Assembly: GCA_033391075.1 (NCBI GenBank)
Contig: JAWPMV010000001.1
Span: 5,456,001-5,520,000, forward strand
Direction: 5' to 3'
Origin: Bacteroidia bacterium
GTDB taxonomy: Bacteria; Bacteroidota; Bacteroidia; J057
Length of the DNA: 64,000 nt
The notes beneath the pieces are model-generated. The model was not told the origin of the DNA. It saw only the letters and a program-made list of their open reading frames with translations, and did not search any database. Shown here one piece after another: positions 1 to 64,000 of this stretch (position 1 is the first letter of the stretch; every line of letters begins with the position of its first letter). The position numbers and the translations under genes are program-made.

Positions 1-732
1 GCTGCCAGTGAAACCCTTCCCGTAGAAGATTTGGATACAGAAATGCTGAGTAATGCCCTTGCCTTCAAGGACACCAAGGCACGGGAATTTATGATTCCAC
101 GTACTGAGATCATTGCCGTTTCCATCGATACTCCTATTAGTGATCTGATCGATCAGTTTATAGAATCTTCTCTTTCAAAAATTGTGATTTATGAGGAAAG
201 TCTCGACCAGGTAGTAGGATACGTACATAGCAACACCCTTTTCAGCAAACCCGAGACAATCAAACAGGTTCTACAGTCTGTCATCATCGTTCCGGAAACC
301 ATGTCTGCCGATGTCTTGTTGCTGGAGTTCACCAATGAGAAAAAGAGTATTGCGATAGTCGTTGATGAGTTTGGTGGCACCTCAGGCATGGTGACAATGG
401 AAGATTTGGTTGAAGAAGTATTTGGAGAAATTGAAGATGAACATGATTCTGAGGCAGAAACCCCTGATGAGCCTGATCTGGTAAAAGAAATGCTGGATGA
501 TGGTGCTTATCGCCTGGGAGGAAGACTGGAGATTGATGATATCAATGAAGAATTTGAACTGGAGCTGCCAGAAGAGGAATACTATACTACGCTGGGAGGA
601 TTGGTTACCTATATAGCCGAAGAGATACCCGAAGCAGAAGCAAACATTGAGGTTGGAGCCTATGTCCTTACGGTCGAAGAATCCTCAAGCACCCGAGTCA
701 TTTCCATTTTGCTTAGAAAAAAGGCGGATTAG
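1..732 (+). CDS. HlyC/CorC-type CBS-pair protein, C-terminal part (5' end outside window)
   Basis: The reading frame is open from base 1 and has no credible start in the window, so this is the C-terminal part of a longer gene. What remains is a pair of CBS domains (motifs MIPRTEI and DEFGGTSG are typical) followed by an acidic linker and the CorC_HlyC domain, which usually closes CNNM/CorC membrane proteins involved in Mg2+/Co2+ handling. The missing N-terminus should hold the DUF21/CNNM membrane domain. In Bacteroidota a CorC-like 'hemolysin' gene often stands just before a PpiD-type PPIase, as here, which fits chromosomal core sequence. GldE is a paralogue with the same architecture, so a gliding-related role is a weaker alternative. 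Confidence 0.85.
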   Translation, partial: AASETLPVEDLDTEMLSNALAFKDTKAREFMIPRTEIIAVSIDTPISDLIDQFIESSLSKIVIYEESLDQVVGYVHSNTLFSKPETIKQVLQSVIIVPETMSADVLLLEFTNEKKSIAIVVDEFGGTSGMVTMEDLVEEVFGEIEDEHDSEAETPDEPDLVKEMLDDGAYRLGGRLEIDDINEEFELELPEEEYYTTLGGLVTYIAEEIPEAEANIEVGAYVLTVEESSSTRVISILLRKKAD

Positions 733-1190
733 AATTAAGGGACCAAACACACTTGTCATTGCGAGCCCTTGACCAGGGCGCGGCAATCCCCTTCATTCAA
801 AATAGCTATTTGTATTCAAGGGGATTGCTTCGCCTGTATCACAGGCTCGCAATGACAGCTATGCTGATCGGGGATTCTCAATGACAGCTTGTTTAGATTT
901 TCAAAAAAGGAAAGCTTTATTTATCCCTTAGCCCTGTAATATTTCCCCAAGCCAAGCTACTAATTCAACACCTCAAACGTTTCAAGAGAAAATCTGCAAA
1001 GGCTTCCTCATTAATGATAAATGAACCGCTTGATTTTCAAGCCTCAGGATATTAGAAAAGTTCTGTGGATTAAGCAGGCTCCAATTTTGAAATTAAGTCG
1101 GAATCCCCGTAATTTGCAGGGCTAAAAATCTACCTTTGGGGAAGATTTTTTCATTGAAACCTAAAAGCATTAAATAAAAAACGTATATCA
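733..1190. other. Intergenic region, 458 bases, no gene
   Basis: Apart from the palindromic repeat in its first third, no reading frame with coding character is visible. A TACCTTTG sequence at 1131-1138, about 50 bases before the ppiD-like start, matches the Bacteroidota -7 box (TAnnTTTG) and may be the core of its promoter; a TTTG at 1113-1116 is too close (14-base spacer) for a normal -33 box. Confidence 0.5.
754..857. repeat. Palindromic intergenic repeat bounded by TGTCATTGCGAGC
   Basis: The 13-mer TGTCATTGCGAGC (754-766) and its exact reverse complement (845-857) flank a region whose inner arms GGCAATCCCC (782-791) and GGGGATTGC also pair, so the RNA or single strand would fold into one long hairpin. 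A degenerate fragment (GGGATTCTCAATGACAGCT, about 871-889) lies just after it. This is the type of dispersed, MITE/REP-like element seen between genes in many Bacteroidota and Chlorobi genomes. No transposase is present. Confidence 0.75.
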
Positions 1191-3323
1191 ATGTCTGCAC
1201 TGAGTAGGATTAGAAATAACATTGGTCTGGTAGCGGTGGTGATCTTTGTGGCCCTGGCTGCATTCATTTTGACAGATTTTCTGTCTGGTATAACCAGCAT
1301 TTTCAATACACCTCCTCCTGCCGCTGTAGTGGCTGGTGAGGAAATTACAAATCAGGATTTCGAACAAAGAGTTTCTGAGGCGATGCAACAATACCAGGGA
1401 GCTGCCTATAATGACGCTTTCAACGGACAAATCAGAGACAATGTCTGGAACCAGATCGTTCAGGAAAAAGTTTTCGAACAAGAGTTCGATAAGATTGGCC
1501 TGGTTGTAACGGATGATGAATTGATCGACATGATGGCAGGAAACCACATTCCTCCCAGCGTTATTTCCGGATTCTTTGGGCAAGACCCAAACAATCCTAA
1601 TATGGCTTTCATCAGACAAGGGCTCAAGCAGCTCAAAGAAAGTCCTAATGGACGTGCTGCTTTGAAAAGCCTGGAAGACTTCCTGCTGAGAAGCCGTCCT
1701 CAGGAAAGATATTCTAATATGGTTCGGAGAAGCTTTGTTGGCTCAAACAGAATGGCTGAGCAGCAATACTTCGACCAAAATAAAACCGTTGATATCAGCT
1801 ACCTGAGTATTCCTTACAGTAGCATCATTGATTCAACCATCAATGTAAGCACTGCTGATATTGACAACTACATCTCTGACAATCCAGCGAGATTTGAGCA
1901 GGATGAAGAAGCTTATGTACGCTATGTCAATTTTGATGTAAATCCCAGCTCAGAGGATAGCGCAAACGCAAAGAATCGTATTGCTAAAATCATTACTTCT
2001 TTCTCCAATGCTGCCAATGACAGTATCTACACCAGAGGAAGAATCAGAGCGCCATATTCCAACACATATAAAGCGATCAGCAATATTCCTGCTTCTATCC
2101 AGGACATGGTTTTGGATGCTGAAGACAAAAAAGTATTTGGACCTATTCAGGACGGAGCTTACTATAAGCTTTACAAACTGGTAGGAACCGAAACTGCTGA
2201 TAAGCCATCTGCTGCTATTGATCACATCCTGATCACGGCAAACGGAAATACAGCTGCTGATACAGCCACGGCTCGTAGCAAAGCTGCTGATATTGCAAGA
2301 CAGGCCCGTTCCGGTTCTGATTTCGCAGAATTGGCGATAGCAAATTCCAATGACCCCAGCACAAAGAATATTGGGGGAAAATTAGGATGGTACAATAAAG
2401 CCAGATTTGATGATGACTTCAACGGTGCTATCGAATCTGCTTCTGTAGGAAGTATCGTAGGACCTTTGAAAGGACCTGGAGGATTTCACGTTGTGAAGAT
2501 CACCAAGAAAACCAATAAGACTTTTAACATTGCTGAGATTGAAGAAGAGATCACTCCTTCTTCTGCAACTAAAAAGCAGGTATATCTGGCCGCTAACCAA
2601 TTCGTAAAGAAAGCCAAAGACAATGGCGATCTGAATGCTGCGGCAATTGAAAACGGAACAAGTGCAAGAGAGACTGCTGGTCTTTCTGCCAAAACTTATA
2701 ACATTCCCGGTCTCAACGGAGGTAGAAACCTCGCTGTTTGGGCCTTGAATACCGATATCGGTGAAATCTCTTCTGTACTAAAAATCAATCAGGATGAAAA
2801 GTACGTAGTCGCTCAGGTGGTAAGAAAGTATGATGAAGGCCTAAAGTCTTCAGCAGAAGTTACGACGCGCGAACTCGTAAGAAGAGAAGTGAGAAATGAT
2901 AAAAAGGCTGCTCAGATTAGACAGTCTTTGGGAGATATTAGTGGAAAGGACTTAAACAGTCTCAAAACGGCCTATGGTGCTGCAGCTGTAGTATCAACAG
3001 CAAATGGGATCAGTTTTGAAAGCAACAGCGTTCCCGGAATTGGTGCTGAACCACTGGTGATCGGAACTGCACTTGGATTGGCTGAAGGAGGAATGAAACT
3101 CGTTGAAGGAGAGAATGGAATCTATGTGATTCAGGTTAGCAAAATCAATGAGCCTGCAGCTCCTGATGCAACTGCCCTGGCTGCTCTTAAATCAAGCTCA
3201 GCTCAGCAGGGAGGATTCGGTATCCAAAACAAGATTGGACCTGGTCTGGTTGACATCGCTGACGTAAAAGATACCCGCGCCGCTTATGAGTGGTTGGTTC
3301 AGCGTCAGAGCAGCAGAAACTAA
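1191..3323 (+). CDS. ppiD: PpiD-like membrane-anchored peptidylprolyl isomerase (SurA_N + parvulin)
   Basis: 710-residue periplasmic folding factor. Residues about 11-30 form a single N-terminal membrane anchor after a short basic cytoplasmic tail, as in PpiD. A SurA_N-like chaperone region follows, then one parvulin (PpiC-type) domain at about 342-437 with the family-typical stretches HILITANG, GGKLGWY and PGGFHVVKIT, and a long C-terminal chaperone-like segment. Such proteins hold and isomerise newly exported outer-membrane and secreted proteins. Length is usual for Bacteroidota PpiD. It follows the CorC gene and is closed by a strong terminator. Function rests on family membership; the catalytic efficiency of the parvulin domain cannot be judged from sequence. 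Confidence 0.88.
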   Translation: MSALSRIRNNIGLVAVVIFVALAAFILTDFLSGITSIFNTPPPAAVVAGEEITNQDFEQRVSEAMQQYQGAAYNDAFNGQIRDNVWNQIVQEKVFEQEFDKIGLVVTDDELIDMMAGNHIPPSVISGFFGQDPNNPNMAFIRQGLKQLKESPNGRAALKSLEDFLLRSRPQERYSNMVRRSFVGSNRMAEQQYFDQNKTVDISYLSIPYSSIIDSTINVSTADIDNYISDNPARFEQDEEAYVRYVNFDVNPSSEDSANAKNRIAKIITSFSNAANDSIYTRGRIRAPYSNTYKAISNIPASIQDMVLDAEDKKVFGPIQDGAYYKLYKLVGTETADKPSAAIDHILITANGNTAADTATARSKAADIARQARSGSDFAELAIANSNDPSTKNIGGKLGWYNKARFDDDFNGAIESASVGSIVGPLKGPGGFHVVKITKKTNKTFNIAEIEEEITPSSATKKQVYLAANQFVKKAKDNGDLNAAAIENGTSARETAGLSAKTYNIPGLNGGRNLAVWALNTDIGEISSVLKINQDEKYVVAQVVRKYDEGLKSSAEVTTRELVRREVRNDKKAAQIRQSLGDISGKDLNSLKTAYGAAAVVSTANGISFESNSVPGIGAEPLVIGTALGLAEGGMKLVEGENGIYVIQVSKINEPAAPDATALAALKSSSAQQGGFGIQNKIGPGLVDIADVKDTRAAYEWLVQRQSSRN

Positions 3324-3347
3324 ACAGAACATAATTCTAAATATAAA

Positions 3348-3383
3348 GAGGCGGCATGTATTCATGCCGCCTCTTGTTTTTTT
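3348..3383 (+). terminator. Rho-independent terminator of the ppiD-like gene
   Basis: GAGGCGGCATG (3348-3358), loop TATT, CATGCCGCCTC (3363-3373), then a T-rich tract to 3383. It is a perfect 11-bp stem with a 4-base loop, 25 bases after the stop. Confidence 0.92.
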
Positions 3384-3446
3384 GTGCAAGCTTCTCTGAA
3401 TTTGATTAGTTTTATCTTTTAAGCGAAACTCAAATTTCACCAATCT

Positions 3447-4238
3447 ATGAAGCTTGATATCTACCAGGTAGATGCCTTTAGTAAAAAGGTTTTTGGAGGA
3501 AATCCCGCTGCAGTCTGTCCCCTGGATGAATGGATACCTGATGAGGTCATGCAATCCATGGCCCTGGAAAATCAACTTTCAGAAACTGCATTTTTCGTTC
3601 GGGATGGGAATGAATTCAACTTGAGATGGTTTACCCCGGCCTTCGAAATTGACCTCTGCGGGCATGCTACCCTCGCAAGTGCTCATGTTTTGTATCAACA
3701 TCTGGGACATACAGGCCCTATTGTATTCCACACCCGCAGTGGAGCTCTTTATGTTGAGCAAAAAGAAGATAAATACTTTATGAAGCTTCCCAGCAGACCC
3801 CCAAAAAAAGTTCCGGGTCCTGCAGATGTGGAAGAAGCTTTAGGCATAAAACCTATAGATATAAGAATCAGCAGAGATTACTTTTTTGTATTTGAGCACG
3901 AACAGCAAATCCGGGACATGCGACCCAATTTCGACCTCATCTATAAATGGGAAGAGGTCGTAGGCGTAACCGTATCCGCAGCCGGTGAAAAAGCCGACTT
4001 CGTTTCCCGCTTTTTTGCTCCACGCGCCCAAATCAACGAAGATCCCGTAACGGGTTCTGCCCACTGCAATCTCGTTCCCTACTGGTCCGAAAAATTAGGC
4101 AAGAAAAAATTATACGCAGAACAACTTTCAGCCAGATATGGCGAACTCTATTGCGAAGATCTGGGGGAGCAAATCTCCCTGGGCGGAAATGCCGTAACCT
4201 TCTCTAAAGGAACAGTAGATCTTTCATCTGTTCTTTAA
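3447..4238 (+). CDS. PhzF-family isomerase/epimerase
   Basis: 263 residues, full length for the PhzF/DapF-fold family. The N-terminal motif FGGNPAAV, the segment ENQLSETAFF with the presumed general acid/base Glu46, the DLCGHATLA loop and the C-terminal EDPVTGSAHC motif are all in place. Family members isomerise small hydroxy- or amino-acid-like metabolites; the eponymous enzyme acts in phenazine synthesis, but no phenazine genes are nearby, so a house-keeping or metabolite-repair role is more likely and the substrate is unknown. Only 16 bases separate its stop from the next gene, so the two may be co-transcribed. Confidence 0.88.
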   Translation: MKLDIYQVDAFSKKVFGGNPAAVCPLDEWIPDEVMQSMALENQLSETAFFVRDGNEFNLRWFTPAFEIDLCGHATLASAHVLYQHLGHTGPIVFHTRSGALYVEQKEDKYFMKLPSRPPKKVPGPADVEEALGIKPIDIRISRDYFFVFEHEQQIRDMRPNFDLIYKWEEVVGVTVSAAGEKADFVSRFFAPRAQINEDPVTGSAHCNLVPYWSEKLGKKKLYAEQLSARYGELYCEDLGEQISLGGNAVTFSKGTVDLSSVL

Positions 4239-4254
4239 GTTCCCAAATACCCAA

Positions 4255-7158
4255 ATGATGAAAAGATTTATACTACTACTCGTTTCTTTTGTAATCCTGA
4301 TTCCAACACAGGCTCAATTACTCTCTCCAGATGATACAGAGGGAGCCCTGAGTTTGCTGACAGAAAAGAGGAATACCCTTAGCAAGGCAGAAGGTCCATT
4401 ATCTGCAACTCGTGTCGCAGACATGCTTAAACTGGGCATGTGGGAAGAACTGGAAGGAGAATTAAAGAAAAAGAACCTGGCGCCTGAGCTTCTGCTACAA
4501 AAGGTTCATTTCCTCATGCTAAAAAACCGATTTGAAGAAGCAGAGCAGATTCTAAAAAAAATGAAATCGGGATCTGCTTCAACGGAAGCCTATCGTCTTT
4601 TACAAATTCAGCTTCTGACAGAAGCATGGGAACTCAAAAAGGCGGAACAAGCCTGCATAGATATCCTCAAGCAATCTCCGCGCTCCGAAGCCACCGTTCT
4701 CCAATTGGGTAGCATTTACGTACTGCAAAAGAATTTTGATAAGGCTTTGGCGCTTGCTAAGCAGGTTCAGGAGTGGAATGCCGAAAATGCAACTGCCTAT
4801 CTACTCGAAGCAGAAGCTTTACTTTGGAAAAGAGAACAGAAAACTGCCGAAGAAGCCCTTCGCAAATGTCTGGAACTGGATCCCTTCAATGCAGATGCGC
4901 GCTTCTATTATGGATATGCCATTTGGAGAAGAGTAGATGCTACCCAATTACCAGATATGGCTGCACAGTGGAAACTGGCTTTGGAGGTCCAGCCTTTACA
5001 CTACCTCACTCACTGGCATTGGGGAAATGGACATACCCAACTGACCTATGCAGATTATGCGCAAGAGGAAGATAAAGAAGTCCGAAAAGCCTTGAAAAAA
5101 GCCAATAAAGCTCTGGGCGATGACAATGCTAAACTTGCCCTCAAACTGGCTCAGGGAATCAGTAAGGACTATCCGCTGTCAGTCTTACCGGATATGTTCA
5201 AAGCATCCACCTATTATCAGTTGCAAAACCCTGATTCGGCAGAAAGTATTTTCCTCCGTATCCTGAGAAGAAAAGAAAATTATGGTCCGGCGCATAATGG
5301 ATTGGCAGCTGTGATCAAGCAGCGGCGATTCCCTTATCTACAATACAGCGACTCCCTGGAAAAAGAGATCAAGCAAAGTCGCATCGAAAATGAGGAGCAA
5401 TTTTTCAAGGTTTTTCCGGATCTCGCTTTCTATCCGGGAGATCGAGTCAGCCAGATGGTTTATCAGCAGCTGTATACGGGAGTAGTCTACCTTCCTTTTC
5501 TCGAAAAGCTCAATCGGAAATTCGTCATCCCGCCTTTGCATGTAGATTTAGCAGAGGCTATGGGCAATTCTTATTTCCGCGGAGGAACTACCTTTGACAA
5601 TCGGCAATGGATGGATATCCGAGGGGTAGGAAGCGGAGCGACAGGCATAGAATATGTCGAAAGAGGCGCCCATTTAGAACGAAATGTTACCCTGCATGAA
5701 TATGTTCATCTTTTCCACGGAAGCATATTCAGCGATGCAGAAATGCGGGAAGTCAGGAAGCGCTATTACTATGCTATGGAAAATGGCTGTACCCTGGATT
5801 ACTATGGCGCTAATAATGAGTTTGAATACCTGGCTCAGGCATTTCCTGCCTACTTTATCCCGATAAAAGTCCACCCCCTCAATCACAAATCCATGAATAC
5901 TCGGGGAGACCTGCAAAGCAAAGATCCCCTGATGTTTGCCTTCGTGGACGGCCTGGTCAAAAAACATCAGGCTTATCTGAATGGAGATAAAACAGCCATG
6001 GCAAGCAATTGGGCTAATGTTTATATCCAACTCTCTCAAAGAGTCGGGAGAATGGGCTTTGATTCCCTGCAAGCCCAACATCTGGCAACAGCATTGTCCT
6101 GGGATAGCACCTATGTTCCGACCTACCTGGCCTATGCACAAGCCTTCAGTAGCCATCAGGACTTTGATAGTGCAAGCTTCTATCTGGATAAAGCCCTGGA
6201 GTTAGCCCCTGATTTCGCCCCTAGCCAACAAGCCTATGCCCGATGGGAAATGAGTCGCTTCCAAAAAGGGATTACCGAAGAACTACAAACAGTAAAATCT
6301 CAAAAAGCCTATTATAAAAAAGCCGAGGAACTCGAAACAGATATAGGATTGCGTCCCAGGCTCAATCAGGAGATCAGACAGTTTTATCTCTCCTTTGGTT
6401 TGATCGCGGAGGCTATTGAAACAGCTGAAGCCTATGTTTCGGAAGCACCGACTATCAGTACCTACCTCAGGGATAGCAGGGATGCTACTGAAGCTTTTGT
6501 TTACGAGCAAAAAGGTATGCTGGGCTATCAGGAAAAGTCTCTGGAATTTTTCAAGAATCTAGTAGCGCAAAAACCACAAAATTATCAACACAGAATCCAG
6601 TATGCCCGGGTGCTCCTGGCCAATGAAGAATTAAGCAAAGCCAAAGAAATTCTGGAGGAAGGAAATCGAATCCTTTCTGCTTCTGGAAATAGCAGATCAG
6701 ACTATCTCATCGAATTGGCAAATATTCATTTGAGGGAAGGGGACAGCCTCGCTGCCCGAGAAATCCTTGCACCCGTTTTGAATAAAAAAATTCGAAATCG
6801 CAGCAATCCCTATCAATGGATACAAACCCTGATTGATCTCGGAGAAATCAATCAGGCAGAAGAGCTATTTCGTAAACAAGACCTTCCTCGCTTACCCTTT
6901 GAAAAAAGTCAATATTTGTTGACCGCAGCGAAAATGGAAATGGGAAGAGGCAATACGGAACTCGCACAGCTAACCTTACAGGAAGCCGTCAAAAGCAATA
7001 TTTATAATTTCAAGGCTCGTTTTTTATTGCTGGAACTGCTTGATCCGGAAAAAGATTATTATCAGATCAGGAAACTGGCAAACCAGGGTAGACTCTTGCC
7101 TGTCCCTCCGGCAGGAGCTATCAGAGAGAGATTGTTGACGTATTTAAAAGAAAAGTAG
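4255..7158 (+). CDS. Exported TPR protein with an HExxH metallopeptidase-like core
   Basis: 967 residues with a Sec signal peptide (cleavage expected after TQAQ, near residue 20). Residues about 90-370 and 600-960 are TPR-like helical repeats. Between them lies a gluzincin/peptidase-MA-like segment: HEYVH at 481-485 followed about 40 residues later by NEFEYLAQAF (Glu522/Glu524), the arrangement expected for two zinc-binding histidines, catalytic Glu482 and a third ligand. The ATG at 4255 is followed directly by a second ATG; either gives the same signal peptide. It probably acts in the periplasm or at the cell surface. The TPR arms suggest it binds protein partners; the substrate is unknown. 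Confidence 0.75.
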   Translation: MMKRFILLLVSFVILIPTQAQLLSPDDTEGALSLLTEKRNTLSKAEGPLSATRVADMLKLGMWEELEGELKKKNLAPELLLQKVHFLMLKNRFEEAEQILKKMKSGSASTEAYRLLQIQLLTEAWELKKAEQACIDILKQSPRSEATVLQLGSIYVLQKNFDKALALAKQVQEWNAENATAYLLEAEALLWKREQKTAEEALRKCLELDPFNADARFYYGYAIWRRVDATQLPDMAAQWKLALEVQPLHYLTHWHWGNGHTQLTYADYAQEEDKEVRKALKKANKALGDDNAKLALKLAQGISKDYPLSVLPDMFKASTYYQLQNPDSAESIFLRILRRKENYGPAHNGLAAVIKQRRFPYLQYSDSLEKEIKQSRIENEEQFFKVFPDLAFYPGDRVSQMVYQQLYTGVVYLPFLEKLNRKFVIPPLHVDLAEAMGNSYFRGGTTFDNRQWMDIRGVGSGATGIEYVERGAHLERNVTLHEYVHLFHGSIFSDAEMREVRKRYYYAMENGCTLDYYGANNEFEYLAQAFPAYFIPIKVHPLNHKSMNTRGDLQSKDPLMFAFVDGLVKKHQAYLNGDKTAMASNWANVYIQLSQRVGRMGFDSLQAQHLATALSWDSTYVPTYLAYAQAFSSHQDFDSASFYLDKALELAPDFAPSQQAYARWEMSRFQKGITEELQTVKSQKAYYKKAEELETDIGLRPRLNQEIRQFYLSFGLIAEAIETAEAYVSEAPTISTYLRDSRDATEAFVYEQKGMLGYQEKSLEFFKNLVAQKPQNYQHRIQYARVLLANEELSKAKEILEEGNRILSASGNSRSDYLIELANIHLREGDSLAAREILAPVLNKKIRNRSNPYQWIQTLIDLGEINQAEELFRKQDLPRLPFEKSQYLLTAAKMEMGRGNTELAQLTLQEAVKSNIYNFKARFLLLELLDPEKDYYQIRKLANQGRLLPVPPAGAIRERLLTYLKEK

Positions 7159-7310
7159 AAGCTTATTTTTGTAGATTTTTCTGTTAAAAATGGAGGTAAA
7201 TGAGTGGAGATGTATTTCCCTCTTTTTCTAAAAAAGAGGCCTAATGAATCCTGGGTCCCAACTGTAAAGGGGCCCACCTATAAACATCGATTTTTTAGGG
7301 GAAATTCCTC

Positions 7311-7817
7311 TTATCTCAGGACTTTTTTGCCTTTGAGAATCCACTGGCTCCACTCTTGATTAAAGCCATGGACATTCTCGGTATTGCTTTGATTTTCATC
7401 AAGCATATTTTCACCCTTATTACTCCAGTTAAAAATTCCTCCATAGAGGTTGTACACATGGGTAAATCCCATTTCCTGAAGTTTTTCCCCTATGCGCTCG
7501 CTTCTGTATCCGACTGAACAGTACACCAAAATCGGCTGATCCCGAGGGGTATCCCGTAAGGCATCCGCATTAAAATTGTCATAGCCCACGCATTGTGCAT
7601 TGGGGATATGGGAAACCTTGAATTCTTTAACCTCCCGGGTATCCAGAATCAAGTATTTAGATGCATCTTTTTTGTTAAACTCAGCCGGCGTCATAAGAGG
7701 TACAGTATAGGAATACATGCCATCCAGCATAGAGAAAAAATCCTTTTCTGTTTTTTGAGCCATAAGAGCCTGAAAGGCAAATGATAGGAAGAGGATAAAA
7801 ATTCCGAATCTTTTCAT
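7311..7817 (-). CDS. Exported rhodanese-like sulfurtransferase
   Basis: 168 residues from the ATG at 7817; the longer frame begins only at a TTG and would spoil the signal peptide (MKRFGIFILF...ALMAQ). One rhodanese domain covers about residues 40-140 with the conserved LDTRE strand (Asp59) and an active-site loop CSVGYRSE holding Cys100, so persulfide transfer is possible. A conserved HIPNA stretch and the GGIFNW end of the fold are present. Single-domain periplasmic rhodaneses are common in marine Bacteroidota; their sulfur donor is usually unknown. It lies 89 bases after the exported orphan gene on the same strand, so the two could share a transcript. Confidence 0.85.
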   Translation of the reverse strand: MKRFGIFILFLSFAFQALMAQKTEKDFFSMLDGMYSYTVPLMTPAEFNKKDASKYLILDTREVKEFKVSHIPNAQCVGYDNFNADALRDTPRDQPILVYCSVGYRSERIGEKLQEMGFTHVYNLYGGIFNWSNKGENMLDENQSNTENVHGFNQEWSQWILKGKKVLR

Positions 7818-7906
7818 GATAAAAGCTTTGCCCAAAGTTTATAAAAAATATGCGAATTACTCGTCTTCTGAAGGACAAATCTATCTCTCAGTCGCTAAAA
7901 CTCTCC

Positions 7907-9064
7907 TTATCTTTGACGATCTACCGCTTCTTTCTCCTCTTTCGTTAGCTGCTCGTATAAATCCGGATAATATGGTTGGGTCTTGAAATACTGAATCAAC
8001 TCACGATCACTGATATCAATCTTTTTCGCACGCAGAATCCCCAACATCATAGGAATCCAGTTCTTGGGTTGATACAAAGGTTTTACTCCCGCAAGGGAAG
8101 CTTGCCCTTTAGCTGAGCCCCGATAACTACCTCCTCTGCTTTGAAAAGCACCAATTTTCTTTTGTCCCAGTGCAGTTGGATTATATCCGGTAGGCATAGG
8201 ACGTTTATCATTATTCGCAAAATAAATAGGAGGAGCTACTTGTTTAAACTCCTTGATACGCCTTCTTTCAGCTGTCGTTATGTACTGAGTCGTTTGGACG
8301 AAAAGTCTTTGCGCAAAGACCTTAAAGGCTGTCACATTGGGACCATACTCTTCTCCACTTGCATAAGGAACATCCCGATTCACATTTTCAATATATACCG
8401 TTCCTCCTGCTTTGATGTAATAGCCTCTGAGGGTATTTTTATCCAATCTCATTCTAAGGGGGGAAATGGTTTTTCGCACCAATTGCTTATCTCCCGGTTC
8501 TAAATAGGAGTAAAACTGATCAGGAAGCCATTCCGTCCTAAATTCAACCATATGAGAGTGGGCATTATATCTGCCATATTTAACAAGAATGTGCCGAACA
8601 AATATTTTGTAGAATGGCTCCATATTTTTCTTGCTCAGGTGCTCATCCACAAAGGCCACCAAATCAGGATCACTTTCATGATTACTCAATAGCATAATCT
8701 GCTCGAATATGGATTCGAGGGTTTCATTCATTGCCTGAACCTGATTACTGCTATTTCGTCCTCTATCCATATGAAACACACCGCTTCTGGGGGTTTTCAG
8801 GATAAAGTTCTTTTCATAAAAACTGATACTCCCATAGGAACCAAAATCAATGATCAAGGCATCACTTTTATGTTCGAACTGGCCTTTTAACTCACAATAG
8901 GAAGATAGCCGGAAGCGATTGTCCGGACTTAGGGGATAGTCTCCCAATCGCTCATTGATAAGCGATTCAAGGGTTCTAACCTTGGGTTCTTGATGTTGTG
9001 CGATGGAGGAAAGATTTAGAGCTATGTGTGCAAAAATCAGCAGGAGCACCGCATGGATTTTCAT
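7907..9064 (-). CDS. Exported protein of unknown function (385 aa)
   Basis: I do not recognise this family. A signal peptide is visible (MKIHAVLLLIFAHIALNLSSIAQ). The first part, about residues 30-250, reads as mixed alpha/beta with segments such as SDALIIDFGSYGSISFY; residues about 285-330 are Gly/Ser/Arg-rich and probably disordered; the C-terminus is a charged helical tail. No T9SS domain, lipobox or known catalytic motif is apparent, so a periplasmic location is the simplest reading. Codon use and frame integrity look like a real gene. It is followed by the rhodanese gene on the same strand. Confidence 0.7.
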   Translation of the reverse strand: MKIHAVLLLIFAHIALNLSSIAQHQEPKVRTLESLINERLGDYPLSPDNRFRLSSYCELKGQFEHKSDALIIDFGSYGSISFYEKNFILKTPRSGVFHMDRGRNSSNQVQAMNETLESIFEQIMLLSNHESDPDLVAFVDEHLSKKNMEPFYKIFVRHILVKYGRYNAHSHMVEFRTEWLPDQFYSYLEPGDKQLVRKTISPLRMRLDKNTLRGYYIKAGGTVYIENVNRDVPYASGEEYGPNVTAFKVFAQRLFVQTTQYITTAERRRIKEFKQVAPPIYFANNDKRPMPTGYNPTALGQKKIGAFQSRGGSYRGSAKGQASLAGVKPLYQPKNWIPMMLGILRAKKIDISDRELIQYFKTQPYYPDLYEQLTKEEKEAVDRQR

Positions 9065-9236
9065 ATCAAGAGAAGCTAGGTGTTATGCTTGGATAATTAA
9101 GTACTACGAAATTTCAAACTAAAGTACTAATTTTCTACCCTCAGTGCAAGCTGAGAATCATGAACTGTTTTTATTTAAGGGTTAAAGGGTGAATAGCTAA
9201 ATAAATGACCTAAAGTGCAGGAAATCGTTGCGTGAA

Positions 9237-10454
9237 TCACCAAACTTTATGACTGAGCAAACTCCCTTCTTTTCTGAGGATCAGGGTATAAATGCTTTCA
9301 GAGAATTTTTGCAAGTCGAGTTCAGCTTGATTATTTCCCGGGAAGGCAAAGGCAGTCACTCTATAAAGAATCGCCCCTTTAAGGTCATGGACTTCCAGGC
9401 TATACGAGCCGGCATCACGCGCAAAAAATGTTAATCCAAGCTTTCGATCTGGACTTCCATTATTTAAAATCTTTAGATTTTGGACCGCTGCAAGCCTGGG
9501 ATCAGACAAGACATAATCTGATTTTGCTATCGCAAATATTCCCCAAGTCTGTACTTGATCCCTCGTACTTCTGATTTCATTTGCCCCAAAACCAGAACTC
9601 TCCTCTCGATTCAAATTCCCTTCGGATTCCCAACCGAAACCTTTATCAATCAAAAAAGTATGCACCCCTTCGTTTACTCCTCCATTATTGTGCCCCCTGG
9701 AAGTTAGACTCAGCTGAAAGGGCTGGGAAGGATTTTGAGGAGAGTAAAGTTCCCAGCTTCCATTATCCAAAAACTCTCTCACACTCCCACCATCCAGTTC
9801 AACTGCTGAATGTAATATTTCCGCTTGCTCGGAAAATGAAGCATCTACAAATAACAATTCCGGTTCCCGATCAAACTGAAGATTGAGGGTTTGTAAAGCA
9901 TTTTCGCTTCCTATCGGAAAGGGCGTATTTCCGACACTCAAATATCTGCGGATTTTACCCACTACATATCGATCTTCATTGTAATTCCTGATTGCACTGG
10001 CATCCGGATTGAAGATCACGAGCATATGAGTGCCAGTATAGAGCTTTCCATCTTCCAAAAACAAATCCTGGTAAATTCCCAGATCTTTTTCAAGCTTCAA
10101 CCCAAAGGGATTGCTCACAATCGCCCGATGTATAGCAAAGCCATGATCACCCCTTACTTTTTGAATACCGGAAAGACCATTGAAGTGTATACAGCCTCCT
10201 GTATGAGAAATGGGAACCAATACTTTGGTGTAGGAAGAATTGATAAAATCGCCTGAAAGGAAAAGCTCGCCATTGAGCTCAAGTTTGGAGAGTTGGCTCC
10301 CCTGATCCTTGAGTTCAATATTCCCGGGACAATAGATAGTTGCTCCCTGAGATACCTTTATATAAGCTCCCTGGCTCCGAATCCCCGTTTGAGCCCTTAT
10401 GAATCCCTGCATGATCAGGAAAACTATAAGAATGAGTAAGCGTTTTCTCCCCAT
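9237..10454 (-). CDS. T9SS-secreted surface protein, function unknown
   Basis: 405 residues: signal peptide (MGRKRLLILIVFLIMQGFIRAQ), a Gly/Asn-rich beta-structured middle, and a C-terminal sorting domain at about 325-405 with the usual layout of KILNNGS..., LEVHDLKGAIL and IYTLILRKEG strands ending in a short basic/aromatic tail. Such C-terminal domains direct export by the type IX system and attachment to the cell surface. The central part has no recognisable enzyme motif. It starts 19 bases after the stop of the beta-helix gene on the same strand, so they very likely form one operon, and both may act at the same surface structure or substrate. Confidence 0.75.
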   Translation of the reverse strand: MGRKRLLILIVFLIMQGFIRAQTGIRSQGAYIKVSQGATIYCPGNIELKDQGSQLSKLELNGELFLSGDFINSSYTKVLVPISHTGGCIHFNGLSGIQKVRGDHGFAIHRAIVSNPFGLKLEKDLGIYQDLFLEDGKLYTGTHMLVIFNPDASAIRNYNEDRYVVGKIRRYLSVGNTPFPIGSENALQTLNLQFDREPELLFVDASFSEQAEILHSAVELDGGSVREFLDNGSWELYSPQNPSQPFQLSLTSRGHNNGGVNEGVHTFLIDKGFGWESEGNLNREESSGFGANEIRSTRDQVQTWGIFAIAKSDYVLSDPRLAAVQNLKILNNGSPDRKLGLTFFARDAGSYSLEVHDLKGAILYRVTAFAFPGNNQAELDLQKFSESIYTLILRKEGSLLSHKVW

Positions 10455-10473
10455 ATATTTTGGCCGAAGCCTT

Positions 10474-12825
10474 CTATTTGATCCGTTCCAGTTTCAGGTA
10501 CATATTGAGTCTGGCTTGTTTCCAGTTATTGACCCTGAGATAGAGTGCTTGTTTTTGACTCAGGCTGAAAAGGCTTTTCTTCAACTTAGCCTCCAGCAGT
10601 TCCCCTTCCTCCAATTTTTTCTGTTGAAATACATCTCCCAATCCCTGCTTTGTCCCGATCCCTAGTTTCTGCAAATCATCTCCTCTACTTTCCAGGACCA
10701 AAGAAGATATTTTATAGCCGGCAGGTATTTCCAATGAAAGTTTACCATTTGCCCGGACATCTTCCTGCTTAAGAAATAGGAAAGCATTTCTACTGGAGCT
10801 ATCCCATGATTTCTTCTTGGCAGAACTGTTGGAAGAAACTTCTACCCAATAGTTTTTTGTGTATACAAAGGTGGCGTATTCATTTGCATTCAAGGTGAGA
10901 TCCTGATTGGTCAGGGTCTGAATACCTGTACCTAAAGGAGCATAGTATCCATTGCGTAGGGTAATATTATTGGTCGAGCTGGAGCAACGAATCAATAATC
11001 GATATCCAGCCGGAAATTCTTTATTGTTTCCATAGTTTTTGGAAAGGCGAAGAAAGCTCGCGGGTCCCCCATTTCCACTCAAATCCAGAAAGCTGACTCC
11101 TGCCGGAGAAAATTTTGGTACCAGGGCTTCACCGGTAGAAACCGTTTTGATTTCATGAGGTGTCTCATTGACACCTGCCTTCATGGTAAGGTATTTATAA
11201 ATATCACCCTGACAGACCGTAACTGTATCTTCTGTACAAGTCTTTTGTAGAGAGAAATTACAATTGTTGAGGTAAACCTGGCCCGCATCGCTTTTATCTG
11301 GAACAATGAGGTGATAGCCACTTTCCGAACCAGAATTCACAAAGGTACATTGTGAGAAATAAGAATCACCGCTATCTACCAATCCAATCCCATCTTTTTC
11401 AGCGGTGATGTATTTAGCAAACTTTACAGCTGTTGATCCTCCGTCCTGCATAGTACATTCTATATAGCAGTTGTAAGCTTCAAAAGTTGATTCCGTTCTG
11501 GCATAAGCTCCAGAAGTATGGCCAATTACGATACAATTATACATGCGGGCATGGGCACGATTTCCCAAACCAATCGCATAATAAAAGGAACCTTTAATCT
11601 CACAATTATGAAATTCGCCAATTCCCTCATATCCCGTAGGATTTCCGGCATTATCTATCGCTCCTTCTGGCATATGTACTCCCCACAAACCAGACATACG
11701 GCAATTGTAGAATTTACTATCCATTACATCTACCCCAACTACTCCATCAAAGGTACAGTCAAAGAATTTTGCATCCGGACTCCAGGCAAGACTCCCCAGG
11801 CCTTCGTCCACTACTGTAAAGGTACAATTGCGGAAGCTCGAGTGTGAAAAGCCGGGAGCAATGTGGTTTTCATATCCTAAGAAACTGCAGTTTTCTGCCT
11901 CGATATTTTTTCCTTCGTTTACAATCCCATTTGAACCGGGCTGGCCATCGAGGTGGATAAATTTCATGCCCAGGAGTTTACAGGCTGCACTAACCTTTAG
12001 AACCGGAACGCCTTGTTCCGAAGATTTGATGCTAACATTGCCTGAAAAACTGACTAGCGTGATGGGATTTGTAATATGAATATTGGCCTTATATTCTCCA
12101 TCCGGGAAGAAGAGGGTAGCACCAGGATGATTCTCTATGGCTGCCTGCAGGGAGTCTGTGTCATCTGTAACACCATCCCCTTTTACCCCCAACTCCTGAA
12201 CGGAAATATATAATTCTGCAGCTGTATAAATTACACTATCGGGAATATGGGCATCCAGGTAGCGACGGATGGTCCCTTCGGTTACCAGACTACTATCCGA
12301 ATAGCTCAAAGAGCTGTCTTTCCTTATTTCTTCTATGCTTGGACCCTCTTTTTGACGAAAGGAATGAATGATTTTTAAATTTCCATCACTGTCTATTCGT
12401 AAAGCTTCTTCGCCTAGCACTTCAAACCTTATCTGATTTTCATTTTCAACTTTCTCTACATAAATCCCTGTATCCTCATCTTCGTCCAGGATTTCAGATA
12501 TCCTCAGTTTTTCGCCATTCTCTCGTGCAATTTCTCCCCATTCGAAACCGTCCCAATACCAGAAACTTTCCGTATCGGTATCATAGAGCAACAAACCCGC
12601 TCCTTCTTCATCTACTTCCATCTCTGTTCGCTCAGGACTACTAAGCTGAGGAAGCATAATTCCTTTATTATGGTCTTTGGAAAATAGCTCCAGGAGGGCA
12701 TATGGTTTCTCCGAAACATATAGGGTATCATCGGTGATCAATACCTGTTGTCCCAGGAGTCTAGCCTGCCCCAGGAGGAGGACAATGCTAAAAATGAATA
12801 GCTTTTTTGTTAGCTGGAAATTCAT
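10474..12825 (-). CDS. Exported right-handed beta-helix (pectate-lyase-3-like) protein
   Basis: 783 residues from the ATG at 12825 (the longer frame starts at a TTG). After the signal peptide comes a short module with the phrases GIMLPQLSSPER and GLLLYDTDTESFWYWDG, typical of Bacteroidota adhesin or tail-fibre-like proteins. Next, VKGDGVTDDTDSLQAAI opens a pectate_lyase_3/GH28-like beta-helix running to about residue 540, with many NCxF/NCxI turns. The C-terminal 200 residues are beta-rich and carry no obvious T9SS sorting domain. Catalytic residues cannot be assigned. It may be a polysaccharide-binding or -cleaving surface protein. The following T9SS gene is only 19 bases away. Confidence 0.72.
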   Translation of the reverse strand: MNFQLTKKLFIFSIVLLLGQARLLGQQVLITDDTLYVSEKPYALLELFSKDHNKGIMLPQLSSPERTEMEVDEEGAGLLLYDTDTESFWYWDGFEWGEIARENGEKLRISEILDEDEDTGIYVEKVENENQIRFEVLGEEALRIDSDGNLKIIHSFRQKEGPSIEEIRKDSSLSYSDSSLVTEGTIRRYLDAHIPDSVIYTAAELYISVQELGVKGDGVTDDTDSLQAAIENHPGATLFFPDGEYKANIHITNPITLVSFSGNVSIKSSEQGVPVLKVSAACKLLGMKFIHLDGQPGSNGIVNEGKNIEAENCSFLGYENHIAPGFSHSSFRNCTFTVVDEGLGSLAWSPDAKFFDCTFDGVVGVDVMDSKFYNCRMSGLWGVHMPEGAIDNAGNPTGYEGIGEFHNCEIKGSFYYAIGLGNRAHARMYNCIVIGHTSGAYARTESTFEAYNCYIECTMQDGGSTAVKFAKYITAEKDGIGLVDSGDSYFSQCTFVNSGSESGYHLIVPDKSDAGQVYLNNCNFSLQKTCTEDTVTVCQGDIYKYLTMKAGVNETPHEIKTVSTGEALVPKFSPAGVSFLDLSGNGGPASFLRLSKNYGNNKEFPAGYRLLIRCSSSTNNITLRNGYYAPLGTGIQTLTNQDLTLNANEYATFVYTKNYWVEVSSNSSAKKKSWDSSSRNAFLFLKQEDVRANGKLSLEIPAGYKISSLVLESRGDDLQKLGIGTKQGLGDVFQQKKLEEGELLEAKLKKSLFSLSQKQALYLRVNNWKQARLNMYLKLERIK

Positions 12826-12893
12826 AACGCTCAAAAGTAAAACAGCGATTCGTAATTTCCATAACTAAAACCAAACCATCCTTACCGTAAAAT

Positions 12894-12925
12894 ATAAAGC
12901 CGCAAGAAGGGTCTTACGGCTTTAT
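12894..12925 (-). terminator. Hairpin terminator after the TerB-like gene
   Basis: ATAAAGCCGCAAGA and TCTTACGGCTTTAT (12912-12925) pair with one mismatch around an AGGG loop. Read on the minus strand it lies 33 bases after the stop at 12959 and is followed by a T-rich stretch. Confidence 0.65.
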
Positions 12926-12958
12926 TTCTATATTTTGAATATTTTAATAGATAAACAA

Positions 12959-13405
12959 CTATTCAATCATTGGTAAATCTATCAGCGCTGATTCTTCTTT
13001 ACTGATACTTCCGAAACCAACGAATCCACCATCTGCCTCTGCAACTTTTCTGGCCAGGCTTCTCCAACTGTCTTTCAGCAAATCTGCATAGCTGGATTCC
13101 AATTTAGGAGTGATGGAATTGAGTTGGGAGAGCTCTCCACTGATTGCCCCTTTAGATTCGGGCGTCCAGGAGTCAATCATTCCACTCAATTTGGATTCAA
13201 AATCCTCGTTTACCGCTTCATAATACTCATGCAGGCGGGTATCTGAGGTGAAGGTTCTGTAATTAACCAGTTTTTCGCCTAAAGATTTCTCTTTATCGTC
13301 AATATCATTATCTGCTCCCGCGATGAGGAGGGTAATTAAAGCAGGTGTTCTCAGGAGCAGATCAACTTCTGCCTCACTTAGGTCGCTGAAATATTTGATA
13401 GCCAT
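12959..13405 (-). CDS. Small TerB-like helical protein
   Basis: 148 residues from the ATG at 13405; upstream codons reach only a TTG. The segment ITLLIAGADNDIDDKE near the N-terminus resembles the TerB/tellurite-resistance fold (helix followed by an acidic D-x-D-x-x-D-x-x-E metal-binding loop), but similarity over the rest is weak and this is a family-level guess. There is no signal peptide, so it should be cytoplasmic. A good promoter lies just upstream and a hairpin terminator just downstream, so it is a single-gene unit. Confidence 0.65.
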   Translation of the reverse strand: MAIKYFSDLSEAEVDLLLRTPALITLLIAGADNDIDDKEKSLGEKLVNYRTFTSDTRLHEYYEAVNEDFESKLSGMIDSWTPESKGAISGELSQLNSITPKLESSYADLLKDSWRSLARKVAEADGGFVGFGSISKEESALIDLPMIE

Positions 13406-13420
13406 AAACGGATTTTTGCG

Positions 13421-13453
13421 CAAATATAAGCAATAGGCCGAATGGGTTCCAAA
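13421..13453 (-). promoter_or_regulatory. Bacteroidota-type promoter of the TerB-like gene
   Basis: On the minus strand TTTG (13450-13453) and TATATTTG (13421-13428) are separated by 21 bases, matching the -33/-7 pattern TTTG-N19-21-TAnnTTTG. The -7 box ends 16 bases before the ATG at 13405. The -33 box sits in the loop of the mqnC terminator hairpin. Confidence 0.5.
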
Positions 13454-13465
13454 CCCATCCGGCCT
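13435..13465 (-). terminator. Hairpin downstream of mqnC
   Basis: AGGCCGAATGGGTT and AACCCATCCGGCCT pair with one mismatch around a 3-base loop (CCA), 21 bases after the mqnC stop. The T-run on the minus strand is poor, so termination may be incomplete. Confidence 0.6.
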
Positions 13466-13486
13466 TTATTCGATTTGTGAGTTTTA

Positions 13487-14629
13487 TTAAGCGGGTTGCA
13501 GGATTTTCCCTTCAAGGGGACTTGGGATATCTCTGAACTCATAAAGCTGGTTTCTGAGCTTTGGGCTAAAGCCAGCTTCCAGGATCACTCTTTGAATTTC
13601 TTCGGCACTCAATCGATAAGGAGCACCAGCTGCAGATACCACATTTTCCTCAATCATTATAGAACCCAAATCATTGGCTCCTCCATGTAAACACACCTGA
13701 GCCACTTCAGGTCCCACAGTCAGCCAGGAGGCCTGAATATTCTCAATATTGGGGAGCATGATGCGACTGAGCGCGATCATGCGCACATATTCATCTGCAC
13801 CTACCGTATTTTTTACTCCTTTTACCCGATTCAATAAAGTTCCATCATCCTGATACGGCCAGGGAATGAAGGCTTTGAATCCATTTTCGCCCTCAGGTCT
13901 TTGCTCCTGAACAGCCCTGATACGGACCAGGTGATCAAATCTCTCTTCTATCGTTTCTATATGACCAAACATCATAGTCGCACTGGTAGTCAATCCCAAT
14001 TGATGAGCTACGCGCATGACTTCCAGCCATTCTTCTCCGGAACACTTACCATTTGAGATAATGCGCCTTACTCTATCATCCAGAATCTCAGCACCTGCTC
14101 CAGGCATACTATCCATACCTGATTCCATCAATCTCTCCAGGGTTTGCTTATAGCTCAGGCCAGACAATTCGGCGATATGTACGATTTCTGGTGGCCCCAA
14201 GGCATGAAGCCGCAATTTTGGGAACCAGTCCTTGAGTTTGAAAAAGGTTTCTTCGTAAAATTCAATCCCTAATTTCGGATGATGCCCTCCTTGCAAGAGA
14301 AACTGATCTCCCCCCAAAGCAAAGGTTTCCTCAGCTTTCCGCTTATAGGTTTCATCGTCCGTGATATAGGCTTTGTCTTTAAACTTATCCGTTGGTGGGA
14401 CAAAGAAATTGCAGAACTTACAATTGGCTACACACACATTGGTTGTGTTGACATTGCGGTCGATCTGCCAGCTAACGATGCCGAGGGTATCCTTTTTATG
14501 GACTTTCCTCATTTCATTTGCCACATACATCAATTCTTCTGTACTGGCATGATGATGGAGATGAATTCCTTCTTCTTCTGTGAGAAATTCGAAGTCCAGG
14601 GCTTTCTTTAATAAATCAGAACTATTCAT
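13487..14629 (-). CDS. mqnC: Cyclic dehypoxanthinyl futalosine synthase (radical SAM)
   Basis: 380 residues, normal length for MqnC. It converts dehypoxanthine futalosine to its cyclic form in the futalosine pathway of menaquinone synthesis. The radical-SAM cluster motif is CVANCKFC (Cys66, Cys70, Cys73). Other family marks are LLQGGHHP, the SAM-binding PGAGAEIL loop, and the stretches TSATMMFGHIET and FKAFIPWPYQ. The GGHHP motif favours MqnC over the related MqnE. Other mqn genes are not in the window, which is common since they are often scattered. A hairpin follows the stop. Menaquinone is the expected respiratory quinone. Confidence 0.9.
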   Translation of the reverse strand: MNSSDLLKKALDFEFLTEEEGIHLHHHASTEELMYVANEMRKVHKKDTLGIVSWQIDRNVNTTNVCVANCKFCNFFVPPTDKFKDKAYITDDETYKRKAEETFALGGDQFLLQGGHHPKLGIEFYEETFFKLKDWFPKLRLHALGPPEIVHIAELSGLSYKQTLERLMESGMDSMPGAGAEILDDRVRRIISNGKCSGEEWLEVMRVAHQLGLTTSATMMFGHIETIEERFDHLVRIRAVQEQRPEGENGFKAFIPWPYQDDGTLLNRVKGVKNTVGADEYVRMIALSRIMLPNIENIQASWLTVGPEVAQVCLHGGANDLGSIMIEENVVSAAGAPYRLSAEEIQRVILEAGFSPKLRNQLYEFRDIPSPLEGKILQPA

Positions 14630-14769
14630 AAACGAAAAGACAAAGCGATTTTCAATTCAAGGTAAATATAGGGATTAGCCTATTTAATAAATACCTCTCT
14701 TCTCTTTAACTCGTTAAAATTACAAAAGTTTCAGAAAAAAGTGAAAATTACTAAGCTTTTGGGACAGAA

Positions 14770-15189
14770 TTACCAGCGTCTGGATCTATAAAAGTAATCA
14801 TCCCCCATTACAGCAGCCAGTTTGCGCCTGACTCTTGTGGAACCACAGTCGTCTGCAGCATCTTCCATTACATCCAGAAAATCATCTTCCAGTTTGTCCA
14901 ATTCTTTGTTGTAGTCTTTCTCCAGATTCCGGACAAAATCTTTATACTCTTTTCTCAGTTCTTTCTTTTCTCTTTTGCTACTGAGTTTGGCCAAATCTCT
15001 TTTGAAAATTTCATTTCCTTCTTCCAATTGAATATGAAAGTATTTATCGGTGTCTTTCATATCCTTTTTCAGTTGAAGTTCCAGTTCATCCAGATAAATA
15101 TCACAATCTGTAGGGATATCCTGTGCATGCAGGGAGGCAGGGATCAGGCATAAGCTGATCATACATAGAGTGTAAACAATGTTTTTCAT
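14770..15189 (-). CDS. Small exported coiled-coil protein of unknown function
   Basis: 139 residues with signal peptide (MKNIVYTLCMISLCLIPASLHAQ). The mature part is highly charged, rich in Lys/Asp/Glu, and predicted by eye to be a long helical coiled coil from about residue 35 to 110; two cysteines (one near CDIYLDE, one near DCGST) could form a disulfide. No known domain is recognised. The stretch between it and mqnC (14630-14769) holds nothing evident. Confidence 0.6.
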   Translation of the reverse strand: MKNIVYTLCMISLCLIPASLHAQDIPTDCDIYLDELELQLKKDMKDTDKYFHIQLEEGNEIFKRDLAKLSSKREKKELRKEYKDFVRNLEKDYNKELDKLEDDFLDVMEDAADDCGSTRVRRKLAAVMGDDYFYRSRRW

Positions 15190-15337
15190 CGCGACGCATT
15201 TAGGTTTTAATACAATTTGAGTTTGCCGAATAGGGAGTTCGGCTAATACTATATTACAAGAGAGAGTTCACGATTCCGAGTAGGATTTTTTCAGTGTGCA
15301 GTATTATTGGATAAGCGTGTAGATATTGAGAAAATGC

Positions 15338-15366
15338 AATAAAGGGACCCTGAAGGTCCCTTTATT
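15338..15366 (-). terminator. Hairpin terminator after the 151-aa exported protein
   Basis: AATAAAGGGACC (15338-15349), loop CTGAA, GGTCCCTTTATT (15355-15366): a perfect 12-bp stem, 41 bases beyond the stop of the minus-strand gene. Confidence 0.75.
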
Positions 15367-15406
15367 TTCATACAACAGCTGCTTTACAGAAATCTCATTT
15401 TATTTT

Positions 15407-15862
15407 CTACTGAATCTCAAAATTGCCCAGTTTATTTTCTCTCATGATAAATGCAGCGATATTTCTACTGGGAAAGATGCCTTTAACATTCAAAGCAACT
15501 TTTAGTTTTGAATTTTCCCCTCTATCACCAGCCACACGACTACTGGGATGAACATCAACTTTTACCGGGAAAATGATGATAAATGCATTACCCAGGTCTG
15601 ATCCTGCTTTGAAGGAAAGATCATTGGGATTCAGATCATAGGCTTTCAAAAAGCTTTGCATACTCATGGCTTTAGCTTTGGGTGCTATAGCTTTATAGTT
15701 TTGTGCCTTTTTAGGGCTTGCTTTCAAATGATTTTTGAGAGCATTCATCATGGCAGGACTGGCTTTACTAAATCCTTTCTGTGCCCGTACTTCTGTAGAC
15801 TGAAGGCAAATGAGGATAGAAGAAAAGAAGATTATAAGGGAAAGTTGTTTTAGCTTTTTCAT
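15407..15862 (-). CDS. Small exported protein of unknown function (151 aa)
   Basis: A signal peptide (MKKLKQLSLIIFFSSILICLQSTEVRAQ) precedes a mature part of about 120 residues. The first part is Lys/Ala-rich and helical (KNHLKASPKKAQNYKAIAPKAKA), the second part beta-rich (AFIIIFPVKVDVHPSS, LKVALNVKGIFPS). No known domain, lipobox or sorting signal is seen. It is a single transcription unit with its own terminator. Confidence 0.6.
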   Translation of the reverse strand: MKKLKQLSLIIFFSSILICLQSTEVRAQKGFSKASPAMMNALKNHLKASPKKAQNYKAIAPKAKAMSMQSFLKAYDLNPNDLSFKAGSDLGNAFIIIFPVKVDVHPSSRVAGDRGENSKLKVALNVKGIFPSRNIAAFIMRENKLGNFEIQ

Positions 15863-15992
15863 TGCAAGAGAGTTAATGGTAATTATTTTCCTCTTTGTTC
15901 TCCTACCTGAAAAAAACGTAACATGCCCTGGGAGGAGCAGGAGTAAAGATCAAATGCAAAAAGGAGTATACTTGAACTTGAATTTCTCCCAT

Positions 15993-16017
15993 AAAAAAGG
16001 GGCCCTCTTGGGGCCCC
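15993..16017 (-). terminator. Rho-independent terminator of the PKD-like membrane protein gene
   Basis: GGGGCCC (15999-16005) and GGGCCCC (16011-16017) pair around a 5-base loop; six A residues at 15993-15998 give a U-run on the minus-strand transcript. Confidence 0.82.
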
Positions 16018-16100
16018 ATACCAGCTAACACGGTCTTTCTTAACCAAAAGTGGTTTTAAACCATATTCTAAACCTAACAGGTAAGAATGAGCAGTCTCTA

Positions 16101-16718
16101 CTAAGCTAAACTTTTGGGTGCCTTCAACAGCATGTTCAAAGCATTCTCCCAGGGATTGATATCCAACTGTATATTATATTTCTTTTTCTGATTGTTCTTT
16201 CCGTAAGCAGTTACCCGAAGATTGTAGGAGCCTCCTTTTTCGTACTTATAGCTAAAAGATTCTTTTACAATTTTTCCTTCCCCATTTCCAAAGTCTACTC
16301 TATATATGAAGCTGGGGTCATAATTGAGAATCTCGAACTTGAGCTCTGATTCGCTCAATTGATCTCCCTTGATTTCTAATTTGATCGCATCATTATAGGG
16401 AGGCACGATGATTTCTTCTTCCTTCTGAAAGTCTACAACATTGATTTTTTCCGTTTCATTTTTTTTCTCCTGAATTCCTTCTTCTGAGAAAAACTCATCT
16501 TCCTGATCGAGGGAGGGAGTGGAAGTAACCACCATTTCAGTCCGCATATCTATAGGATCAGGCTTATTCGTGATGACTACAAATGAAACGAAAAGGAATA
16601 CAATAGCTGAAATACTGATAAATGTAGCGACCAGGTATTTTTCTTTTTTAGCAGCCTCTTGTGCTTTAATCTGGGCAAAGATTTGGTCAATTCTGTCTTG
16701 GGTACTGATGTCTTGCAT
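16101..16718 (-). CDS. Membrane-anchored protein with a PKD-like extracytoplasmic domain
   Basis: 205 residues. A charged N-terminal helix (residues 1-27) is followed by one membrane span (about 28-50, YLVATFISISAIVFLFVSF), an acidic linker (about 60-105) and a beta-sandwich region at about 110-190 whose FGNGEG and GGSYNLRVTAYG stretches resemble a PKD fold. A short N-terminal cytoplasmic helix plus one span recalls signalling or anti-sigma-like proteins, but no sigma factor is adjacent. Function unknown. It has its own terminator. Confidence 0.6.
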   Translation of the reverse strand: MQDISTQDRIDQIFAQIKAQEAAKKEKYLVATFISISAIVFLFVSFVVITNKPDPIDMRTEMVVTSTPSLDQEDEFFSEEGIQEKKNETEKINVVDFQKEEEIIVPPYNDAIKLEIKGDQLSESELKFEILNYDPSFIYRVDFGNGEGKIVKESFSYKYEKGGSYNLRVTAYGKNNQKKKYNIQLDINPWENALNMLLKAPKSLA

Positions 16719-17099
16719 GATGAATAGATTATGTGATGCAGACGATATACCGATTACAAAGCAATGAGCAGATTATATTGTAAAGATCGTTAGGGCTTAG
16801 GGCTGTGTTACACTATTTCTTTTTTCTCTTTTTCTTCTATTCTAAATCCCTTTCTGAAGTCTACAATGTAAAATTAGCATGATAATATTACGCTATAAAC
16901 ATCAAAATTTGCGATTTGTGAGTCTTGCATTTTGAGGGATTTCTTACATTTTCGTCAATAAACAAGTCGAATCGATATACTTTTTCGCCTTCCCTCAAAT
17001 CTGTCTTTTCTTAAAAAAGGGATACCCTAATAGTATCCCTTTAACATAAGCTGCAAATACCTTCTCAATTGAAAGTATGAATTTGTGTATAATGAGTGT
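16719..17099. other. Intergenic region without a gene
   Basis: AT-rich stretch of 381 bases. It contains only the hairpin terminator of the response regulator gene (17013-17042); no reading frame or RNA gene was recognised. Confidence 0.5.
17013..17042 (-). terminator. Rho-independent terminator of the response regulator gene
   Basis: AAAGGGATAC (17016-17025) and GTATCCCTTT (17033-17042) pair around a 7-base loop, and the A-run from 17013 gives U residues on the minus-strand transcript. Confidence 0.82.
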
Positions 17100-17507
17100 T
17101 TAGTTCCTTTTCAATTCAAATTCTCCCGTAAGCTCCAGTAGATACTCTATCGAAAGAGGTTTGTATCTAAAGCTTTTGATACGGGGATTCTTTCTTGCCC
17201 GCTCCGGATCCAGGGGATTGAGGGAATCTGAGAGAATCACGATCTCCGGTTCTTCATCTTTCACTTTTTTCTGATAAGCATCTACAAATTCCCATCCGCT
17301 CATCTCAGGCATGTGAATATCCAGAAAGATGATATCCGGCTTTACATAGTCCTTAGGTGCTTTTTTCTCAAGATATTCGAGTGCATCACTCGGATTATCA
17401 AAGAACAAAAGCTTGTCAGCAAGGTCCGCTTCCATCAAGATTTCTTTGTGATAATAATTGGTCATGTAATTATCATCTACAAACATCAAACAGTTAAATC
17501 TCTCCAT
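17100..17507 (-). CDS. Single-domain response regulator (receiver only)
   Basis: 135 residues forming one CheY-like receiver: acidic pair Asp11/Asp12 in the FVDDN motif, phospho-acceptor Asp63 in FLDIHMPEMSG, Ser93 in the position of the conserved Ser/Thr, and Lys116 in the YKP loop. No output domain is attached, so it must act by protein contact or as a phosphate shuttle. The FVDDN..T/NYY start is typical of a large group of stand-alone receivers in Bacteroidota. No histidine kinase is adjacent; its partner is encoded elsewhere. Confidence 0.88.
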   Translation of the reverse strand: MERFNCLMFVDDNYMTNYYHKEILMEADLADKLLFFDNPSDALEYLEKKAPKDYVKPDIIFLDIHMPEMSGWEFVDAYQKKVKDEEPEIVILSDSLNPLDPERARKNPRIKSFRYKPLSIEYLLELTGEFELKRN

Positions 17508-17549
17508 TTCGGCTTGTTGATATAATTTAAACTAAAGAGTTCTTAAAGA

Positions 17550-17576
17550 TCATGAGCCCGAAAAACAGGCTCATGA
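17550..17576. repeat. Perfect 9-bp inverted repeat
   Basis: TCATGAGCC (17550-17558) and GGCTCATGA (17568-17576) around a 9-base A-rich loop. It overlaps the end of the doubtful small frame on the minus strand and may be a terminator, but no good U-run follows. Confidence 0.45.
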
Positions 17577-17810
17577 AACATATAAGGTACTTTTAGGAAG
17601 GAAGGTAAACCTTCTGTTCAATGCCGAGTAATGGGTAAACAAAATGTTAGGAGCATCAAGGCTGTAATCTAACTGATAACTGTGGCAAAGAACTGAAGCG
17701 TTTTCCATATCACAATGATAGAGAGTATTCGAATCAAGGACAGGATCATTTTTTTTCGATTGTGAGAAACAGTCAAAAAGCAAGCTCATATGCCAATTCT
17801 TCCTACTCAT
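17571..17810 (-). CDS. Doubtful small hypothetical protein (79 aa)
   Basis: An ATG at 17810 opens a frame of 79 codons ending within the hairpin at 17550-17576. The product has no recognisable domain, signal peptide or membrane span, and contains several Cys/His residues without a pattern. It is listed only because it fills most of a 406-base gap and ends at a hairpin; it may well be a chance frame. Confidence 0.2.
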   Translation of the reverse strand: MSRKNWHMSLLFDCFSQSKKNDPVLDSNTLYHCDMENASVLCHSYQLDYSLDAPNILFTHYSALNRRFTFLPKSTLYVS

Positions 17811-17864
17811 GTCGGAATATTGACTAAATCTCACAAATGGATTTTTTTGATCTTGAATAAAATT

Positions 17865-17872
17865 TAAGTTTG
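17865..17872 (+). promoter_or_regulatory. Candidate -7 box (TAAGTTTG) of the subtilase gene
   Basis: TAAGTTTG matches TAnnTTTG and lies 41 bases before the ATG at 17914. A TTTG at 17846-17849 is only 15 bases upstream, shorter than the usual spacer, so the -33 element is uncertain. Confidence 0.35.
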
Positions 17873-17913
17873 GGCGATCTATGTATCCGTATCCATAGCC
17901 CTAGTTTTTTGAT

Positions 17914-20739
17914 ATGCGAAATCTATTCTATCTGTATTGCATGCTTGCTCTATGCACCACCGATATGTTTGCACAGCAAACTGAAAGATGGATCGTGTCG
18001 GCAGGCGATAGCATATTGAACTATTCATTCGGGGGGACACGGATAAAGCAGATCTTACCCAATCAGAGATGGGAGGTTTGGGAAATCACCTCCGAAGAAA
18101 AGCAACATATACTTTCGCTAGGTGCTCACGTCATTAGGTTGACGGAGCCCGACATGCGTTTCTTTGCCACCGGATTACCTAATGATCCTTTGCTGGATGA
18201 TCAGTGGTTTCATGACAATAAAGGTCAAAGCGGCGGTACCGTCGATATTGACATCGAATCAGAACGTGCCTGGGAACTGGAAACAGGAGATGGCAGTGCC
18301 ATTATTGGCGTTCTGGATAGCGGGATTGATTGGAATCATCCCGACCTGAAGGATAATATATGGCAAAACCTGGCCGAAGATTTCGACAATGACGGTAGTG
18401 TATTAGAATGGAATGGCAGTCGCTGGATCTTTGATCCGGACGATGAGAATGGGATTGATGATGATGGAAATGGCTATGTCGATGATTTTATTGGCTGGGA
18501 TTTCGTAAACGGTGACAATGATCCTATGGACGATCATGAATCCGGACATGGAACTCATGTGGCCGGTTTGATTGCTGCCAGAGGAGATAATGGCATAGGA
18601 GTTAGCGGAGTAGCCTGGAATGCCCGTTTGATGGGTCTGAAAATTCTGAATGAAACAGGCGGAGGATATGCTTCTGATGCGATAGCAGCTCTGGATTACG
18701 CATTCAATATGGGTGCACAACTCAGCAACAATAGCTGGGGAGGTGGCCTGGCCAGTCAACTGCTGGATGCCAAGATCACCGAAGCCGGACAAGCTGGACA
18801 TACCTTTGTAGCAGCAGCCGGGAATAATTTCGGAAATAACAATGATGCTGCCCCCCTTTATCCAGCCTCTTATCCGCATGAGAATATTATTTCTGTAGCA
18901 GCTAGTGATCATCATGATGAACCGGCCAGCTTCTCAAACATTGGTGCCAATTCGGTAGACCTCTTCGCCCCTGGTGTAGGTATGCTCAGCACTTTGCCCA
19001 ATGATTCATATGGATATTATAGTGGAACTTCTATGGCCGCTCCTGTTGTTACAGGTGCGTTAGCCTTACTCATATCTCAACAACAAAATCTGAATCCACA
19101 AGCGATCAAGGACAGATTGTTCCAATCACTGGATCCTGTTTCTTCATTCTCTATGCTTTGCAAAAGTGGGGGAAGGCTCAATGTCTATAAGTTGTTGCAC
19201 AGCAATTGTGATGCAATCGCTTATTTCAGCCTGGAAAACTCATACCTCTGTAAAGATGAAGACATCAACATCCCCAATCTATCCAGCAACGCACAAGGAT
19301 ATAAATGGTATGTGGATGGAGAATTGGAATCAACCCAGGAAAATCCTGAAATCGAATTGCCAGATAATGAAGGCAATGTAGAGATCATGCTGGAAGCTGA
19401 AGGCACGAATTGTACTGATAGCTATACCATTATTGCGGAACTTCAACCAGATCCTCATCTGCCTGATATGGATACCGTTCACTGTGGACCTTTCGTAATG
19501 ATGGAAGCTCCCCTCCAATCTCCTCTATATAGCTATTTCTGGTATGATCGCTACTATAATCTCATAGGTGTGGGAGAATCTCAGATGATTGATGTACAGG
19601 GCTGGTACAAATTACGCATTGAATATGGATGCGGAGAACGAGATAGCGAGTGGTTTTTTGTGAGCCTCAACCAAGGCTGTGTTTGGCCGGGAGATGCCAA
19701 TGCAGACGGCGAGGTAAATATGACAGATTATCTTCTGACTGGACTTACAGATACAGAAACAGGACCTGCAAGACCCTGGCCTTCGACCGATTGGGAAGCC
19801 CAAAGCGCAACCCCCTGGTACGGAAATTTCCCGGGCCTAAATCCCCTGGGCAATCAGGTAAATTTCATGCATGCAGATGCAGATGGAGATGGCCAGATCG
19901 AAATAGTTGATGATTCAGAAATCATTCGCAAAAACTATAGCAAACAGATTTTCCCGGAACAAACGGCCCAGGGACAGGCTGATATTTTCCTGAATATGGG
20001 ATCTCAGGTAACAATAGTAGGAGACACAACCGACTTTACCGTGGATCTGGACAATATCCCTTCCTACCTAATCGAAGATGTAGCAGGGATCGCTGTGAGA
20101 CTGGAATATGATATGCCATTGAGCCAACCTCTAATATTTGATTTTAGTGATACCTGGTTTGGGGATGCGACAGAAACGGATTCCTTTATCGTCCACAATG
20201 AAGGAAATAGGCAGGTAGATGTAGGCCTATTTAGAAAAGGAGGTTTCTCCCAACAAATTGCCGGAACCTTCCTGAAAGGAAAAATTATAGTGGTTATTGA
20301 TGATATCGGAAACTATGGAGAATTTGCTGAACAGGCATTCTTTTCTATAAGCATTACGGGTGCGACCATCATAAAAACAGATGGCACGCTGCTCCCGCTA
20401 AATCAGATCAGTTCTGTTTCCTCAGTAGCGACAAAAACCCTGACCATTGAAATTCCAGCAGAGGCCCGACATATGCATCCCCTGGACGAATTTGGCATCA
20501 ATGTTTTTCCAAATCCTGGTGCAGAAAAATTAAAAATTGAACTAAAGGAAGCTTCAGAAGAATTTGTAGAAGTAGAAATCTACGGATTGGACGCACGTGT
20601 TCACTGGAAGCACAAAAAAGAGCTTTTTTATTCTAAGGATTACTTTATTTTCGACCTCCCTGAGCTGATCCCCGGCTATTATTGGGTAAAATTCAGGGAC
20701 GAAAAACAACAATATTTAAAAACAATTGTCATCGAATGA
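17914..20739 (+). CDS. T9SS-secreted subtilisin-like serine protease (S8) with dockerin-like repeats
   Basis: 941 residues. Signal peptide to about residue 21 (TTDMFAQ), a propeptide-like region, then the S8 catalytic domain at about 120-430 with the complete triad: Asp135 (VLDSGIDWNHPD), His212 (HGTHVAG) and Ser373 (GTSMAAP). A beta region follows, then two Ca-binding, dockerin/EF-hand-like motifs: GDANADGEVNMTDY near residue 595 and DADGDGQIEIVDD near 655. The end (about 865-941) is a T9SS sorting domain starting at INVFPNPG. It should be exported, sorted by T9SS and act as a surface or extracellular protease for nutrition or maturation of other surface proteins. Monocistronic, with a terminator. 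Confidence 0.92.
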   Translation: MRNLFYLYCMLALCTTDMFAQQTERWIVSAGDSILNYSFGGTRIKQILPNQRWEVWEITSEEKQHILSLGAHVIRLTEPDMRFFATGLPNDPLLDDQWFHDNKGQSGGTVDIDIESERAWELETGDGSAIIGVLDSGIDWNHPDLKDNIWQNLAEDFDNDGSVLEWNGSRWIFDPDDENGIDDDGNGYVDDFIGWDFVNGDNDPMDDHESGHGTHVAGLIAARGDNGIGVSGVAWNARLMGLKILNETGGGYASDAIAALDYAFNMGAQLSNNSWGGGLASQLLDAKITEAGQAGHTFVAAAGNNFGNNNDAAPLYPASYPHENIISVAASDHHDEPASFSNIGANSVDLFAPGVGMLSTLPNDSYGYYSGTSMAAPVVTGALALLISQQQNLNPQAIKDRLFQSLDPVSSFSMLCKSGGRLNVYKLLHSNCDAIAYFSLENSYLCKDEDINIPNLSSNAQGYKWYVDGELESTQENPEIELPDNEGNVEIMLEAEGTNCTDSYTIIAELQPDPHLPDMDTVHCGPFVMMEAPLQSPLYSYFWYDRYYNLIGVGESQMIDVQGWYKLRIEYGCGERDSEWFFVSLNQGCVWPGDANADGEVNMTDYLLTGLTDTETGPARPWPSTDWEAQSATPWYGNFPGLNPLGNQVNFMHADADGDGQIEIVDDSEIIRKNYSKQIFPEQTAQGQADIFLNMGSQVTIVGDTTDFTVDLDNIPSYLIEDVAGIAVRLEYDMPLSQPLIFDFSDTWFGDATETDSFIVHNEGNRQVDVGLFRKGGFSQQIAGTFLKGKIIVVIDDIGNYGEFAEQAFFSISITGATIIKTDGTLLPLNQISSVSSVATKTLTIEIPAEARHMHPLDEFGINVFPNPGAEKLKIELKEASEEFVEVEIYGLDARVHWKHKKELFYSKDYFIFDLPELIPGYYWVKFRDEKQQYLKTIVIE

Positions 20740-20848
20740 ACGAAATCATTATAATGCATAACAAAGTTAGGATGATTTACGTTTCAGAGGTGATATAAAT
20801 ACCGAAGATAACGTCAAAAAAATATAAACCTATATTTCCTTGAGCGTA

Positions 20849-20882
20849 GGGAGACCCTCTTTATTGAGGGCTCCCTTTTTTC
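20849..20882 (+). terminator. Rho-independent terminator of the subtilase gene
   Basis: GGGAG-A-CCCTC (20849-20859) pairs with GAGGGCTCCC (20866-20875) with one bulged A and loop TTTATT, followed by a run of T to 20882. Confidence 0.85.
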
Positions 20883-20905
20883 TTGTAGAAAATGAAAAGG
20901 GAAAA

Positions 20906-22339
20906 TCAGGCGTAACTAAACTCTCCTATTTTTCGGCCAAGCCAGCCTTTCTCGATTATGGGTTGGATTTCTTGAAGCTCTCGTCGGATTTCCTCAGCAT
21001 TAGATTTTTCACCTATCTTTATTCTGAAGACCTTCCTTAAAATGGCTACAAAATTATAGTAGGCTTCTTTTCTGGCTTCCGGGATTCCACTTTGTCTTCT
21101 TATATGAGTTTGAAAAGTTTTCGCCAAGGCAATGAATGACTCAACCTCTACCTGCTCATAGTAGATTTTAAGTTGAAGCATCTTATATCCCAATTGATAG
21201 AAAGTATCCAGAAAATCTACTCCCTGGAGTAATTGCAATGCTTCTCCATACTTCTTTTGGTAAAAGTATAGATGGGCCAGATTATAATGAAAGATTCCTT
21301 CCTTGTATTCTTTAGGGATAAATCGCTTGTATTCATGAATGAAGTTTTCTGTCCACTCATATTCTCCAAGTCTAAGACCTATGGTTACAAGATTTTTATA
21401 ATTGTGGACAGGGAAAATTTTGCCGTCAAACAATAAATCATTTGATAACATTGCCTTATATATTTCAAAGAGCTCATTTAGAAACTCTCTTTTTCCTTCC
21501 TGGTATTTCTTATTGGTATATCCAACTAAATAGGCATAAAGATGTGTCTGATCTTTATCTGAGAACTCTTGACCATATTCTCTAAGTATCTCTTTCGCCT
21601 TTATGAAAATTGACATATCAGCCGACTCTGGATCAAGAAGCAATTTCACAGAGAAATAATATGCCTGGATTAGCGGAGGATACTTTTCATAGCAAGCGTC
21701 TAAATGATTAATAATTTCATCCGTAAACAGGCTATTGGTTCTTTTCCCCCCCAAAACAAAAAGGGTACTTAATTCAGAGGCCAATAATTCCAATTTGGCT
21801 CCCAGGTAATAATGATCTAATAAATTGTGAGCTTCCCCCAAGTCTGGAGTTTTCTCTCGCTTTTCATAAATAAATTCGGACTCTACCCGCGAACGCTCGA
21901 TGAGAAACTGTTTAAGAAAGAATTTTTCATCTTTATCCGGATACTTTTTAATAAGGTTTTGCGCATGTCTGAGTTGCTTTTTAAAATAGGTCGGAACCTC
22001 TTTTTCACCCAAAACCTCCAGCATATAATTTTGCAACATCAACTCATCTTCCTGAAATCGCTGAAAAGTCAGGAAATAGGCAAGTTGCTTTAATAAGTAC
22101 TTCCGTAAGGTCCGAAGTATATCATCCTTGTATTCCTGATCTGGGAACAACTGCTGAAAGATGATTTCTTTGTTGATTTTCTCATCCGGGAATTCTGGAT
22201 GCAGGGGCTTTAGGATCTCAAACAAACGAATGGTATCCTGGTGGGAGTTGAAATAGGGGGAACGAACGAACTTAACAAACGAACGCATTTCTGCATCAGT
22301 CAGCTTGCTAAGAAGTTGAATCAGTTGGGTTTGTTGCAT
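20906..22339 (-). CDS. Helical repeat protein of unknown function (477 aa)
   Basis: Start chosen at the ATG at 22339; the longer frame opens at a TTG. There is no signal peptide or membrane span, so the product should be cytoplasmic. Nearly the whole length looks like paired amphipathic helices of TPR/alpha-alpha-superhelix type, for example EAHNLLDHYYLGAKLELLA and YFYQKKYGEALQLLQG; the N-terminal part (LTDAEMRSFVKFVRSPYFN) looks like a conserved lead-in motif. I do not recognise a named family. It is not in an operon with its neighbours. Confidence 0.65.
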   Translation of the reverse strand: MQQTQLIQLLSKLTDAEMRSFVKFVRSPYFNSHQDTIRLFEILKPLHPEFPDEKINKEIIFQQLFPDQEYKDDILRTLRKYLLKQLAYFLTFQRFQEDELMLQNYMLEVLGEKEVPTYFKKQLRHAQNLIKKYPDKDEKFFLKQFLIERSRVESEFIYEKREKTPDLGEAHNLLDHYYLGAKLELLASELSTLFVLGGKRTNSLFTDEIINHLDACYEKYPPLIQAYYFSVKLLLDPESADMSIFIKAKEILREYGQEFSDKDQTHLYAYLVGYTNKKYQEGKREFLNELFEIYKAMLSNDLLFDGKIFPVHNYKNLVTIGLRLGEYEWTENFIHEYKRFIPKEYKEGIFHYNLAHLYFYQKKYGEALQLLQGVDFLDTFYQLGYKMLQLKIYYEQVEVESFIALAKTFQTHIRRQSGIPEARKEAYYNFVAILRKVFRIKIGEKSNAEEIRRELQEIQPIIEKGWLGRKIGEFSYA

Positions 22340-22802
22340 GGCCCTTTGAAGGAGCAATTATACATTCCTCCTTTTTGTATTAGTCAAGTTACGTTTGTCC
22401 TATATTCCTCGGGCTTGCTTAGGTTTGTATATATAAACTACATAATTATCAGATAGAAGGTGCCAAATAAAGCGCATATGCACATAAATCCAGCATCAAC
22501 CGATAAAAATTGTAGCTAGCCGAAACCATCAATCGAACAATTCATTTATGTTCGAAAATATTTTCTTGCTGCAATATCCTTATGTAAAACGAGTGAAAGT
22601 ACAGATTGGATCTGACGATTTCCCTTTATTCTACCTTCGGCATTTGTTTTAGATATTCTAAAGATCTTTTTTTTGCCTCGCTATTAAGCTATCAAAAATA
22701 CCTCTTGAAAGGTAAAGTAGTTTCCTACGAATATAAAAAATCCCTTCAAAAGCTATAAGGAAATTCTAATTTAGTCAGGTAAATGTAAAAGACGCCCTGG
22801 CA
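22340..22802. other. Intergenic region without a recognised gene
   Basis: About 460 AT-rich bases between two divergently transcribed genes, so it must hold both promoters. No TTTG/TAnnTTTG pair with proper spacing, hairpin or RNA gene could be made out. Confidence 0.4.
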
Positions 22803-24527
22803 ATGAGAATCTTCACCTCACTATTTTCCTTGCTCTTCTTTTTTCCTGTTTTCCTGTATAGCCAGCAGTCCTATCAGTTGGAGTTCCAATCCTACTCCAT
22901 AGACCCACCCATCAGTTTTGATACCCTCGACCAGGGAGAGATCATTCTTGCCCATCAGATTTTCGATACTAATATAGGGAAAGAGAGTACGGCTCTCACC
23001 TACCTTACGGCACAAGCAGACACTTTTTGGACCCGGAGCTTTCCGGATTTCAGGGCTCAGGAAATACTGCAGGATTCAAGTGGATTTATTCTGGCAGGAA
23101 ATGGGCTGCTGAAAGTAGATGTCCAGGGGATTTTGAACTGGGCATTTTCCTATGGAAGGAATATTCTGGCCCTGGCTTTGGATGGGCAAAATGGATATCT
23201 GATTGGCGGCTCAAACTTCCTCGCACGTATCGATGCCAATGGGAGCATCCTCTGGGCAAAAGATTTGCCCCTACTCATTGAAAAGATTATCCTGAGCAAA
23301 GATGGAAATTTTGCTGCAGCTGGCAGTTCTAATTTTGGTCAGGGTTTTCCGACCCTCCTCAGCTTCGATGTACAAGGCAATATCCTTTTTGCGTATGAAT
23401 ATATCGACACACATCCACAGGCGCTTGGAACAGCCGTAGATATCGTACAGGGCATCGATTCCACCTATTACCTGGCTGCGAATATCACCAGCACAAGCTT
23501 TGTCAATGAAGCTGCGGTCCTAAAAACCCGTTCGGGTGGAGAGTTGATCTGGCTGGCAAAAGGAGGACTAGTAAGTGGCAATGATAAATGGCTTTATTCC
23601 CTTAGCCTGGATGAAGAACAAAAATTGTATCTGGGTGGAAGAGGCGGAAGTTTTATGGGGGGACTCAACGGACGTATTCCTTTTATCGCAAAAATTGATT
23701 CTTCAGGAAGTCCTGAAATTGCCAAAGAAATCCTCTATGCAGGTTCGGCTAAACAAGTGAATGTGAAAGGAGATAAACTTTGGGTAGCAGGTTCTTATGA
23801 CATTGAATTCTCAGGCAAAGAATATTTTGCCCTCTTCGATACCAGTCTCAGGTATTGCTCCTTTAGCAATTCTTCTGGCCTGACTGGCTTTACCAAAAGC
23901 AATGCTGTCAGTAGAAACAATCTCAGCCTCACCCCTGCCAACCTTAGCATTTCCCCTGGCCCGCTCAGTTTTTCCAGAAATCTTTCCATTCCCTTTCTAA
24001 AAGGGTGTTTTTCTTGTGGGGATTCGGCGATAGCAGCTTTTAGCCATGAAATAAATGGAAATAGCATCAGCTTTCAGGACAGTTCCACATCAGCACTGGA
24101 ATGGTTTTGGGATTTCGGAGATGGAAATAGTACAAACCAACAGAATCCTTCACATACTTATGCCAGCGCGGGAAGTTATGAAGTTTGTCTAAGTGTGGGG
24201 AATGCCTGCGGAACAGCAACTTTCTGCGATAGTGTTTCTCTTTGGCGCACTTCTCGTTTCCCCGAAGAGGAAACATTTCGTCTACTCCTTTCCCCAAATC
24301 CAGCAAGAGATATTGTAAAGATTCAGATAGAAGCCGCGACATTTGATACCTACCAAATCAGTCTGATAAGTATAGAAGGCAAAAGGCTCAAGACCTTTTC
24401 CTCTGGCTTACAGAATGAAATAGAATTGAATATTAGTGAATACCCGGGCGGCATATATTTGTTGGAAGTAAAGTCGTCAGCAGGCAACAAACACTTACAG
24501 AAGTTTATTATTGATGTCGCTAAGTAG
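22803..24527 (+). CDS. T9SS-secreted protein with beta-propeller-like region and PKD domain
   Basis: 574 residues: signal peptide (ending FLYSQQ), a long N-terminal part with repeated strand motifs such as GNGLLKVDVQG, GGSNFLARIDANG and GGRGGSFMGG that suggest a beta-propeller, then a single PKD domain at about 410-480 (WFWDFGDGNST and HTYASAGSYEVCLSV), and a T9SS sorting domain from about 497 (LLLSPNPARD) to the end. It should be delivered to the surface by T9SS. No catalytic residues are visible, so an adhesive or structural role is more likely than an enzymatic one. Confidence 0.85.
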   Translation: MRIFTSLFSLLFFFPVFLYSQQSYQLEFQSYSIDPPISFDTLDQGEIILAHQIFDTNIGKESTALTYLTAQADTFWTRSFPDFRAQEILQDSSGFILAGNGLLKVDVQGILNWAFSYGRNILALALDGQNGYLIGGSNFLARIDANGSILWAKDLPLLIEKIILSKDGNFAAAGSSNFGQGFPTLLSFDVQGNILFAYEYIDTHPQALGTAVDIVQGIDSTYYLAANITSTSFVNEAAVLKTRSGGELIWLAKGGLVSGNDKWLYSLSLDEEQKLYLGGRGGSFMGGLNGRIPFIAKIDSSGSPEIAKEILYAGSAKQVNVKGDKLWVAGSYDIEFSGKEYFALFDTSLRYCSFSNSSGLTGFTKSNAVSRNNLSLTPANLSISPGPLSFSRNLSIPFLKGCFSCGDSAIAAFSHEINGNSISFQDSSTSALEWFWDFGDGNSTNQQNPSHTYASAGSYEVCLSVGNACGTATFCDSVSLWRTSRFPEEETFRLLLSPNPARDIVKIQIEAATFDTYQISLISIEGKRLKTFSSGLQNEIELNISEYPGGIYLLEVKSSAGNKHLQKFIIDVAK

Positions 24528-24535
24528 AAGGGGCC

Positions 24536-25489
24536 TTAGGAAAGTATCTCTTTGAGAGTTTCCAGCCCCAACTTTCTCCCACATAGAATCAGCACCACGG
24601 TTTTTCCTTTGAATCGATGCTTCTGTTGTAATAAAGAAGCAACTGACAGAGCCGCTGCGCCTTCGACCATGAAGTAATGCTTTTCCAGCAAGAAGCGCAG
24701 TCCGGCTCTGATTTCTTCTTCAGAAACCACGATATAATCATCCACCCATGCTTTGCACATATCAAAGGTGATACTATCCGGTTCCATTCCTCCTGCCGTC
24801 CCGTCCGAGAGCGTAGGCAATGATTCCAGCTCAAGAATTTTATCTGCTTTGACAGACTCGTACATGACGGCAGAGTTGGCAGGTTGGCAGCCGATTACTT
24901 CTACTTCTGGCTTCTGTGCCTTGAGGTAGCCTGCTATACCTGAAATCAAGCCTCCTCCTCCTACAGGAACGAGAACACTATCCATTTCGGGTACTTGCTC
25001 TTCGAGTTCCACTCCTATGGTTCCCTGACCTGCCACGATTTCTCTGTCATTATAAGGGGAAAGGAAAAGTCGCCCTTCTTCTTCGGCAACTCTTTTAGCT
25101 TCCAATTCAGCATCTACAGAGTCTTTCCCGAAAAACTCGAGATCAACTTTGTACATGCGCATCATTTCGACTTTGGTTTTTGCAGCAGTGGGGGGTAGGT
25201 AAATGCTTCCTTTGCAATTGAGTTTGTCTGCTATATAGGCGAATGCAGAGCCGTGATTGCCCGTGGAAGCGGTGATAACACCTTTTGTTTTTTCTTCATC
25301 GGAAAGGGAGAGAACCTTATTGGTGGCTCCTCTCAATTTAAATGAACCCGTAATCTGAAGATGTTCCAGTTTGAGCCAGACTTCTGCCTCACACATCTTG
25401 CTGAGATAAGGAGAATACTCTACGGGAGTTCGGAGAATGTAGGGATCAATGCGTTGATTGGCGACTTGGATATCTGAGAGAATGTTCAT
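24536..25489 (-). CDS. PLP-dependent threonine/serine dehydratase-like enzyme
   Basis: 317 residues, fold-type II PLP enzyme. Lys51 in GSFKLRGA is the Schiff-base lysine; the VPVGGGGLISG loop binds the cofactor phosphate; ASTGNHGSAFAY is the substrate loop. There is no C-terminal ACT domain, so it resembles catabolic threonine dehydratase or serine racemase rather than feedback-controlled biosynthetic IlvA. It would deaminate L-threonine/L-serine or racemise serine. Its 3' end is only 8 bases from that of the convergent T9SS gene. Confidence 0.85.
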   Translation of the reverse strand: MNILSDIQVANQRIDPYILRTPVEYSPYLSKMCEAEVWLKLEHLQITGSFKLRGATNKVLSLSDEEKTKGVITASTGNHGSAFAYIADKLNCKGSIYLPPTAAKTKVEMMRMYKVDLEFFGKDSVDAELEAKRVAEEEGRLFLSPYNDREIVAGQGTIGVELEEQVPEMDSVLVPVGGGGLISGIAGYLKAQKPEVEVIGCQPANSAVMYESVKADKILELESLPTLSDGTAGGMEPDSITFDMCKAWVDDYIVVSEEEIRAGLRFLLEKHYFMVEGAAALSVASLLQQKHRFKGKTVVLILCGRKLGLETLKEILS

Positions 25490-25557
25490 CTGTACAGGTC
25501 TAGGGATAGAAATCCCAAGCTAAGATTTTTTAGCCGTATCTCACAGACTTCATAGCC

Positions 25558-25899
25558 TTAGACTGCACTAAATCTTTCGACCCAGGCAGGTTTACATCTT
25601 TCGACCAGACAGGGGAATAAAAACACTCCGGCAATAGCCATAACCAGTAAGATAATGGCTGCCGGATGAGTCTTGGTGTGCTTACGTAGGGACGTTTTCG
25701 AATCTGAGAATGTTTGTTGTTTTGTTTGCATTGTAGCCGCTTGGAAATTTGGATTAGCAGCTGCGAATAGGGCAGATTCTTCATGCTGTGATTGTTCTGC
25801 GGTAGGGCCAGGACCGATCCTTCCGGCAGCTTGGCTGGCGGGTAGGTGGAAAATCATGGTGATCGACAATACTGTCAAGATCTTTACGAGAGCTTGCAT
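25558..25899 (-). CDS. Small exported, membrane-anchored protein of unknown function
   Basis: 113 residues. A signal peptide (MQALVKILTVLSITMIFHLPASQAAG) precedes a short polar, Gln/Ser/Lys-rich segment and a C-terminal hydrophobic span (about residues 79-96, PAAIILLVMAIAGVFLFPC) with a short tail containing a second Cys and Trp. The arrangement suggests a small type-I or bitopic inner-membrane protein. Similar YqaE-like or small Pmp3-type proteins end in comparable LLxxxxGVFLFPC stretches, so a distant relation is possible but not shown. Confidence 0.6.
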   Translation of the reverse strand: MQALVKILTVLSITMIFHLPASQAAGRIGPGPTAEQSQHEESALFAAANPNFQAATMQTKQQTFSDSKTSLRKHTKTHPAAIILLVMAIAGVFLFPCLVERCKPAWVERFSAV

Positions 25900-26147
25900 G
25901 TGTGTTACGTTAAGCGATGATTACAAGGATTACGAGCGAAAATCCACATCAAAAGCCTCTGAAATAAACTAGTATTTCAAAACGCATAAGACTTTTTAAT
26001 GGGTTGAGTTTTTAAGTGTAGCTTGACCATCAGTTGATCAGACTGATTGGTAGCGAGATCCAAATGAAAATAACGAGTGTTTCTGGTTACAGTATTCGTG
26101 TTTGTAGGGGTATATGACAAATGTACGTGCCTTCTCAATATGATGTT

Positions 26148-27089
26148 CTACCGGATTTCCAGTAGAATTTTTCCTTTGGCCCTCCGACTCTCCTGATATT
26201 CCTGCGCTTTTTCTACTTCATCCATGCTATATTCCCTATCAATAATCGGCCTCAATTGCCCCCTTTCAATCATTTTACCCAATACATCCAGGTCCTTTGT
26301 CAAAGATTTAACTATAACAACTTTGGCCTTTTTCCTCGATAAAAAACTAAGAAATTCCAGAAAAAAGTTTTGAGGACTCGGAATAGTTGAAACATAGGAG
26401 CCGGAAGAAGTCAACAAATGTTTTGTTTTCAGAAAAGATTGATTCCCATAGATATCATAAAAGAGATGGAAGCGAGCCTCATTATGCAAAATATTCCCTT
26501 TGGTATAATCAATCACCTCATCTGCCCCCAATGCTTTCAGCCGATCCACATTGCGGTAGCTACAAGTCGCTGTAATCTTTGCTCCCAAAGCTTTAGCTAT
26601 TTGGATAGCATAAACCCCAACTCCTCCCGAAGCTCCATGTAAATAGACCTTTTGTCCTGCTTTAAGATTTGCCAAATCTCTCATGCCTTGTAAAGCCGTC
26701 AAAGCGGCCAGGGGAAGGGAAGCAGCTTCTTTGAAATTTAGTCCCACAGGTTTTAGCCCGATCTCAGTTGCTTTGATAGCGATAAACTCTGCATAAGCTC
26801 CCCCTTTCAAGGTTTTGCTCATACCGTAAACTTCCTGCCCAATTTCAAATGCTTGAACGGATGCGCCTTTCTCTACGATCTTCCCGCTAAAATCTGATCC
26901 CGGAATTCGGGGAAACTTATTCCCCGTAGCAATTCGGGCCCTCCCTTTTCTGATTTCACAATCAATAGGGTTCAAAGCAGCAGCATGCACTTCTACCAGG
27001 ACTTCATCTGCTTTTATCTTTGGTTGGGGAATGTCTGCAAGTTCCAGTACACCTGGATCGCCATATTTTCTATAAACAACAGCTTTCAT
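26148..27089 (-). CDS. Zinc-free medium-chain NAD(P)H-dependent oxidoreductase (quinone-oxidoreductase-like)
   Basis: 313 residues, typical of the quinone oxidoreductase branch of the MDR family. The N-terminal GroES-like domain (MKAVVYRKYG, LNPIDCEIRKG, PGSDFSGKIV) lacks the zinc-binding cysteines. The Rossmann loop GASGGVGVYAIQ at 151-162 binds the dinucleotide, probably NADPH. It would reduce quinones or enones in the cytoplasm. It begins 8 bases after the stop of the D-2-hydroxyacid dehydrogenase gene, so the two are almost surely one operon; a shared role in carbonyl or keto-acid metabolism is an inference. Confidence 0.88.
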   Translation of the reverse strand: MKAVVYRKYGDPGVLELADIPQPKIKADEVLVEVHAAALNPIDCEIRKGRARIATGNKFPRIPGSDFSGKIVEKGASVQAFEIGQEVYGMSKTLKGGAYAEFIAIKATEIGLKPVGLNFKEAASLPLAALTALQGMRDLANLKAGQKVYLHGASGGVGVYAIQIAKALGAKITATCSYRNVDRLKALGADEVIDYTKGNILHNEARFHLFYDIYGNQSFLKTKHLLTSSGSYVSTIPSPQNFFLEFLSFLSRKKAKVVIVKSLTKDLDVLGKMIERGQLRPIIDREYSMDEVEKAQEYQESRRAKGKILLEIR

Positions 27090-27097
27090 GTTTGGGC

Positions 27098-28045
27098 TTA
27101 GTTGACAACATTGCTGGGACTTCCACTTTGAAAGTTCTCAAGATTATCGGCAGCGATCTGGATCAGTCTTGCCCGACATTCTCGGGTTCCCCATGCATTA
27201 TGAGGAGTGATGATGCAGTTCTTTGCATGGATGAGGGGATTATCCATACTGGGAGGTTCCTGATGTAAAACATCCAGACCAGCTGCTCGAATCCTCCCGC
27301 TATTCAAGGCTTCCGCCAGATCAGCTTCCTGGACCAGGGCTCCTCTGCCTGTATTGATTAATATGGAGGTGGATTTCATCAAAGCCAGTTTCTCTGCATT
27401 TATAAATTCTCGATTCTCAGCTGTCAGGGGACAATGCAGACTGATGACATCACTTTCCGCAAACACCTCATCCATACTTCGCATCTCAACTCCCTCTACA
27501 TTTTTAGAACTTCTGTTGTAGGCGATCACTTTCATCCCAAATCCCTGAGCAAGCCGAGCTGTAGTCTTTCCAATTCTCCCAAGGCCAATGATTCCCATTG
27601 TCTTTCCCCAAAGTTCTATCATAGGCTTTCGCTGATAGGTCCAATCCGGCGAATTTGTCCATCCTCCACTTCTCACATCTGCATCATGCACAGCCACATG
27701 ATTTGCCAACCCCAGCAAAAAGGCAAACACATGCTGAGCAACCGATTCTGAAGCATAGCCGGCAGCATTGCAAACCGGAATTCCTCTTTCTCGAGCTGCA
27801 AAAGTATCTACCGTATTGTAGCCCGTTGCTAAAATTCCTATGTACTTCAGTTTGGGTAATTGTGCGAGTGTTTCTCTGCTAATTGGGGCTTTATTGATCA
27901 GGATAGCATCGGCATCTTTAGACCTGGAAAGGATTTCCGCTCGCTTACTTCTGGGATAAACTTCAAATTCACCCAGCCGTTCAAATGCTTCCCAGCTCAG
28001 ATCTCCATGGTTGACGGTATGGCCATCCAAAACAACTATTTTCAT
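27098..28045 (-). CDS. D-2-hydroxyacid dehydrogenase
   Basis: 315 residues, full length. The NAD(P)-binding motif GLGRIG is at 154-159, and the catalytic set Arg234 (TGRGALV), Glu263 (HQEPP) and His282 (TPHNAWG) is complete. The family reduces 2-keto acids to D-2-hydroxy acids or the reverse; residues around GYNTVD and the LDVLHQEPP stretch point to the glycerate/hydroxypyruvate reductase-like group. First gene of a two-gene operon with the MDR oxidoreductase. The plus-strand regulator gene starts 156 bases away, divergently. Confidence 0.87.
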   Translation of the reverse strand: MKIVVLDGHTVNHGDLSWEAFERLGEFEVYPRSKRAEILSRSKDADAILINKAPISRETLAQLPKLKYIGILATGYNTVDTFAARERGIPVCNAAGYASESVAQHVFAFLLGLANHVAVHDADVRSGGWTNSPDWTYQRKPMIELWGKTMGIIGLGRIGKTTARLAQGFGMKVIAYNRSSKNVEGVEMRSMDEVFAESDVISLHCPLTAENREFINAEKLALMKSTSILINTGRGALVQEADLAEALNSGRIRAAGLDVLHQEPPSMDNPLIHAKNCIITPHNAWGTRECRARLIQIAADNLENFQSGSPSNVVN

Positions 28046-28143
28046 AAGAAGTAATATTCAAAGTGTAACAAAGTCCTGAAGCAGGCGTTAAGAATTAGGC
28101 TAAGATATTTTATATTTATCTTATAGCACATAAGCTAGTTTAA

Positions 28144-28151
28144 TAAATTTG
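28144..28151 (+). promoter_or_regulatory. Candidate -7 box (TAAATTTG) of the hybrid sensor gene
   Basis: Matches TAnnTTTG, 50 bases before the ATG at 28202; no convincing -33 TTTG is found upstream. Confidence 0.3.
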
Positions 28152-28201
28152 TAGAGTTGGGGTAAGAATGCGAATTCTATGAGACGCAATCCCTAAAACC
28201 T

Positions 28202-30979
28202 ATGCCCAAAACGGAAATCAGCCTAAGAGAGCTGTTACTTATTTTTCTATTTATCCTTCCCTTTCCTATGCCTGCACAGGATGTCTATTTGGACAGTCTG
28301 AGATCAGCCTTTTATGCAGAAAGACAGGATTCTCTGAAATGGGAATTCAGCAAAGACATTGCACATAGATTTTTGAGGAGCAATCTCGATTCGGTCCTGC
28401 ATTGGAACCTCAAAGGGCATGAGATTGCTCTTGCATCCAGAAACAAAGGCCTACTCGGCAATAGCTACCACCGGCTTGGTCTGGCCTATTATACACAGGG
28501 CGAATACCAGCAATCCCTGAAACATTTCAACACAGCAATCACCCTATTTGGAGAGATCGGTGATGAGGAAAGGCTTCATTATTCCGAATTTGAGATGGCT
28601 CAGGTTTATCGAGAGCAAGGCGCTTATGAAGATGCCAGGAAATACATAGATCAATTTTATCAATTCTATAAAAGTAAGGATGATGGTCGTCGAATGGTCA
28701 TAGCCATGACCAGTTATGGAACCCTATTCGAAAAATTGGAGGAGAGCGATTCGGTTTTGCATTATAGTGAGAAAGCTTTGGAGATCGCTTTAGCCTATGA
28801 GGAAAAAGATTATGTAAATCTCCTATATACAAATTTAGCTGCTGCTTATTATTACGAAGCGCAATTTGACAAAGCCCTTGATTATAGCAAGAAGGCCCGA
28901 AAACTGGCTATCGAACAAGATGATCGAGCGACTCTCTATTATGCCGATTTTGTGATGGGGGCTGTATTTGGTGATAGAAATCAAACAGATAGTAGTCTGT
29001 TCCACTACCATTCTGCCCTGGATTTTGCTCGAGCGTATGGAGAATTGAAGTTGGAGGTAGAAATGACGGAGCTTCTCGCCCAGCAATATGAAAAGAAAAG
29101 GGATTTCCCTAATGCCTATCGTTACCAAAAGGAGGCCAAAAGCCTGGGCGATTCATTGGCACAGAAGAAGTATGATAAACAAGCCTCCGAACTCAATATC
29201 AAATACGAAACTCAGCAGAAGGAAACCCAAATAGCCTTACAGGAAGCAGCCCTTAACAAAGCAGCTTATCGACGGAATCTGATTTTACTTCTGGGGCTGG
29301 TGATTTTATCCCTGGCTGGAGCTGGCTTTATTATCTATCGAATTCGTCAGAGTACCCGCCAAAAACTGATTGAAACCGAACTAAAAAATCAGCAAAAAGA
29401 AGCAGGTAGATTGAAAGAACTGGATCAGCTGAAGAGCCACTTTTTCGCCAATATCAGCCATGAATTCCGAACGCCCCTGAGTTTGATCCTGGGGCCGCTA
29501 CAAGAAATGCGCAAAGGAAGTCTGAAAGGAGATATGCGAAGTTTTCAGGACCTTATGATCAGGAATGGAGAAAGACTCCTTAGCCTCGTCAATCAATTGC
29601 TGGAACTCTCAAAACTCGAGTCCGGGCAACTCAAACTTCAGCCCAAAGCGGGAGATGTCAATCGATTTATCCGAACCATGGTGCACTCTTTTGAGAGCTT
29701 GGCCCTAAAGAAAGAAATAAGCTTTCAAACCAGCTTTAATCCAGAGCCTGTTCTGGCCTATTTCGATCCAGACAAATTGGAAAAGATCATTAGCAACCTC
29801 CTTTCCAATGCATTTAAGTTTAGCCCGCAGGGAGGGGAAGTCAGTTTTAGGCAAAACCTACTTCCCTCTCAGGATGCAGGGCAAGTTCGGCTTGAATGTA
29901 TCATCACAGATAACGGCCCCGGAATCAAGGAAGAGGAAATGGAGTTTGTTTTCCAACGCTTTTATACGAAAAGTGCTGACGAAAGCAAGCAGGAAGGCAT
30001 AGGAATCGGACTAGCTCTGGCACGGGAACTGGTCGAATTGTTTGAAGGAGAAATCCGGCTGGAGAGTGAGGAAGGCAAAGGAAGCAGTTTTCAGGTCCTA
30101 CTTAATTTGCCCAAAGCTCATGTGGAAGAAATTCCGAACATTGAAGAAAAGGAGAATACCCCTCCCCTGATTTCAGCTTCAGAAATCAGCAAGTCAAAGG
30201 ACATCCTTTATGCAGAAAAACCGCTGCTCCTGATTGTGGAAGACAATGCAGATATGCGTCTATATCTCTGGGAACAGCTCAAAGATCCCTACCAAATTAT
30301 CAGCGCATCAAGTGCAGAGGAAGGGCTAAGGCTAGCCAAAAACCAAATCCCGGACCTTATCATTAGTGACTGGATGCTGCCGGGCATGGAAGGCACAGAA
30401 CTTATCCATGAAATTCGCTCTGATTTCAAAACCAGCCATGTCCCGGTGATTATGCTTACGGCAAAATCAAGTCAGGAAGATCTAATGGAAGGAATCCAGA
30501 AAGGAGCAGATGCTTTTGTCAGCAAACCTTTCGAAGCAGATGAACTGAAACTCCGCATAGAAAAGCTCATCGAGCAAAGGAAAAATTTGCAAGAAGTTTA
30601 TAGTAAAATTGCGGAGTCAGGTGCAATTCAAATCACAGCGCAAGAAGTAGAGTCTCAGGAAGAAGCCTTCCTCCGAAAACTGCTTAAAATCATAGAGGCA
30701 GAATTGGACAATGAAGCATACAGCATTCCCGAAATGAGCAAAGAAATCGGGATGAGTCGGAGTCAGTTGCATCGAAAACTCAAGGCACTCACGGATAAAT
30801 CTCCCTCTGCTTTTTTGCGTTCCGTCAGATTGCAACATGCCCATGAATTGCTTCGTCAAAAATCTGGAAATATCTCTGAGATTGCATTGCAGGTAGGGAT
30901 CCCCAACCTCTCATATTTTTCCCGCGTCTTCAGTGAACAATTTGGATATCCACCCAGCGAAATCCTACAAAACAGCTAA
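28202..30979 (+). CDS. Hybrid histidine kinase / response regulator with TPR sensor and AraC-type output
   Basis: 925 residues, a complete two-component system in one chain. Order: signal peptide; TPR-like helical repeats to about 330; coiled coil; one membrane span (about 359-381); HisKA with His420 (ISHEFRTP); HATPase_c at about 510-630 (N-box LSNAFKFS, DNGPGIK, GIGIGLAL); receiver domain at about 675-790 with Asp723 (ISDWMLPG) and the KPF lysine; AraC-type helix-turn-helix at about 825-925 (MSRSQLHRKL, IALQVGI). The TPR part replaces the beta-propeller of carbohydrate HTCS proteins. It probably controls nearby operons directly; the galactoside genes (31.9-39.2 kb) are candidates. Confidence 0.9.
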   Translation: MPKTEISLRELLLIFLFILPFPMPAQDVYLDSLRSAFYAERQDSLKWEFSKDIAHRFLRSNLDSVLHWNLKGHEIALASRNKGLLGNSYHRLGLAYYTQGEYQQSLKHFNTAITLFGEIGDEERLHYSEFEMAQVYREQGAYEDARKYIDQFYQFYKSKDDGRRMVIAMTSYGTLFEKLEESDSVLHYSEKALEIALAYEEKDYVNLLYTNLAAAYYYEAQFDKALDYSKKARKLAIEQDDRATLYYADFVMGAVFGDRNQTDSSLFHYHSALDFARAYGELKLEVEMTELLAQQYEKKRDFPNAYRYQKEAKSLGDSLAQKKYDKQASELNIKYETQQKETQIALQEAALNKAAYRRNLILLLGLVILSLAGAGFIIYRIRQSTRQKLIETELKNQQKEAGRLKELDQLKSHFFANISHEFRTPLSLILGPLQEMRKGSLKGDMRSFQDLMIRNGERLLSLVNQLLELSKLESGQLKLQPKAGDVNRFIRTMVHSFESLALKKEISFQTSFNPEPVLAYFDPDKLEKIISNLLSNAFKFSPQGGEVSFRQNLLPSQDAGQVRLECIITDNGPGIKEEEMEFVFQRFYTKSADESKQEGIGIGLALARELVELFEGEIRLESEEGKGSSFQVLLNLPKAHVEEIPNIEEKENTPPLISASEISKSKDILYAEKPLLLIVEDNADMRLYLWEQLKDPYQIISASSAEEGLRLAKNQIPDLIISDWMLPGMEGTELIHEIRSDFKTSHVPVIMLTAKSSQEDLMEGIQKGADAFVSKPFEADELKLRIEKLIEQRKNLQEVYSKIAESGAIQITAQEVESQEEAFLRKLLKIIEAELDNEAYSIPEMSKEIGMSRSQLHRKLKALTDKSPSAFLRSVRLQHAHELLRQKSGNISEIALQVGIPNLSYFSRVFSEQFGYPPSEILQNS

Positions 30980-31059
30980 AAACTGCTCATTTAGTACAAA
31001 TTGCAACATAAGTAAAAACAATTGAGTCATAGAGAAAAGTCTCTATTGCTCCTCATGTC

Positions 31060-31067
31060 TAGCTTTG
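31060..31067 (+). promoter_or_regulatory. Candidate -7 box (TAGCTTTG) of the peroxiredoxin gene
   Basis: Matches TAnnTTTG and lies 75 bases before the ATG at 31143; the -33 element is not clear. Confidence 0.35.
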
Positions 31068-31142
31068 TATCGTTCCATTAAGCTTAAAAGGATCACTGCT
31101 TACTTTAACTCAAGCATTTAAATACAAACAACAAAAACAGAC

Positions 31143-31781
31143 ATGAACAACATCCGACTGGGAGATATAGCTCCCGATTTTGAAGCAGTAAGTACAGAAG
31201 GCAGAATTAAGTTTCACGAATGGTTAGGGGAAAGCTGGGGAATTCTTTTTTCACATCCGGCGGACTTCACCCCCGTTTGCACCACAGAACTGGGAATGCT
31301 GGCCAAGTATAAAGAGAAGTTTTCCAAACGCAATGTAAAGGTACTGGCAGTGAGTGTAGATCCTTTGGGTAGTCATCACATTTGGATACAGGATATAAAT
31401 GAAACCCAAAACACCCAGGTCAATTTTCCTTTACTTGCCGACCCGGATCGAAAAGTAGCTGAACTTTACGGCATGATCCACCCCAACGCCCAAAATAATA
31501 TGACGGTACGCAATGTCTTTGTCATTGCTCCTGATAAAAGCGTGAAATTGATCCTGATTTACCCCGCTGCTACCGGTAGAAATTTCGATGAACTCCTGAG
31601 GGTCATTGATTCTTTACAATTGACCAGCTATGAAAAAGTCGCGACTCCTGCAAACTGGAAAGAGGGCGAAGACTGTGTTATCCTGCCTTCTGTCCCGGCC
31701 GAAGAGCTGGCAAAAACTTTCCCTAAAGGCTATACAGAAATCAAATCCTATTTACGGACAACCCCTCAGCCCAATACCTAA
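31143..31781 (+). CDS. 1-Cys peroxiredoxin (Prx6 type)
   Basis: 212 residues, the length of Prx6-family peroxidases. The peroxidatic Cys46 is in the motif DFTPVCTTEL, preceded by SHPA; Thr43 and the distal Arg (TVRNVFVI region) complete the active site. No resolving cysteine is evident elsewhere, which is normal for the 1-Cys class. The long C-terminal dimerisation arm (NWKEGEDCVILPS onward) is present. It detoxifies hydrogen peroxide and organic hydroperoxides in the cytoplasm. It has its own terminator, so is monocistronic. Confidence 0.93.
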   Translation: MNNIRLGDIAPDFEAVSTEGRIKFHEWLGESWGILFSHPADFTPVCTTELGMLAKYKEKFSKRNVKVLAVSVDPLGSHHIWIQDINETQNTQVNFPLLADPDRKVAELYGMIHPNAQNNMTVRNVFVIAPDKSVKLILIYPAATGRNFDELLRVIDSLQLTSYEKVATPANWKEGEDCVILPSVPAEELAKTFPKGYTEIKSYLRTTPQPNT

Positions 31782-31854
31782 CAGGAACATCGGATTTGCT
31801 TTAATCTTCAATTGATGCGAATCCACTGATCATAAATAGATTCGCTAAAGCTGT

Positions 31855-31883
31855 ACGGGAACCTTCGGGTTCCCGTTTTCTTT
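31855..31883 (+). terminator. Rho-independent terminator with UUCG tetraloop (peroxiredoxin gene)
   Basis: ACGGGAACC (31855-31863), loop TTCG, GGTTCCCGT (31868-31876), then TTTCTTT. The C(UUCG)G tetraloop makes it especially stable. Confidence 0.92.
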
Positions 31884-31938
31884 GCATTATTTTTAGACAC
31901 AATCCGGAATAAAGCCTAACTTCCTGTAAGGAAAAGCT

Positions 31939-33258
31939 ATGTCTACTACTCTTACACAAAAAAACTACCTCGGATATGGCCTGGGAGATTTTGGGCAGAA
32001 TATCCTCTTCCAGTCATCCATCATTTATCTGGGGAAATTCTATACTGATATAATTGGTATTGATCCGGCCTGGATAGCTGGTCTATTTCTACTGGCGAGA
32101 CTTTGGGACGGGATCAATGATCCTATCATGGGATTTCTGGCCCAAAGAACTCATAGCAAATGGGGAAGTTATCGGCCCTACCTGCTTTGGGCAGCATTTC
32201 CGCTCGCCTTGAGCATGTTCCTGCTTTTTTATGTTCCTGAATTTCTGGAGGATTACAAATATGCCTATGTAGCGATCAGTTACCTCTTCTTTGGTATGGC
32301 ATTTACTGCCTATAATGTCCCTTACGGAACCCTGACTGCTGTCATGAGCCCTGATTACCATGAAAGAGGCAAACTGACCGGATACCGCATGAGCTTTGCC
32401 ATGTTGGGAGGTATCATTGGAGCAACCCTGATCTTGCCGACCGTAAAAGCTTTTGGAGGGGGAAGAGAAGCCTACGCATGGACGGGAGCTTTATTTGGGG
32501 GCATCATTTTGTTGACTTCCTTAGGGAGTTTCTTTAGTGTAAAAGAAACGGAGCGAATTTCCTTTCAAAAAGGTTTGGGCTTTGGTAAAGGATTAGCTGT
32601 CTTGCGGAAAAATTATCCCTTTTGGTTGCTGTCTATCTGTTTTGCTGCATGTTTTGCTGCCTATGCAGTTTTTGCTACTTCAGTCCCTTATTATTGTCAG
32701 TATGTTTTGGGGAATGAGGATTTGGCATCCTGGATACTCTTGGCTTTGACCGGCATAACTGCACTGGGAATTCCATTCTGGTCCTGGCTTTCTCCTAAAC
32801 TCGGAAAGCGCATGATCTTTCTCATAGGTGCGATTGCCTATATCCTGGCCTATATTGGCTTATACTATCTCCCCTCCTTACCCCAAAATCTTATCTATCC
32901 CCTCATGGTCGTCCACGGTATCGGAAATGCCGCAGCTGTCTATACCAGTTGGGCCATACTCCCCGACACCATAGAATACGGCCAGTGGAAAGGAGGCGAT
33001 AGAGTCGAGGGCCTGAGTTATGGAATTTATGGCTTCTGTTTTAAAGCAGGTCTGGGACTGGGTGGAGCACTGGCCCTCAGCATGCTGGATAGCTCCGGAT
33101 ATATCCCCGGTGCAGAACAAACAGCAGCTGTTAAAAACAGTTTGTCTCAATTGGTCAGTTTGATCCCGATGGTATTGATCCTTCTTGCAGCAATTGCGCT
33201 TTGGTTTTATCCGATTGATGCGGAGATGCATAAGAAGATTAGAGAAGAGGTGTTGTAG
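31939..33258 (+). CDS. GPH-family sugar:cation symporter (MFS/MelB-like)
   Basis: 439 residues with about 12 membrane spans. The opening YGLGDFGQNILFQ, the RLWDGINDPIMGFL motif with its conserved acidic pair and the KWGSYRPYLLW loop are hallmarks of the glycoside-pentoside-hexuronide family. These carriers import mono- or disaccharides with Na+ or H+ across the inner membrane. Together with the exported beta-galactosidase 2.8 kb downstream it could take up released galactose, glucose or a galactoside; this pairing is an inference from context, and the MG2/plug gene between them runs on the other strand. Confidence 0.88.
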   Translation: MSTTLTQKNYLGYGLGDFGQNILFQSSIIYLGKFYTDIIGIDPAWIAGLFLLARLWDGINDPIMGFLAQRTHSKWGSYRPYLLWAAFPLALSMFLLFYVPEFLEDYKYAYVAISYLFFGMAFTAYNVPYGTLTAVMSPDYHERGKLTGYRMSFAMLGGIIGATLILPTVKAFGGGREAYAWTGALFGGIILLTSLGSFFSVKETERISFQKGLGFGKGLAVLRKNYPFWLLSICFAACFAAYAVFATSVPYYCQYVLGNEDLASWILLALTGITALGIPFWSWLSPKLGKRMIFLIGAIAYILAYIGLYYLPSLPQNLIYPLMVVHGIGNAAAVYTSWAILPDTIEYGQWKGGDRVEGLSYGIYGFCFKAGLGLGGALALSMLDSSGYIPGAEQTAAVKNSLSQLVSLIPMVLILLAAIALWFYPIDAEMHKKIREEVL

Positions 33259-33355
33259 TGTTGTGGGGTTATAGTTGTGCTGACACAAAAATTGTGAGCG
33301 CAAATTCCGCATTCCCCAAACTACAACACTAAAAAACTATAACACTGCTTTCCCC

Positions 33356-35860
33356 TTACTCTTCAACCCTTATCACCTTTCCCCCAATAAAAGGAATCCC
33401 CTCTTCACTAATCCCTTCTACCCAAATCAGAAATTCCTGCGCGCGATCGCCCACAAAAAAGTCCAGACTGGCCGCTTCATCTTTGATGCGGATGTCAGGA
33501 TTCCAATATAAGGTGGTTCTCAGGTCGGGAAGATCAGGCCCCTCTTTTTCAATATCGTAATTGGGTGCATAAAACTCGCGGGCCTGGTAAAAGCCGGGAT
33601 GCTCCAGATTCATGACTCCTTTGATGCGGGTTTCTGCAGCCATGAGATTTCTTTGTTTATCTGGATCACGAGAGGTAACAATAATTACGCCTCCAGCTCC
33701 CTGAATCCCCCATAAAGCTGTAGCCTGAATGCCCTGAAGTCGATCTATTACCAGAATCTGATTGGCCTGGATCATAGCAGCCCGGGCATCGCTTATGGGA
33801 GCTCCATCCAGCACGATCAAAGCAGGAAGAGCCTCTCCCGTCAAACCGGTACTTCTCCCTAAATAAACCTTTACTTCCGAGCCAATTTTTTCAACCCGTA
33901 CTCCCGGCACAATTGACTGCATCACTCCATAAAAATCCCGATAGATTTGGCCTTCTTTCGGAAAATCATCCAAATAAACTTTAGGAGTTGAGGAAAGCAT
34001 AAACATGCCTCTTTGTTTGTACAAATCTTTTAATTCCTGTCGACGTTTTTGATACAGGTTTCTTCTTCCTTCTATTTCGACAGCCTCCAAGGTCAAATTA
34101 TAGGTCGCATTGAAGAGGGAATCCAGATTATTGATTTCCTCAATTTCTTCTTTGAGTTCGGAGACTTCACCTTCGGAACTCTGTAAAACAGGACTGTTTT
34201 TTAAACTGATTTCTTCTACTAAATCCATCTCATGAAACTTCATCAGGCTGATATCTACATTCTTGTTTCCGATCCTTCGAGCTTCTCCTTTCTTTAGTTT
34301 CCGTTCTTTCTTTTTCGAATTAAATTCATTGGCCTGCAAAAGAATACTGGTCGTATCTGTAAAATCAAATCCGCTAAAATAGAAAACACCATCTTCTTCT
34401 GTAGTAAGGTTGAGGGCAGCAAATTGATCCCCGGATAGAATGTTGAAAAACACATCTGCCTTTAGCACTTTATCGGAATTATGCTGAGTGATTTTCCCTA
34501 CTATGCTGATCTTTTCTTCTGTGGGGAATACCAAATCCGGAGATTCTCCTGCCAGAACAGAGGTCCAGGAAAAGCGTCTCCAGCCATGCGTCATCATGAG
34601 ATGATCCAGCAAGAGTTGACTTCGCAAATCATGATCCTTAAAGTATTGGCCGATATTCTGAATCCGGCCTTTGAGGTCTGATTGCAAAAGAAGATAGCTT
34701 TCTATATCCAGCCCATCCTTGAGACTCTTTTGATAAGAAAGATCATACACACTTAGGGAAAGCTGAGAGGGCTTTATCTCCCCAGCTGAAGTACTTGATA
34801 CGCGCAACTGGGCTTTCTCTCTTTTCGCGAACTCATCCTTTATAACTTCTAGCTGAACCTTTATTTGTTCGCCGGGATTGCGATTAAAAATCAAGCGCTC
34901 ACAATGAGATCTGTTTTCCTGATCAAATAGGCTAAAGTGAAGAACACCTGATGGAATTTCAGATTTTTTAAGCAGCAATTCTTTTTGCCTGCCTTCCTGA
35001 AATGACTGGGAGAAGAAAAGCTGTCCTCGTACATGAGCCAACAAACTTCCTCCCTTTAATCCTCCATCCAGGGTACTTTGAAGTTTGATTCGTATAAATT
35101 CAGGATCCAGATTATCGACTGCCAGGCTCATTCCTTTCTCCAGACTTTGGGATAAGGGGAAATTCTTTACCTGATCACCTACCTTCACCTCCAGGGCGTA
35201 TTTCTTCCCTTGTTCCGGCCTCACTTCAAAAACCCCAATGCCTTCGTGCAAGGTTTTTATCAGGGAATAGACCTCGCCTTTATTATCCTTTAAGATTCCC
35301 TCTGCATAGATATTCTCCCCCAGATCATTTTGCACCTTAAATGCTACTTTCGTCAGCAAGTCATCGACCAGATTCCCTCCTTCTGGATAAAAAGCCAGAT
35401 CAAAATCACTTGCTTCAGCTTTGAGGCTATCAGTTATCAAAGAGTCTCCATCCCACAAATAGATTTCCTTTTGAAAAACATAAGCAGGATCAAAATTCTT
35501 CTGATAGCGAGTATAAGCCCTTAATAAATAAACACCACTGGGATCATCTTTCCCAGTCTTTAGATCAAAGCTTGCAGCCCCTTCTTTTATTTGAAGGCTA
35601 AGAGTTTTCAGAATTTGCTTATCCGGCCCGATCCAATCCACATACAGAATCGGAGTTGCATCAAACCAGACATGAGACCTGCCATCCAGCACATAAGCCT
35701 TTCCCCAAATGTGATCTCCGGGTACATATAGCGGCTTGTCATGACTTACATAGACTTTTTCAAGATGATGTGAGCTTTCATATTGCTCAAGCATTTCGGC
35801 GGGATCCTGCCCATACACAATAGCAGGAAGGAAGATTACCAGAAAGAGGATCTTTTTCAT
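33356..35860 (-). CDS. Exported MG2-domain protein with a stand-alone TonB-receptor plug
   Basis: 834 residues: signal peptide (ending AIVYGQ), then an alpha-2-macroglobulin MG2-like beta-sandwich region (YVSHDKPLYVPGDHIWGKAY and DPSGVYLLRAYT), further Ig-like/carboxypeptidase-regulatory strands, and near residues 620-740 a TonB-dependent-receptor plug-like domain (ALPALIVLDGAPI, GIQGAGGVIIVTS). The 22-strand barrel of a true receptor is missing; the protein ends about 90 residues after the plug. This architecture is recurrent in Bacteroidota and of unknown function; it may gate or assist a separate receptor or stabilise outer-membrane complexes. Confidence 0.75.
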   Translation of the reverse strand: MKKILFLVIFLPAIVYGQDPAEMLEQYESSHHLEKVYVSHDKPLYVPGDHIWGKAYVLDGRSHVWFDATPILYVDWIGPDKQILKTLSLQIKEGAASFDLKTGKDDPSGVYLLRAYTRYQKNFDPAYVFQKEIYLWDGDSLITDSLKAEASDFDLAFYPEGGNLVDDLLTKVAFKVQNDLGENIYAEGILKDNKGEVYSLIKTLHEGIGVFEVRPEQGKKYALEVKVGDQVKNFPLSQSLEKGMSLAVDNLDPEFIRIKLQSTLDGGLKGGSLLAHVRGQLFFSQSFQEGRQKELLLKKSEIPSGVLHFSLFDQENRSHCERLIFNRNPGEQIKVQLEVIKDEFAKREKAQLRVSSTSAGEIKPSQLSLSVYDLSYQKSLKDGLDIESYLLLQSDLKGRIQNIGQYFKDHDLRSQLLLDHLMMTHGWRRFSWTSVLAGESPDLVFPTEEKISIVGKITQHNSDKVLKADVFFNILSGDQFAALNLTTEEDGVFYFSGFDFTDTTSILLQANEFNSKKKERKLKKGEARRIGNKNVDISLMKFHEMDLVEEISLKNSPVLQSSEGEVSELKEEIEEINNLDSLFNATYNLTLEAVEIEGRRNLYQKRRQELKDLYKQRGMFMLSSTPKVYLDDFPKEGQIYRDFYGVMQSIVPGVRVEKIGSEVKVYLGRSTGLTGEALPALIVLDGAPISDARAAMIQANQILVIDRLQGIQATALWGIQGAGGVIIVTSRDPDKQRNLMAAETRIKGVMNLEHPGFYQAREFYAPNYDIEKEGPDLPDLRTTLYWNPDIRIKDEAASLDFFVGDRAQEFLIWVEGISEEGIPFIGGKVIRVEE

Positions 35861-36022
35861 CTTGTGTTTTCAGATTAAAAGCGTTTAGATTAAATAATGT
35901 TTCGCAACTCAAATCTCGTTGATACGGGATTGTCTTTGCACGAAAAAAATGCGAATCACTTCTGGTGGGTGGTCTAATTTAGCATTATATCTCATATTTT
36001 TCTTATAATTTGCTCTTCTTAA

Positions 36023-39202
<3,180 letters not shown>

Positions 39203-39206
39203 GCAC

Positions 39207-39872
39207 TCAAGACTCCGGGACCTGGCGTTCAATACCCATCAGGTCCTGGAGTACCGTTCTCAATACCTGATGTCCGCCTTCAAACATGACAAATTCATAA
39301 TCAGGAAAAACCGACTCAACAACTTCTCTCTCCTGCTCCAGTTTTTCTTTCTTTAAGAAAGGGTCTTCCGATCCAACCAGAACCGTTACTTTAGAATTAG
39401 GCTTTCTAAAGGCCCATTTATCTGATGTAAGATTGGGGGGAAAGCCTCCAGCCCACATAATCATGTGATCAAAAGGAACCTGTCTTTGAACTGCCCATCT
39501 CGTAATCACACTTACTCCCTGAGAGAAGCCCATGATGCGCAAGGTATATTTTGAAAGATCCAGATGAGCCAATTCTGCCTCATACATGGAGTTTAAGTAA
39601 GTCTGTTGATTGCTTACATGTGTATCGCGTAGCTCACGGGTCGTCCAGGAGGCTCCCAGTTTGGTAAAGTTGTCAAAGTAGAAACGATCCAGACCCTGGG
39701 GAGCTATCAGAAAATGCGTATCCGGATTAAGCACATCAAAGCGTCTGAGGAAATAACGGGCCATCTGTCCATATCCATGACAAATGATCCAAATCTCTTT
39801 TGTGTTCTCATTGATCTCGCCCTGGGTATAGTAAGGGGCTTCTATTTGAAAGCTCAATACTTTTTCTGTCAT
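39207..39872 (-). CDS. Alpha/beta hydrolase, phospholipase/carboxylesterase-like
   Basis: 221 residues from the ATG at 39872; an ATG at 39899 is possible, while anything longer begins at a TTG. The nucleophile elbow is GFSQG (Ser117), followed by VGSEDPF (Asp) and GGHQVL (His), giving a full triad; CHGYGQ near residue 31-36 forms the oxyanion region. No signal peptide, so cytoplasmic. Related to the small carboxylesterase/acyl-protein thioesterase group; substrate unknown. Its 3' end is 4 bases from that of lacZ, which is convergent. Confidence 0.82.
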   Translation of the reverse strand: MTEKVLSFQIEAPYYTQGEINENTKEIWIICHGYGQMARYFLRRFDVLNPDTHFLIAPQGLDRFYFDNFTKLGASWTTRELRDTHVSNQQTYLNSMYEAELAHLDLSKYTLRIMGFSQGVSVITRWAVQRQVPFDHMIMWAGGFPPNLTSDKWAFRKPNSKVTVLVGSEDPFLKKEKLEQEREVVESVFPDYEFVMFEGGHQVLRTVLQDLMGIERQVPES

Positions 39873-39932
39873 TCCTTTATTCGATGATGGCTCTGGCATT
39901 TCTTCAATCTTTTGGGTAGCAAATCTCCGCAA

Positions 39933-40305
39933 TTACGCAAAAATCTCCTATTGCAAGCTAGCTAAGAGTTAACCTGAGAAAGAGAGTTTTGTTAATCTGC
40001 TGGCTAACAGTCAATTACATCAATTCAATTCGATTTTTCGTAATACACATCCCACTTATACAGAAAAACAGGCCTTCAATTCCCCTTTTTACCCCCTTTC
40101 GGACAGAATATTACACCGTTGGGGAAAATATTGATACAATTATTTGTACTATTTCCCCATTGTATATTACATTTGTATCATCAGTTCGGATGTAGACACT
40201 ATAGCCTCTGCGCTTTCTCCCGAACTATACCCCCCCTATATAGCTTCGTTTTCTCGTATTGCCTACTCAATTTCTAACATCAGGTACTTACTATAAAACA
40301 AGCAA
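39933..40305. other. Intergenic region of 373 bases
   Basis: No gene is seen. It contains the well-formed promoter at 40143-40175, leaving an untranslated leader of about 120 bases before the malectin-like gene; no hairpin or riboswitch pattern could be made out in that leader. Confidence 0.5.
40143..40175 (+). promoter_or_regulatory. Bacteroidota-type promoter of the malectin/T9SS gene
   Basis: TTTG (40143-40146) and TACATTTG (40168-40175) are 21 bases apart, an excellent fit to the TTTG-N19-21-TAnnTTTG promoter of Bacteroidota primary sigma factor. Confidence 0.55.
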
Positions 40306-41472
40306 ATGTTCAAAAAACTTACTCTTTCTACCACCCTCCTGGCTTCCCTCCTTTCTTTCAATACTTCTTCTCTCTCTGCCCAGCTCCCCCTTTATGTTAA
40401 TATGGGTAGCACCTCTACCTGCGGCAACTTCGACCGCGGAGTTGATCTCGTCGGTGATTATGCTCCCGGAGATCATGCCTTCGTTTCCGGTAACAACCTA
40501 CAGGTCTATGCGCCAGCCTCTCACATGAATCAGCCTCGCCCCGATGCCTGTATGTATGGCTCTGAGCTCTTCGCTGAAGGAGATTCAGATTTGGCCTTGA
40601 ACTATTGTTCCCTTACTCCCAATGAAGATATGCTCCTCACCCTTCACTTTGAGGAAATCTATGCAGGTATACAAGCTGCTGGTGTTCGTCAGTTTGATAT
40701 CGTCATCCAGGGTACTACCGTCCTCTCCAATTTTGACATCTGGGCCGAAGCCGATGCCCTCAATGGAGGAAATGGAGGAAACAACATCCCGGTAGACAAA
40801 ACTTTCTCTGTTACAGCAGACGCTTCCGGATGTCTCGAAGTAGTACTCAAGGACATCGGCATGAACAACCCCAAAATCAACGGAATTTCTCTTGAAGCGG
40901 CTAGCGCTTTCCCGGTTGAATTTCTCTCCTTCAATGCAAAAACAAATGTACAGAATGGAGTAGACCTCTTTTGGGAAACTGCCTCCGAACTCAATAATGC
41001 AGGTTTCCAGGTACAGTACAGTACCGATGGAAACAACTATACAAATGCAGCTTTTGTAGAAGGAGTCGGCAACAGCCAGAACATCGAAAGCTATCAATTT
41101 TCTCTCCCGCAAATGGAAGCCGGAAGCTACATCTTCCGTCTCAAGCAGATCGACATCGACGGTGCTTTTGCCTACAGCCAAAGCGTAGAAGTTGCTGTCG
41201 AAGAGCCGGGATCTTTTACACTGGGTCAGGTGTATCCTAATCCCGCTACATCATATGCTTCTGTAGAACTAAAGATCAACCAGACTCAGAAGATCAGCGC
41301 GCAACTGCTTGATTTGCAGGGAAGAGTGATTGATACTCCTTTCGAAGGAACTATCAGAGAAAACACCCTGCTAAACATCGAACTCGATATCGAGAATCAG
41401 CCGGCTGGACTCTATCTCCTCAGAATCAAAGGAACAAAAGGATCAATCACCCAGAAGTTCTTTAAGAAATAG
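40306..41472 (+). CDS. T9SS-secreted malectin-like carbohydrate-binding protein
   Basis: 388 residues. After the signal peptide (ending SSLSAQ), about residues 25-200 resemble a malectin domain: LYVNMGST near the start, LHFEEIYAG and QFDIVIQG strands, and a closing KINGISLE. Malectin folds bind di- or oligosaccharides. A fibronectin-like strand region (DLFWETASELNNAGFQVQYS) follows, as is usual before T9SS domains, and residues about 307-388 form the sorting domain (QVYPNPATS...). It is probably displayed on the surface or released and binds glycans. Monocistronic, with clear promoter and terminator. Confidence 0.85.
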   Translation: MFKKLTLSTTLLASLLSFNTSSLSAQLPLYVNMGSTSTCGNFDRGVDLVGDYAPGDHAFVSGNNLQVYAPASHMNQPRPDACMYGSELFAEGDSDLALNYCSLTPNEDMLLTLHFEEIYAGIQAAGVRQFDIVIQGTTVLSNFDIWAEADALNGGNGGNNIPVDKTFSVTADASGCLEVVLKDIGMNNPKINGISLEAASAFPVEFLSFNAKTNVQNGVDLFWETASELNNAGFQVQYSTDGNNYTNAAFVEGVGNSQNIESYQFSLPQMEAGSYIFRLKQIDIDGAFAYSQSVEVAVEEPGSFTLGQVYPNPATSYASVELKINQTQKISAQLLDLQGRVIDTPFEGTIRENTLLNIELDIENQPAGLYLLRIKGTKGSITQKFFKK

Positions 41473-41530
41473 AACCGCCACAGTATCTAAAGATTTGCAC
41501 GAATTATTTTCCTAAAATTTTGTCTGATGG

Positions 41531-41561
41531 ACCGCTACCAATGGTAGCGGTTCTTTCTTTT
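41531..41561 (+). terminator. Rho-independent terminator of the malectin/T9SS gene
   Basis: ACCGCTACC (41531-41539), loop AAT, GGTAGCGGT (41543-41551), then a T-rich tract TCTTTCTTTT. Confidence 0.88.
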
Positions 41562-41712
41562 ATGCCTCCGCCAAACCAAAGTTTTCAACATAATTTAGAC
41601 GAATCAATTTTTTATTCCCTTGAACTTCGGAGCAAAAATCACGTTATTTATCCCAGATTTTACCCAAGGGCTACGCTGCTGATAGATTCTCAAGAATTTA
41701 AATAAGTCATTG

Positions 41713-42306
41713 ATGAAAAAGCAGTATTCCAAATCCAAAAACACCTGCAAGGTGACCTTTTCCCTACCTGCAGAAGCCACATCGGGTGCAAGTTCTGTAA
41801 CCCTTTTAGGCGACTTCAATGAGTGGAAAGAAGAAGCAGGGATTCCCCTAAAACCCCAAAAGGACGGCTCCTATAGGACACAGGTAGAGCTTTCTAATGG
41901 CCAGAAATACGAATTTCGTTATCTGGTAGATGGATATCGCTGGGAAAACGACTACGCCGCTGATAAATATGTTCCTTCTCCCTATCCAGGTATTGACAAT
42001 TGCGTGGTGGAGATTGAAAATCATATTCCTAAAGCGGCAAGTAAAAGCAAAAGTAAAAAAGATGATCTTCGCAAGATTGAAGGCATCGGTCCCAAGATTG
42101 CAGGACTTCTAAAAGAAGAAGGAGTTTCTAGCTTCAAAGACCTCGCATCTACTTCCGTGGAAAAACTGAAAGAAGTTTTGGTAAAAGCCGGCCCCAGGTT
42201 CAAAATGCATTCTCCCCTTACCTGGCCGCAGCAAGCACAATTGGCTGCTGATGGAAAATGGGAGGAACTTAAGAAGTTGCAAGACGAACTTGTAGGAGGT
42301 AGGTAG
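41713..42306 (+). CDS. CBM48 (glycogen-binding-like) domain fused to a helix-hairpin-helix domain
   Basis: 197 residues from the ATG at 41713 (the codon before is TTG). Residues about 10-105 are a CBM48/AMPK-beta-like fold: VTLLGDFNEW, PLKPQKDGSY and YEFRYLVDG are its signature stretches, which in other proteins bind alpha-glucans. After a Lys/Ser-rich linker (about 110-118) comes a helix-hairpin-helix module, LRKIEGIGPKIAGLLKEEG, as in DUF4332-type and ribosomal or nucleic-acid-binding proteins. No signal peptide: cytoplasmic. The pairing could link glycogen status to another macromolecule, but function is unknown. Confidence 0.8.
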   Translation: MKKQYSKSKNTCKVTFSLPAEATSGASSVTLLGDFNEWKEEAGIPLKPQKDGSYRTQVELSNGQKYEFRYLVDGYRWENDYAADKYVPSPYPGIDNCVVEIENHIPKAASKSKSKKDDLRKIEGIGPKIAGLLKEEGVSSFKDLASTSVEKLKEVLVKAGPRFKMHSPLTWPQQAQLAADGKWEELKKLQDELVGGR

Positions 42307-42511
42307 AGAGATGTTCTTGTATTTTTGTGTTCTGGTAATTGTTTGGGATTATGCAGAGACCTCAACTCCAACACCTTTTTTTGCAGGAAGTAAGAACAAG
42401 GAACAAGGATTGGAGAAATGAGAAGTCTTATTTAACCCTAACAGGCAAACACCCTAAAACACGAATACCTCTTTCATTCTTACCGTATTCCCCACTACCT
42501 TTACCGCCTAC

Positions 42512-43642
42512 ATGGATCACGTAGCGGTCAACACCCGATTATTGCTCCCCGGAAAGCTAGAAGGCATCAGTAGATTTGCTTTCGAGCTCTTAAGCCGTGT
42601 GGTAACATCTCATCCGGATACGCAATTCAGTTTTCTATTCGATCGGCCTTTTGATCCTGCTTATGTATTTGGGGAAAATGTACATCCCTATGTGATCCCT
42701 CCTCAGGCCAGACATCCCTTGCTTTGGTACAGCTGGTTTCATCTGATGGTGCCACGAAAATTGAACATGCTAAAGCCGGATGTTTTCTTTTCTCCCGAAT
42801 TTTACCTGACTTCCCATAAAGAAATTCCGCAGGTTTCGACCATTCACGACCTGGCCTACGAACATCATCCTGAGGATATAGGCAAACTGGCGGCTCGCTA
42901 TTGCCGGCATTATTCTCCCAAATATGCTGCTGCCGCAAAAAAAATCATTACTGTATCAGCATTCAGCAAGCAGGACATCGTAAATACGTATGGAACGAAA
43001 GCTGATAAGATTGAAGTGGTTTACAATGCAGCGGGCAAGCAATTTAAGCCTTTGAGGGAAGAAGAAAAGGCAAAGGTTCGGGAAAAATTCAGCCAGGGAA
43101 AACCATTTTTTCATTTTGTAGGCACCATTCAGCCCCGCAAAAACCTGGAGAATCTGCTCCGAGCTTTCGATCAATTCAAAAGCCAACACGAGAATCCTTG
43201 TCAACTTTTATTAGTGGGGCGAAAGGGATGGAAATATGAGGGAGCCCTAAAGGCATTCGAAAGCATGCGGAACAAAGATGCTGTTCATTTCACAGGCTTT
43301 GTTTCTGATGAGGAGTTGAATCAAATCTATGCAGCTTCAGAAGCCCTGGCCTATGTTCCCTATTTCGAAGGCTTTGGCATTCCTCTGGTTGAAGCCATGC
43401 AAAGTGAAACGGCTATTATTTCCAGCAACGTCAGCTCTTTGCCAGAGGTCGCCGGGGAAGCAGCCCTTATGGTAGACCCCAGAGATCCTGCAGCAATTGC
43501 AGATGCTTTACAAAAGCTTTGGCAGGATAAAGTCTTCAAAAGTCAATTGATTGCGAAAGGGCAAAGGCAGGTTCAGCAATTTAATTGGGAGCAAAGTGCC
43601 CAAAAGCTTTGGGAAGTTTTGCTTTCTGCAAGCAGAAGCTAG
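42512..43642 (+). CDS. Family 4 (GT-B) glycosyltransferase
   Basis: 376 residues, normal for GT4. The C-terminal half has the usual order: FVGTIQPRKNLENLL (donor phosphate loop with Arg/Lys), LVGRKGW, FTGFVSDEELNQIY and the E-x7-E motif EGFGIPLVE (Glu286, Glu294). The N-terminal half carries an acceptor-domain Gly loop (LEGISRFA) and VSTIHDLAYEHHPE. It transfers a nucleotide-activated sugar, retaining configuration, most likely during polysaccharide or glycolipid synthesis; related mannosyl- and rhamnosyltransferases exist, so the sugar is not decided. No other polysaccharide genes surround it. Confidence 0.9.
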   Translation: MDHVAVNTRLLLPGKLEGISRFAFELLSRVVTSHPDTQFSFLFDRPFDPAYVFGENVHPYVIPPQARHPLLWYSWFHLMVPRKLNMLKPDVFFSPEFYLTSHKEIPQVSTIHDLAYEHHPEDIGKLAARYCRHYSPKYAAAAKKIITVSAFSKQDIVNTYGTKADKIEVVYNAAGKQFKPLREEEKAKVREKFSQGKPFFHFVGTIQPRKNLENLLRAFDQFKSQHENPCQLLLVGRKGWKYEGALKAFESMRNKDAVHFTGFVSDEELNQIYAASEALAYVPYFEGFGIPLVEAMQSETAIISSNVSSLPEVAGEAALMVDPRDPAAIADALQKLWQDKVFKSQLIAKGQRQVQQFNWEQSAQKLWEVLLSASRS

Positions 43643-43745
43643 CAATGTTTGCTGGCAGACATACCACAAAAATTTCTCCTATCAATTTTACCCTATATTC
43701 GAAATCCTTATTTTACAGTTTCACAGGTAAAATAAAGCATTCCCA

Positions 43746-44534
43746 ATGAACGAATCATCCGTACGCTATACAGAGCAGGGCGCCATTGCGACCCTCACCC
43801 TCAATCGCCCGGCACAGTACAATGCCCTCAATATGGAGCTATTGGAAAATCTGGGACAGCATCTTGATCAGATCGCTAAAAGAGAGGATATCCGGGTTGT
43901 CATCCTGGCAGCAGAGGGCAAAGCCTTTTGTCCGGGCCATGACCTCAAAGAGATGAGAGGCGACAGAAGCCAGAAATATGGAGATGCCCTTTTTGGGAAA
44001 TGCAGTGAAGTAATGCTGAAGATTCACAAATTGCCTCAAGCAGTCATTGCACAGGTGCAGGGAGTAGCAACGGCTGCTGGCTGTCAATTGGTAGGGACTT
44101 GCGATCTGGCTGTTGCGGCTGAACATGCAAGGTTTGCGACTTCAGGGATCAATATGGGGCTGTTTTGTTCTACCCCTGCCGTAGCTTTGAGCAGAAATGT
44201 GGGAAGAAAGAAGTCTATGGAAATGTTATTGACAGGGGAATTCCTGACTGCGAAAGAAGCGCAGGCAGAAGGACTGGTCAATCGTGTGGTTCCCGCTGAT
44301 GAACTGGAGGAAGCCACCCTTGCATTGGCACAAAACATTGCAGCAAAATCCCCAGCCTCTGTTCGAATTGGAAAAGAGATGTTTTACAAACAACTCAATA
44401 TGGGCCTTGAAGATGCCTATGCCTATGCAAGTGAACGGATTGTTTGTAATATGATGGAGGATGATGTAGAAGAAGGATTAAATGCTTTCGTGGAAAAGCG
44501 GAAGCCCGAATGGGGAAAGAAAAAAGTACAATAA
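43746..44534 (+). CDS. Enoyl-CoA hydratase/isomerase (crotonase) family protein, ECHDC3-like
   Basis: 262 residues with crotonase-fold features: ATLTLNRPAQYNALN, the oxyanion-hole stretch KAFCPGHDLKEM, and GVATAAGCQLVGTCD. At the two places where hydratases have catalytic glutamates this protein has Gln114 (AGCQL) and Gly134 (TSGINMG), so classical 2-enoyl-CoA hydration is not expected; this is also the pattern of the ECHDC3 branch, for which other activities have been suggested. It is followed after 18 bases by metY on the same strand and is probably in its operon. Confidence 0.85.
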   Translation: MNESSVRYTEQGAIATLTLNRPAQYNALNMELLENLGQHLDQIAKREDIRVVILAAEGKAFCPGHDLKEMRGDRSQKYGDALFGKCSEVMLKIHKLPQAVIAQVQGVATAAGCQLVGTCDLAVAAEHARFATSGINMGLFCSTPAVALSRNVGRKKSMEMLLTGEFLTAKEAQAEGLVNRVVPADELEEATLALAQNIAAKSPASVRIGKEMFYKQLNMGLEDAYAYASERIVCNMMEDDVEEGLNAFVEKRKPEWGKKKVQ

Positions 44535-44552
44535 GCAGGAAGAAGATTTTAT

Positions 44553-45848
44553 ATGTCTGAAAGAAGAAAATTTGGCTTTGAAACGAGGATGCTCCATGCC
44601 GGGCACATCCCCGACGCAGTTACAGGAGCAAGAGCAGTACCTATTTATCAAACGACTTCTTACGTCTTTGATGATGCTGATAAAGCCGCTCAATTATTTG
44701 AGCTAAAACAATACGGCAACATCTACACCCGAATCAATAATCCGACTACCGCTGTATTTGAGGAAAGGGTAGCTTCTCTTGAAAATGGAACCGGAGCCCT
44801 GGCTACGGCTTCCGGCATGGCCGCTCAGTTTGCGACTTTGATGACCTTGCTTAATCCGGGGGATGAGGTAGTAGCTTCTTCGCATTTGTATGGCGGTACC
44901 ATGACTCAGTTTGTCCATACCCTGCAAAAACTCAATGTCAAGGTACACTTCGTAGATCCGACAAAGATGGAGGAATGGGAAAAAGCCATCACTCCTCAAA
45001 CTCGAATGTTGTATGGAGAAACTATTGGAAATCCGCAGGGAAGTATCCTGGATATTGAGAGGATCTCGGCTTTGGCCAAACAGAAAAAAATACCCCTCGT
45101 TATAGACAATACCTTTGCATCCCCTTATCTCTGTCAACCCTTGGAGCATGGAGCGGATATTGTCGTTCATTCAGCCACCAAATTTATCGGCGGACATGGA
45201 AGTTCGATAGGTGGTGTGATCGTAGATTCGGGGAAATTTGATTTCAGCAATTACCCTAGTATAGCCGATCCAACTCCCGCCTATCACGATCTCAAATTTT
45301 ATGAGACATTTGGGCACTATGGCTTTTTGATGAAAGCGCGTACGGTAACGCTTAGGGACACGGGAGCATGTATTTCTCCTTTCAATGCTTTCATGTTGAT
45401 TCAAGGCCTGGAGACGCTTTCGATTCGTATGGATCGTCATGTTCAAAATGCCCTTGCAATTGCTCAATTCCTCCAAAATCACAAAGAGGTAGCCTGGGTA
45501 AAATATGCGGGATTGAAAGATAGTCCCTACCATGAGCTCTCAAAGAAGTATACTCCCAAAGGGCCAGGAGCGGTCTTTTCTTTTGGATTAAAAGCAGGCA
45601 AAGGAGATGTACGGCAAAAGGGAAAAGATTTTATTGAAAATTTGAATCTCTTTTCTCATTTGGCCAATGTGGGAGATGCCAGAAGTCTGGTTATTCATCC
45701 GGCCTCAACTACGCATCAACAGCTTTCAGACGACGAACTGAAAGCTGCAGGCATCAGTCCTGAACTTATTCGTTTTTCTGTAGGATTAGAAACTTTAGAA
45801 GATTTATTATGGGATCTGGAACAGTCCTTTCATGCGATATCTCGATGA
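44553..45848 (+). CDS. metY: O-acetylhomoserine sulfhydrylase / aminocarboxypropyltransferase
   Basis: 431 residues, the length of MetY; cystathionine gamma-synthases of the same fold are about 50 residues shorter. PLP is bound by Lys210 (SATKFIGGHG); the TRINNPT, ATASGMAAQFATL, YGGT and DNTFASPY segments form the active site. It joins sulfide with O-acetyl-L-homoserine to give homocysteine for methionine synthesis. The next gene overlaps its stop (ATGA), so translation is coupled. Confidence 0.9.
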   Translation: MSERRKFGFETRMLHAGHIPDAVTGARAVPIYQTTSYVFDDADKAAQLFELKQYGNIYTRINNPTTAVFEERVASLENGTGALATASGMAAQFATLMTLLNPGDEVVASSHLYGGTMTQFVHTLQKLNVKVHFVDPTKMEEWEKAITPQTRMLYGETIGNPQGSILDIERISALAKQKKIPLVIDNTFASPYLCQPLEHGADIVVHSATKFIGGHGSSIGGVIVDSGKFDFSNYPSIADPTPAYHDLKFYETFGHYGFLMKARTVTLRDTGACISPFNAFMLIQGLETLSIRMDRHVQNALAIAQFLQNHKEVAWVKYAGLKDSPYHELSKKYTPKGPGAVFSFGLKAGKGDVRQKGKDFIENLNLFSHLANVGDARSLVIHPASTTHQQLSDDELKAAGISPELIRFSVGLETLEDLLWDLEQSFHAISR

Positions 45849-46348
45849 ATACCAAGCTCAATGCAGAAGAGCGAGCTTTGTATCAAAACCCTAATGAAAT
45901 CCGACAATTACTCGGAACTGCACATACCATAGCCATGGTAGGTTTATCGGATAAACCCGAAAGGCCCAGCAATTTTGTTGCTTCCTATCTCCTTTCAGAA
46001 GGCTACAAAGTGATTCCGGTCAATCCGAGAAAAGAGGAAATTCTTGGTCAAAAGTCTTATCCTGATCTTAAGAGCATTCCGGAGAAAGTGGATATGGTAG
46101 ATATCTTTCGGGCAGCTCCTTTTTGTGGGCCGATAGTTGAGGAGGCGATAGAGATTGGGGCGAAAGCTGTTTGGCTGCAGTTAGGCATTCTGAATAGGGA
46201 TGCAGCGGCAGCAGCAAAAGCGGCGGGCCTGATCAGTATTATGGATCGCTGTGTCAAAATGGAGCATGGCCGTTATAATGGCAGCCTGCATTGGGTGGGA
46301 ATGAATACAGAAATCATTTCTGCAAAAAAAGCAAAGAGATTCTTTTAG
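45845..46348 (+). CDS. CoA-binding protein, YccU-like
   Basis: 167 residues from the ATG at 45845, which overlaps the metY stop as ATGA; the longer frame that reads into metY is less likely. It is one Rossmann-like CoA_binding domain with TIAMVGLSDKPERPSN (dinucleotide/CoA phosphate loop), VIPVNPRKEEILG and KAVWLQLGI, and the MDRCVKMEH end typical of YccU. Such proteins bind CoA or its thioesters; their cellular role is not settled. Coupling to metY suggests a role tied to sulfur amino-acid metabolism. Confidence 0.88.
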   Translation: MNTKLNAEERALYQNPNEIRQLLGTAHTIAMVGLSDKPERPSNFVASYLLSEGYKVIPVNPRKEEILGQKSYPDLKSIPEKVDMVDIFRAAPFCGPIVEEAIEIGAKAVWLQLGILNRDAAAAAKAAGLISIMDRCVKMEHGRYNGSLHWVGMNTEIISAKKAKRFF

Positions 46349-47163
46349 GCTGTTGAATTAAGCAAGACCTGGATTCTTTCTGTATGTTTTTGGTAGGCGC
46401 TTTTAAAATATTTTTGAAGCTTCTCTTCCATTTGAATTTCTCGTAGATTCATTTCCTCCAGTACACTGAAGGCTTCATATTCGTAGGTTTTCCCCTCTCG
46501 TTTGGCCTTCGCTTTTTTCCGACGAAATAAGGCCAATTGACCTTTCAGTCGTTGAATTTCCTCTTCATGAGATTGCTTGAAAGCCCGGTAGTCTCCCTGC
46601 AAGTGGCTGATCAGTTTCCCTGCCAGTGGAAGATTCTTCCATCTATTTTGCAAGGCTTCTAGCATCCGGGGAACAGGATCAGGCCGAAATTTATGCAATA
46701 TCTTCTTCAACTCTTCCTTCTTTCGCCCCCAACGCCCTATATCAAAACTATAGGTTACATTCAGTCTTCCTAAAGGCTCCGGATGACCTGAATGATCAAA
46801 TTTCCGCTTCAAACGAAGAAGTACCTCCAGCAAACCTACTTTCGTTGACTTCTGAATATTTTTGGCTTCCTCTGAAAGGTGTTTTGCCCGGCTCAACTTT
46901 TCCATGATATCAAGAACTTCTTTTTTCAGAAAGGCCCGATCTGATTCCGGAAAGCTTTTAAAGCCTTTAACCATGAAAACCTCATTTTCAAGGATTTCCC
47001 ATTTTTCAGCATAATAGGCAAAACGTTTTTTATACAGTTTCTCTAAACGGGCTGCATTACCCATAAACTTATTTGCCTCAGGTATGAGTCGCTTGATGTT
47101 GGCAAACTGATTTTCCAGAAAAATGAGCGAGGAAGTACCAAGTAGTAAGGTCGTGCTATGCAT
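46345..47163 (-). CDS. Basic helical protein of unknown function (272 aa)
   Basis: No known family is recognised. The product is rich in Lys, Arg, Glu and Leu, almost fully helical by eye, with probable coiled coil at about 185-260 (EEEIQRLKGQLALFRRKK). No signal peptide or membrane span is convincing, although the first 17 residues are fairly hydrophobic. The basic character might suit nucleic-acid or polyphosphate binding, but no motif proves it. Its 3' end overlaps that of the CoA-binding gene by 4 bases, tail to tail. Confidence 0.65.
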   Translation of the reverse strand: MHSTTLLLGTSSLIFLENQFANIKRLIPEANKFMGNAARLEKLYKKRFAYYAEKWEILENEVFMVKGFKSFPESDRAFLKKEVLDIMEKLSRAKHLSEEAKNIQKSTKVGLLEVLLRLKRKFDHSGHPEPLGRLNVTYSFDIGRWGRKKEELKKILHKFRPDPVPRMLEALQNRWKNLPLAGKLISHLQGDYRAFKQSHEEEIQRLKGQLALFRRKKAKAKREGKTYEYEAFSVLEEMNLREIQMEEKLQKYFKSAYQKHTERIQVLLNSTA

Positions 47164-47387
47164 AATACCTCATCTTACGGCAGATTTAATGTGGAGTTAT
47201 CTCCCCCCAAGTTCTTAGTTATTTCGAAATTTTCAGCCAAGCCCTTATTTATTCGCTAACAAACTGGCACATTTGTTGAAGATTTTTATATCTTGAACAA
47301 TTCGTCGATTTATTTCTTACAGCCTAAAACTCCCTTCCCGTCAGCAAAAGAGCTGGACAGGTCTATCTCTTTTAGAACTTAGACATC

Positions 47388-48497
47388 ATGGAGGATTCCT
47401 CATTTAACAAAGTACTTCAAAGAGCTATTGAAAGTTCCAAGACCGGAGTAGTCATTGCAGATTATCAATTGCCGGATATTCCTTTGATCTATATCAATCC
47501 CATTTTTGAAGAAATGACGGGCTATACGGTTGAAGAGTGTCTGGGAAAGAATTGTAGATTTCTTCAGGGTCCGGATACTGATCCGGAACAAGTCACTATC
47601 ATTCGTGAAGCTATTAAAAATGGAAAGGAGTGTAAGGTCCGTCTCCTGAATTACCGAAAAGACGGTACAAGCTTTTGGAACGAACTCAGCCTTTCCCCTG
47701 TTTTTGATGAAGCAGGAATACTTACTCACTATATCGGCATACAGGATGATATAAGTAAGGAGATCGAAAATGAGGAAAAACTAAAAACTGCGAGAGCAGC
47801 TGCAGAATCGGCGAGCAAACTTAAAACAGAATTCCTGAATATCATTAGTCACGAACTACGCACTCCTCTAACCGTCATGTTGGGAAATCTTCCCTTGTTA
47901 AAGGACCCTGAGCAAATGCCGGACAATGAAGAGGTGGCTGAAATTGCAAGTGATATTGAAGAATCGGGCCTTCACCTCCTCGAACTCATCAATGAATTGC
48001 TGGATATATCTCGCATAGAGGAAGGCAGAATGAAACTCGATAGACAAAACCTTTCTGTGAAAGATTGTCTGGAAGATGCCTTGCATCAGGTCCATCATTT
48101 AGCCGATCATAAAGGACTGGAAATAAAAATCAATGAGCAGGCTGATTTTATCTTCTTTGCTGATCAGATGCGGGTAAAACAAATCCTGATCAACCTTCTG
48201 GGAAATGCGATAAAATTTACAGATGAAGGTTTTATAGAAATTACCACGGATGTAAATGAGCAAATGGGATTGATAAGCATCCGGGATACAGGATGTGGAA
48301 TTGAGGAAAAATTTCTCCCTCATGTTTTTGATGTCTTCAGGAGAGCAGATGGTACGGTAACTCGGGCTAGAAGTGGATCTGGCTTAGGACTGGCAATTAC
48401 AAAGAAATTGGTAAATATTCAGGAGGGTAGAATAGAGGCGGAAAGTACATTTGGACAAGGAAGCACCTTCAGCATTTTCTTTCCTATTATTTCTTAA
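47388..48497 (+). CDS. LOV-domain histidine kinase (predicted blue-light sensor)
   Basis: 369 residues: one LOV-type PAS domain at about 12-125, HisKA at about 145-210 and HATPase_c at about 250-368. The LOV signature GKNCRFLQG contains the photoactive Cys56; flavin-contacting positions are also kept: Asn37 (YINP), Asn88 (NYRKDG), Asn98 (FWNEL) and Gln119 (IGIQDD). So the domain should bind FMN and form a cysteinyl-flavin adduct in blue light (family knowledge). The kinase has His155 (ISHELRTP), LLGNAIKFT, DTGCGIE and GSGLGLAI boxes. No membrane span: cytoplasmic. It starts a three-gene signalling unit. Confidence 0.92.
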   Translation: MEDSSFNKVLQRAIESSKTGVVIADYQLPDIPLIYINPIFEEMTGYTVEECLGKNCRFLQGPDTDPEQVTIIREAIKNGKECKVRLLNYRKDGTSFWNELSLSPVFDEAGILTHYIGIQDDISKEIENEEKLKTARAAAESASKLKTEFLNIISHELRTPLTVMLGNLPLLKDPEQMPDNEEVAEIASDIEESGLHLLELINELLDISRIEEGRMKLDRQNLSVKDCLEDALHQVHHLADHKGLEIKINEQADFIFFADQMRVKQILINLLGNAIKFTDEGFIEITTDVNEQMGLISIRDTGCGIEEKFLPHVFDVFRRADGTVTRARSGSGLGLAITKKLVNIQEGRIEAESTFGQGSTFSIFFPIIS

Positions 48498-48508
48498 GGC
48501 ATAAGGCA

Positions 48509-48865
48509 ATGGAAAAACGAATCCTAATCATAGATGATGACAAAAAGGTAGCCCGTATGCTTTACCGCCGAATAAAGCGCATGGGAATTGAGCCGGTTCT
48601 AGTAAACACAGGCAAAGAAGGCCTGGAGAAAAGCATCGAGCTTGAGCCAGAACTCATTCTGCTAGACATTCGCATGCCGGGTATGGATGGCTATACAGTT
48701 GCAAAAAAGCTACGAGAAAGAGGTTATCCCGGAATCATAGTTGCCTGTTCAGCATCTATAGGAGCAAAAGAAACACAACTGACTACCGAAGCGGGCTGCG
48801 ATGATTTTATTGCAAAACCCATAGATGAACATTTTGAAAATAAGATCTTAACCCTGATTAGTTAA
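48509..48865 (+). CDS. Single-domain response regulator
   Basis: 118-residue CheY-like receiver: Asp10/Asp11 (IDDD), phospho-acceptor Asp53 (LLDIRMPGMDG), Ser81 and Lys103 (AKPI). No output domain. It starts 11 bases after the LOV kinase stop and ends 5 bases before the next gene, so the three are surely co-transcribed, and it probably shuttles phosphate between the two kinases or to an outside phosphotransferase. Confidence 0.92.
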   Translation: MEKRILIIDDDKKVARMLYRRIKRMGIEPVLVNTGKEGLEKSIELEPELILLDIRMPGMDGYTVAKKLRERGYPGIIVACSASIGAKETQLTTEAGCDDFIAKPIDEHFENKILTLIS

Positions 48866-48870
48866 AAGAC

Positions 48871-49998
48871 ATGGCCCACATCCTATTTGTTGATGATAAT
48901 CCACGAATTCTTGAAATGCTTAGAAGGCGTTTTGAGAAAATGGATCATCAGGTTTCCAGTGCGAATAATGCCGAAATAGCTGAAAATATTTTAAAAAAGG
49001 AGCTAATAGATATCATTTGCCTGGACTATATGATGCCGGACCAAAGCGGCTTTGATTTTATTCAAGACTTCCATCAAAAGGATCGAATTCCGGTAATCAT
49101 GATGACCGCCCACTCATCCATGAATCTAGCTATAGAATTCATGAAGGCGGGGGGAGCAGATTTTATAGAAAAGCCGATTGATGTAGAAGTTTTGCATATC
49201 AAAATAAACCGAGCCCTGCATAGCTTCCAACAAATCCGGGATGCCCAGGATGCCCGAGATCATTCTGAACAAGAACTCCGAAAAAGCAACCAAAAACTCC
49301 AAAAGAGACATAAGGAATTGGAGAATTTGTATGAAGAGTTGGACCAATTCACCTCTTCCGTATCTCACGAACTGAGAGGCCCACTAAGACAAATCGGTAT
49401 GCTTTCACAGCTCCTGGAAAAAAAGGGAGCAAAGTGTCTCGATAACAATGAGAAAGTGATGTTGGGCAGTATTAAAGATTCTGCGATCCGTCTTACCCAT
49501 CTGGTTAACGAATTATTGAGTTTTTCCAAGATGTCTCAGGACGATATGCAGGTTAAAGAGATCAATACCCTCGAGATGGTTCGTACGGTTGTAAATGAAG
49601 TCCTTGAGGCACATCCTGAGCAGAAACATGAAGTCGAAATAGGGGAATTACCCTTAATAGAAGCGGATCCCGTACTCATACGGCAGGTATTCATCAACCT
49701 TATCGACAACGCCCTCAAATACTCCAGTAAAAAAGACTTTTCGCAGATCGAGATTGGATGTAAACGGGGTGAGGAAGAAGAGATTTTTTATGTAAAGGAC
49801 AATGGAGTCGGCTTTGATCCCAAAATGGTTGATGAGCTGTACAAAGGCTTTCGGAGGCTGCACGATCCGGATGATTTTGATGGTACAGGTATTGGCCTGG
49901 TAAATGTCAAACGAATCATTCAGCGACATCATGGAAAAGTATGGGCGGAAAGCAAAGAAAATGAGGGAGCTACTTTTTATTTTTCACTCCCTCATTGA
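48871..49998 (+). CDS. Receiver-first histidine kinase (REC-HisKA-HATPase)
   Basis: 375 residues: N-terminal receiver domain (about 1-120; VDDN, phospho-acceptor Asp52 in CLDYMMPDQSG, Thr79, Lys101), a coiled-coil linker (about 122-160), HisKA with His166 in SVSHELRGPLR, and HATPase_c with LIDNALKYS, DNGVGFD and GTGIGLVNVKRI. The SHELRGPLR dimerisation helix resembles phytochrome-type kinases. A receiver at the N-terminus lets an upstream kinase tune this one. As third gene of the LOV cassette it is a likely second step of the light relay. Confidence 0.9.
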   Translation: MAHILFVDDNPRILEMLRRRFEKMDHQVSSANNAEIAENILKKELIDIICLDYMMPDQSGFDFIQDFHQKDRIPVIMMTAHSSMNLAIEFMKAGGADFIEKPIDVEVLHIKINRALHSFQQIRDAQDARDHSEQELRKSNQKLQKRHKELENLYEELDQFTSSVSHELRGPLRQIGMLSQLLEKKGAKCLDNNEKVMLGSIKDSAIRLTHLVNELLSFSKMSQDDMQVKEINTLEMVRTVVNEVLEAHPEQKHEVEIGELPLIEADPVLIRQVFINLIDNALKYSSKKDFSQIEIGCKRGEEEEIFYVKDNGVGFDPKMVDELYKGFRRLHDPDDFDGTGIGLVNVKRIIQRHHGKVWAESKENEGATFYFSLPH

Positions 49999-50039
49999 TG
50001 CTTCAAGGTTGCCAGATCAAGACAATCTGTCCTGTTTCC

Positions 50040-51065
50040 CTATCTGGCCCCAAACTCTATGTATGCTCGTAGGTCTTCCAGTTGTTGGTTGCTCATCCGT
50101 TCTAAGGGAAAATGAGGCATATAAGGTCTGTGTCCCGGTAAGGCATAGGTTCCATACCTGACTATCTGATATAGAGACATATGAGAATCCTGTGGGATCT
50201 TTTTTCGAATATGTCTCAAAGAAAGTTTGCCATGATCCAGGGTATATTTAGAAACCCCACCTTCTTTATGACAATGCAAACAAGCCAGCGTATAAATAGA
50301 TTTCCCCCTTTCCTCATCTCCTTTCAATCCATAACCTGCAATCTTATCAGGAGGTGCATCTCCAAAAGTTGCCGGAGATTTTTGCATGTAAAAACTCTTT
50401 AAGAGTTCCTTTGCATCTTGCTGCGTCCGAGTGTTTTCCGATAGATTTTTGAGGCTCTTCATTTGCTCACTATTCATTTCCAGGTCTCCCAGCTTAAACT
50501 CCAGAGACCAGTAATAAGCCAAAACTGCATCCATCTCCCAATCTTCCAGCAATCTTCCCTGTGCACACTCCGTTGCACATAGTTGAATAGCTTCTCTTAG
50601 ACTTTCCCTCGCAGGCTTTACAAACTCACCATACTTTTTATAATAATCATCATTGTACCAGCTCTCCCGATTTACAATGCCATGAAAAGTAGTTGCTTGT
50701 AGAAAGGGAAGTTGCTTTTCTATGGCATAATCCAAACGGGCTTCCGGATCACGGCTTTTTAAGTCAGGATCTTCCTGCACAAGATTATGACAGGAAGTAC
50801 ATACATAGTGCTTACTTACAAATTTGGACTTACTTCCATCCGGCCCAATCGTACGCCCTCTTTTCACAATCTCTTCCCCTCGCTGAATCAGCATATTTTT
50901 ATCTTCATTCCCGACAAGCAAACTATGGCCAGGTTTACTTTCCCCTAAATATTCAAGCACTTCCTGAACCGGGGTATCTTCATTCCAATCCGGGGGAGCA
51001 AAATTTATCAAGCCCATACCCAGAAGAGGAATTAGCAGTAAAAACACATATTTCTTTAGTACCAT
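50040..51065 (-). CDS. Exported di-haem c-type cytochrome
   Basis: 341 residues. A short hydrophobic N-terminal segment (KKYVFLLLIPLLGMGLI) serves as signal or anchor. Two haem-binding motifs are visible: CTSCH (89-93) and CLHCH (262-266). The second domain looks like cytochrome c class I, with Met residues in the GHRPYMPHFPLERMS end as candidate axial ligand. A CATEC pair (163-167) between them is not followed by His. It should transfer electrons in the periplasm. Its start lies inside the end of the DUF5777 gene (10-base overlap), indicating one operon and coupled translation. Confidence 0.88.
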   Translation of the reverse strand: MVLKKYVFLLLIPLLGMGLINFAPPDWNEDTPVQEVLEYLGESKPGHSLLVGNEDKNMLIQRGEEIVKRGRTIGPDGSKSKFVSKHYVCTSCHNLVQEDPDLKSRDPEARLDYAIEKQLPFLQATTFHGIVNRESWYNDDYYKKYGEFVKPARESLREAIQLCATECAQGRLLEDWEMDAVLAYYWSLEFKLGDLEMNSEQMKSLKNLSENTRTQQDAKELLKSFYMQKSPATFGDAPPDKIAGYGLKGDEERGKSIYTLACLHCHKEGGVSKYTLDHGKLSLRHIRKKIPQDSHMSLYQIVRYGTYALPGHRPYMPHFPLERMSNQQLEDLRAYIEFGAR

Positions 51066-51901
51066 CTTCCTTTCAACTTAAAGATCCTTGCCATGTTAAA
51101 ACCGATATGAATATCTCCATTGCCCCAGGTTCCAGCGGTTTCCGTAATGAAAAACTTCTCTATCATACCTCTGGAATTGGACAAATGGATTTGAAATACG
51201 TGCCCATTGGTTTCAATCTCAAATCCCAGAGAAAGGGACGGATGAAAACCTGTTGCCAATTGATCCTCGAAAGGATAATAATACTCCCCGGTCAGGGCAA
51301 AGTTTTTGGTAACTCTAATCCGGCCTGCAAGTCCCAATGCGAAAACATCATTGCTCTCTGCCAGAGTCGCTACATAGTTGCGATGAACCATAGAAGGCAT
51401 CAATTGAAGTGAGAACCTCTCCCCAAACTTTCGCCCAATCAAAATCTGGTAGGTGTAGAATAAACGATTTTCAAAAAATTCTCCCCGAACAGGATCCAAA
51501 TCTTCTGCTGATCGCAAAGCAATAGAGCTAAATCCTGAAATAGAAATGGGAGAACTACCTTCTTTCTGCTTGAGGAGGCGGAATTTCAGAAAACTATCAT
51601 AGGTTTTTTCAAAGGTACTTCGACCTATACCGATTGTGAGCCAGTCTGTAATGCCATAGTCAAAGCCCAGTCTCATCGTTGCCTGATCCAGCCCCCAAAG
51701 CTCTCGGGCGCCACTATTTACGGTACCAAATCTATGGGAAATGAGAAATTCAAATTCGCCGGCTCTCAGCGTTTCCAGCGAATGACCATTGATGACACGT
51801 GAGCCTCGGAATATGCCCTGAACAAAGGGACTTTCCTGAGCAAAACTCAAGGCCGGAAAGAGGCATAGGAATACAAGCCCGAGTATTGATACTTTTTTCA
51901 T
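51056..51901 (-). CDS. DUF5777-family outer-membrane beta-barrel-like protein
   Basis: 281 residues with signal peptide (ending ALSFAQ). The start of the mature part, RVINGHSLETLRAGEFEFLISHRFG, is the typical DUF5777 opening; the remainder alternates in beta-strand fashion (LTIGIGRSTF, FALTGEYYYPF, FSLQLMPS) and ends with an aromatic residue, as outer-membrane barrels do. DUF5777 genes are often next to cytochrome c and other redox genes in Bacteroidota; here a di-haem cytochrome overlaps. Function unknown; a role in electron exchange across the outer membrane is speculative. Confidence 0.82.
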   Translation of the reverse strand: MKKVSILGLVFLCLFPALSFAQESPFVQGIFRGSRVINGHSLETLRAGEFEFLISHRFGTVNSGARELWGLDQATMRLGFDYGITDWLTIGIGRSTFEKTYDSFLKFRLLKQKEGSSPISISGFSSIALRSAEDLDPVRGEFFENRLFYTYQILIGRKFGERFSLQLMPSMVHRNYVATLAESNDVFALGLAGRIRVTKNFALTGEYYYPFEDQLATGFHPSLSLGFEIETNGHVFQIHLSNSRGMIEKFFITETAGTWGNGDIHIGFNMARIFKLKGRWY

Positions 51902-52036
51902 GTTTTTGAGTGTAAGAATATCTGTCTTTCAACAAGATATATGATTTGTCCATGAATAGGATACACCCATTACGAAAAAGTTACAAAGGCTTGAATAATT
52001 AAGAGGGGAATGTGTAAAAGGCTTATTTTGTCTTTC

Positions 52037-53677
52037 TCACTTTACTAGCCCAATGAGATCAAGGCCGGCATGTATAATACGATTCTCTTCTTTCTTTGCT
52101 TCAGATTCGCTCAAGCGCCGGATACGCTTCATTCGATGCATGCTATTCCATCTACCTTGTAGCATCATGACTTTCTGCTGAGTATCAGAATCTGCTTTAA
52201 AATGTAGATACAAAAGGTCAAAAAATTCTTCTTTTCCTTTCATCAGGAGTTCCTCTGCCGTCCGCTTCAGATCTTCCACATTTTCAATTGCAGATATATC
52301 CGTCGCGGCTTTAAAGCGGAGTTCAGAGGAAGTAAAATTTAAGAACTCCAGACCATCGGGAGCCTCGGGTGCAGGCTCTTCGATAAGGATAGGAAGCATA
52401 TCTGGCAGGCGCCTATTATCATCCAGGCGTTGTCCAAGAGCCATTTGCCAGCTGATTGCAACCTCCTCGGAATCTTCGGCGGCTTTTGACCAGAACAAAC
52501 AAAAGAGTTCGGTCTCCAGGAGAGCATCCGAAACTTTGATCTCCCAATCATCGCCTGGCATTTGATAAGGATCAATGATGGAAACTCCTTCGGCTGTCAA
52601 TTGATTGCGATAATTGTCCAATGCGGAAGTATTTTCCTTAGCATAAGCCAGAAAGGTCTTTTTTATCGCCTTAGCATGAGTGGGAGCGAATTTCCCATCT
52701 TCATTATCATGAGCGGCAGCTTCAACAAGCTGTAAATTGAAACGTAGCCTTCCCAATTGGCCTTCCTCGCCCATAATTATCAGACTACCGATTGCCTGCT
52801 TTCTTTCGAAATCGGCCGGAACGAGAATTTCAAATTCTACAGATGCCGGCACGCCAAACCAAATCAGGGCCTGGGCAGATTCTTCGATCTTCCAGTTTTC
52901 AATACTCAAACGAAATTCGAGACGGCTCCTTCTCTTGATCGGCATGTTGAGGGTTTTAGCACCCTGTATGCTGGCATCAGGATCGGCCTCTCGCATCATG
53001 TCTGCTACTTCTGCCTTTTGTTCATAGAGATGGGCAAAAGCTGTGAGAAGAAACTTCTCGTTTTTCTGTACATGCTCGGGGGCAAAAAGGGAAATATTGA
53101 CAATATCTTCTTCAGTTCGGCTATCCCTACTCGCACTGGCAGATGGAGTTTCAGTGGCGGGAAGAGCTGGAGGTGCAGGAGGTTCTGAAGCCGGTTCCGG
53201 CTCGACTTCTTCCACAATTTCTTCCACACTTTCTTCAGCTGTATCATCCCATTCCTCTATAGGAGCAGATGCTTCCTCTTCCCATTCTTCCTCTTCTGTT
53301 TCCAGTCCACTTTTCTTTTCATAACGAAGCGGGGGAATATGGCTGTCATGGGCTTCGCTTCTGGATGGGGTTTTTCGTCTCCATCGCTTAAATATTTTGG
53401 AGAAAATTGAATCTCCTTTGGGTTTGGGTGGGGGTTCCGGGGAGGTCGAGCTTCTGACATGAAAAATAATCGCATTGAGCAATTGGGTAATCTTATGTCC
53501 GATATCTTTATCCTCCAATAGATCAACCAACTCATGCCTTCTCTCCATAAATTTCTCTACAGAGATTCCTTCTTTTTTCAAAGCCCTCAAAAGCATGAGC
53601 ATTTCAGTCAGTGCTTCTGAGTGCTTCTTATTCCTAATGAGCAGTCTTATTTGTCGGTATCTGGCAGAGCTGGTCAT
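52037..53677 (-). CDS. Multidomain TIR-like protein with effector-associated domain (EAD11-like), predicted conflict/immune component
   Basis: 546 residues, no signal peptide. Seen in order: an N-terminal helical domain (about 1-73), an acidic Pro/Glu-rich linker (about 75-190), a beta-sandwich module (about 192-330, starting ISLFAPEHVQKNEKF and holding ADPDAS and LIWFGVP stretches) often found beside bacterial TIR domains, a TIR-like domain (about 338-455: KTFLAYAKEN, MPGDDWEIKVSDAL, LFCLFWSKAAEDSE), and a C-terminal EAD11-like adaptor (about 470-546: LQGRWNSMHRMKRIRRL, ENRIIHAGLDLI). In TIR NADases the catalytic Glu falls in S-x-x-V-x-x-E-W; here the spot is Ser409 (VAISWQ), so NADase activity is doubtful. 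Such proteins belong to EAD-based bacterial conflict systems; assignment is by pattern recognition. Confidence 0.75.
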   Translation of the reverse strand: MTSSARYRQIRLLIRNKKHSEALTEMLMLLRALKKEGISVEKFMERRHELVDLLEDKDIGHKITQLLNAIIFHVRSSTSPEPPPKPKGDSIFSKIFKRWRRKTPSRSEAHDSHIPPLRYEKKSGLETEEEEWEEEASAPIEEWDDTAEESVEEIVEEVEPEPASEPPAPPALPATETPSASASRDSRTEEDIVNISLFAPEHVQKNEKFLLTAFAHLYEQKAEVADMMREADPDASIQGAKTLNMPIKRRSRLEFRLSIENWKIEESAQALIWFGVPASVEFEILVPADFERKQAIGSLIIMGEEGQLGRLRFNLQLVEAAAHDNEDGKFAPTHAKAIKKTFLAYAKENTSALDNYRNQLTAEGVSIIDPYQMPGDDWEIKVSDALLETELFCLFWSKAAEDSEEVAISWQMALGQRLDDNRRLPDMLPILIEEPAPEAPDGLEFLNFTSSELRFKAATDISAIENVEDLKRTAEELLMKGKEEFFDLLYLHFKADSDTQQKVMMLQGRWNSMHRMKRIRRLSESEAKKEENRIIHAGLDLIGLVK

Positions 53678-53754
53678 GGCTTTATCTGTCTATCCCCTAA
53701 TTAGAGAAAGATAAGTATAGATAAATAGCGTGAGAAAGTAAAAAAAATGGGGGA

Positions 53755-53821
53755 GCTCTCGTGTTCTCGTAATGGAGTTCAATCTTAGGCTTAGTTACAA
53801 AGCCCCCCAGAACACCAGAGC
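53755..53821. repeat. Inverted repeat between the ABC exporter and the TIR-like gene
   Basis: GCTCTCGTGTTCT (53755-53767) and AGAACACCAGAGC (53809-53821) pair with one mismatch around a 41-base loop. It may act as a terminator of the ABC gene or a dispersed intergenic repeat. Confidence 0.45.
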
Positions 53822-53831
53822 ACTTCCTTCC

Positions 53832-55688
53832 CTATTGATATCCCTGTGCCTGCAAATGAAAGAGTTCGGCATAGGTTCCATCTTCTTCTAGGAGTTCTTC
53901 ATGCGTCCCCAATTCAATTCTTCTTCCTTTTTCCAGGACCAATATTCGATCAGCCATACGAACGGTCGAAAATCTATGTGAAATCAGCACAGCGGTGCGG
54001 CCTTTCGTCAAATCAGAAAAACGCTCAAACACCTCGTACTCTGCCCGTGCATCTAAAGCAGCCGTGGGTTCATCCAGAATCAGTAATTCGGCTTCCCGCA
54101 TATAGGCCCTTCCCAGAGCTACTTTCTGCCATTGCCCTCCCGAAAGGTCAACTCCATCTTCAAAGCGACGACCCAATATTTGGTCATAGCCTCCTTTGAG
54201 TTCGGAGATGACCGTATTGGCGAGACTTTGATCAGCCGCATGAATAATCAGAGGCTTGTTTTCTCGTTCGGCAATTTGGCCTACAGCAATATTATCAGAA
54301 ACTGTAAATTGATACTTCACAAAATCCTGAAAGATTACTCCTACCTTATTGCGAAGCTGTTGAAGGTCATACTCCTTGAGGTCATGCCCATCCAGAAGGA
54401 TACGGCCTTCGCTGGGATCATACAGACGAGCCAACAATTTCACCAGGGTTGTTTTTCCGGCCCCATTTTCCCCAACCAAAGCCAATTTCTCTCCAGCATG
54501 TAAATGAAAGGAAACATCTTTCAGAGCATAAATATCAGTACCGGGATAAGCAAAACTTACCCCTTCAAAGGTGAAGCCTTTTTTGATCTTTTCAGGAACC
54601 GGACGAGCATTTACCGGAGAGCTAATCCCGGGTTTCATATTGAGAAAGTCAAAAAGATCCTGAAGGTAAAGAGCCGTCTGAGCTATAGAAGAAAATCGGG
54701 TCAAAATGCCCTGCAATTGACTTCTCAGGCCTTTAAAGGAACCTGCCAGAAAGGTCAGACTACCAATTGTGATCGTTCCAGCCACTGCCTGAAGAATGAT
54801 AATAACATAAGCGCCATAATAGCCGAGATTACCGATACTATTGAAGAGAAATCCATAACTGGCTCTTTGTATGGCCAGGGATCGATTGCTGAGATAATAA
54901 TCATGCGCTACTTTGGCAAATCGGTTTTTGATGAAGTCAGCCAGACCAAAAATTTTCACCTCTTTCGCCGTCTCATCACTCGCCCCTACAAAGCGTAGGT
55001 AATCCAGCTCTCTCCTTTCGGGGGTCCAGTTACGGGAAAGGGAATAGGAACGTTGGTTGAAATGGAGCTCACTCACAAAACCTGGTATTACAGCAATGAT
55101 CAGGAGGATGATAAGCCAGGGACTAAAAATGACCAAGCCTACGCCAAGTGCGATAATGGAAACAATGCTTTGTATCTGCATGAGGATTTGAGATAGCAAA
55201 ACAGTTCGGCTGGTCGTCTGCCGGCGAGCCCTTTCCAGTTTGTCATAAAATTTAGAATCTTCAAAAAAGGGAAGATCCAGTTTGGCTGCCTGGGCGATCA
55301 ATCGTTCTGAGGTTTCATTGCTAAACAAATCTCCCAATAAGGCATCCAATAAAGAAATGATGCGATTGAACAAAGCCTCCAGAAGTACAATTCCCAATTC
55401 TGCTCCCACATAGATCCATAAAAGCGTCATATCTCCTCCTTCGCTCCCTTGCAAAGCTATTATTTCATCTATGATCAATTTTCCCAGATAGAGCTTGGTT
55501 ACCGGACCCAAAGCTGCAATCAGGCGCAGGATAATATTTCCCAGGGTCATCGAACGATTGGTTTCCCAGATCATTTTGATGAAAGGAGGGAGGTATTGGA
55601 GGGCGTTTAGGGTTTCCTTGAAACTTAGTTTTCCACCATATCGTTGATTTCGCGCTGAGACAGTTAACTTTCTTTTCGAATCGGCCAT
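53832..55688 (-). CDS. ABC-type exporter, fused permease and ATPase
   Basis: 618 residues: about six membrane spans (to about 345), then one nucleotide-binding domain with Walker A GENGAGKTT (Lys412), signature LSGGQWQKV, Walker B LLILDEPTAALD and switch His (LISHRFST). It works as a homo- or heterodimer exporting lipids, peptides or drugs across the inner membrane; no cargo is evident. No C39 peptidase or other N-terminal extension is seen. It precedes the TIR-like gene on the same strand by 154 bases that include an inverted repeat, so co-transcription is uncertain. Confidence 0.9.
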   Translation of the reverse strand: MADSKRKLTVSARNQRYGGKLSFKETLNALQYLPPFIKMIWETNRSMTLGNIILRLIAALGPVTKLYLGKLIIDEIIALQGSEGGDMTLLWIYVGAELGIVLLEALFNRIISLLDALLGDLFSNETSERLIAQAAKLDLPFFEDSKFYDKLERARRQTTSRTVLLSQILMQIQSIVSIIALGVGLVIFSPWLIILLIIAVIPGFVSELHFNQRSYSLSRNWTPERRELDYLRFVGASDETAKEVKIFGLADFIKNRFAKVAHDYYLSNRSLAIQRASYGFLFNSIGNLGYYGAYVIIILQAVAGTITIGSLTFLAGSFKGLRSQLQGILTRFSSIAQTALYLQDLFDFLNMKPGISSPVNARPVPEKIKKGFTFEGVSFAYPGTDIYALKDVSFHLHAGEKLALVGENGAGKTTLVKLLARLYDPSEGRILLDGHDLKEYDLQQLRNKVGVIFQDFVKYQFTVSDNIAVGQIAERENKPLIIHAADQSLANTVISELKGGYDQILGRRFEDGVDLSGGQWQKVALGRAYMREAELLILDEPTAALDARAEYEVFERFSDLTKGRTAVLISHRFSTVRMADRILVLEKGRRIELGTHEELLEEDGTYAELFHLQAQGYQ

Positions 55689-55789
55689 ATATTTTTAGGT
55701 GTCAGAAGGGCTAGGTCTTTTGTGAATAAAGACGGATGTACCTGCATAATACTTTTTTTCGGGAGAAATGTTGGATCAAAAATTTGGGC

Positions 55790-55816
55790 AAAAAAATAGG
55801 GAGGCCTAAGCCTCCC
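55790..55816 (-). terminator. Rho-independent terminator of the FKBP gene
   Basis: GGGAGGC (55799-55805), loop CTAA, GCCTCCC (55810-55816); the A-run at 55790-55796 gives U residues on the minus-strand transcript. Confidence 0.85.
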
Positions 55817-55837
55817 TGAAAATTTCTTTCTTTTTAC

Positions 55838-56530
55838 TTACTTGACTTCAAGCAATTCTACTATGAAGATCAAGGTTTCATTAGGTCCAATGGTGGGAGG
55901 GGAACCTCTTTCTCCATAGGCCAATCCACCAGGAATGTACAATTCATATTTGGCTCCCGGAGACATTTGCTGAAGGCCTTCCTGCCATCCGCGAATGACA
56001 TTGCCCAAAGGAAATTCTATCGGCTCTCCGCGGTCATAAGAACTGTCAAATTTAGTCCCGTCCAACAAAGTTCCTTCATAATGAACCTTTACCGTATTGG
56101 CCATAGTAGGTTTGGCTCCATTACCTGCCTGGATCACTTTGTATTGCAGTCCGCTTGGGAGTTCAACTACTCCGTCTTTCGCCTTATTTTCGGTCAACCA
56201 CTGGTTTCCTTTTGCAGCTGCCTCACTGGCTTGCTGTTGCATTTTGGCTATTTGCTTTTGCTGAGCCTGGCGAGAGAAATCCTGGATCAAAGCCTGACAA
56301 GTTGCCTCGTCAATCTCTGCCTGGTTTAATTGAATAAAATCAATAAGACCTTTATACAAAGCATCATAGTTCAATGGAATCTCAGTTTCATTGAGATTTT
56401 TGCCTATATCTACTCCGAGCGCATAGGAAATGCTATCTTGTTTATTTGCAAAGGTTGGGTTATCCTGGGCATACACAACTCCCATCAGCATCCCTAGCAG
56501 GATAAGCGTACTTAAAAGAATTCTTTTCAT
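55838..56530 (-). CDS. Exported FKBP-type peptidylprolyl isomerase (FkpA/Mip-like)
   Basis: 230 residues: signal peptide (ending MGVVYAQ), an N-terminal helical dimerisation domain (about 25-120; DSISYALGVDIGKNL is the usual opening), and the FKBP domain (about 127-230) with VKVHYEGTLLDGTKFDSS, IPLNYD-like and GWQEGLQQMSPG segments and the FIVELLEV end. It speeds proline isomerisation in the periplasm, helping outer-membrane and secreted proteins to fold. With the PpiD-like protein it is the second export-pathway PPIase in the window. Own terminator, so monocistronic. Confidence 0.93.
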   Translation of the reverse strand: MKRILLSTLILLGMLMGVVYAQDNPTFANKQDSISYALGVDIGKNLNETEIPLNYDALYKGLIDFIQLNQAEIDEATCQALIQDFSRQAQQKQIAKMQQQASEAAAKGNQWLTENKAKDGVVELPSGLQYKVIQAGNGAKPTMANTVKVHYEGTLLDGTKFDSSYDRGEPIEFPLGNVIRGWQEGLQQMSPGAKYELYIPGGLAYGERGSPPTIGPNETLIFIVELLEVK

Positions 56531-56814
56531 ATAAATTTAAGATGATTGATGTCTAAAAGGGGATCAAAGTTTAGCTGAAATTACGAAAATACCAAACCGA
56601 TATTGTAATGCAGGTCCGAAACTGGACAATCTTTCGCTTTTGGAGTAACAAAGAAGGCTTTTTTTAAGTCTCAGCAAAGATCGGAATTACGATTTGCTCA
56701 AATTTCCTGTTGATCGATAGAAGCTAATAGCTTGCAGATCAAACTCAGTCCGATTAGTAAGTCTTTGTAAATTAATTATTTGATATAAAAATTCACCCTA
56801 CAAATACAACACGC

Positions 56815-59800
56815 ATGAATTCTTTAAAGATCTCTATCTATTTGAGTTGTCTTTTTCTCTTAATAGGTATTGGCAACTCCTTATTTGCTACAAATCCTGT
56901 AGATACGCGTCTGATGCACAGCCCGGCAATCAGCGAAAATCATATCGCCTTTATATATGCGGAAGATCTCTGGATTGCCAATCGAGATGGCAGCAATCCC
57001 AAACGTCTGACGATAGATGAAGGAGTTGAACAGAATCCGGTTTTTTCTCCGGATGGTAGCAAGATTGCATTTACAGCTGAGTATGATGGGAATCTGGATG
57101 TCTTTATCATTCCGGTTTCAGGAGGTGTCCCCCAAAGACTTACCTGGCATCCTTATCAGGATCTGGTTCGGGATTTCACGCCGGACGGAAAACATCTCAT
57201 GTTTGCTTCTCAAAGAAGTACTTTCACCAATCGCTATATCCAACTTTATACCGTACCGGTAGAAGGAGGTCAAATTGAAAAACTTCCCATTCCCAATGCT
57301 TTTCATGCATCCTATTCTCCCGATGGGAAATATATTGCTTATACACCAATCCCTGATCGTTTTGGTCAGTGGAAAAATTACCGCGGAGGAACCCAGACTC
57401 GTATCTGGATTTACAATGTCAAAAATCATGAAGTAGAAGAAATCCCTAAAACAGAAGGGGGTAGCAATGATGCCTATCCTGTATGGATCGGAAATAAAGT
57501 TTATTTCAATAGTGATCGCGATGGAGAATTCAATCTCTACTCCTATGACCCCAAAAGCAAAAAAGTTAGTCAGCATTCTGAATACGAAGACTTCCCGGTT
57601 TCTGACATAGACGCAGGAGCTTCAGGACTTATTTATGAACAAGCTGGTTATCTCCACACTTTCGATCCTGCCAGCAATTCCCATAATAAGCTTAAGATTG
57701 GAATTTCGACGGATCTCCTTGAACTCCGCCCAAGATATGTTTCCGGTTCTCGCTATCTGAGAAGTGCAGCTATTTCTCCTTCCGGAGCCCGAGCAGTTTT
57801 TGATTTCAGAGGAGATATAGTTACAGTTCCCGCAAAGAAAGGAGACCCTAAAAACCTGACAGAAAGCCAGGGTACCCATGAGAAATATCCGCAATGGTCA
57901 CCGGATGGTAAGTACATTGCCTATTTCTCGGATGCAAGTGGGGAATATGCCTTACACCTGAAAAGTCAGACTTCCTCTGAAAAAGATAAGTCATTTGCCC
58001 TCAATGGCAGCGGATTTTATGCTTCGATTCACTGGTCGCCAGATAGCAAAAAGTTAAGCTTTATCGATAATGGCCGAAAACTCTATATGCTGGATATAGA
58101 AAGTGGAGCTACCAAAGAAATCGATGAAGACCGCATGTATGTGCCGGGTCCATTCAGAGACCTTTTTGGCTCCTGGTCTCATGATTCCAAGTGGATAGCA
58201 TATACCATTATCAGTGAGAACAATTATGAGAGAGCTTATCTCTATTCTTTGGATCAAAGCAAGTCCTTTGCCCTCTCTGATGGTCTTTCTAGTGTGAGTG
58301 ATCCGGTATTTGATCCTGGTGGAAAGTACATATATATGCTGGCTTCAACGGATGCAGGTCCTGTAGTAAACTGGTTTGACCAGTCCAACAATGACATGCT
58401 CATGAGCAATTCTATTTACCTGGCAACTTTACAAAATGAGGTATTCTCTCCTTTCGCCAAAGAAAATGATGAAGAGGAGGTAAAAGAGGAAAAAGAAGAA
58501 GAGAAAGAGGAGAAAGCAGAAGAAAAAGAAAGTTTCAGAATTGACCTGGAAGGAATCGAAAATCGCATCATTGACATTCCACTTCGTTCGGGCATGTATA
58601 CAAACCTGACTGTTGCCGGAGAAGGGGAGATTTATTACCTCTCTCAAAGTCCGGGATTCAGAGGACCGACCATGCTTCACAAATACGATTTAAAAAAGCG
58701 CGAGAACAAAGAACTCATGCCTGCTAACTGGTTCCAAATCTCTGCAAACGGCAAAAAAATGTTGTTGGCAAGTCGGGGGAGCTGGAGCATCACAGGAGTA
58801 GGAGCGAAACCTGAAGGCAGTCTGAATACAGCAGCCATTCGTGTTAAAATTGATCCTAAAGCTGAATGGAAAAACATCTTCAATGAAGCATGGAGAGTAA
58901 ACCGTGACTATTTCTATGATCCCGGATATCATGGTGCGGATTGGAATGCCATGAAAGCCAAATATGAAGTCTTTCTGGATGACATCAGTTGCCGAAGCGA
59001 TCTTTATAATGTCATGCGACGAATGTGTAGTGAGTTGGCTGTTGGACATCATCGCTTTCAGGGAACCGGCGACAGACTCAATAATCCGGACCGGGTAAGT
59101 GGTGGCTTATTGGGCGCCGACTATCAGGTAAATAAAGGTCGTTATCAAATCAAGAAGATTTACGGTGGTCTCAATTGGACCCCGGACCTACGCTCTCCCT
59201 TGACAGAGCCTGGAGTCAATATCAAAGAAGGAGAATATCTACTGGCAGTAAATGGAAAAGAAATTAGTGCCAATCAGAACCTCTACAGCTTCTTTGAAAA
59301 TACAGCCGAGAAGATCATTGACCTTACTGTTGGACCGAATCCAAATATGACAGACTCACGCACAGTCAAGGTTGTTCCACTTAGAAATGAATGGGCACTC
59401 AGAAACAGAGATTGGGTAGAAGGAAATATGAAAAAAGTTCACGAAGCCACAAACGGGCAAGTAGCTTATGTCTATGTACCCAATACTGCCTATGCAGGAC
59501 ATCAGTATTTCAAACGATATTTCTTTCCTCAAGCCGATAAAAAAGCCATTATTGTAGACGAGAGATTCAATGGTGGGGGGCAGTTAGCTGATTACTATAT
59601 AGATATGCTTAAAAAGCCCTACCAATCTCATTGGAAGTTCCGATACGGAAAAGACCTGAAAGCTCCCAGTGCTTCGATTCAGGGACCCAAGGTATTGTTG
59701 GTAGATGAAACCGCAGGTTCAGGAGGAGACTATTTCCCCTGGATGTTCCGCAAATTTGGATTGGGTAAACTGATTGGTAAAAGAACCTGGGGAGGCCTGG

Positions 59801-60063
59801 TAGGTGTCCTGGGCTATCCGGAATTTATTGACGGAGGTTCGGTTACGGCTCCTAATGTAGCTTTCTACACAGAAGAAGAAGGCTATGGGATAGAGAATGT
59901 AGGGATTGCTCCTGATATTGAAGTTGAGCAATTGCCCAAAGAAGTAATTGCTGGCAAGGATCCACAGTTGGAAAAAGCGATAGAGGTAATTCTACAAGAA
60001 TTAAAAGCAAATCCACCCAAAGATTATAAGACTCCTGACTTTCCAACAAGGGTCAGGAAGTAA
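56815..60063 (+). CDS. Exported tricorn-type protease (WD/propeller, PDZ, S41 peptidase)
   Basis: 1082 residues with signal peptide (ending SLFAT). The first 500 residues form beta-propeller repeats with SPDGSKIAF / TPDGKHLMF / SPDGKYIAY motifs; then a tricorn core, a PDZ domain (about 770-850) and the S41 peptidase domain. Catalytic Ser969 is in the ETAGSGGD motif and His746 in the VGHHRFQG segment, matching the tricorn charge relay. Tricorn degrades peptides from larger proteases. Signal peptide puts it in the periplasm. Odd feature: a Glu/Lys-rich low-complexity insert at about 550-575 (58450-58535), likely a flexible linker. Confidence 0.9.
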   Translation: MNSLKISIYLSCLFLLIGIGNSLFATNPVDTRLMHSPAISENHIAFIYAEDLWIANRDGSNPKRLTIDEGVEQNPVFSPDGSKIAFTAEYDGNLDVFIIPVSGGVPQRLTWHPYQDLVRDFTPDGKHLMFASQRSTFTNRYIQLYTVPVEGGQIEKLPIPNAFHASYSPDGKYIAYTPIPDRFGQWKNYRGGTQTRIWIYNVKNHEVEEIPKTEGGSNDAYPVWIGNKVYFNSDRDGEFNLYSYDPKSKKVSQHSEYEDFPVSDIDAGASGLIYEQAGYLHTFDPASNSHNKLKIGISTDLLELRPRYVSGSRYLRSAAISPSGARAVFDFRGDIVTVPAKKGDPKNLTESQGTHEKYPQWSPDGKYIAYFSDASGEYALHLKSQTSSEKDKSFALNGSGFYASIHWSPDSKKLSFIDNGRKLYMLDIESGATKEIDEDRMYVPGPFRDLFGSWSHDSKWIAYTIISENNYERAYLYSLDQSKSFALSDGLSSVSDPVFDPGGKYIYMLASTDAGPVVNWFDQSNNDMLMSNSIYLATLQNEVFSPFAKENDEEEVKEEKEEEKEEKAEEKESFRIDLEGIENRIIDIPLRSGMYTNLTVAGEGEIYYLSQSPGFRGPTMLHKYDLKKRENKELMPANWFQISANGKKMLLASRGSWSITGVGAKPEGSLNTAAIRVKIDPKAEWKNIFNEAWRVNRDYFYDPGYHGADWNAMKAKYEVFLDDISCRSDLYNVMRRMCSELAVGHHRFQGTGDRLNNPDRVSGGLLGADYQVNKGRYQIKKIYGGLNWTPDLRSPLTEPGVNIKEGEYLLAVNGKEISANQNLYSFFENTAEKIIDLTVGPNPNMTDSRTVKVVPLRNEWALRNRDWVEGNMKKVHEATNGQVAYVYVPNTAYAGHQYFKRYFFPQADKKAIIVDERFNGGGQLADYYIDMLKKPYQSHWKFRYGKDLKAPSASIQGPKVLLVDETAGSGGDYFPWMFRKFGLGKLIGKRTWGGLVGVLGYPEFIDGGSVTAPNVAFYTEEEGYGIENVGIAPDIEVEQLPKEVIAGKDPQLEKAIEVILQELKANPPKDYKTPDFPTRVRK

Positions 60064-60084
60064 ATAGATATAGCAGAATTTTGA

Positions 60085-60120
60085 GCGGGAGTGTTAAATG
60101 ATTTTATTTAATACTCCCGC
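60085..60120. repeat. Strong 15-bp hairpin between tricorn and serine-hydrolase genes
   Basis: GCGGGAGTGTTAAAT (60085-60099) pairs with ATTTAATACTCCCGC (60106-60120) through 14 Watson-Crick pairs and one G-T, with loop GATTTT. No U-run follows, so it may be a weak terminator, an RNA-stabilising element or a processing site. Confidence 0.8.
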
Positions 60121-60154
60121 AAATCATATACTCATTTCGCCTAATAATAAAAGG

Positions 60155-61660
60155 ATGCGATACTCTGGACCACTAGCTTTTACCTTCCTCATTTTTCTCT
60201 CATTTTTCATTTCCTGTAAAGAGAACGTGAGCACTGAAATGACCATCGACCAGAAAATAGACGATCTCCTCTCTCAGGCATATGAAAAACAAATTTTCAA
60301 TGGTACTGTCCTGATAGCCAAAAAAGGAGAAGTTGTTTATAAAGGAGCCTATGGCCTCAGCAATATTGATCCAGAAACTCCCATGAAAGTGGAGAATATT
60401 TTCCGTCTGGCTTCTGTCAGCAAGCAGTTTACCTGCATGACCATTATGATGCTCAAAGAAGAAGGCAAGTTGGACTATGATCAGGATGTAAAAGATTTCA
60501 TACCAGAACTTCCCTATGAAGGCATTACCCTCAGACATCTGATGAACCATACTTCAGGCATACCGGATTATGTCGAACTCTTTGATGTAAATTGGAAAAC
60601 AGATCTGGAAGATGATGATCCGGCGAAGCTTATAAAAGGGAATGATCATATGCTCTCTTTATTGGTTGAGCATAAACCTGAAAGGAAATTTGCTCCTGGC
60701 GAGAAATGGGAATACAGCAATAGCGCTTATCTATGCCTTGCCATTGTCACGGAAAGAGTCTCTGGCATTTCCTTTTCCAATTTCGCCAAAGAGAGAATTT
60801 TCGATCCCTTAGGAATGAGTAGCACCTCTTTTTATGATTTCGTTCCAGGACCTGATCCCAATATGCCCCTACGTGCATTCGGCTTTACAAAAAGATTAGA
60901 TGGTACACGTAGTTACAATGACACTCATTATCTCAATTCAGTCAAAGGGGATGGCGGGATTTTCTCAACGGTAGAAGATTTGTATAAATGGGATCGTGCC
61001 CTTTACACAGAAAAACTGGTAAAAAAAGAGACCCTTGAAGAAGCATTCACCCCCGGGAAACTGGCTAATGGAGAATTGCATGACTACGGCTTTGGTTGGA
61101 CCATCGGGAAATCTATATCAGGAAAGAAAACCGTTGCTCATGGAGGAGGCTGGGTCGGTTTTCGCACCTATATACATAGAGAAATAGAAGAGGACCATAG
61201 CATCATTTTCCTCAGCAACCATACCAGCAATTATATGGAACCCCTTCTTTATCAACTAAAGAATATTCTCCATGGAAAATCCTATATCATTCCCAAAGAA
61301 ATGACCTTTGAGAAAATTGGAAAGAGTTATTTCGAAGAGGGAGTTGATGCAGGAATGGAAAAATATAAAGAACTGAAAGCAGATTTGGATAAAAATGCTA
61401 TGTGGGGAGCTGAATTCGACCTTTGGTACCTGGCAAATGTCCTGAAAGAGGAAGATAAATCGGAAGAAGCCCTGAGCATTTTACAATTGATTATAGATGA
61501 ATATGCGGAGAAACCCGGTCCATACCTGAGGGATATGGGAAATATTCAAGGCGAAATGGGTAACAAAGAGCTTGCCCTCAAGCACTATGAATTGGCCCTG
61601 AATGCTGACCCAAACATCACGGGAGTGAAAAACAAAATCCAGGAATTACAAGAGAATTAG
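60155..61660 (+). CDS. Serine-hydrolase lipoprotein (class C beta-lactamase/DD-peptidase-like) with TPR tail
   Basis: 501 residues from the ATG at 60155; the upstream codons of the same frame run through the intergenic hairpin. The lipobox FISCKE makes it a lipoprotein. The serine-hydrolase domain has Ser87-x-x-Lys90 (SVSK), Tyr187-x-Asn189 (YSN) and the HGGG triad element, typical of the beta-lactamase/PBP4-AmpH-like family. It may cleave D-amino-acid peptides or esters rather than beta-lactams. Residues about 380-500 are helical with TPR-like pairs (EEALSILQLIIDEY, KELALKHYELALN). It is the first of three closely packed exported genes. Confidence 0.87.
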   Translation: MRYSGPLAFTFLIFLSFFISCKENVSTEMTIDQKIDDLLSQAYEKQIFNGTVLIAKKGEVVYKGAYGLSNIDPETPMKVENIFRLASVSKQFTCMTIMMLKEEGKLDYDQDVKDFIPELPYEGITLRHLMNHTSGIPDYVELFDVNWKTDLEDDDPAKLIKGNDHMLSLLVEHKPERKFAPGEKWEYSNSAYLCLAIVTERVSGISFSNFAKERIFDPLGMSSTSFYDFVPGPDPNMPLRAFGFTKRLDGTRSYNDTHYLNSVKGDGGIFSTVEDLYKWDRALYTEKLVKKETLEEAFTPGKLANGELHDYGFGWTIGKSISGKKTVAHGGGWVGFRTYIHREIEEDHSIIFLSNHTSNYMEPLLYQLKNILHGKSYIIPKEMTFEKIGKSYFEEGVDAGMEKYKELKADLDKNAMWGAEFDLWYLANVLKEEDKSEEALSILQLIIDEYAEKPGPYLRDMGNIQGEMGNKELALKHYELALNADPNITGVKNKIQELQEN

Positions 61661-61673
61661 TATGTATTATATC

Positions 61674-62156
61674 ATGAAAAAACTACTCATCGCTTTATGC
61701 ATTGGACTCCTCATGTTGAGTTGCTCCGAGAGCAAAGAATTTAATCCAGAGGAATACCAGATAAAATCCCGTAAAGAAATCCGCGCAACCTGGGATCAAT
61801 TTATCCAGGCCTGGGAAGCCGAGGATGCAAAAAAACTCATGACCTTTTACACCATCGATGGAATCAATATTCCTCCCAATTCAGATATCAAAATGGGCCG
61901 AGCTTCCATACAGGAATTTTATGAGACGCTTTTTGGGATGAATATCCGCTCAGATTACGAGCATTCTATTGATCAAATTCAGATCATCGATCAACATGCC
62001 ATCGAGCAAGGACATTTTCAGGTCAATTGGGTACGCAATGATAGTACAGATTGGGTATTCGATGCTCGCAGCATGACCCACTGGATCAAAGACCAAGATG
62101 GAGACTGGAAGATTCAGGAATTCATGTTTAATCAAGCAGCAAGTCAAAACGAATAA
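61674..62156 (+). CDS. SnoaL/DUF4440-like lipoprotein
   Basis: 160 residues from the ATG at 61674 (an ATG at 61662 would only lengthen the signal peptide by four residues). Lipobox LMLSCSE at about 14-20. The mature part has the NTF2-like fold of the SnoaL/DUF4440 group: AWEAEDAKKLMTFYTIDGINIPP, GRASIQEFYE and KDQDGDWKIQEFMFN. Such domains bind small molecules or act as isomerases; no catalytic residue is evident. It begins only 1-13 bases after the serine hydrolase gene, so translation is probably coupled. Confidence 0.82.
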   Translation: MKKLLIALCIGLLMLSCSESKEFNPEEYQIKSRKEIRATWDQFIQAWEAEDAKKLMTFYTIDGINIPPNSDIKMGRASIQEFYETLFGMNIRSDYEHSIDQIQIIDQHAIEQGHFQVNWVRNDSTDWVFDARSMTHWIKDQDGDWKIQEFMFNQAASQNE

Positions 62157-62168
62157 AAGCTCAGATAG

Positions 62169-63284
62169 ATGTTCAAAACTATTCTTGTAAGCCTGATGCT
62201 ACTTTCTTTCCTTTCACCAGGCAAATCCCAAAACTCAGTAAGTCAAAAGCCCATGAAAATTGCGGTAGTCGGCCTGGTTCATACCCATGTGCATTGGATA
62301 TTAGGGAGAGCAGATGATGGCGATTTTGAGTTGGTAGGGATCGTGGAGCCCAATAAAGAACTGGCTCAACGCTATCTCAAACAGTATGGGATGAGTATGG
62401 ATCTGGTCTATGATTCTTTGGAGGAATTATTGGCCGAAAAAAAGCCTGAAGCCGTGACAGCTTTCAATACCATTAGAGACCACCTTTCGGTAGTCGAAAT
62501 TTGTGCTCCCAAAGGCATACATGTGATGGTCGAAAAGCCTTTGGCTGTGAGTCTGGATCATGCTCGTAAAATGGAGGCACTGGCAAAGAAGCACAAGATT
62601 CATCTACTCACCAATTATGAGACTACCTGGTACGGGACTAACCATAAAACCTATGAACTCCTTGAGAAAGAATCGGATACTTTTGGAGACATAAGAAAAA
62701 TGGTCATCCATGATGGCCATCCGGGTCCCAAAGAAATTGGGGTAGATGAAGAATTTCTCGTTTGGCTAACTGATCCCTATTGGAATGGAGCCGGAGCCCT
62801 TACCGATTTTGGTTGCTATGGTGCGAATCTGAGTACCTGGCTAATGAAAGGAGAAAAACCCATAGCTGTCAGCGCCATTACCCAGCAAATAAAACCCCAT
62901 ATCTATCCGAAAGTGGATGATGAAGCGACCATTATAGTTACCTATCCCAAAGCCCAGACCATCATTCAGGCCAGCTGGAACTGGAACTACAATCGAAAGG
63001 ATATGGAGGTCTATACAGAAAAAGGTTATATCCATAGCCTCAACAGAGAAGATATGGAGGTCATGCGTTCGGAGAAAGAAGGGGCAAAAAAACAAAAAGT
63101 TGCTGCTCGTAAAGCACCCCTCAATGATCCCTTTTCCTATTTTATGGCCATCATAAGAGGAGAAATAGAAAGTAAACCCTCCGATCTATCAAGCCTCGAG
63201 AATAATATTACCGTGATGGAAATCCTTCAAGCAGCCATCATTTCCGCCAAAGAAGGGAGAGTTGTTCTACTTGAGGAGTTGTGA
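62169..63284 (+). CDS. Gfo/Idh/MocA-family oxidoreductase with signal peptide
   Basis: 371 residues. A hydrophobic N-terminal stretch (MFKTILVSLMLLSFLSPGKSQ) looks like a Sec signal; starting at Met29 instead would give a cytoplasmic protein of normal length. The cofactor loop is VVGLVHTHVH, without the second Gly of GxGxxG, as in some GLxHxHV subgroups. EKPLAVS with Lys123 is the catalytic-cofactor motif; a GFO C-terminal domain follows. Family members oxidise or reduce sugars or sugar-like rings with NAD(P). Third gene of the exported cluster, 12 bases after the previous stop. Confidence 0.85.
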   Translation: MFKTILVSLMLLSFLSPGKSQNSVSQKPMKIAVVGLVHTHVHWILGRADDGDFELVGIVEPNKELAQRYLKQYGMSMDLVYDSLEELLAEKKPEAVTAFNTIRDHLSVVEICAPKGIHVMVEKPLAVSLDHARKMEALAKKHKIHLLTNYETTWYGTNHKTYELLEKESDTFGDIRKMVIHDGHPGPKEIGVDEEFLVWLTDPYWNGAGALTDFGCYGANLSTWLMKGEKPIAVSAITQQIKPHIYPKVDDEATIIVTYPKAQTIIQASWNWNYNRKDMEVYTEKGYIHSLNREDMEVMRSEKEGAKKQKVAARKAPLNDPFSYFMAIIRGEIESKPSDLSSLENNITVMEILQAAIISAKEGRVVLLEEL

Positions 63285-63290
63285 TCCGTT

Positions 63291-63440
63291 TTCCCTCAAA
63301 AAGAATCGAGCCGAGTATCGCAGTTGGATACTCATTGGGCAGATTATAATCTGCCCCTACAATTGACAATTGTTGATTTACTGGCCTGCGCGCACTCCCT
63401 TGTTCGTCAGAACAAGGGAGTGTGGGCTTGAGGCGGTGGG
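63291..63440. repeat. Intergenic repeat module, copy 1
   Basis: 150 bases. Its last 102 bases (63339-63440) match copy 2 with a single mismatch. It contains the palindrome GCAGATTATAATCTGC (63339-63354), ACAATTG-A-CAATTGT (63359-63373) and a stem CACTCCCTTGTTC / GAACAAGGGAGTG with a 4-base loop (63393-63422). Confidence 0.9.
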
Positions 63441-63536
63441 GAGAAAAAGTTTCTCACGCAGGTCATCTCGAAGTTGGAAGGCGTAATGGCCTGCGGGCTG
63501 AGAGATCATGTATTCCAGACGAACCCAAAGGACAAG

Positions 63537-63687
63537 TTCCCTCAAAAAGAATCAACCCGAATATCGGCATTTTGATTCTCTTTGAGCAGATTATAATCTG
63601 CCCCTACAATTGACAATTGTTGATTTACTGGCCTGCGCGCACTCCATTGTTCGTCAGAACAAGGGAGTGTGGGCTTGAGGCGGTGGG
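63537..63687. repeat. Intergenic repeat module, copy 2
   Basis: Direct repeat of copy 1, 96 bases further on. The part 63586-63687 is nearly identical (one change, in the left arm of the third hairpin); the first 49 bases are clearly diverged. All three palindromes are kept. No gene lies in the interval 63285-63696. Confidence 0.9.
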
Positions 63688-63696
63688 TTCGATGGG

Positions 63697-64000
63697 TTAT
63701 TCAGTACTCTCCGGAGCCTCCCCATAGATAAATACATCTACAGAAGAGCCTACATTGAGAGATTCCCCATATTCAGCTTTGGGAACCTGTCGATAGATAA
63801 GTCCTTGCTCATCGGGTTCTCCTCCAGCCCTATAATTAGGAACCAGGTTAAGCCCGATAGATTGGATGAGGTTTACTGCATCTTCGTAGGTAAGTCCCAT
63901 CAAGTCAGGTACTACAACCATTTTGGACCCAATTCCTTGCTTAACTACCACATCTATCTTGGACCCTAATGGCACCCGATCTCCGGGTTTTAATTGCTGA
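63697..64000 (-). CDS. PASTA-domain protein, C-terminal part (5' end outside window)
   Basis: The frame is open to the window edge, so the gene begins beyond it. What is seen: the end of one PASTA domain and a complete second one (VVVPDLMGLTYEDAVNLI ... GLIYRQVPKAEYGESLNVGSSVDVFIYG), then a short acidic tail. PASTA domains bind peptidoglycan fragments or beta-lactams; in Bacteroidota, small exported proteins with an N-terminal membrane helix and three PASTA repeats are common, so that is the likely form. It reads towards the duplicated repeat. Confidence 0.88.
   Translation of the reverse strand, partial: QQLKPGDRVPLGSKIDVVVKQGIGSKMVVVPDLMGLTYEDAVNLIQSIGLNLVPNYRAGGEPDEQGLIYRQVPKAEYGESLNVGSSVDVFIYGEAPESTE

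Follow-up and report, generated by a model that had tools for sequence, protein, structure and literature searches.

In the current work, a stretch of 64,000 nucleotides from a Bacteroidia bacterium (GenBank assembly GCA_033391075.1, contig JAWPMV010000001.1, positions 5,456,001 to 5,520,000 of the forward strand; hereafter the window) was analyzed around a gene encoding a predicted LOV histidine kinase. This gene consists of a single open reading frame (ORF) with an ATG start, and is followed on the same strand by two further signaling genes, a single-domain response regulator starting 11 bases after the LOV kinase gene and a receiver-controlled histidine kinase (Rec-kinase) starting 5 bases after the regulator. 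The features of these three genes (the trio) and of the region preceding them are the following, with coordinates referring to the window:

47164-47387 (+): intergenic region upstream of the trio, presumed promoter region, divergent from 46345-47163
47388-48497 (+): LOV-HisKA-HATPase sensor histidine kinase, 369 aa (Pfam, model, structure and sequence matches)
47439-47753 (+): LOV (PAS) domain, residues 18-122, with the photoactive Cys56 at codon 47553-47555
47754-47822 (+): J-alpha/coiled-coil linker, residues 123-145
47823-48023 (+): DHp (HisKA) domain, residues 146-212, with the phospho-acceptor His155 at codon 47850-47852 and an HExxT phosphatase motif
48042-48494 (+): catalytic ATPase (CA) domain, residues 219-369
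48509-48865 (+): single-domain response regulator, 118 aa, with Asp53, Ser81 and Lys103 and without output domain
48871-49998 (+): Rec-controlled histidine kinase (REC-DHp-CA), 375 aa (Pfam REC-HisKA-HATPase, model)
48871-49224 (+): receiver of the Rec-kinase, residues 1-118, with Asp52, Thr79 and Lys101
49366-49368 (+): His166 of the Rec-kinase, in HELRGP, with no HExxT/N/Q motif

The first-pass annotation had identified the first of these genes as a LOV histidine kinase, and this is borne out by the ORF, by Pfam and by matches to LOV structures. Pfam detects PAS_9 (E-value of 1.4e-22), HisKA (4.6e-19) and HATPase_c (1.4e-24), values that exclude a chance match, and its LOV part was matched to LOV domains of known structure with E-values down to 2.2e-41. 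The kinase core (PF00512 and PF02518) retains the H, N, G1, F and G2 boxes intact, with H155 in HELRTP, the N box at 269, DTGCG at 300 and GSGLGLA at 330, and the HELRT sequence at 155 conforms to HExx[T/N/Q], the definition given for the phosphatase motif (PMC6798134). The E-values and the conserved residues rule out that the ORF is coincidental or its PAS domain degenerate, and membership of the HWE/HisKA2 group of LOV kinases is rejected because Pfam finds HisKA (PF00512) only. Two NCBIfam models scored below their cut-offs: NF052652 (YtvA family), which we take to be a model of LOV-STAS proteins, matched the LOV part only (159.4 bits, cut-off 250), and the blue-light-activated-kinase model NF052306 reached 133 bits (cut-off 450). 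Judged from its sequence, the protein is probably an intact, natural and functional LOV-HisKA kinase.

The residues of the flavin pocket were assigned by alignment with the YtvA orthologue of Bacillus inaquosorum (L062). Residues C56 (in GKNCRFLQG), N55, R57, Q60, R73, N88, N98 and Q119 correspond to YtvA C62, N61, R63, Q66, R79, N94, N104 and Q123, positions which presumably represent the adduct cysteine and FMN-contact residues. The earlier claim that all photoactive residues are present therefore holds for Cys56, Asn88, Asn98 and Gln119, but Asn37 had been misassigned, as its counterpart is YtvA Asn43. Where YtvA has Asn37, the window protein has Ile31 (and the closest relative Met32), and where YtvA has Thr30 it has Ala24, so that “all” is too strong. 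The working blue-light sensor that had been predicted is still the best reading of the sequence. The two pocket positions that differ from YtvA would also suit a domain that senses redox or merely binds flavin, light not being the physiological signal; we regard this as highly improbable, considering that both known trios (see below) have retained the Cys together with the remaining pocket residues examined, and that the cells probably meet light, given the photolyase-family genes of the genome. Moreover, many LOV-like domains in relatives are without the Cys, and its retention therefore looks selected.

Dedicated photosensors were searched for in the same genome (9.49 Mb) using phytochrome (PHY), BLUF, rhodopsin and photosynthetic reaction centre families, and none of these four gave a match, which is consistent with the heterotrophy to which the other genes had been said to point. 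Of 14 control genomes, one was matched by each of the PHY, BLUF and reaction centre searches (Synechococcus in the case of the reaction centre); the rhodopsin search matched none of the 14, but did match 23 of 119 genomes of the class, including one of the same family. The photolyase/cryptochrome family is represented above cut-off by three loci, two of which are neighbors. At one place (L152 7764-12004, on C1 of this genome at approximately 1.194-1.198 Mb) three consecutive photolyase/cryptochrome-like genes are present, two of which pass the Pfam cut-off, the third scoring 25.9 bits versus 27. Three other LOV-like matches were obtained in the genome at E≤0.001 (L002-L004), all weak and without NCRFLQ.

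The AlphaFold2 model of the LOV kinase, based on a 7-sequence alignment and of moderate quality (mean pLDDT 77.4, pTM 0.56), predicts a PAS fold, a long helix at 123-172, the second DHp helix at 180-211 and an ATPase fold. In a whole-length Foldseek comparison the top match was YF1 (4gcz), a chimera of the YtvA LOV domain and the FixL kinase, followed by SB2F1, with low TM-scores against the two 4gcz chains (0.37 and 0.48). VIA-align, among whose matches kinase cores predominate, superposed 346 residues on 4gcz_B (Z 21.7, rmsd 9.7), and an rmsd of this size may reflect differences at the domain hinges. Using phmmer, residues 8-366 were matched to SB2F1 (8a3u) with an E-value of 7.7e-54, and YF1 was also matched over 8-366. 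The window kinase has the same LOV-J-alpha-HisKA-CA layout as YF1 and SB2F1 over its whole length; these two are engineered and the window protein is natural, its H box reads SHELRTP instead of AHELNQP, and its Q-to-H segment is shorter, leaving a 2-residue gap in the alignment with YF1.

The Q119-H155 spacing amounts to 36 residues in both trios, the linker being identical in length and at 6 of 23 positions in sequence. This is two residues less than in YF1 and corresponds to 7n+5 on the YF1 scale, a register in which YF1 variants are reportedly light-repressed. The rules described for YF1 variants assign light repression to 7n linkers and light activation to 7n+1 linkers (PMC6798134); 7n+5 lies outside both. 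Phytochrome-based kinases are described as showing other registers (PMC11164954). LOV kinases are mostly light-activated according to PMC12148442, where RT-HK is presented as the only natural inverted one to its authors’ knowledge, a second is hinted at in Erythrobacter, and no general pattern for inversion is considered established. The spacing was 22, 43, 52, 52, 56, 59, 61 and 63 in other LOV proteins with a simple-pattern H box, and 168 in eight LOV proteins with a second PAS domain in between; no single linker register is therefore universal.

What the kinase controls had been considered unknown, which stopped short of the two next genes: these encode its likely immediate partners, and the set is kept in a second genus. 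The Rec-kinase exhibits the REC-DHp-CA layout, with the conserved Asp, Thr/Ser and Lys residues and intact kinase boxes. Its HELRG sequence is without the T/N/Q phosphatase residue, and its phosphatase activity may therefore be weak. In a model of moderate quality (4-sequence alignment, pLDDT 78.2, pTM 0.44) a single helix (105-185) spans from receiver to DHp, and the best six Foldseek matches are all chains of Leptospira LvrB (8vc9), with E-values from 1.4e-20, TM-scores of only 0.32-0.33 and approximately 20% identity. LvrB shares the REC-helix-DHp-CA arrangement and is described as the prototype Rec-controlled kinase, being activated when the upstream sensor kinase LvrA phosphorylates its receiver (PMC13269768); the Rec-kinase of the window differs in that its presumed input kinase is a LOV photoreceptor. 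By the account of the same 2026 paper, the regulation of Rec-controlled kinases was largely unknown before the LvrB structures, and the length of their Rec-to-DHp helix is heptad-periodic (PMC13269768). The Lys-to-His spacings of 65, 65 and 72 in three Rec-kinases agree modulo 7, and that of a fourth, L147 (47), does not.

Contig 268 (JANQTF010000268.1) of Bacteroidia bacterium isolate MAG_02 (G007), which represents a second genus of the family, carries the same three genes in unchanged order, with identities to the window of 55% for the LOV kinase, 53% for the regulator and 41% for the Rec-kinase. When window positions 37388-60000 (48 frames) were compared by BLASTP to this contig (37 frames, 13.8 kb), the trio was matched and the sole other match was weak (77 aa, 25%, E-value of 1e-4); the flanks being unrelated, it is the trio that is kept and not its neighborhood. 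Among 13 genomes of the family (G000-G012) the NCRFLQ LOV domain was found in G000 and G007 only, and among the 22 genomes of the order the Rec-kinase was matched at E≤1e-60 only in the same two, considering at most 89 best candidates per genome. The trio is thus present in 2 of 13 family genomes among the matches listed, and in full in one of 59 named loci (JANQTF010000268.1), several of those contigs ending near the match. Across the phylum, matches to the Rec-kinase at E≤1e-50 were obtained in at least 51 of 395 genomes (best 5 candidates per genome), nearly all of them to the kinase core, and apart from the own genome only the match in G163, among those listed, also spans the receiver. The whole LOV kinase was matched at E≤1e-60 in at least 31 of 395 genomes (best 5 candidates per genome), but a loose NCRFL-like string was present in just 2 of 29 such loci (L090-L118), and these matches are therefore mostly PAS kinases, not LOV kinases. 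A scan of viral contigs for the kinase yielded one weak, kinase-only match among 68 candidates. In the genomes and loci searched, the trio looks rare.

A convincing promoter was not found in 47164-47387, and promoter and terminator counts equal shuffle expectation; on manual inspection the best candidate for a -7 element of Bacteroidota type matched 5 of 6 positions, with no TTG upstream of it. The case for co-transcription of the trio therefore rests on its spacing. The divergent gene at 46345-47163 (-) encodes a 272-aa protein that looks helical by sequence and is matched by neither Pfam nor NCBIfam at E≤0.001. Convergent to the trio, on the opposite strand, lies an overlapping pair at 50040-51901 (-), encoding a cytochrome c protein and a DUF5777 beta-barrel protein, with no match on the G007 contig; given this position and absence, the pair is not proposed as the target of the kinase. 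At 52037-53677 (-) lies a gene for a protein with a TIR domain and the effector-associated domain EAD11, possibly a defence or signaling protein.

Domains, catalytic residues, gene order and conservation in two genera can be read from the sequences, and from these we lean slightly towards the three genes forming one blue-light signaling module, in which the LOV kinase would act on a diffusible regulator and on a second kinase. Following what is known of the protein families, the LOV domain would bind FMN and form a Cys56-flavin adduct in blue light, and the J-alpha coiled coil would relay this change to the HisKA core, which, carrying an HExxT motif, may shift between kinase and phosphatase states. 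The LOV kinase may then exchange phosphate with both receivers encoded directly behind it, as weak similarities between these suggest. The single-domain regulator would serve as a diffusible messenger or phosphate sink, and phosphorylation of the Rec-kinase receiver, by analogy with its family, would tighten the alpha-S coiled coil and switch this kinase on. Perhaps phosphatase-poor, the Rec-kinase could in turn signal to a regulator encoded elsewhere.

Whether one kinase serves both receivers was approached through the alpha-1 docking helix. A set of 167 receiver segments was reduced to 151 unlike ones, from which those matching any of the four receivers of the trios were removed to leave 139 from outside the trios, and each helix was ranked against 142 other receivers (including these 139), this being a convenience set and not the full receiver complement of the genome. 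Orthologues apart, the window regulator and the Rec-kinase receiver are each other's closest match, despite only 24% overall identity between the two receivers. In G007 the regulator ranks the Rec-kinase receiver third, behind an unrelated receiver in second place, and the Rec-kinase receiver ranks the regulator sixth; across genera, the window Rec-kinase receiver ranks the G007 regulator 14th. The likeness of the docking helices at so low an overall identity hints that one LOV kinase may serve both receivers, the similarity being weak and coming from two related trios.

An alternative is a linear pair, in which the single-domain regulator would be the sole partner of the LOV kinase, draining phosphate from it or handing it back, and the Rec-kinase would be a mere neighbor with an upstream kinase of its own. 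LovK of Caulobacter belongs to the HWE/HisKA2 group, as do Brucella LOV-HK and Erythrobacter EL346. The LovK-LovR pair resembles the window in that one operon holds a LOV kinase and a single-domain response regulator, the latter being described as a phosphate sink (PMC5964349), and within the class, LOV kinases recur that have a lone receiver but no visible Rec-kinase beside them. In eight loci of the class a receiver gene follows a LOV-PAS-kinase of one type, and in six of these its ORF ends inside the locus and encodes a lone receiver. The recurrence of a LOV kinase together with a receiver also speaks for the three-gene module. However, the window differs from LovK-LovR in its third gene, the Rec-kinase, and in a LOV kinase in which Pfam finds only HisKA; furthermore, only 5 bases precede the Rec-kinase gene, which the second genus has retained, the docking helix of the Rec-kinase receiver resembles that of the regulator, and a Rec-kinase again adjoins a LOV kinase in Anaerolineae RH21 (L047 1972-4430), where the two genes abut with no gap and no single-domain regulator between them. 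We therefore consider this linear pair rather unlikely. In two other Anaerolineae loci (L033 and L069) the LOV kinase is accompanied by two lone receivers, the L069 kinase being split over frames.

The conservation of the DHp domains, with helix limits set by a fixed offset from the His, concerns a further alternative, namely that both kinases phosphorylate the single-domain regulator, which would then integrate light and a second input. The genes do adjoin, and Caulobacter MrrA is described as a single-domain regulator on which several kinases converge as on a hub (PMC5964349). On the other hand, the two kinases have different DHp sequences following the His (HELRTPLTVMLG versus HELRGPLRQIGM), and between the trios the Rec-kinase DHp is less conserved (27/66 identical, 41%) than the regulator (63/118), so that convergence appears improbable. 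For the LOV kinase, the two trios share 79% identity in DHp alpha-2 at a CA identity of 48%, and none of 28 control pairs reaches this alpha-2 value (maximum 73); these are the pairs, out of 153, with a CA identity of 38-62%, in which 16 sequences are re-used and CA identity is mostly higher. DHp alpha-1 is 93% identical between trios, within the control range of 58-93%. The DHp of the LOV kinase thus agrees in part with one kinase serving both receivers, a hint that comes, like that of the docking helices, from two related trios and a convenience set.

Returning to the module of three genes, its more specific form is a forked phosphorelay, gated by blue light. The LOV-HisKA kinase would drive two branches, one to a free receiver serving as sink or timer and the other to a phosphatase-poor Rec-kinase by which the light signal is amplified, in a lineage without a sign of phototrophy. 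We put this forward tentatively, as a plausible reading with somewhat less than an even chance of being correct.

A LOV kinase in a heterotroph is no surprise in itself, considering that the phylum sample of 395 genomes contains at least 37 with a LOV-like domain (E≤1e-28; best 10 candidates per genome), the own genome included. The Cys motif was present in 27 of the 30 LOV match loci examined (out of 43 matches), and such recurrence across the sampled genomes indicates that LOV kinases are ordinary in the phylum. Within the same family, one LOV-like domain (L009, in G004) has its Cys in GEGCWFLM and has lost the surrounding Asn, Arg and Gln; it is possibly a non-photochemical relic.

A different association was observed at five loci, in all of which a REC-cNMP-HTH_Crp regulator adjoins an NCRFLQ LOV kinase and is followed by a gene with a universal stress protein (Usp) domain (5 of 5 checked for each). 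These are L049 5596-9752 of Gelidibacter gilvus, L055 5605-9631 of Maribacter arcticus and, in three genomes of the class belonging to one family, L185 4290-8141, L186 1628-5627 and L187 3728-7601; in L049, L055 and L185 several further Usp-like genes, recognized by their N-termini, stand in a row. Such loci could possibly represent a light-controlled stress regulon. At a further locus (L184 2268-5645, in G080) the LOV kinase is followed by a lone receiver and then by an NtrC-type sigma-54 activator carrying a receiver, so that this LOV kinase is accompanied by two receivers and an output that binds DNA.

Other natural LOV kinases with which the window protein may be compared are Brucella LOV-HK, Erythrobacter EL346 and Rubellimicrobium RT-HK; the last and its relatives are described as HWE/HisKA2 kinases (PMC12148442), unlike the HisKA kinase of the window. 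An operon of LOV kinase, single receiver and Rec-kinase was not found in the open-licence PMC literature, a weak absence since subscription papers lie mostly outside it; the parts are known, and the combination of the three was not found described there. The three-gene module with its Rec-kinase, which two genera have retained, is the part that merits following. Being small, natural and apparently soluble, a protein of YF1 layout whose two likely substrates are encoded beside it makes polarity, fork and cascade testable in vitro. If the proposed module is correct, it would provide a natural YF1 counterpart for testing the coiled-coil register rules derived from the engineered protein, as well as a light-switchable means of activating a Rec-controlled kinase, and a Bacteroidia lineage in which neither rhodopsin nor reaction centre was found would possess a light-controlled kinase cascade.
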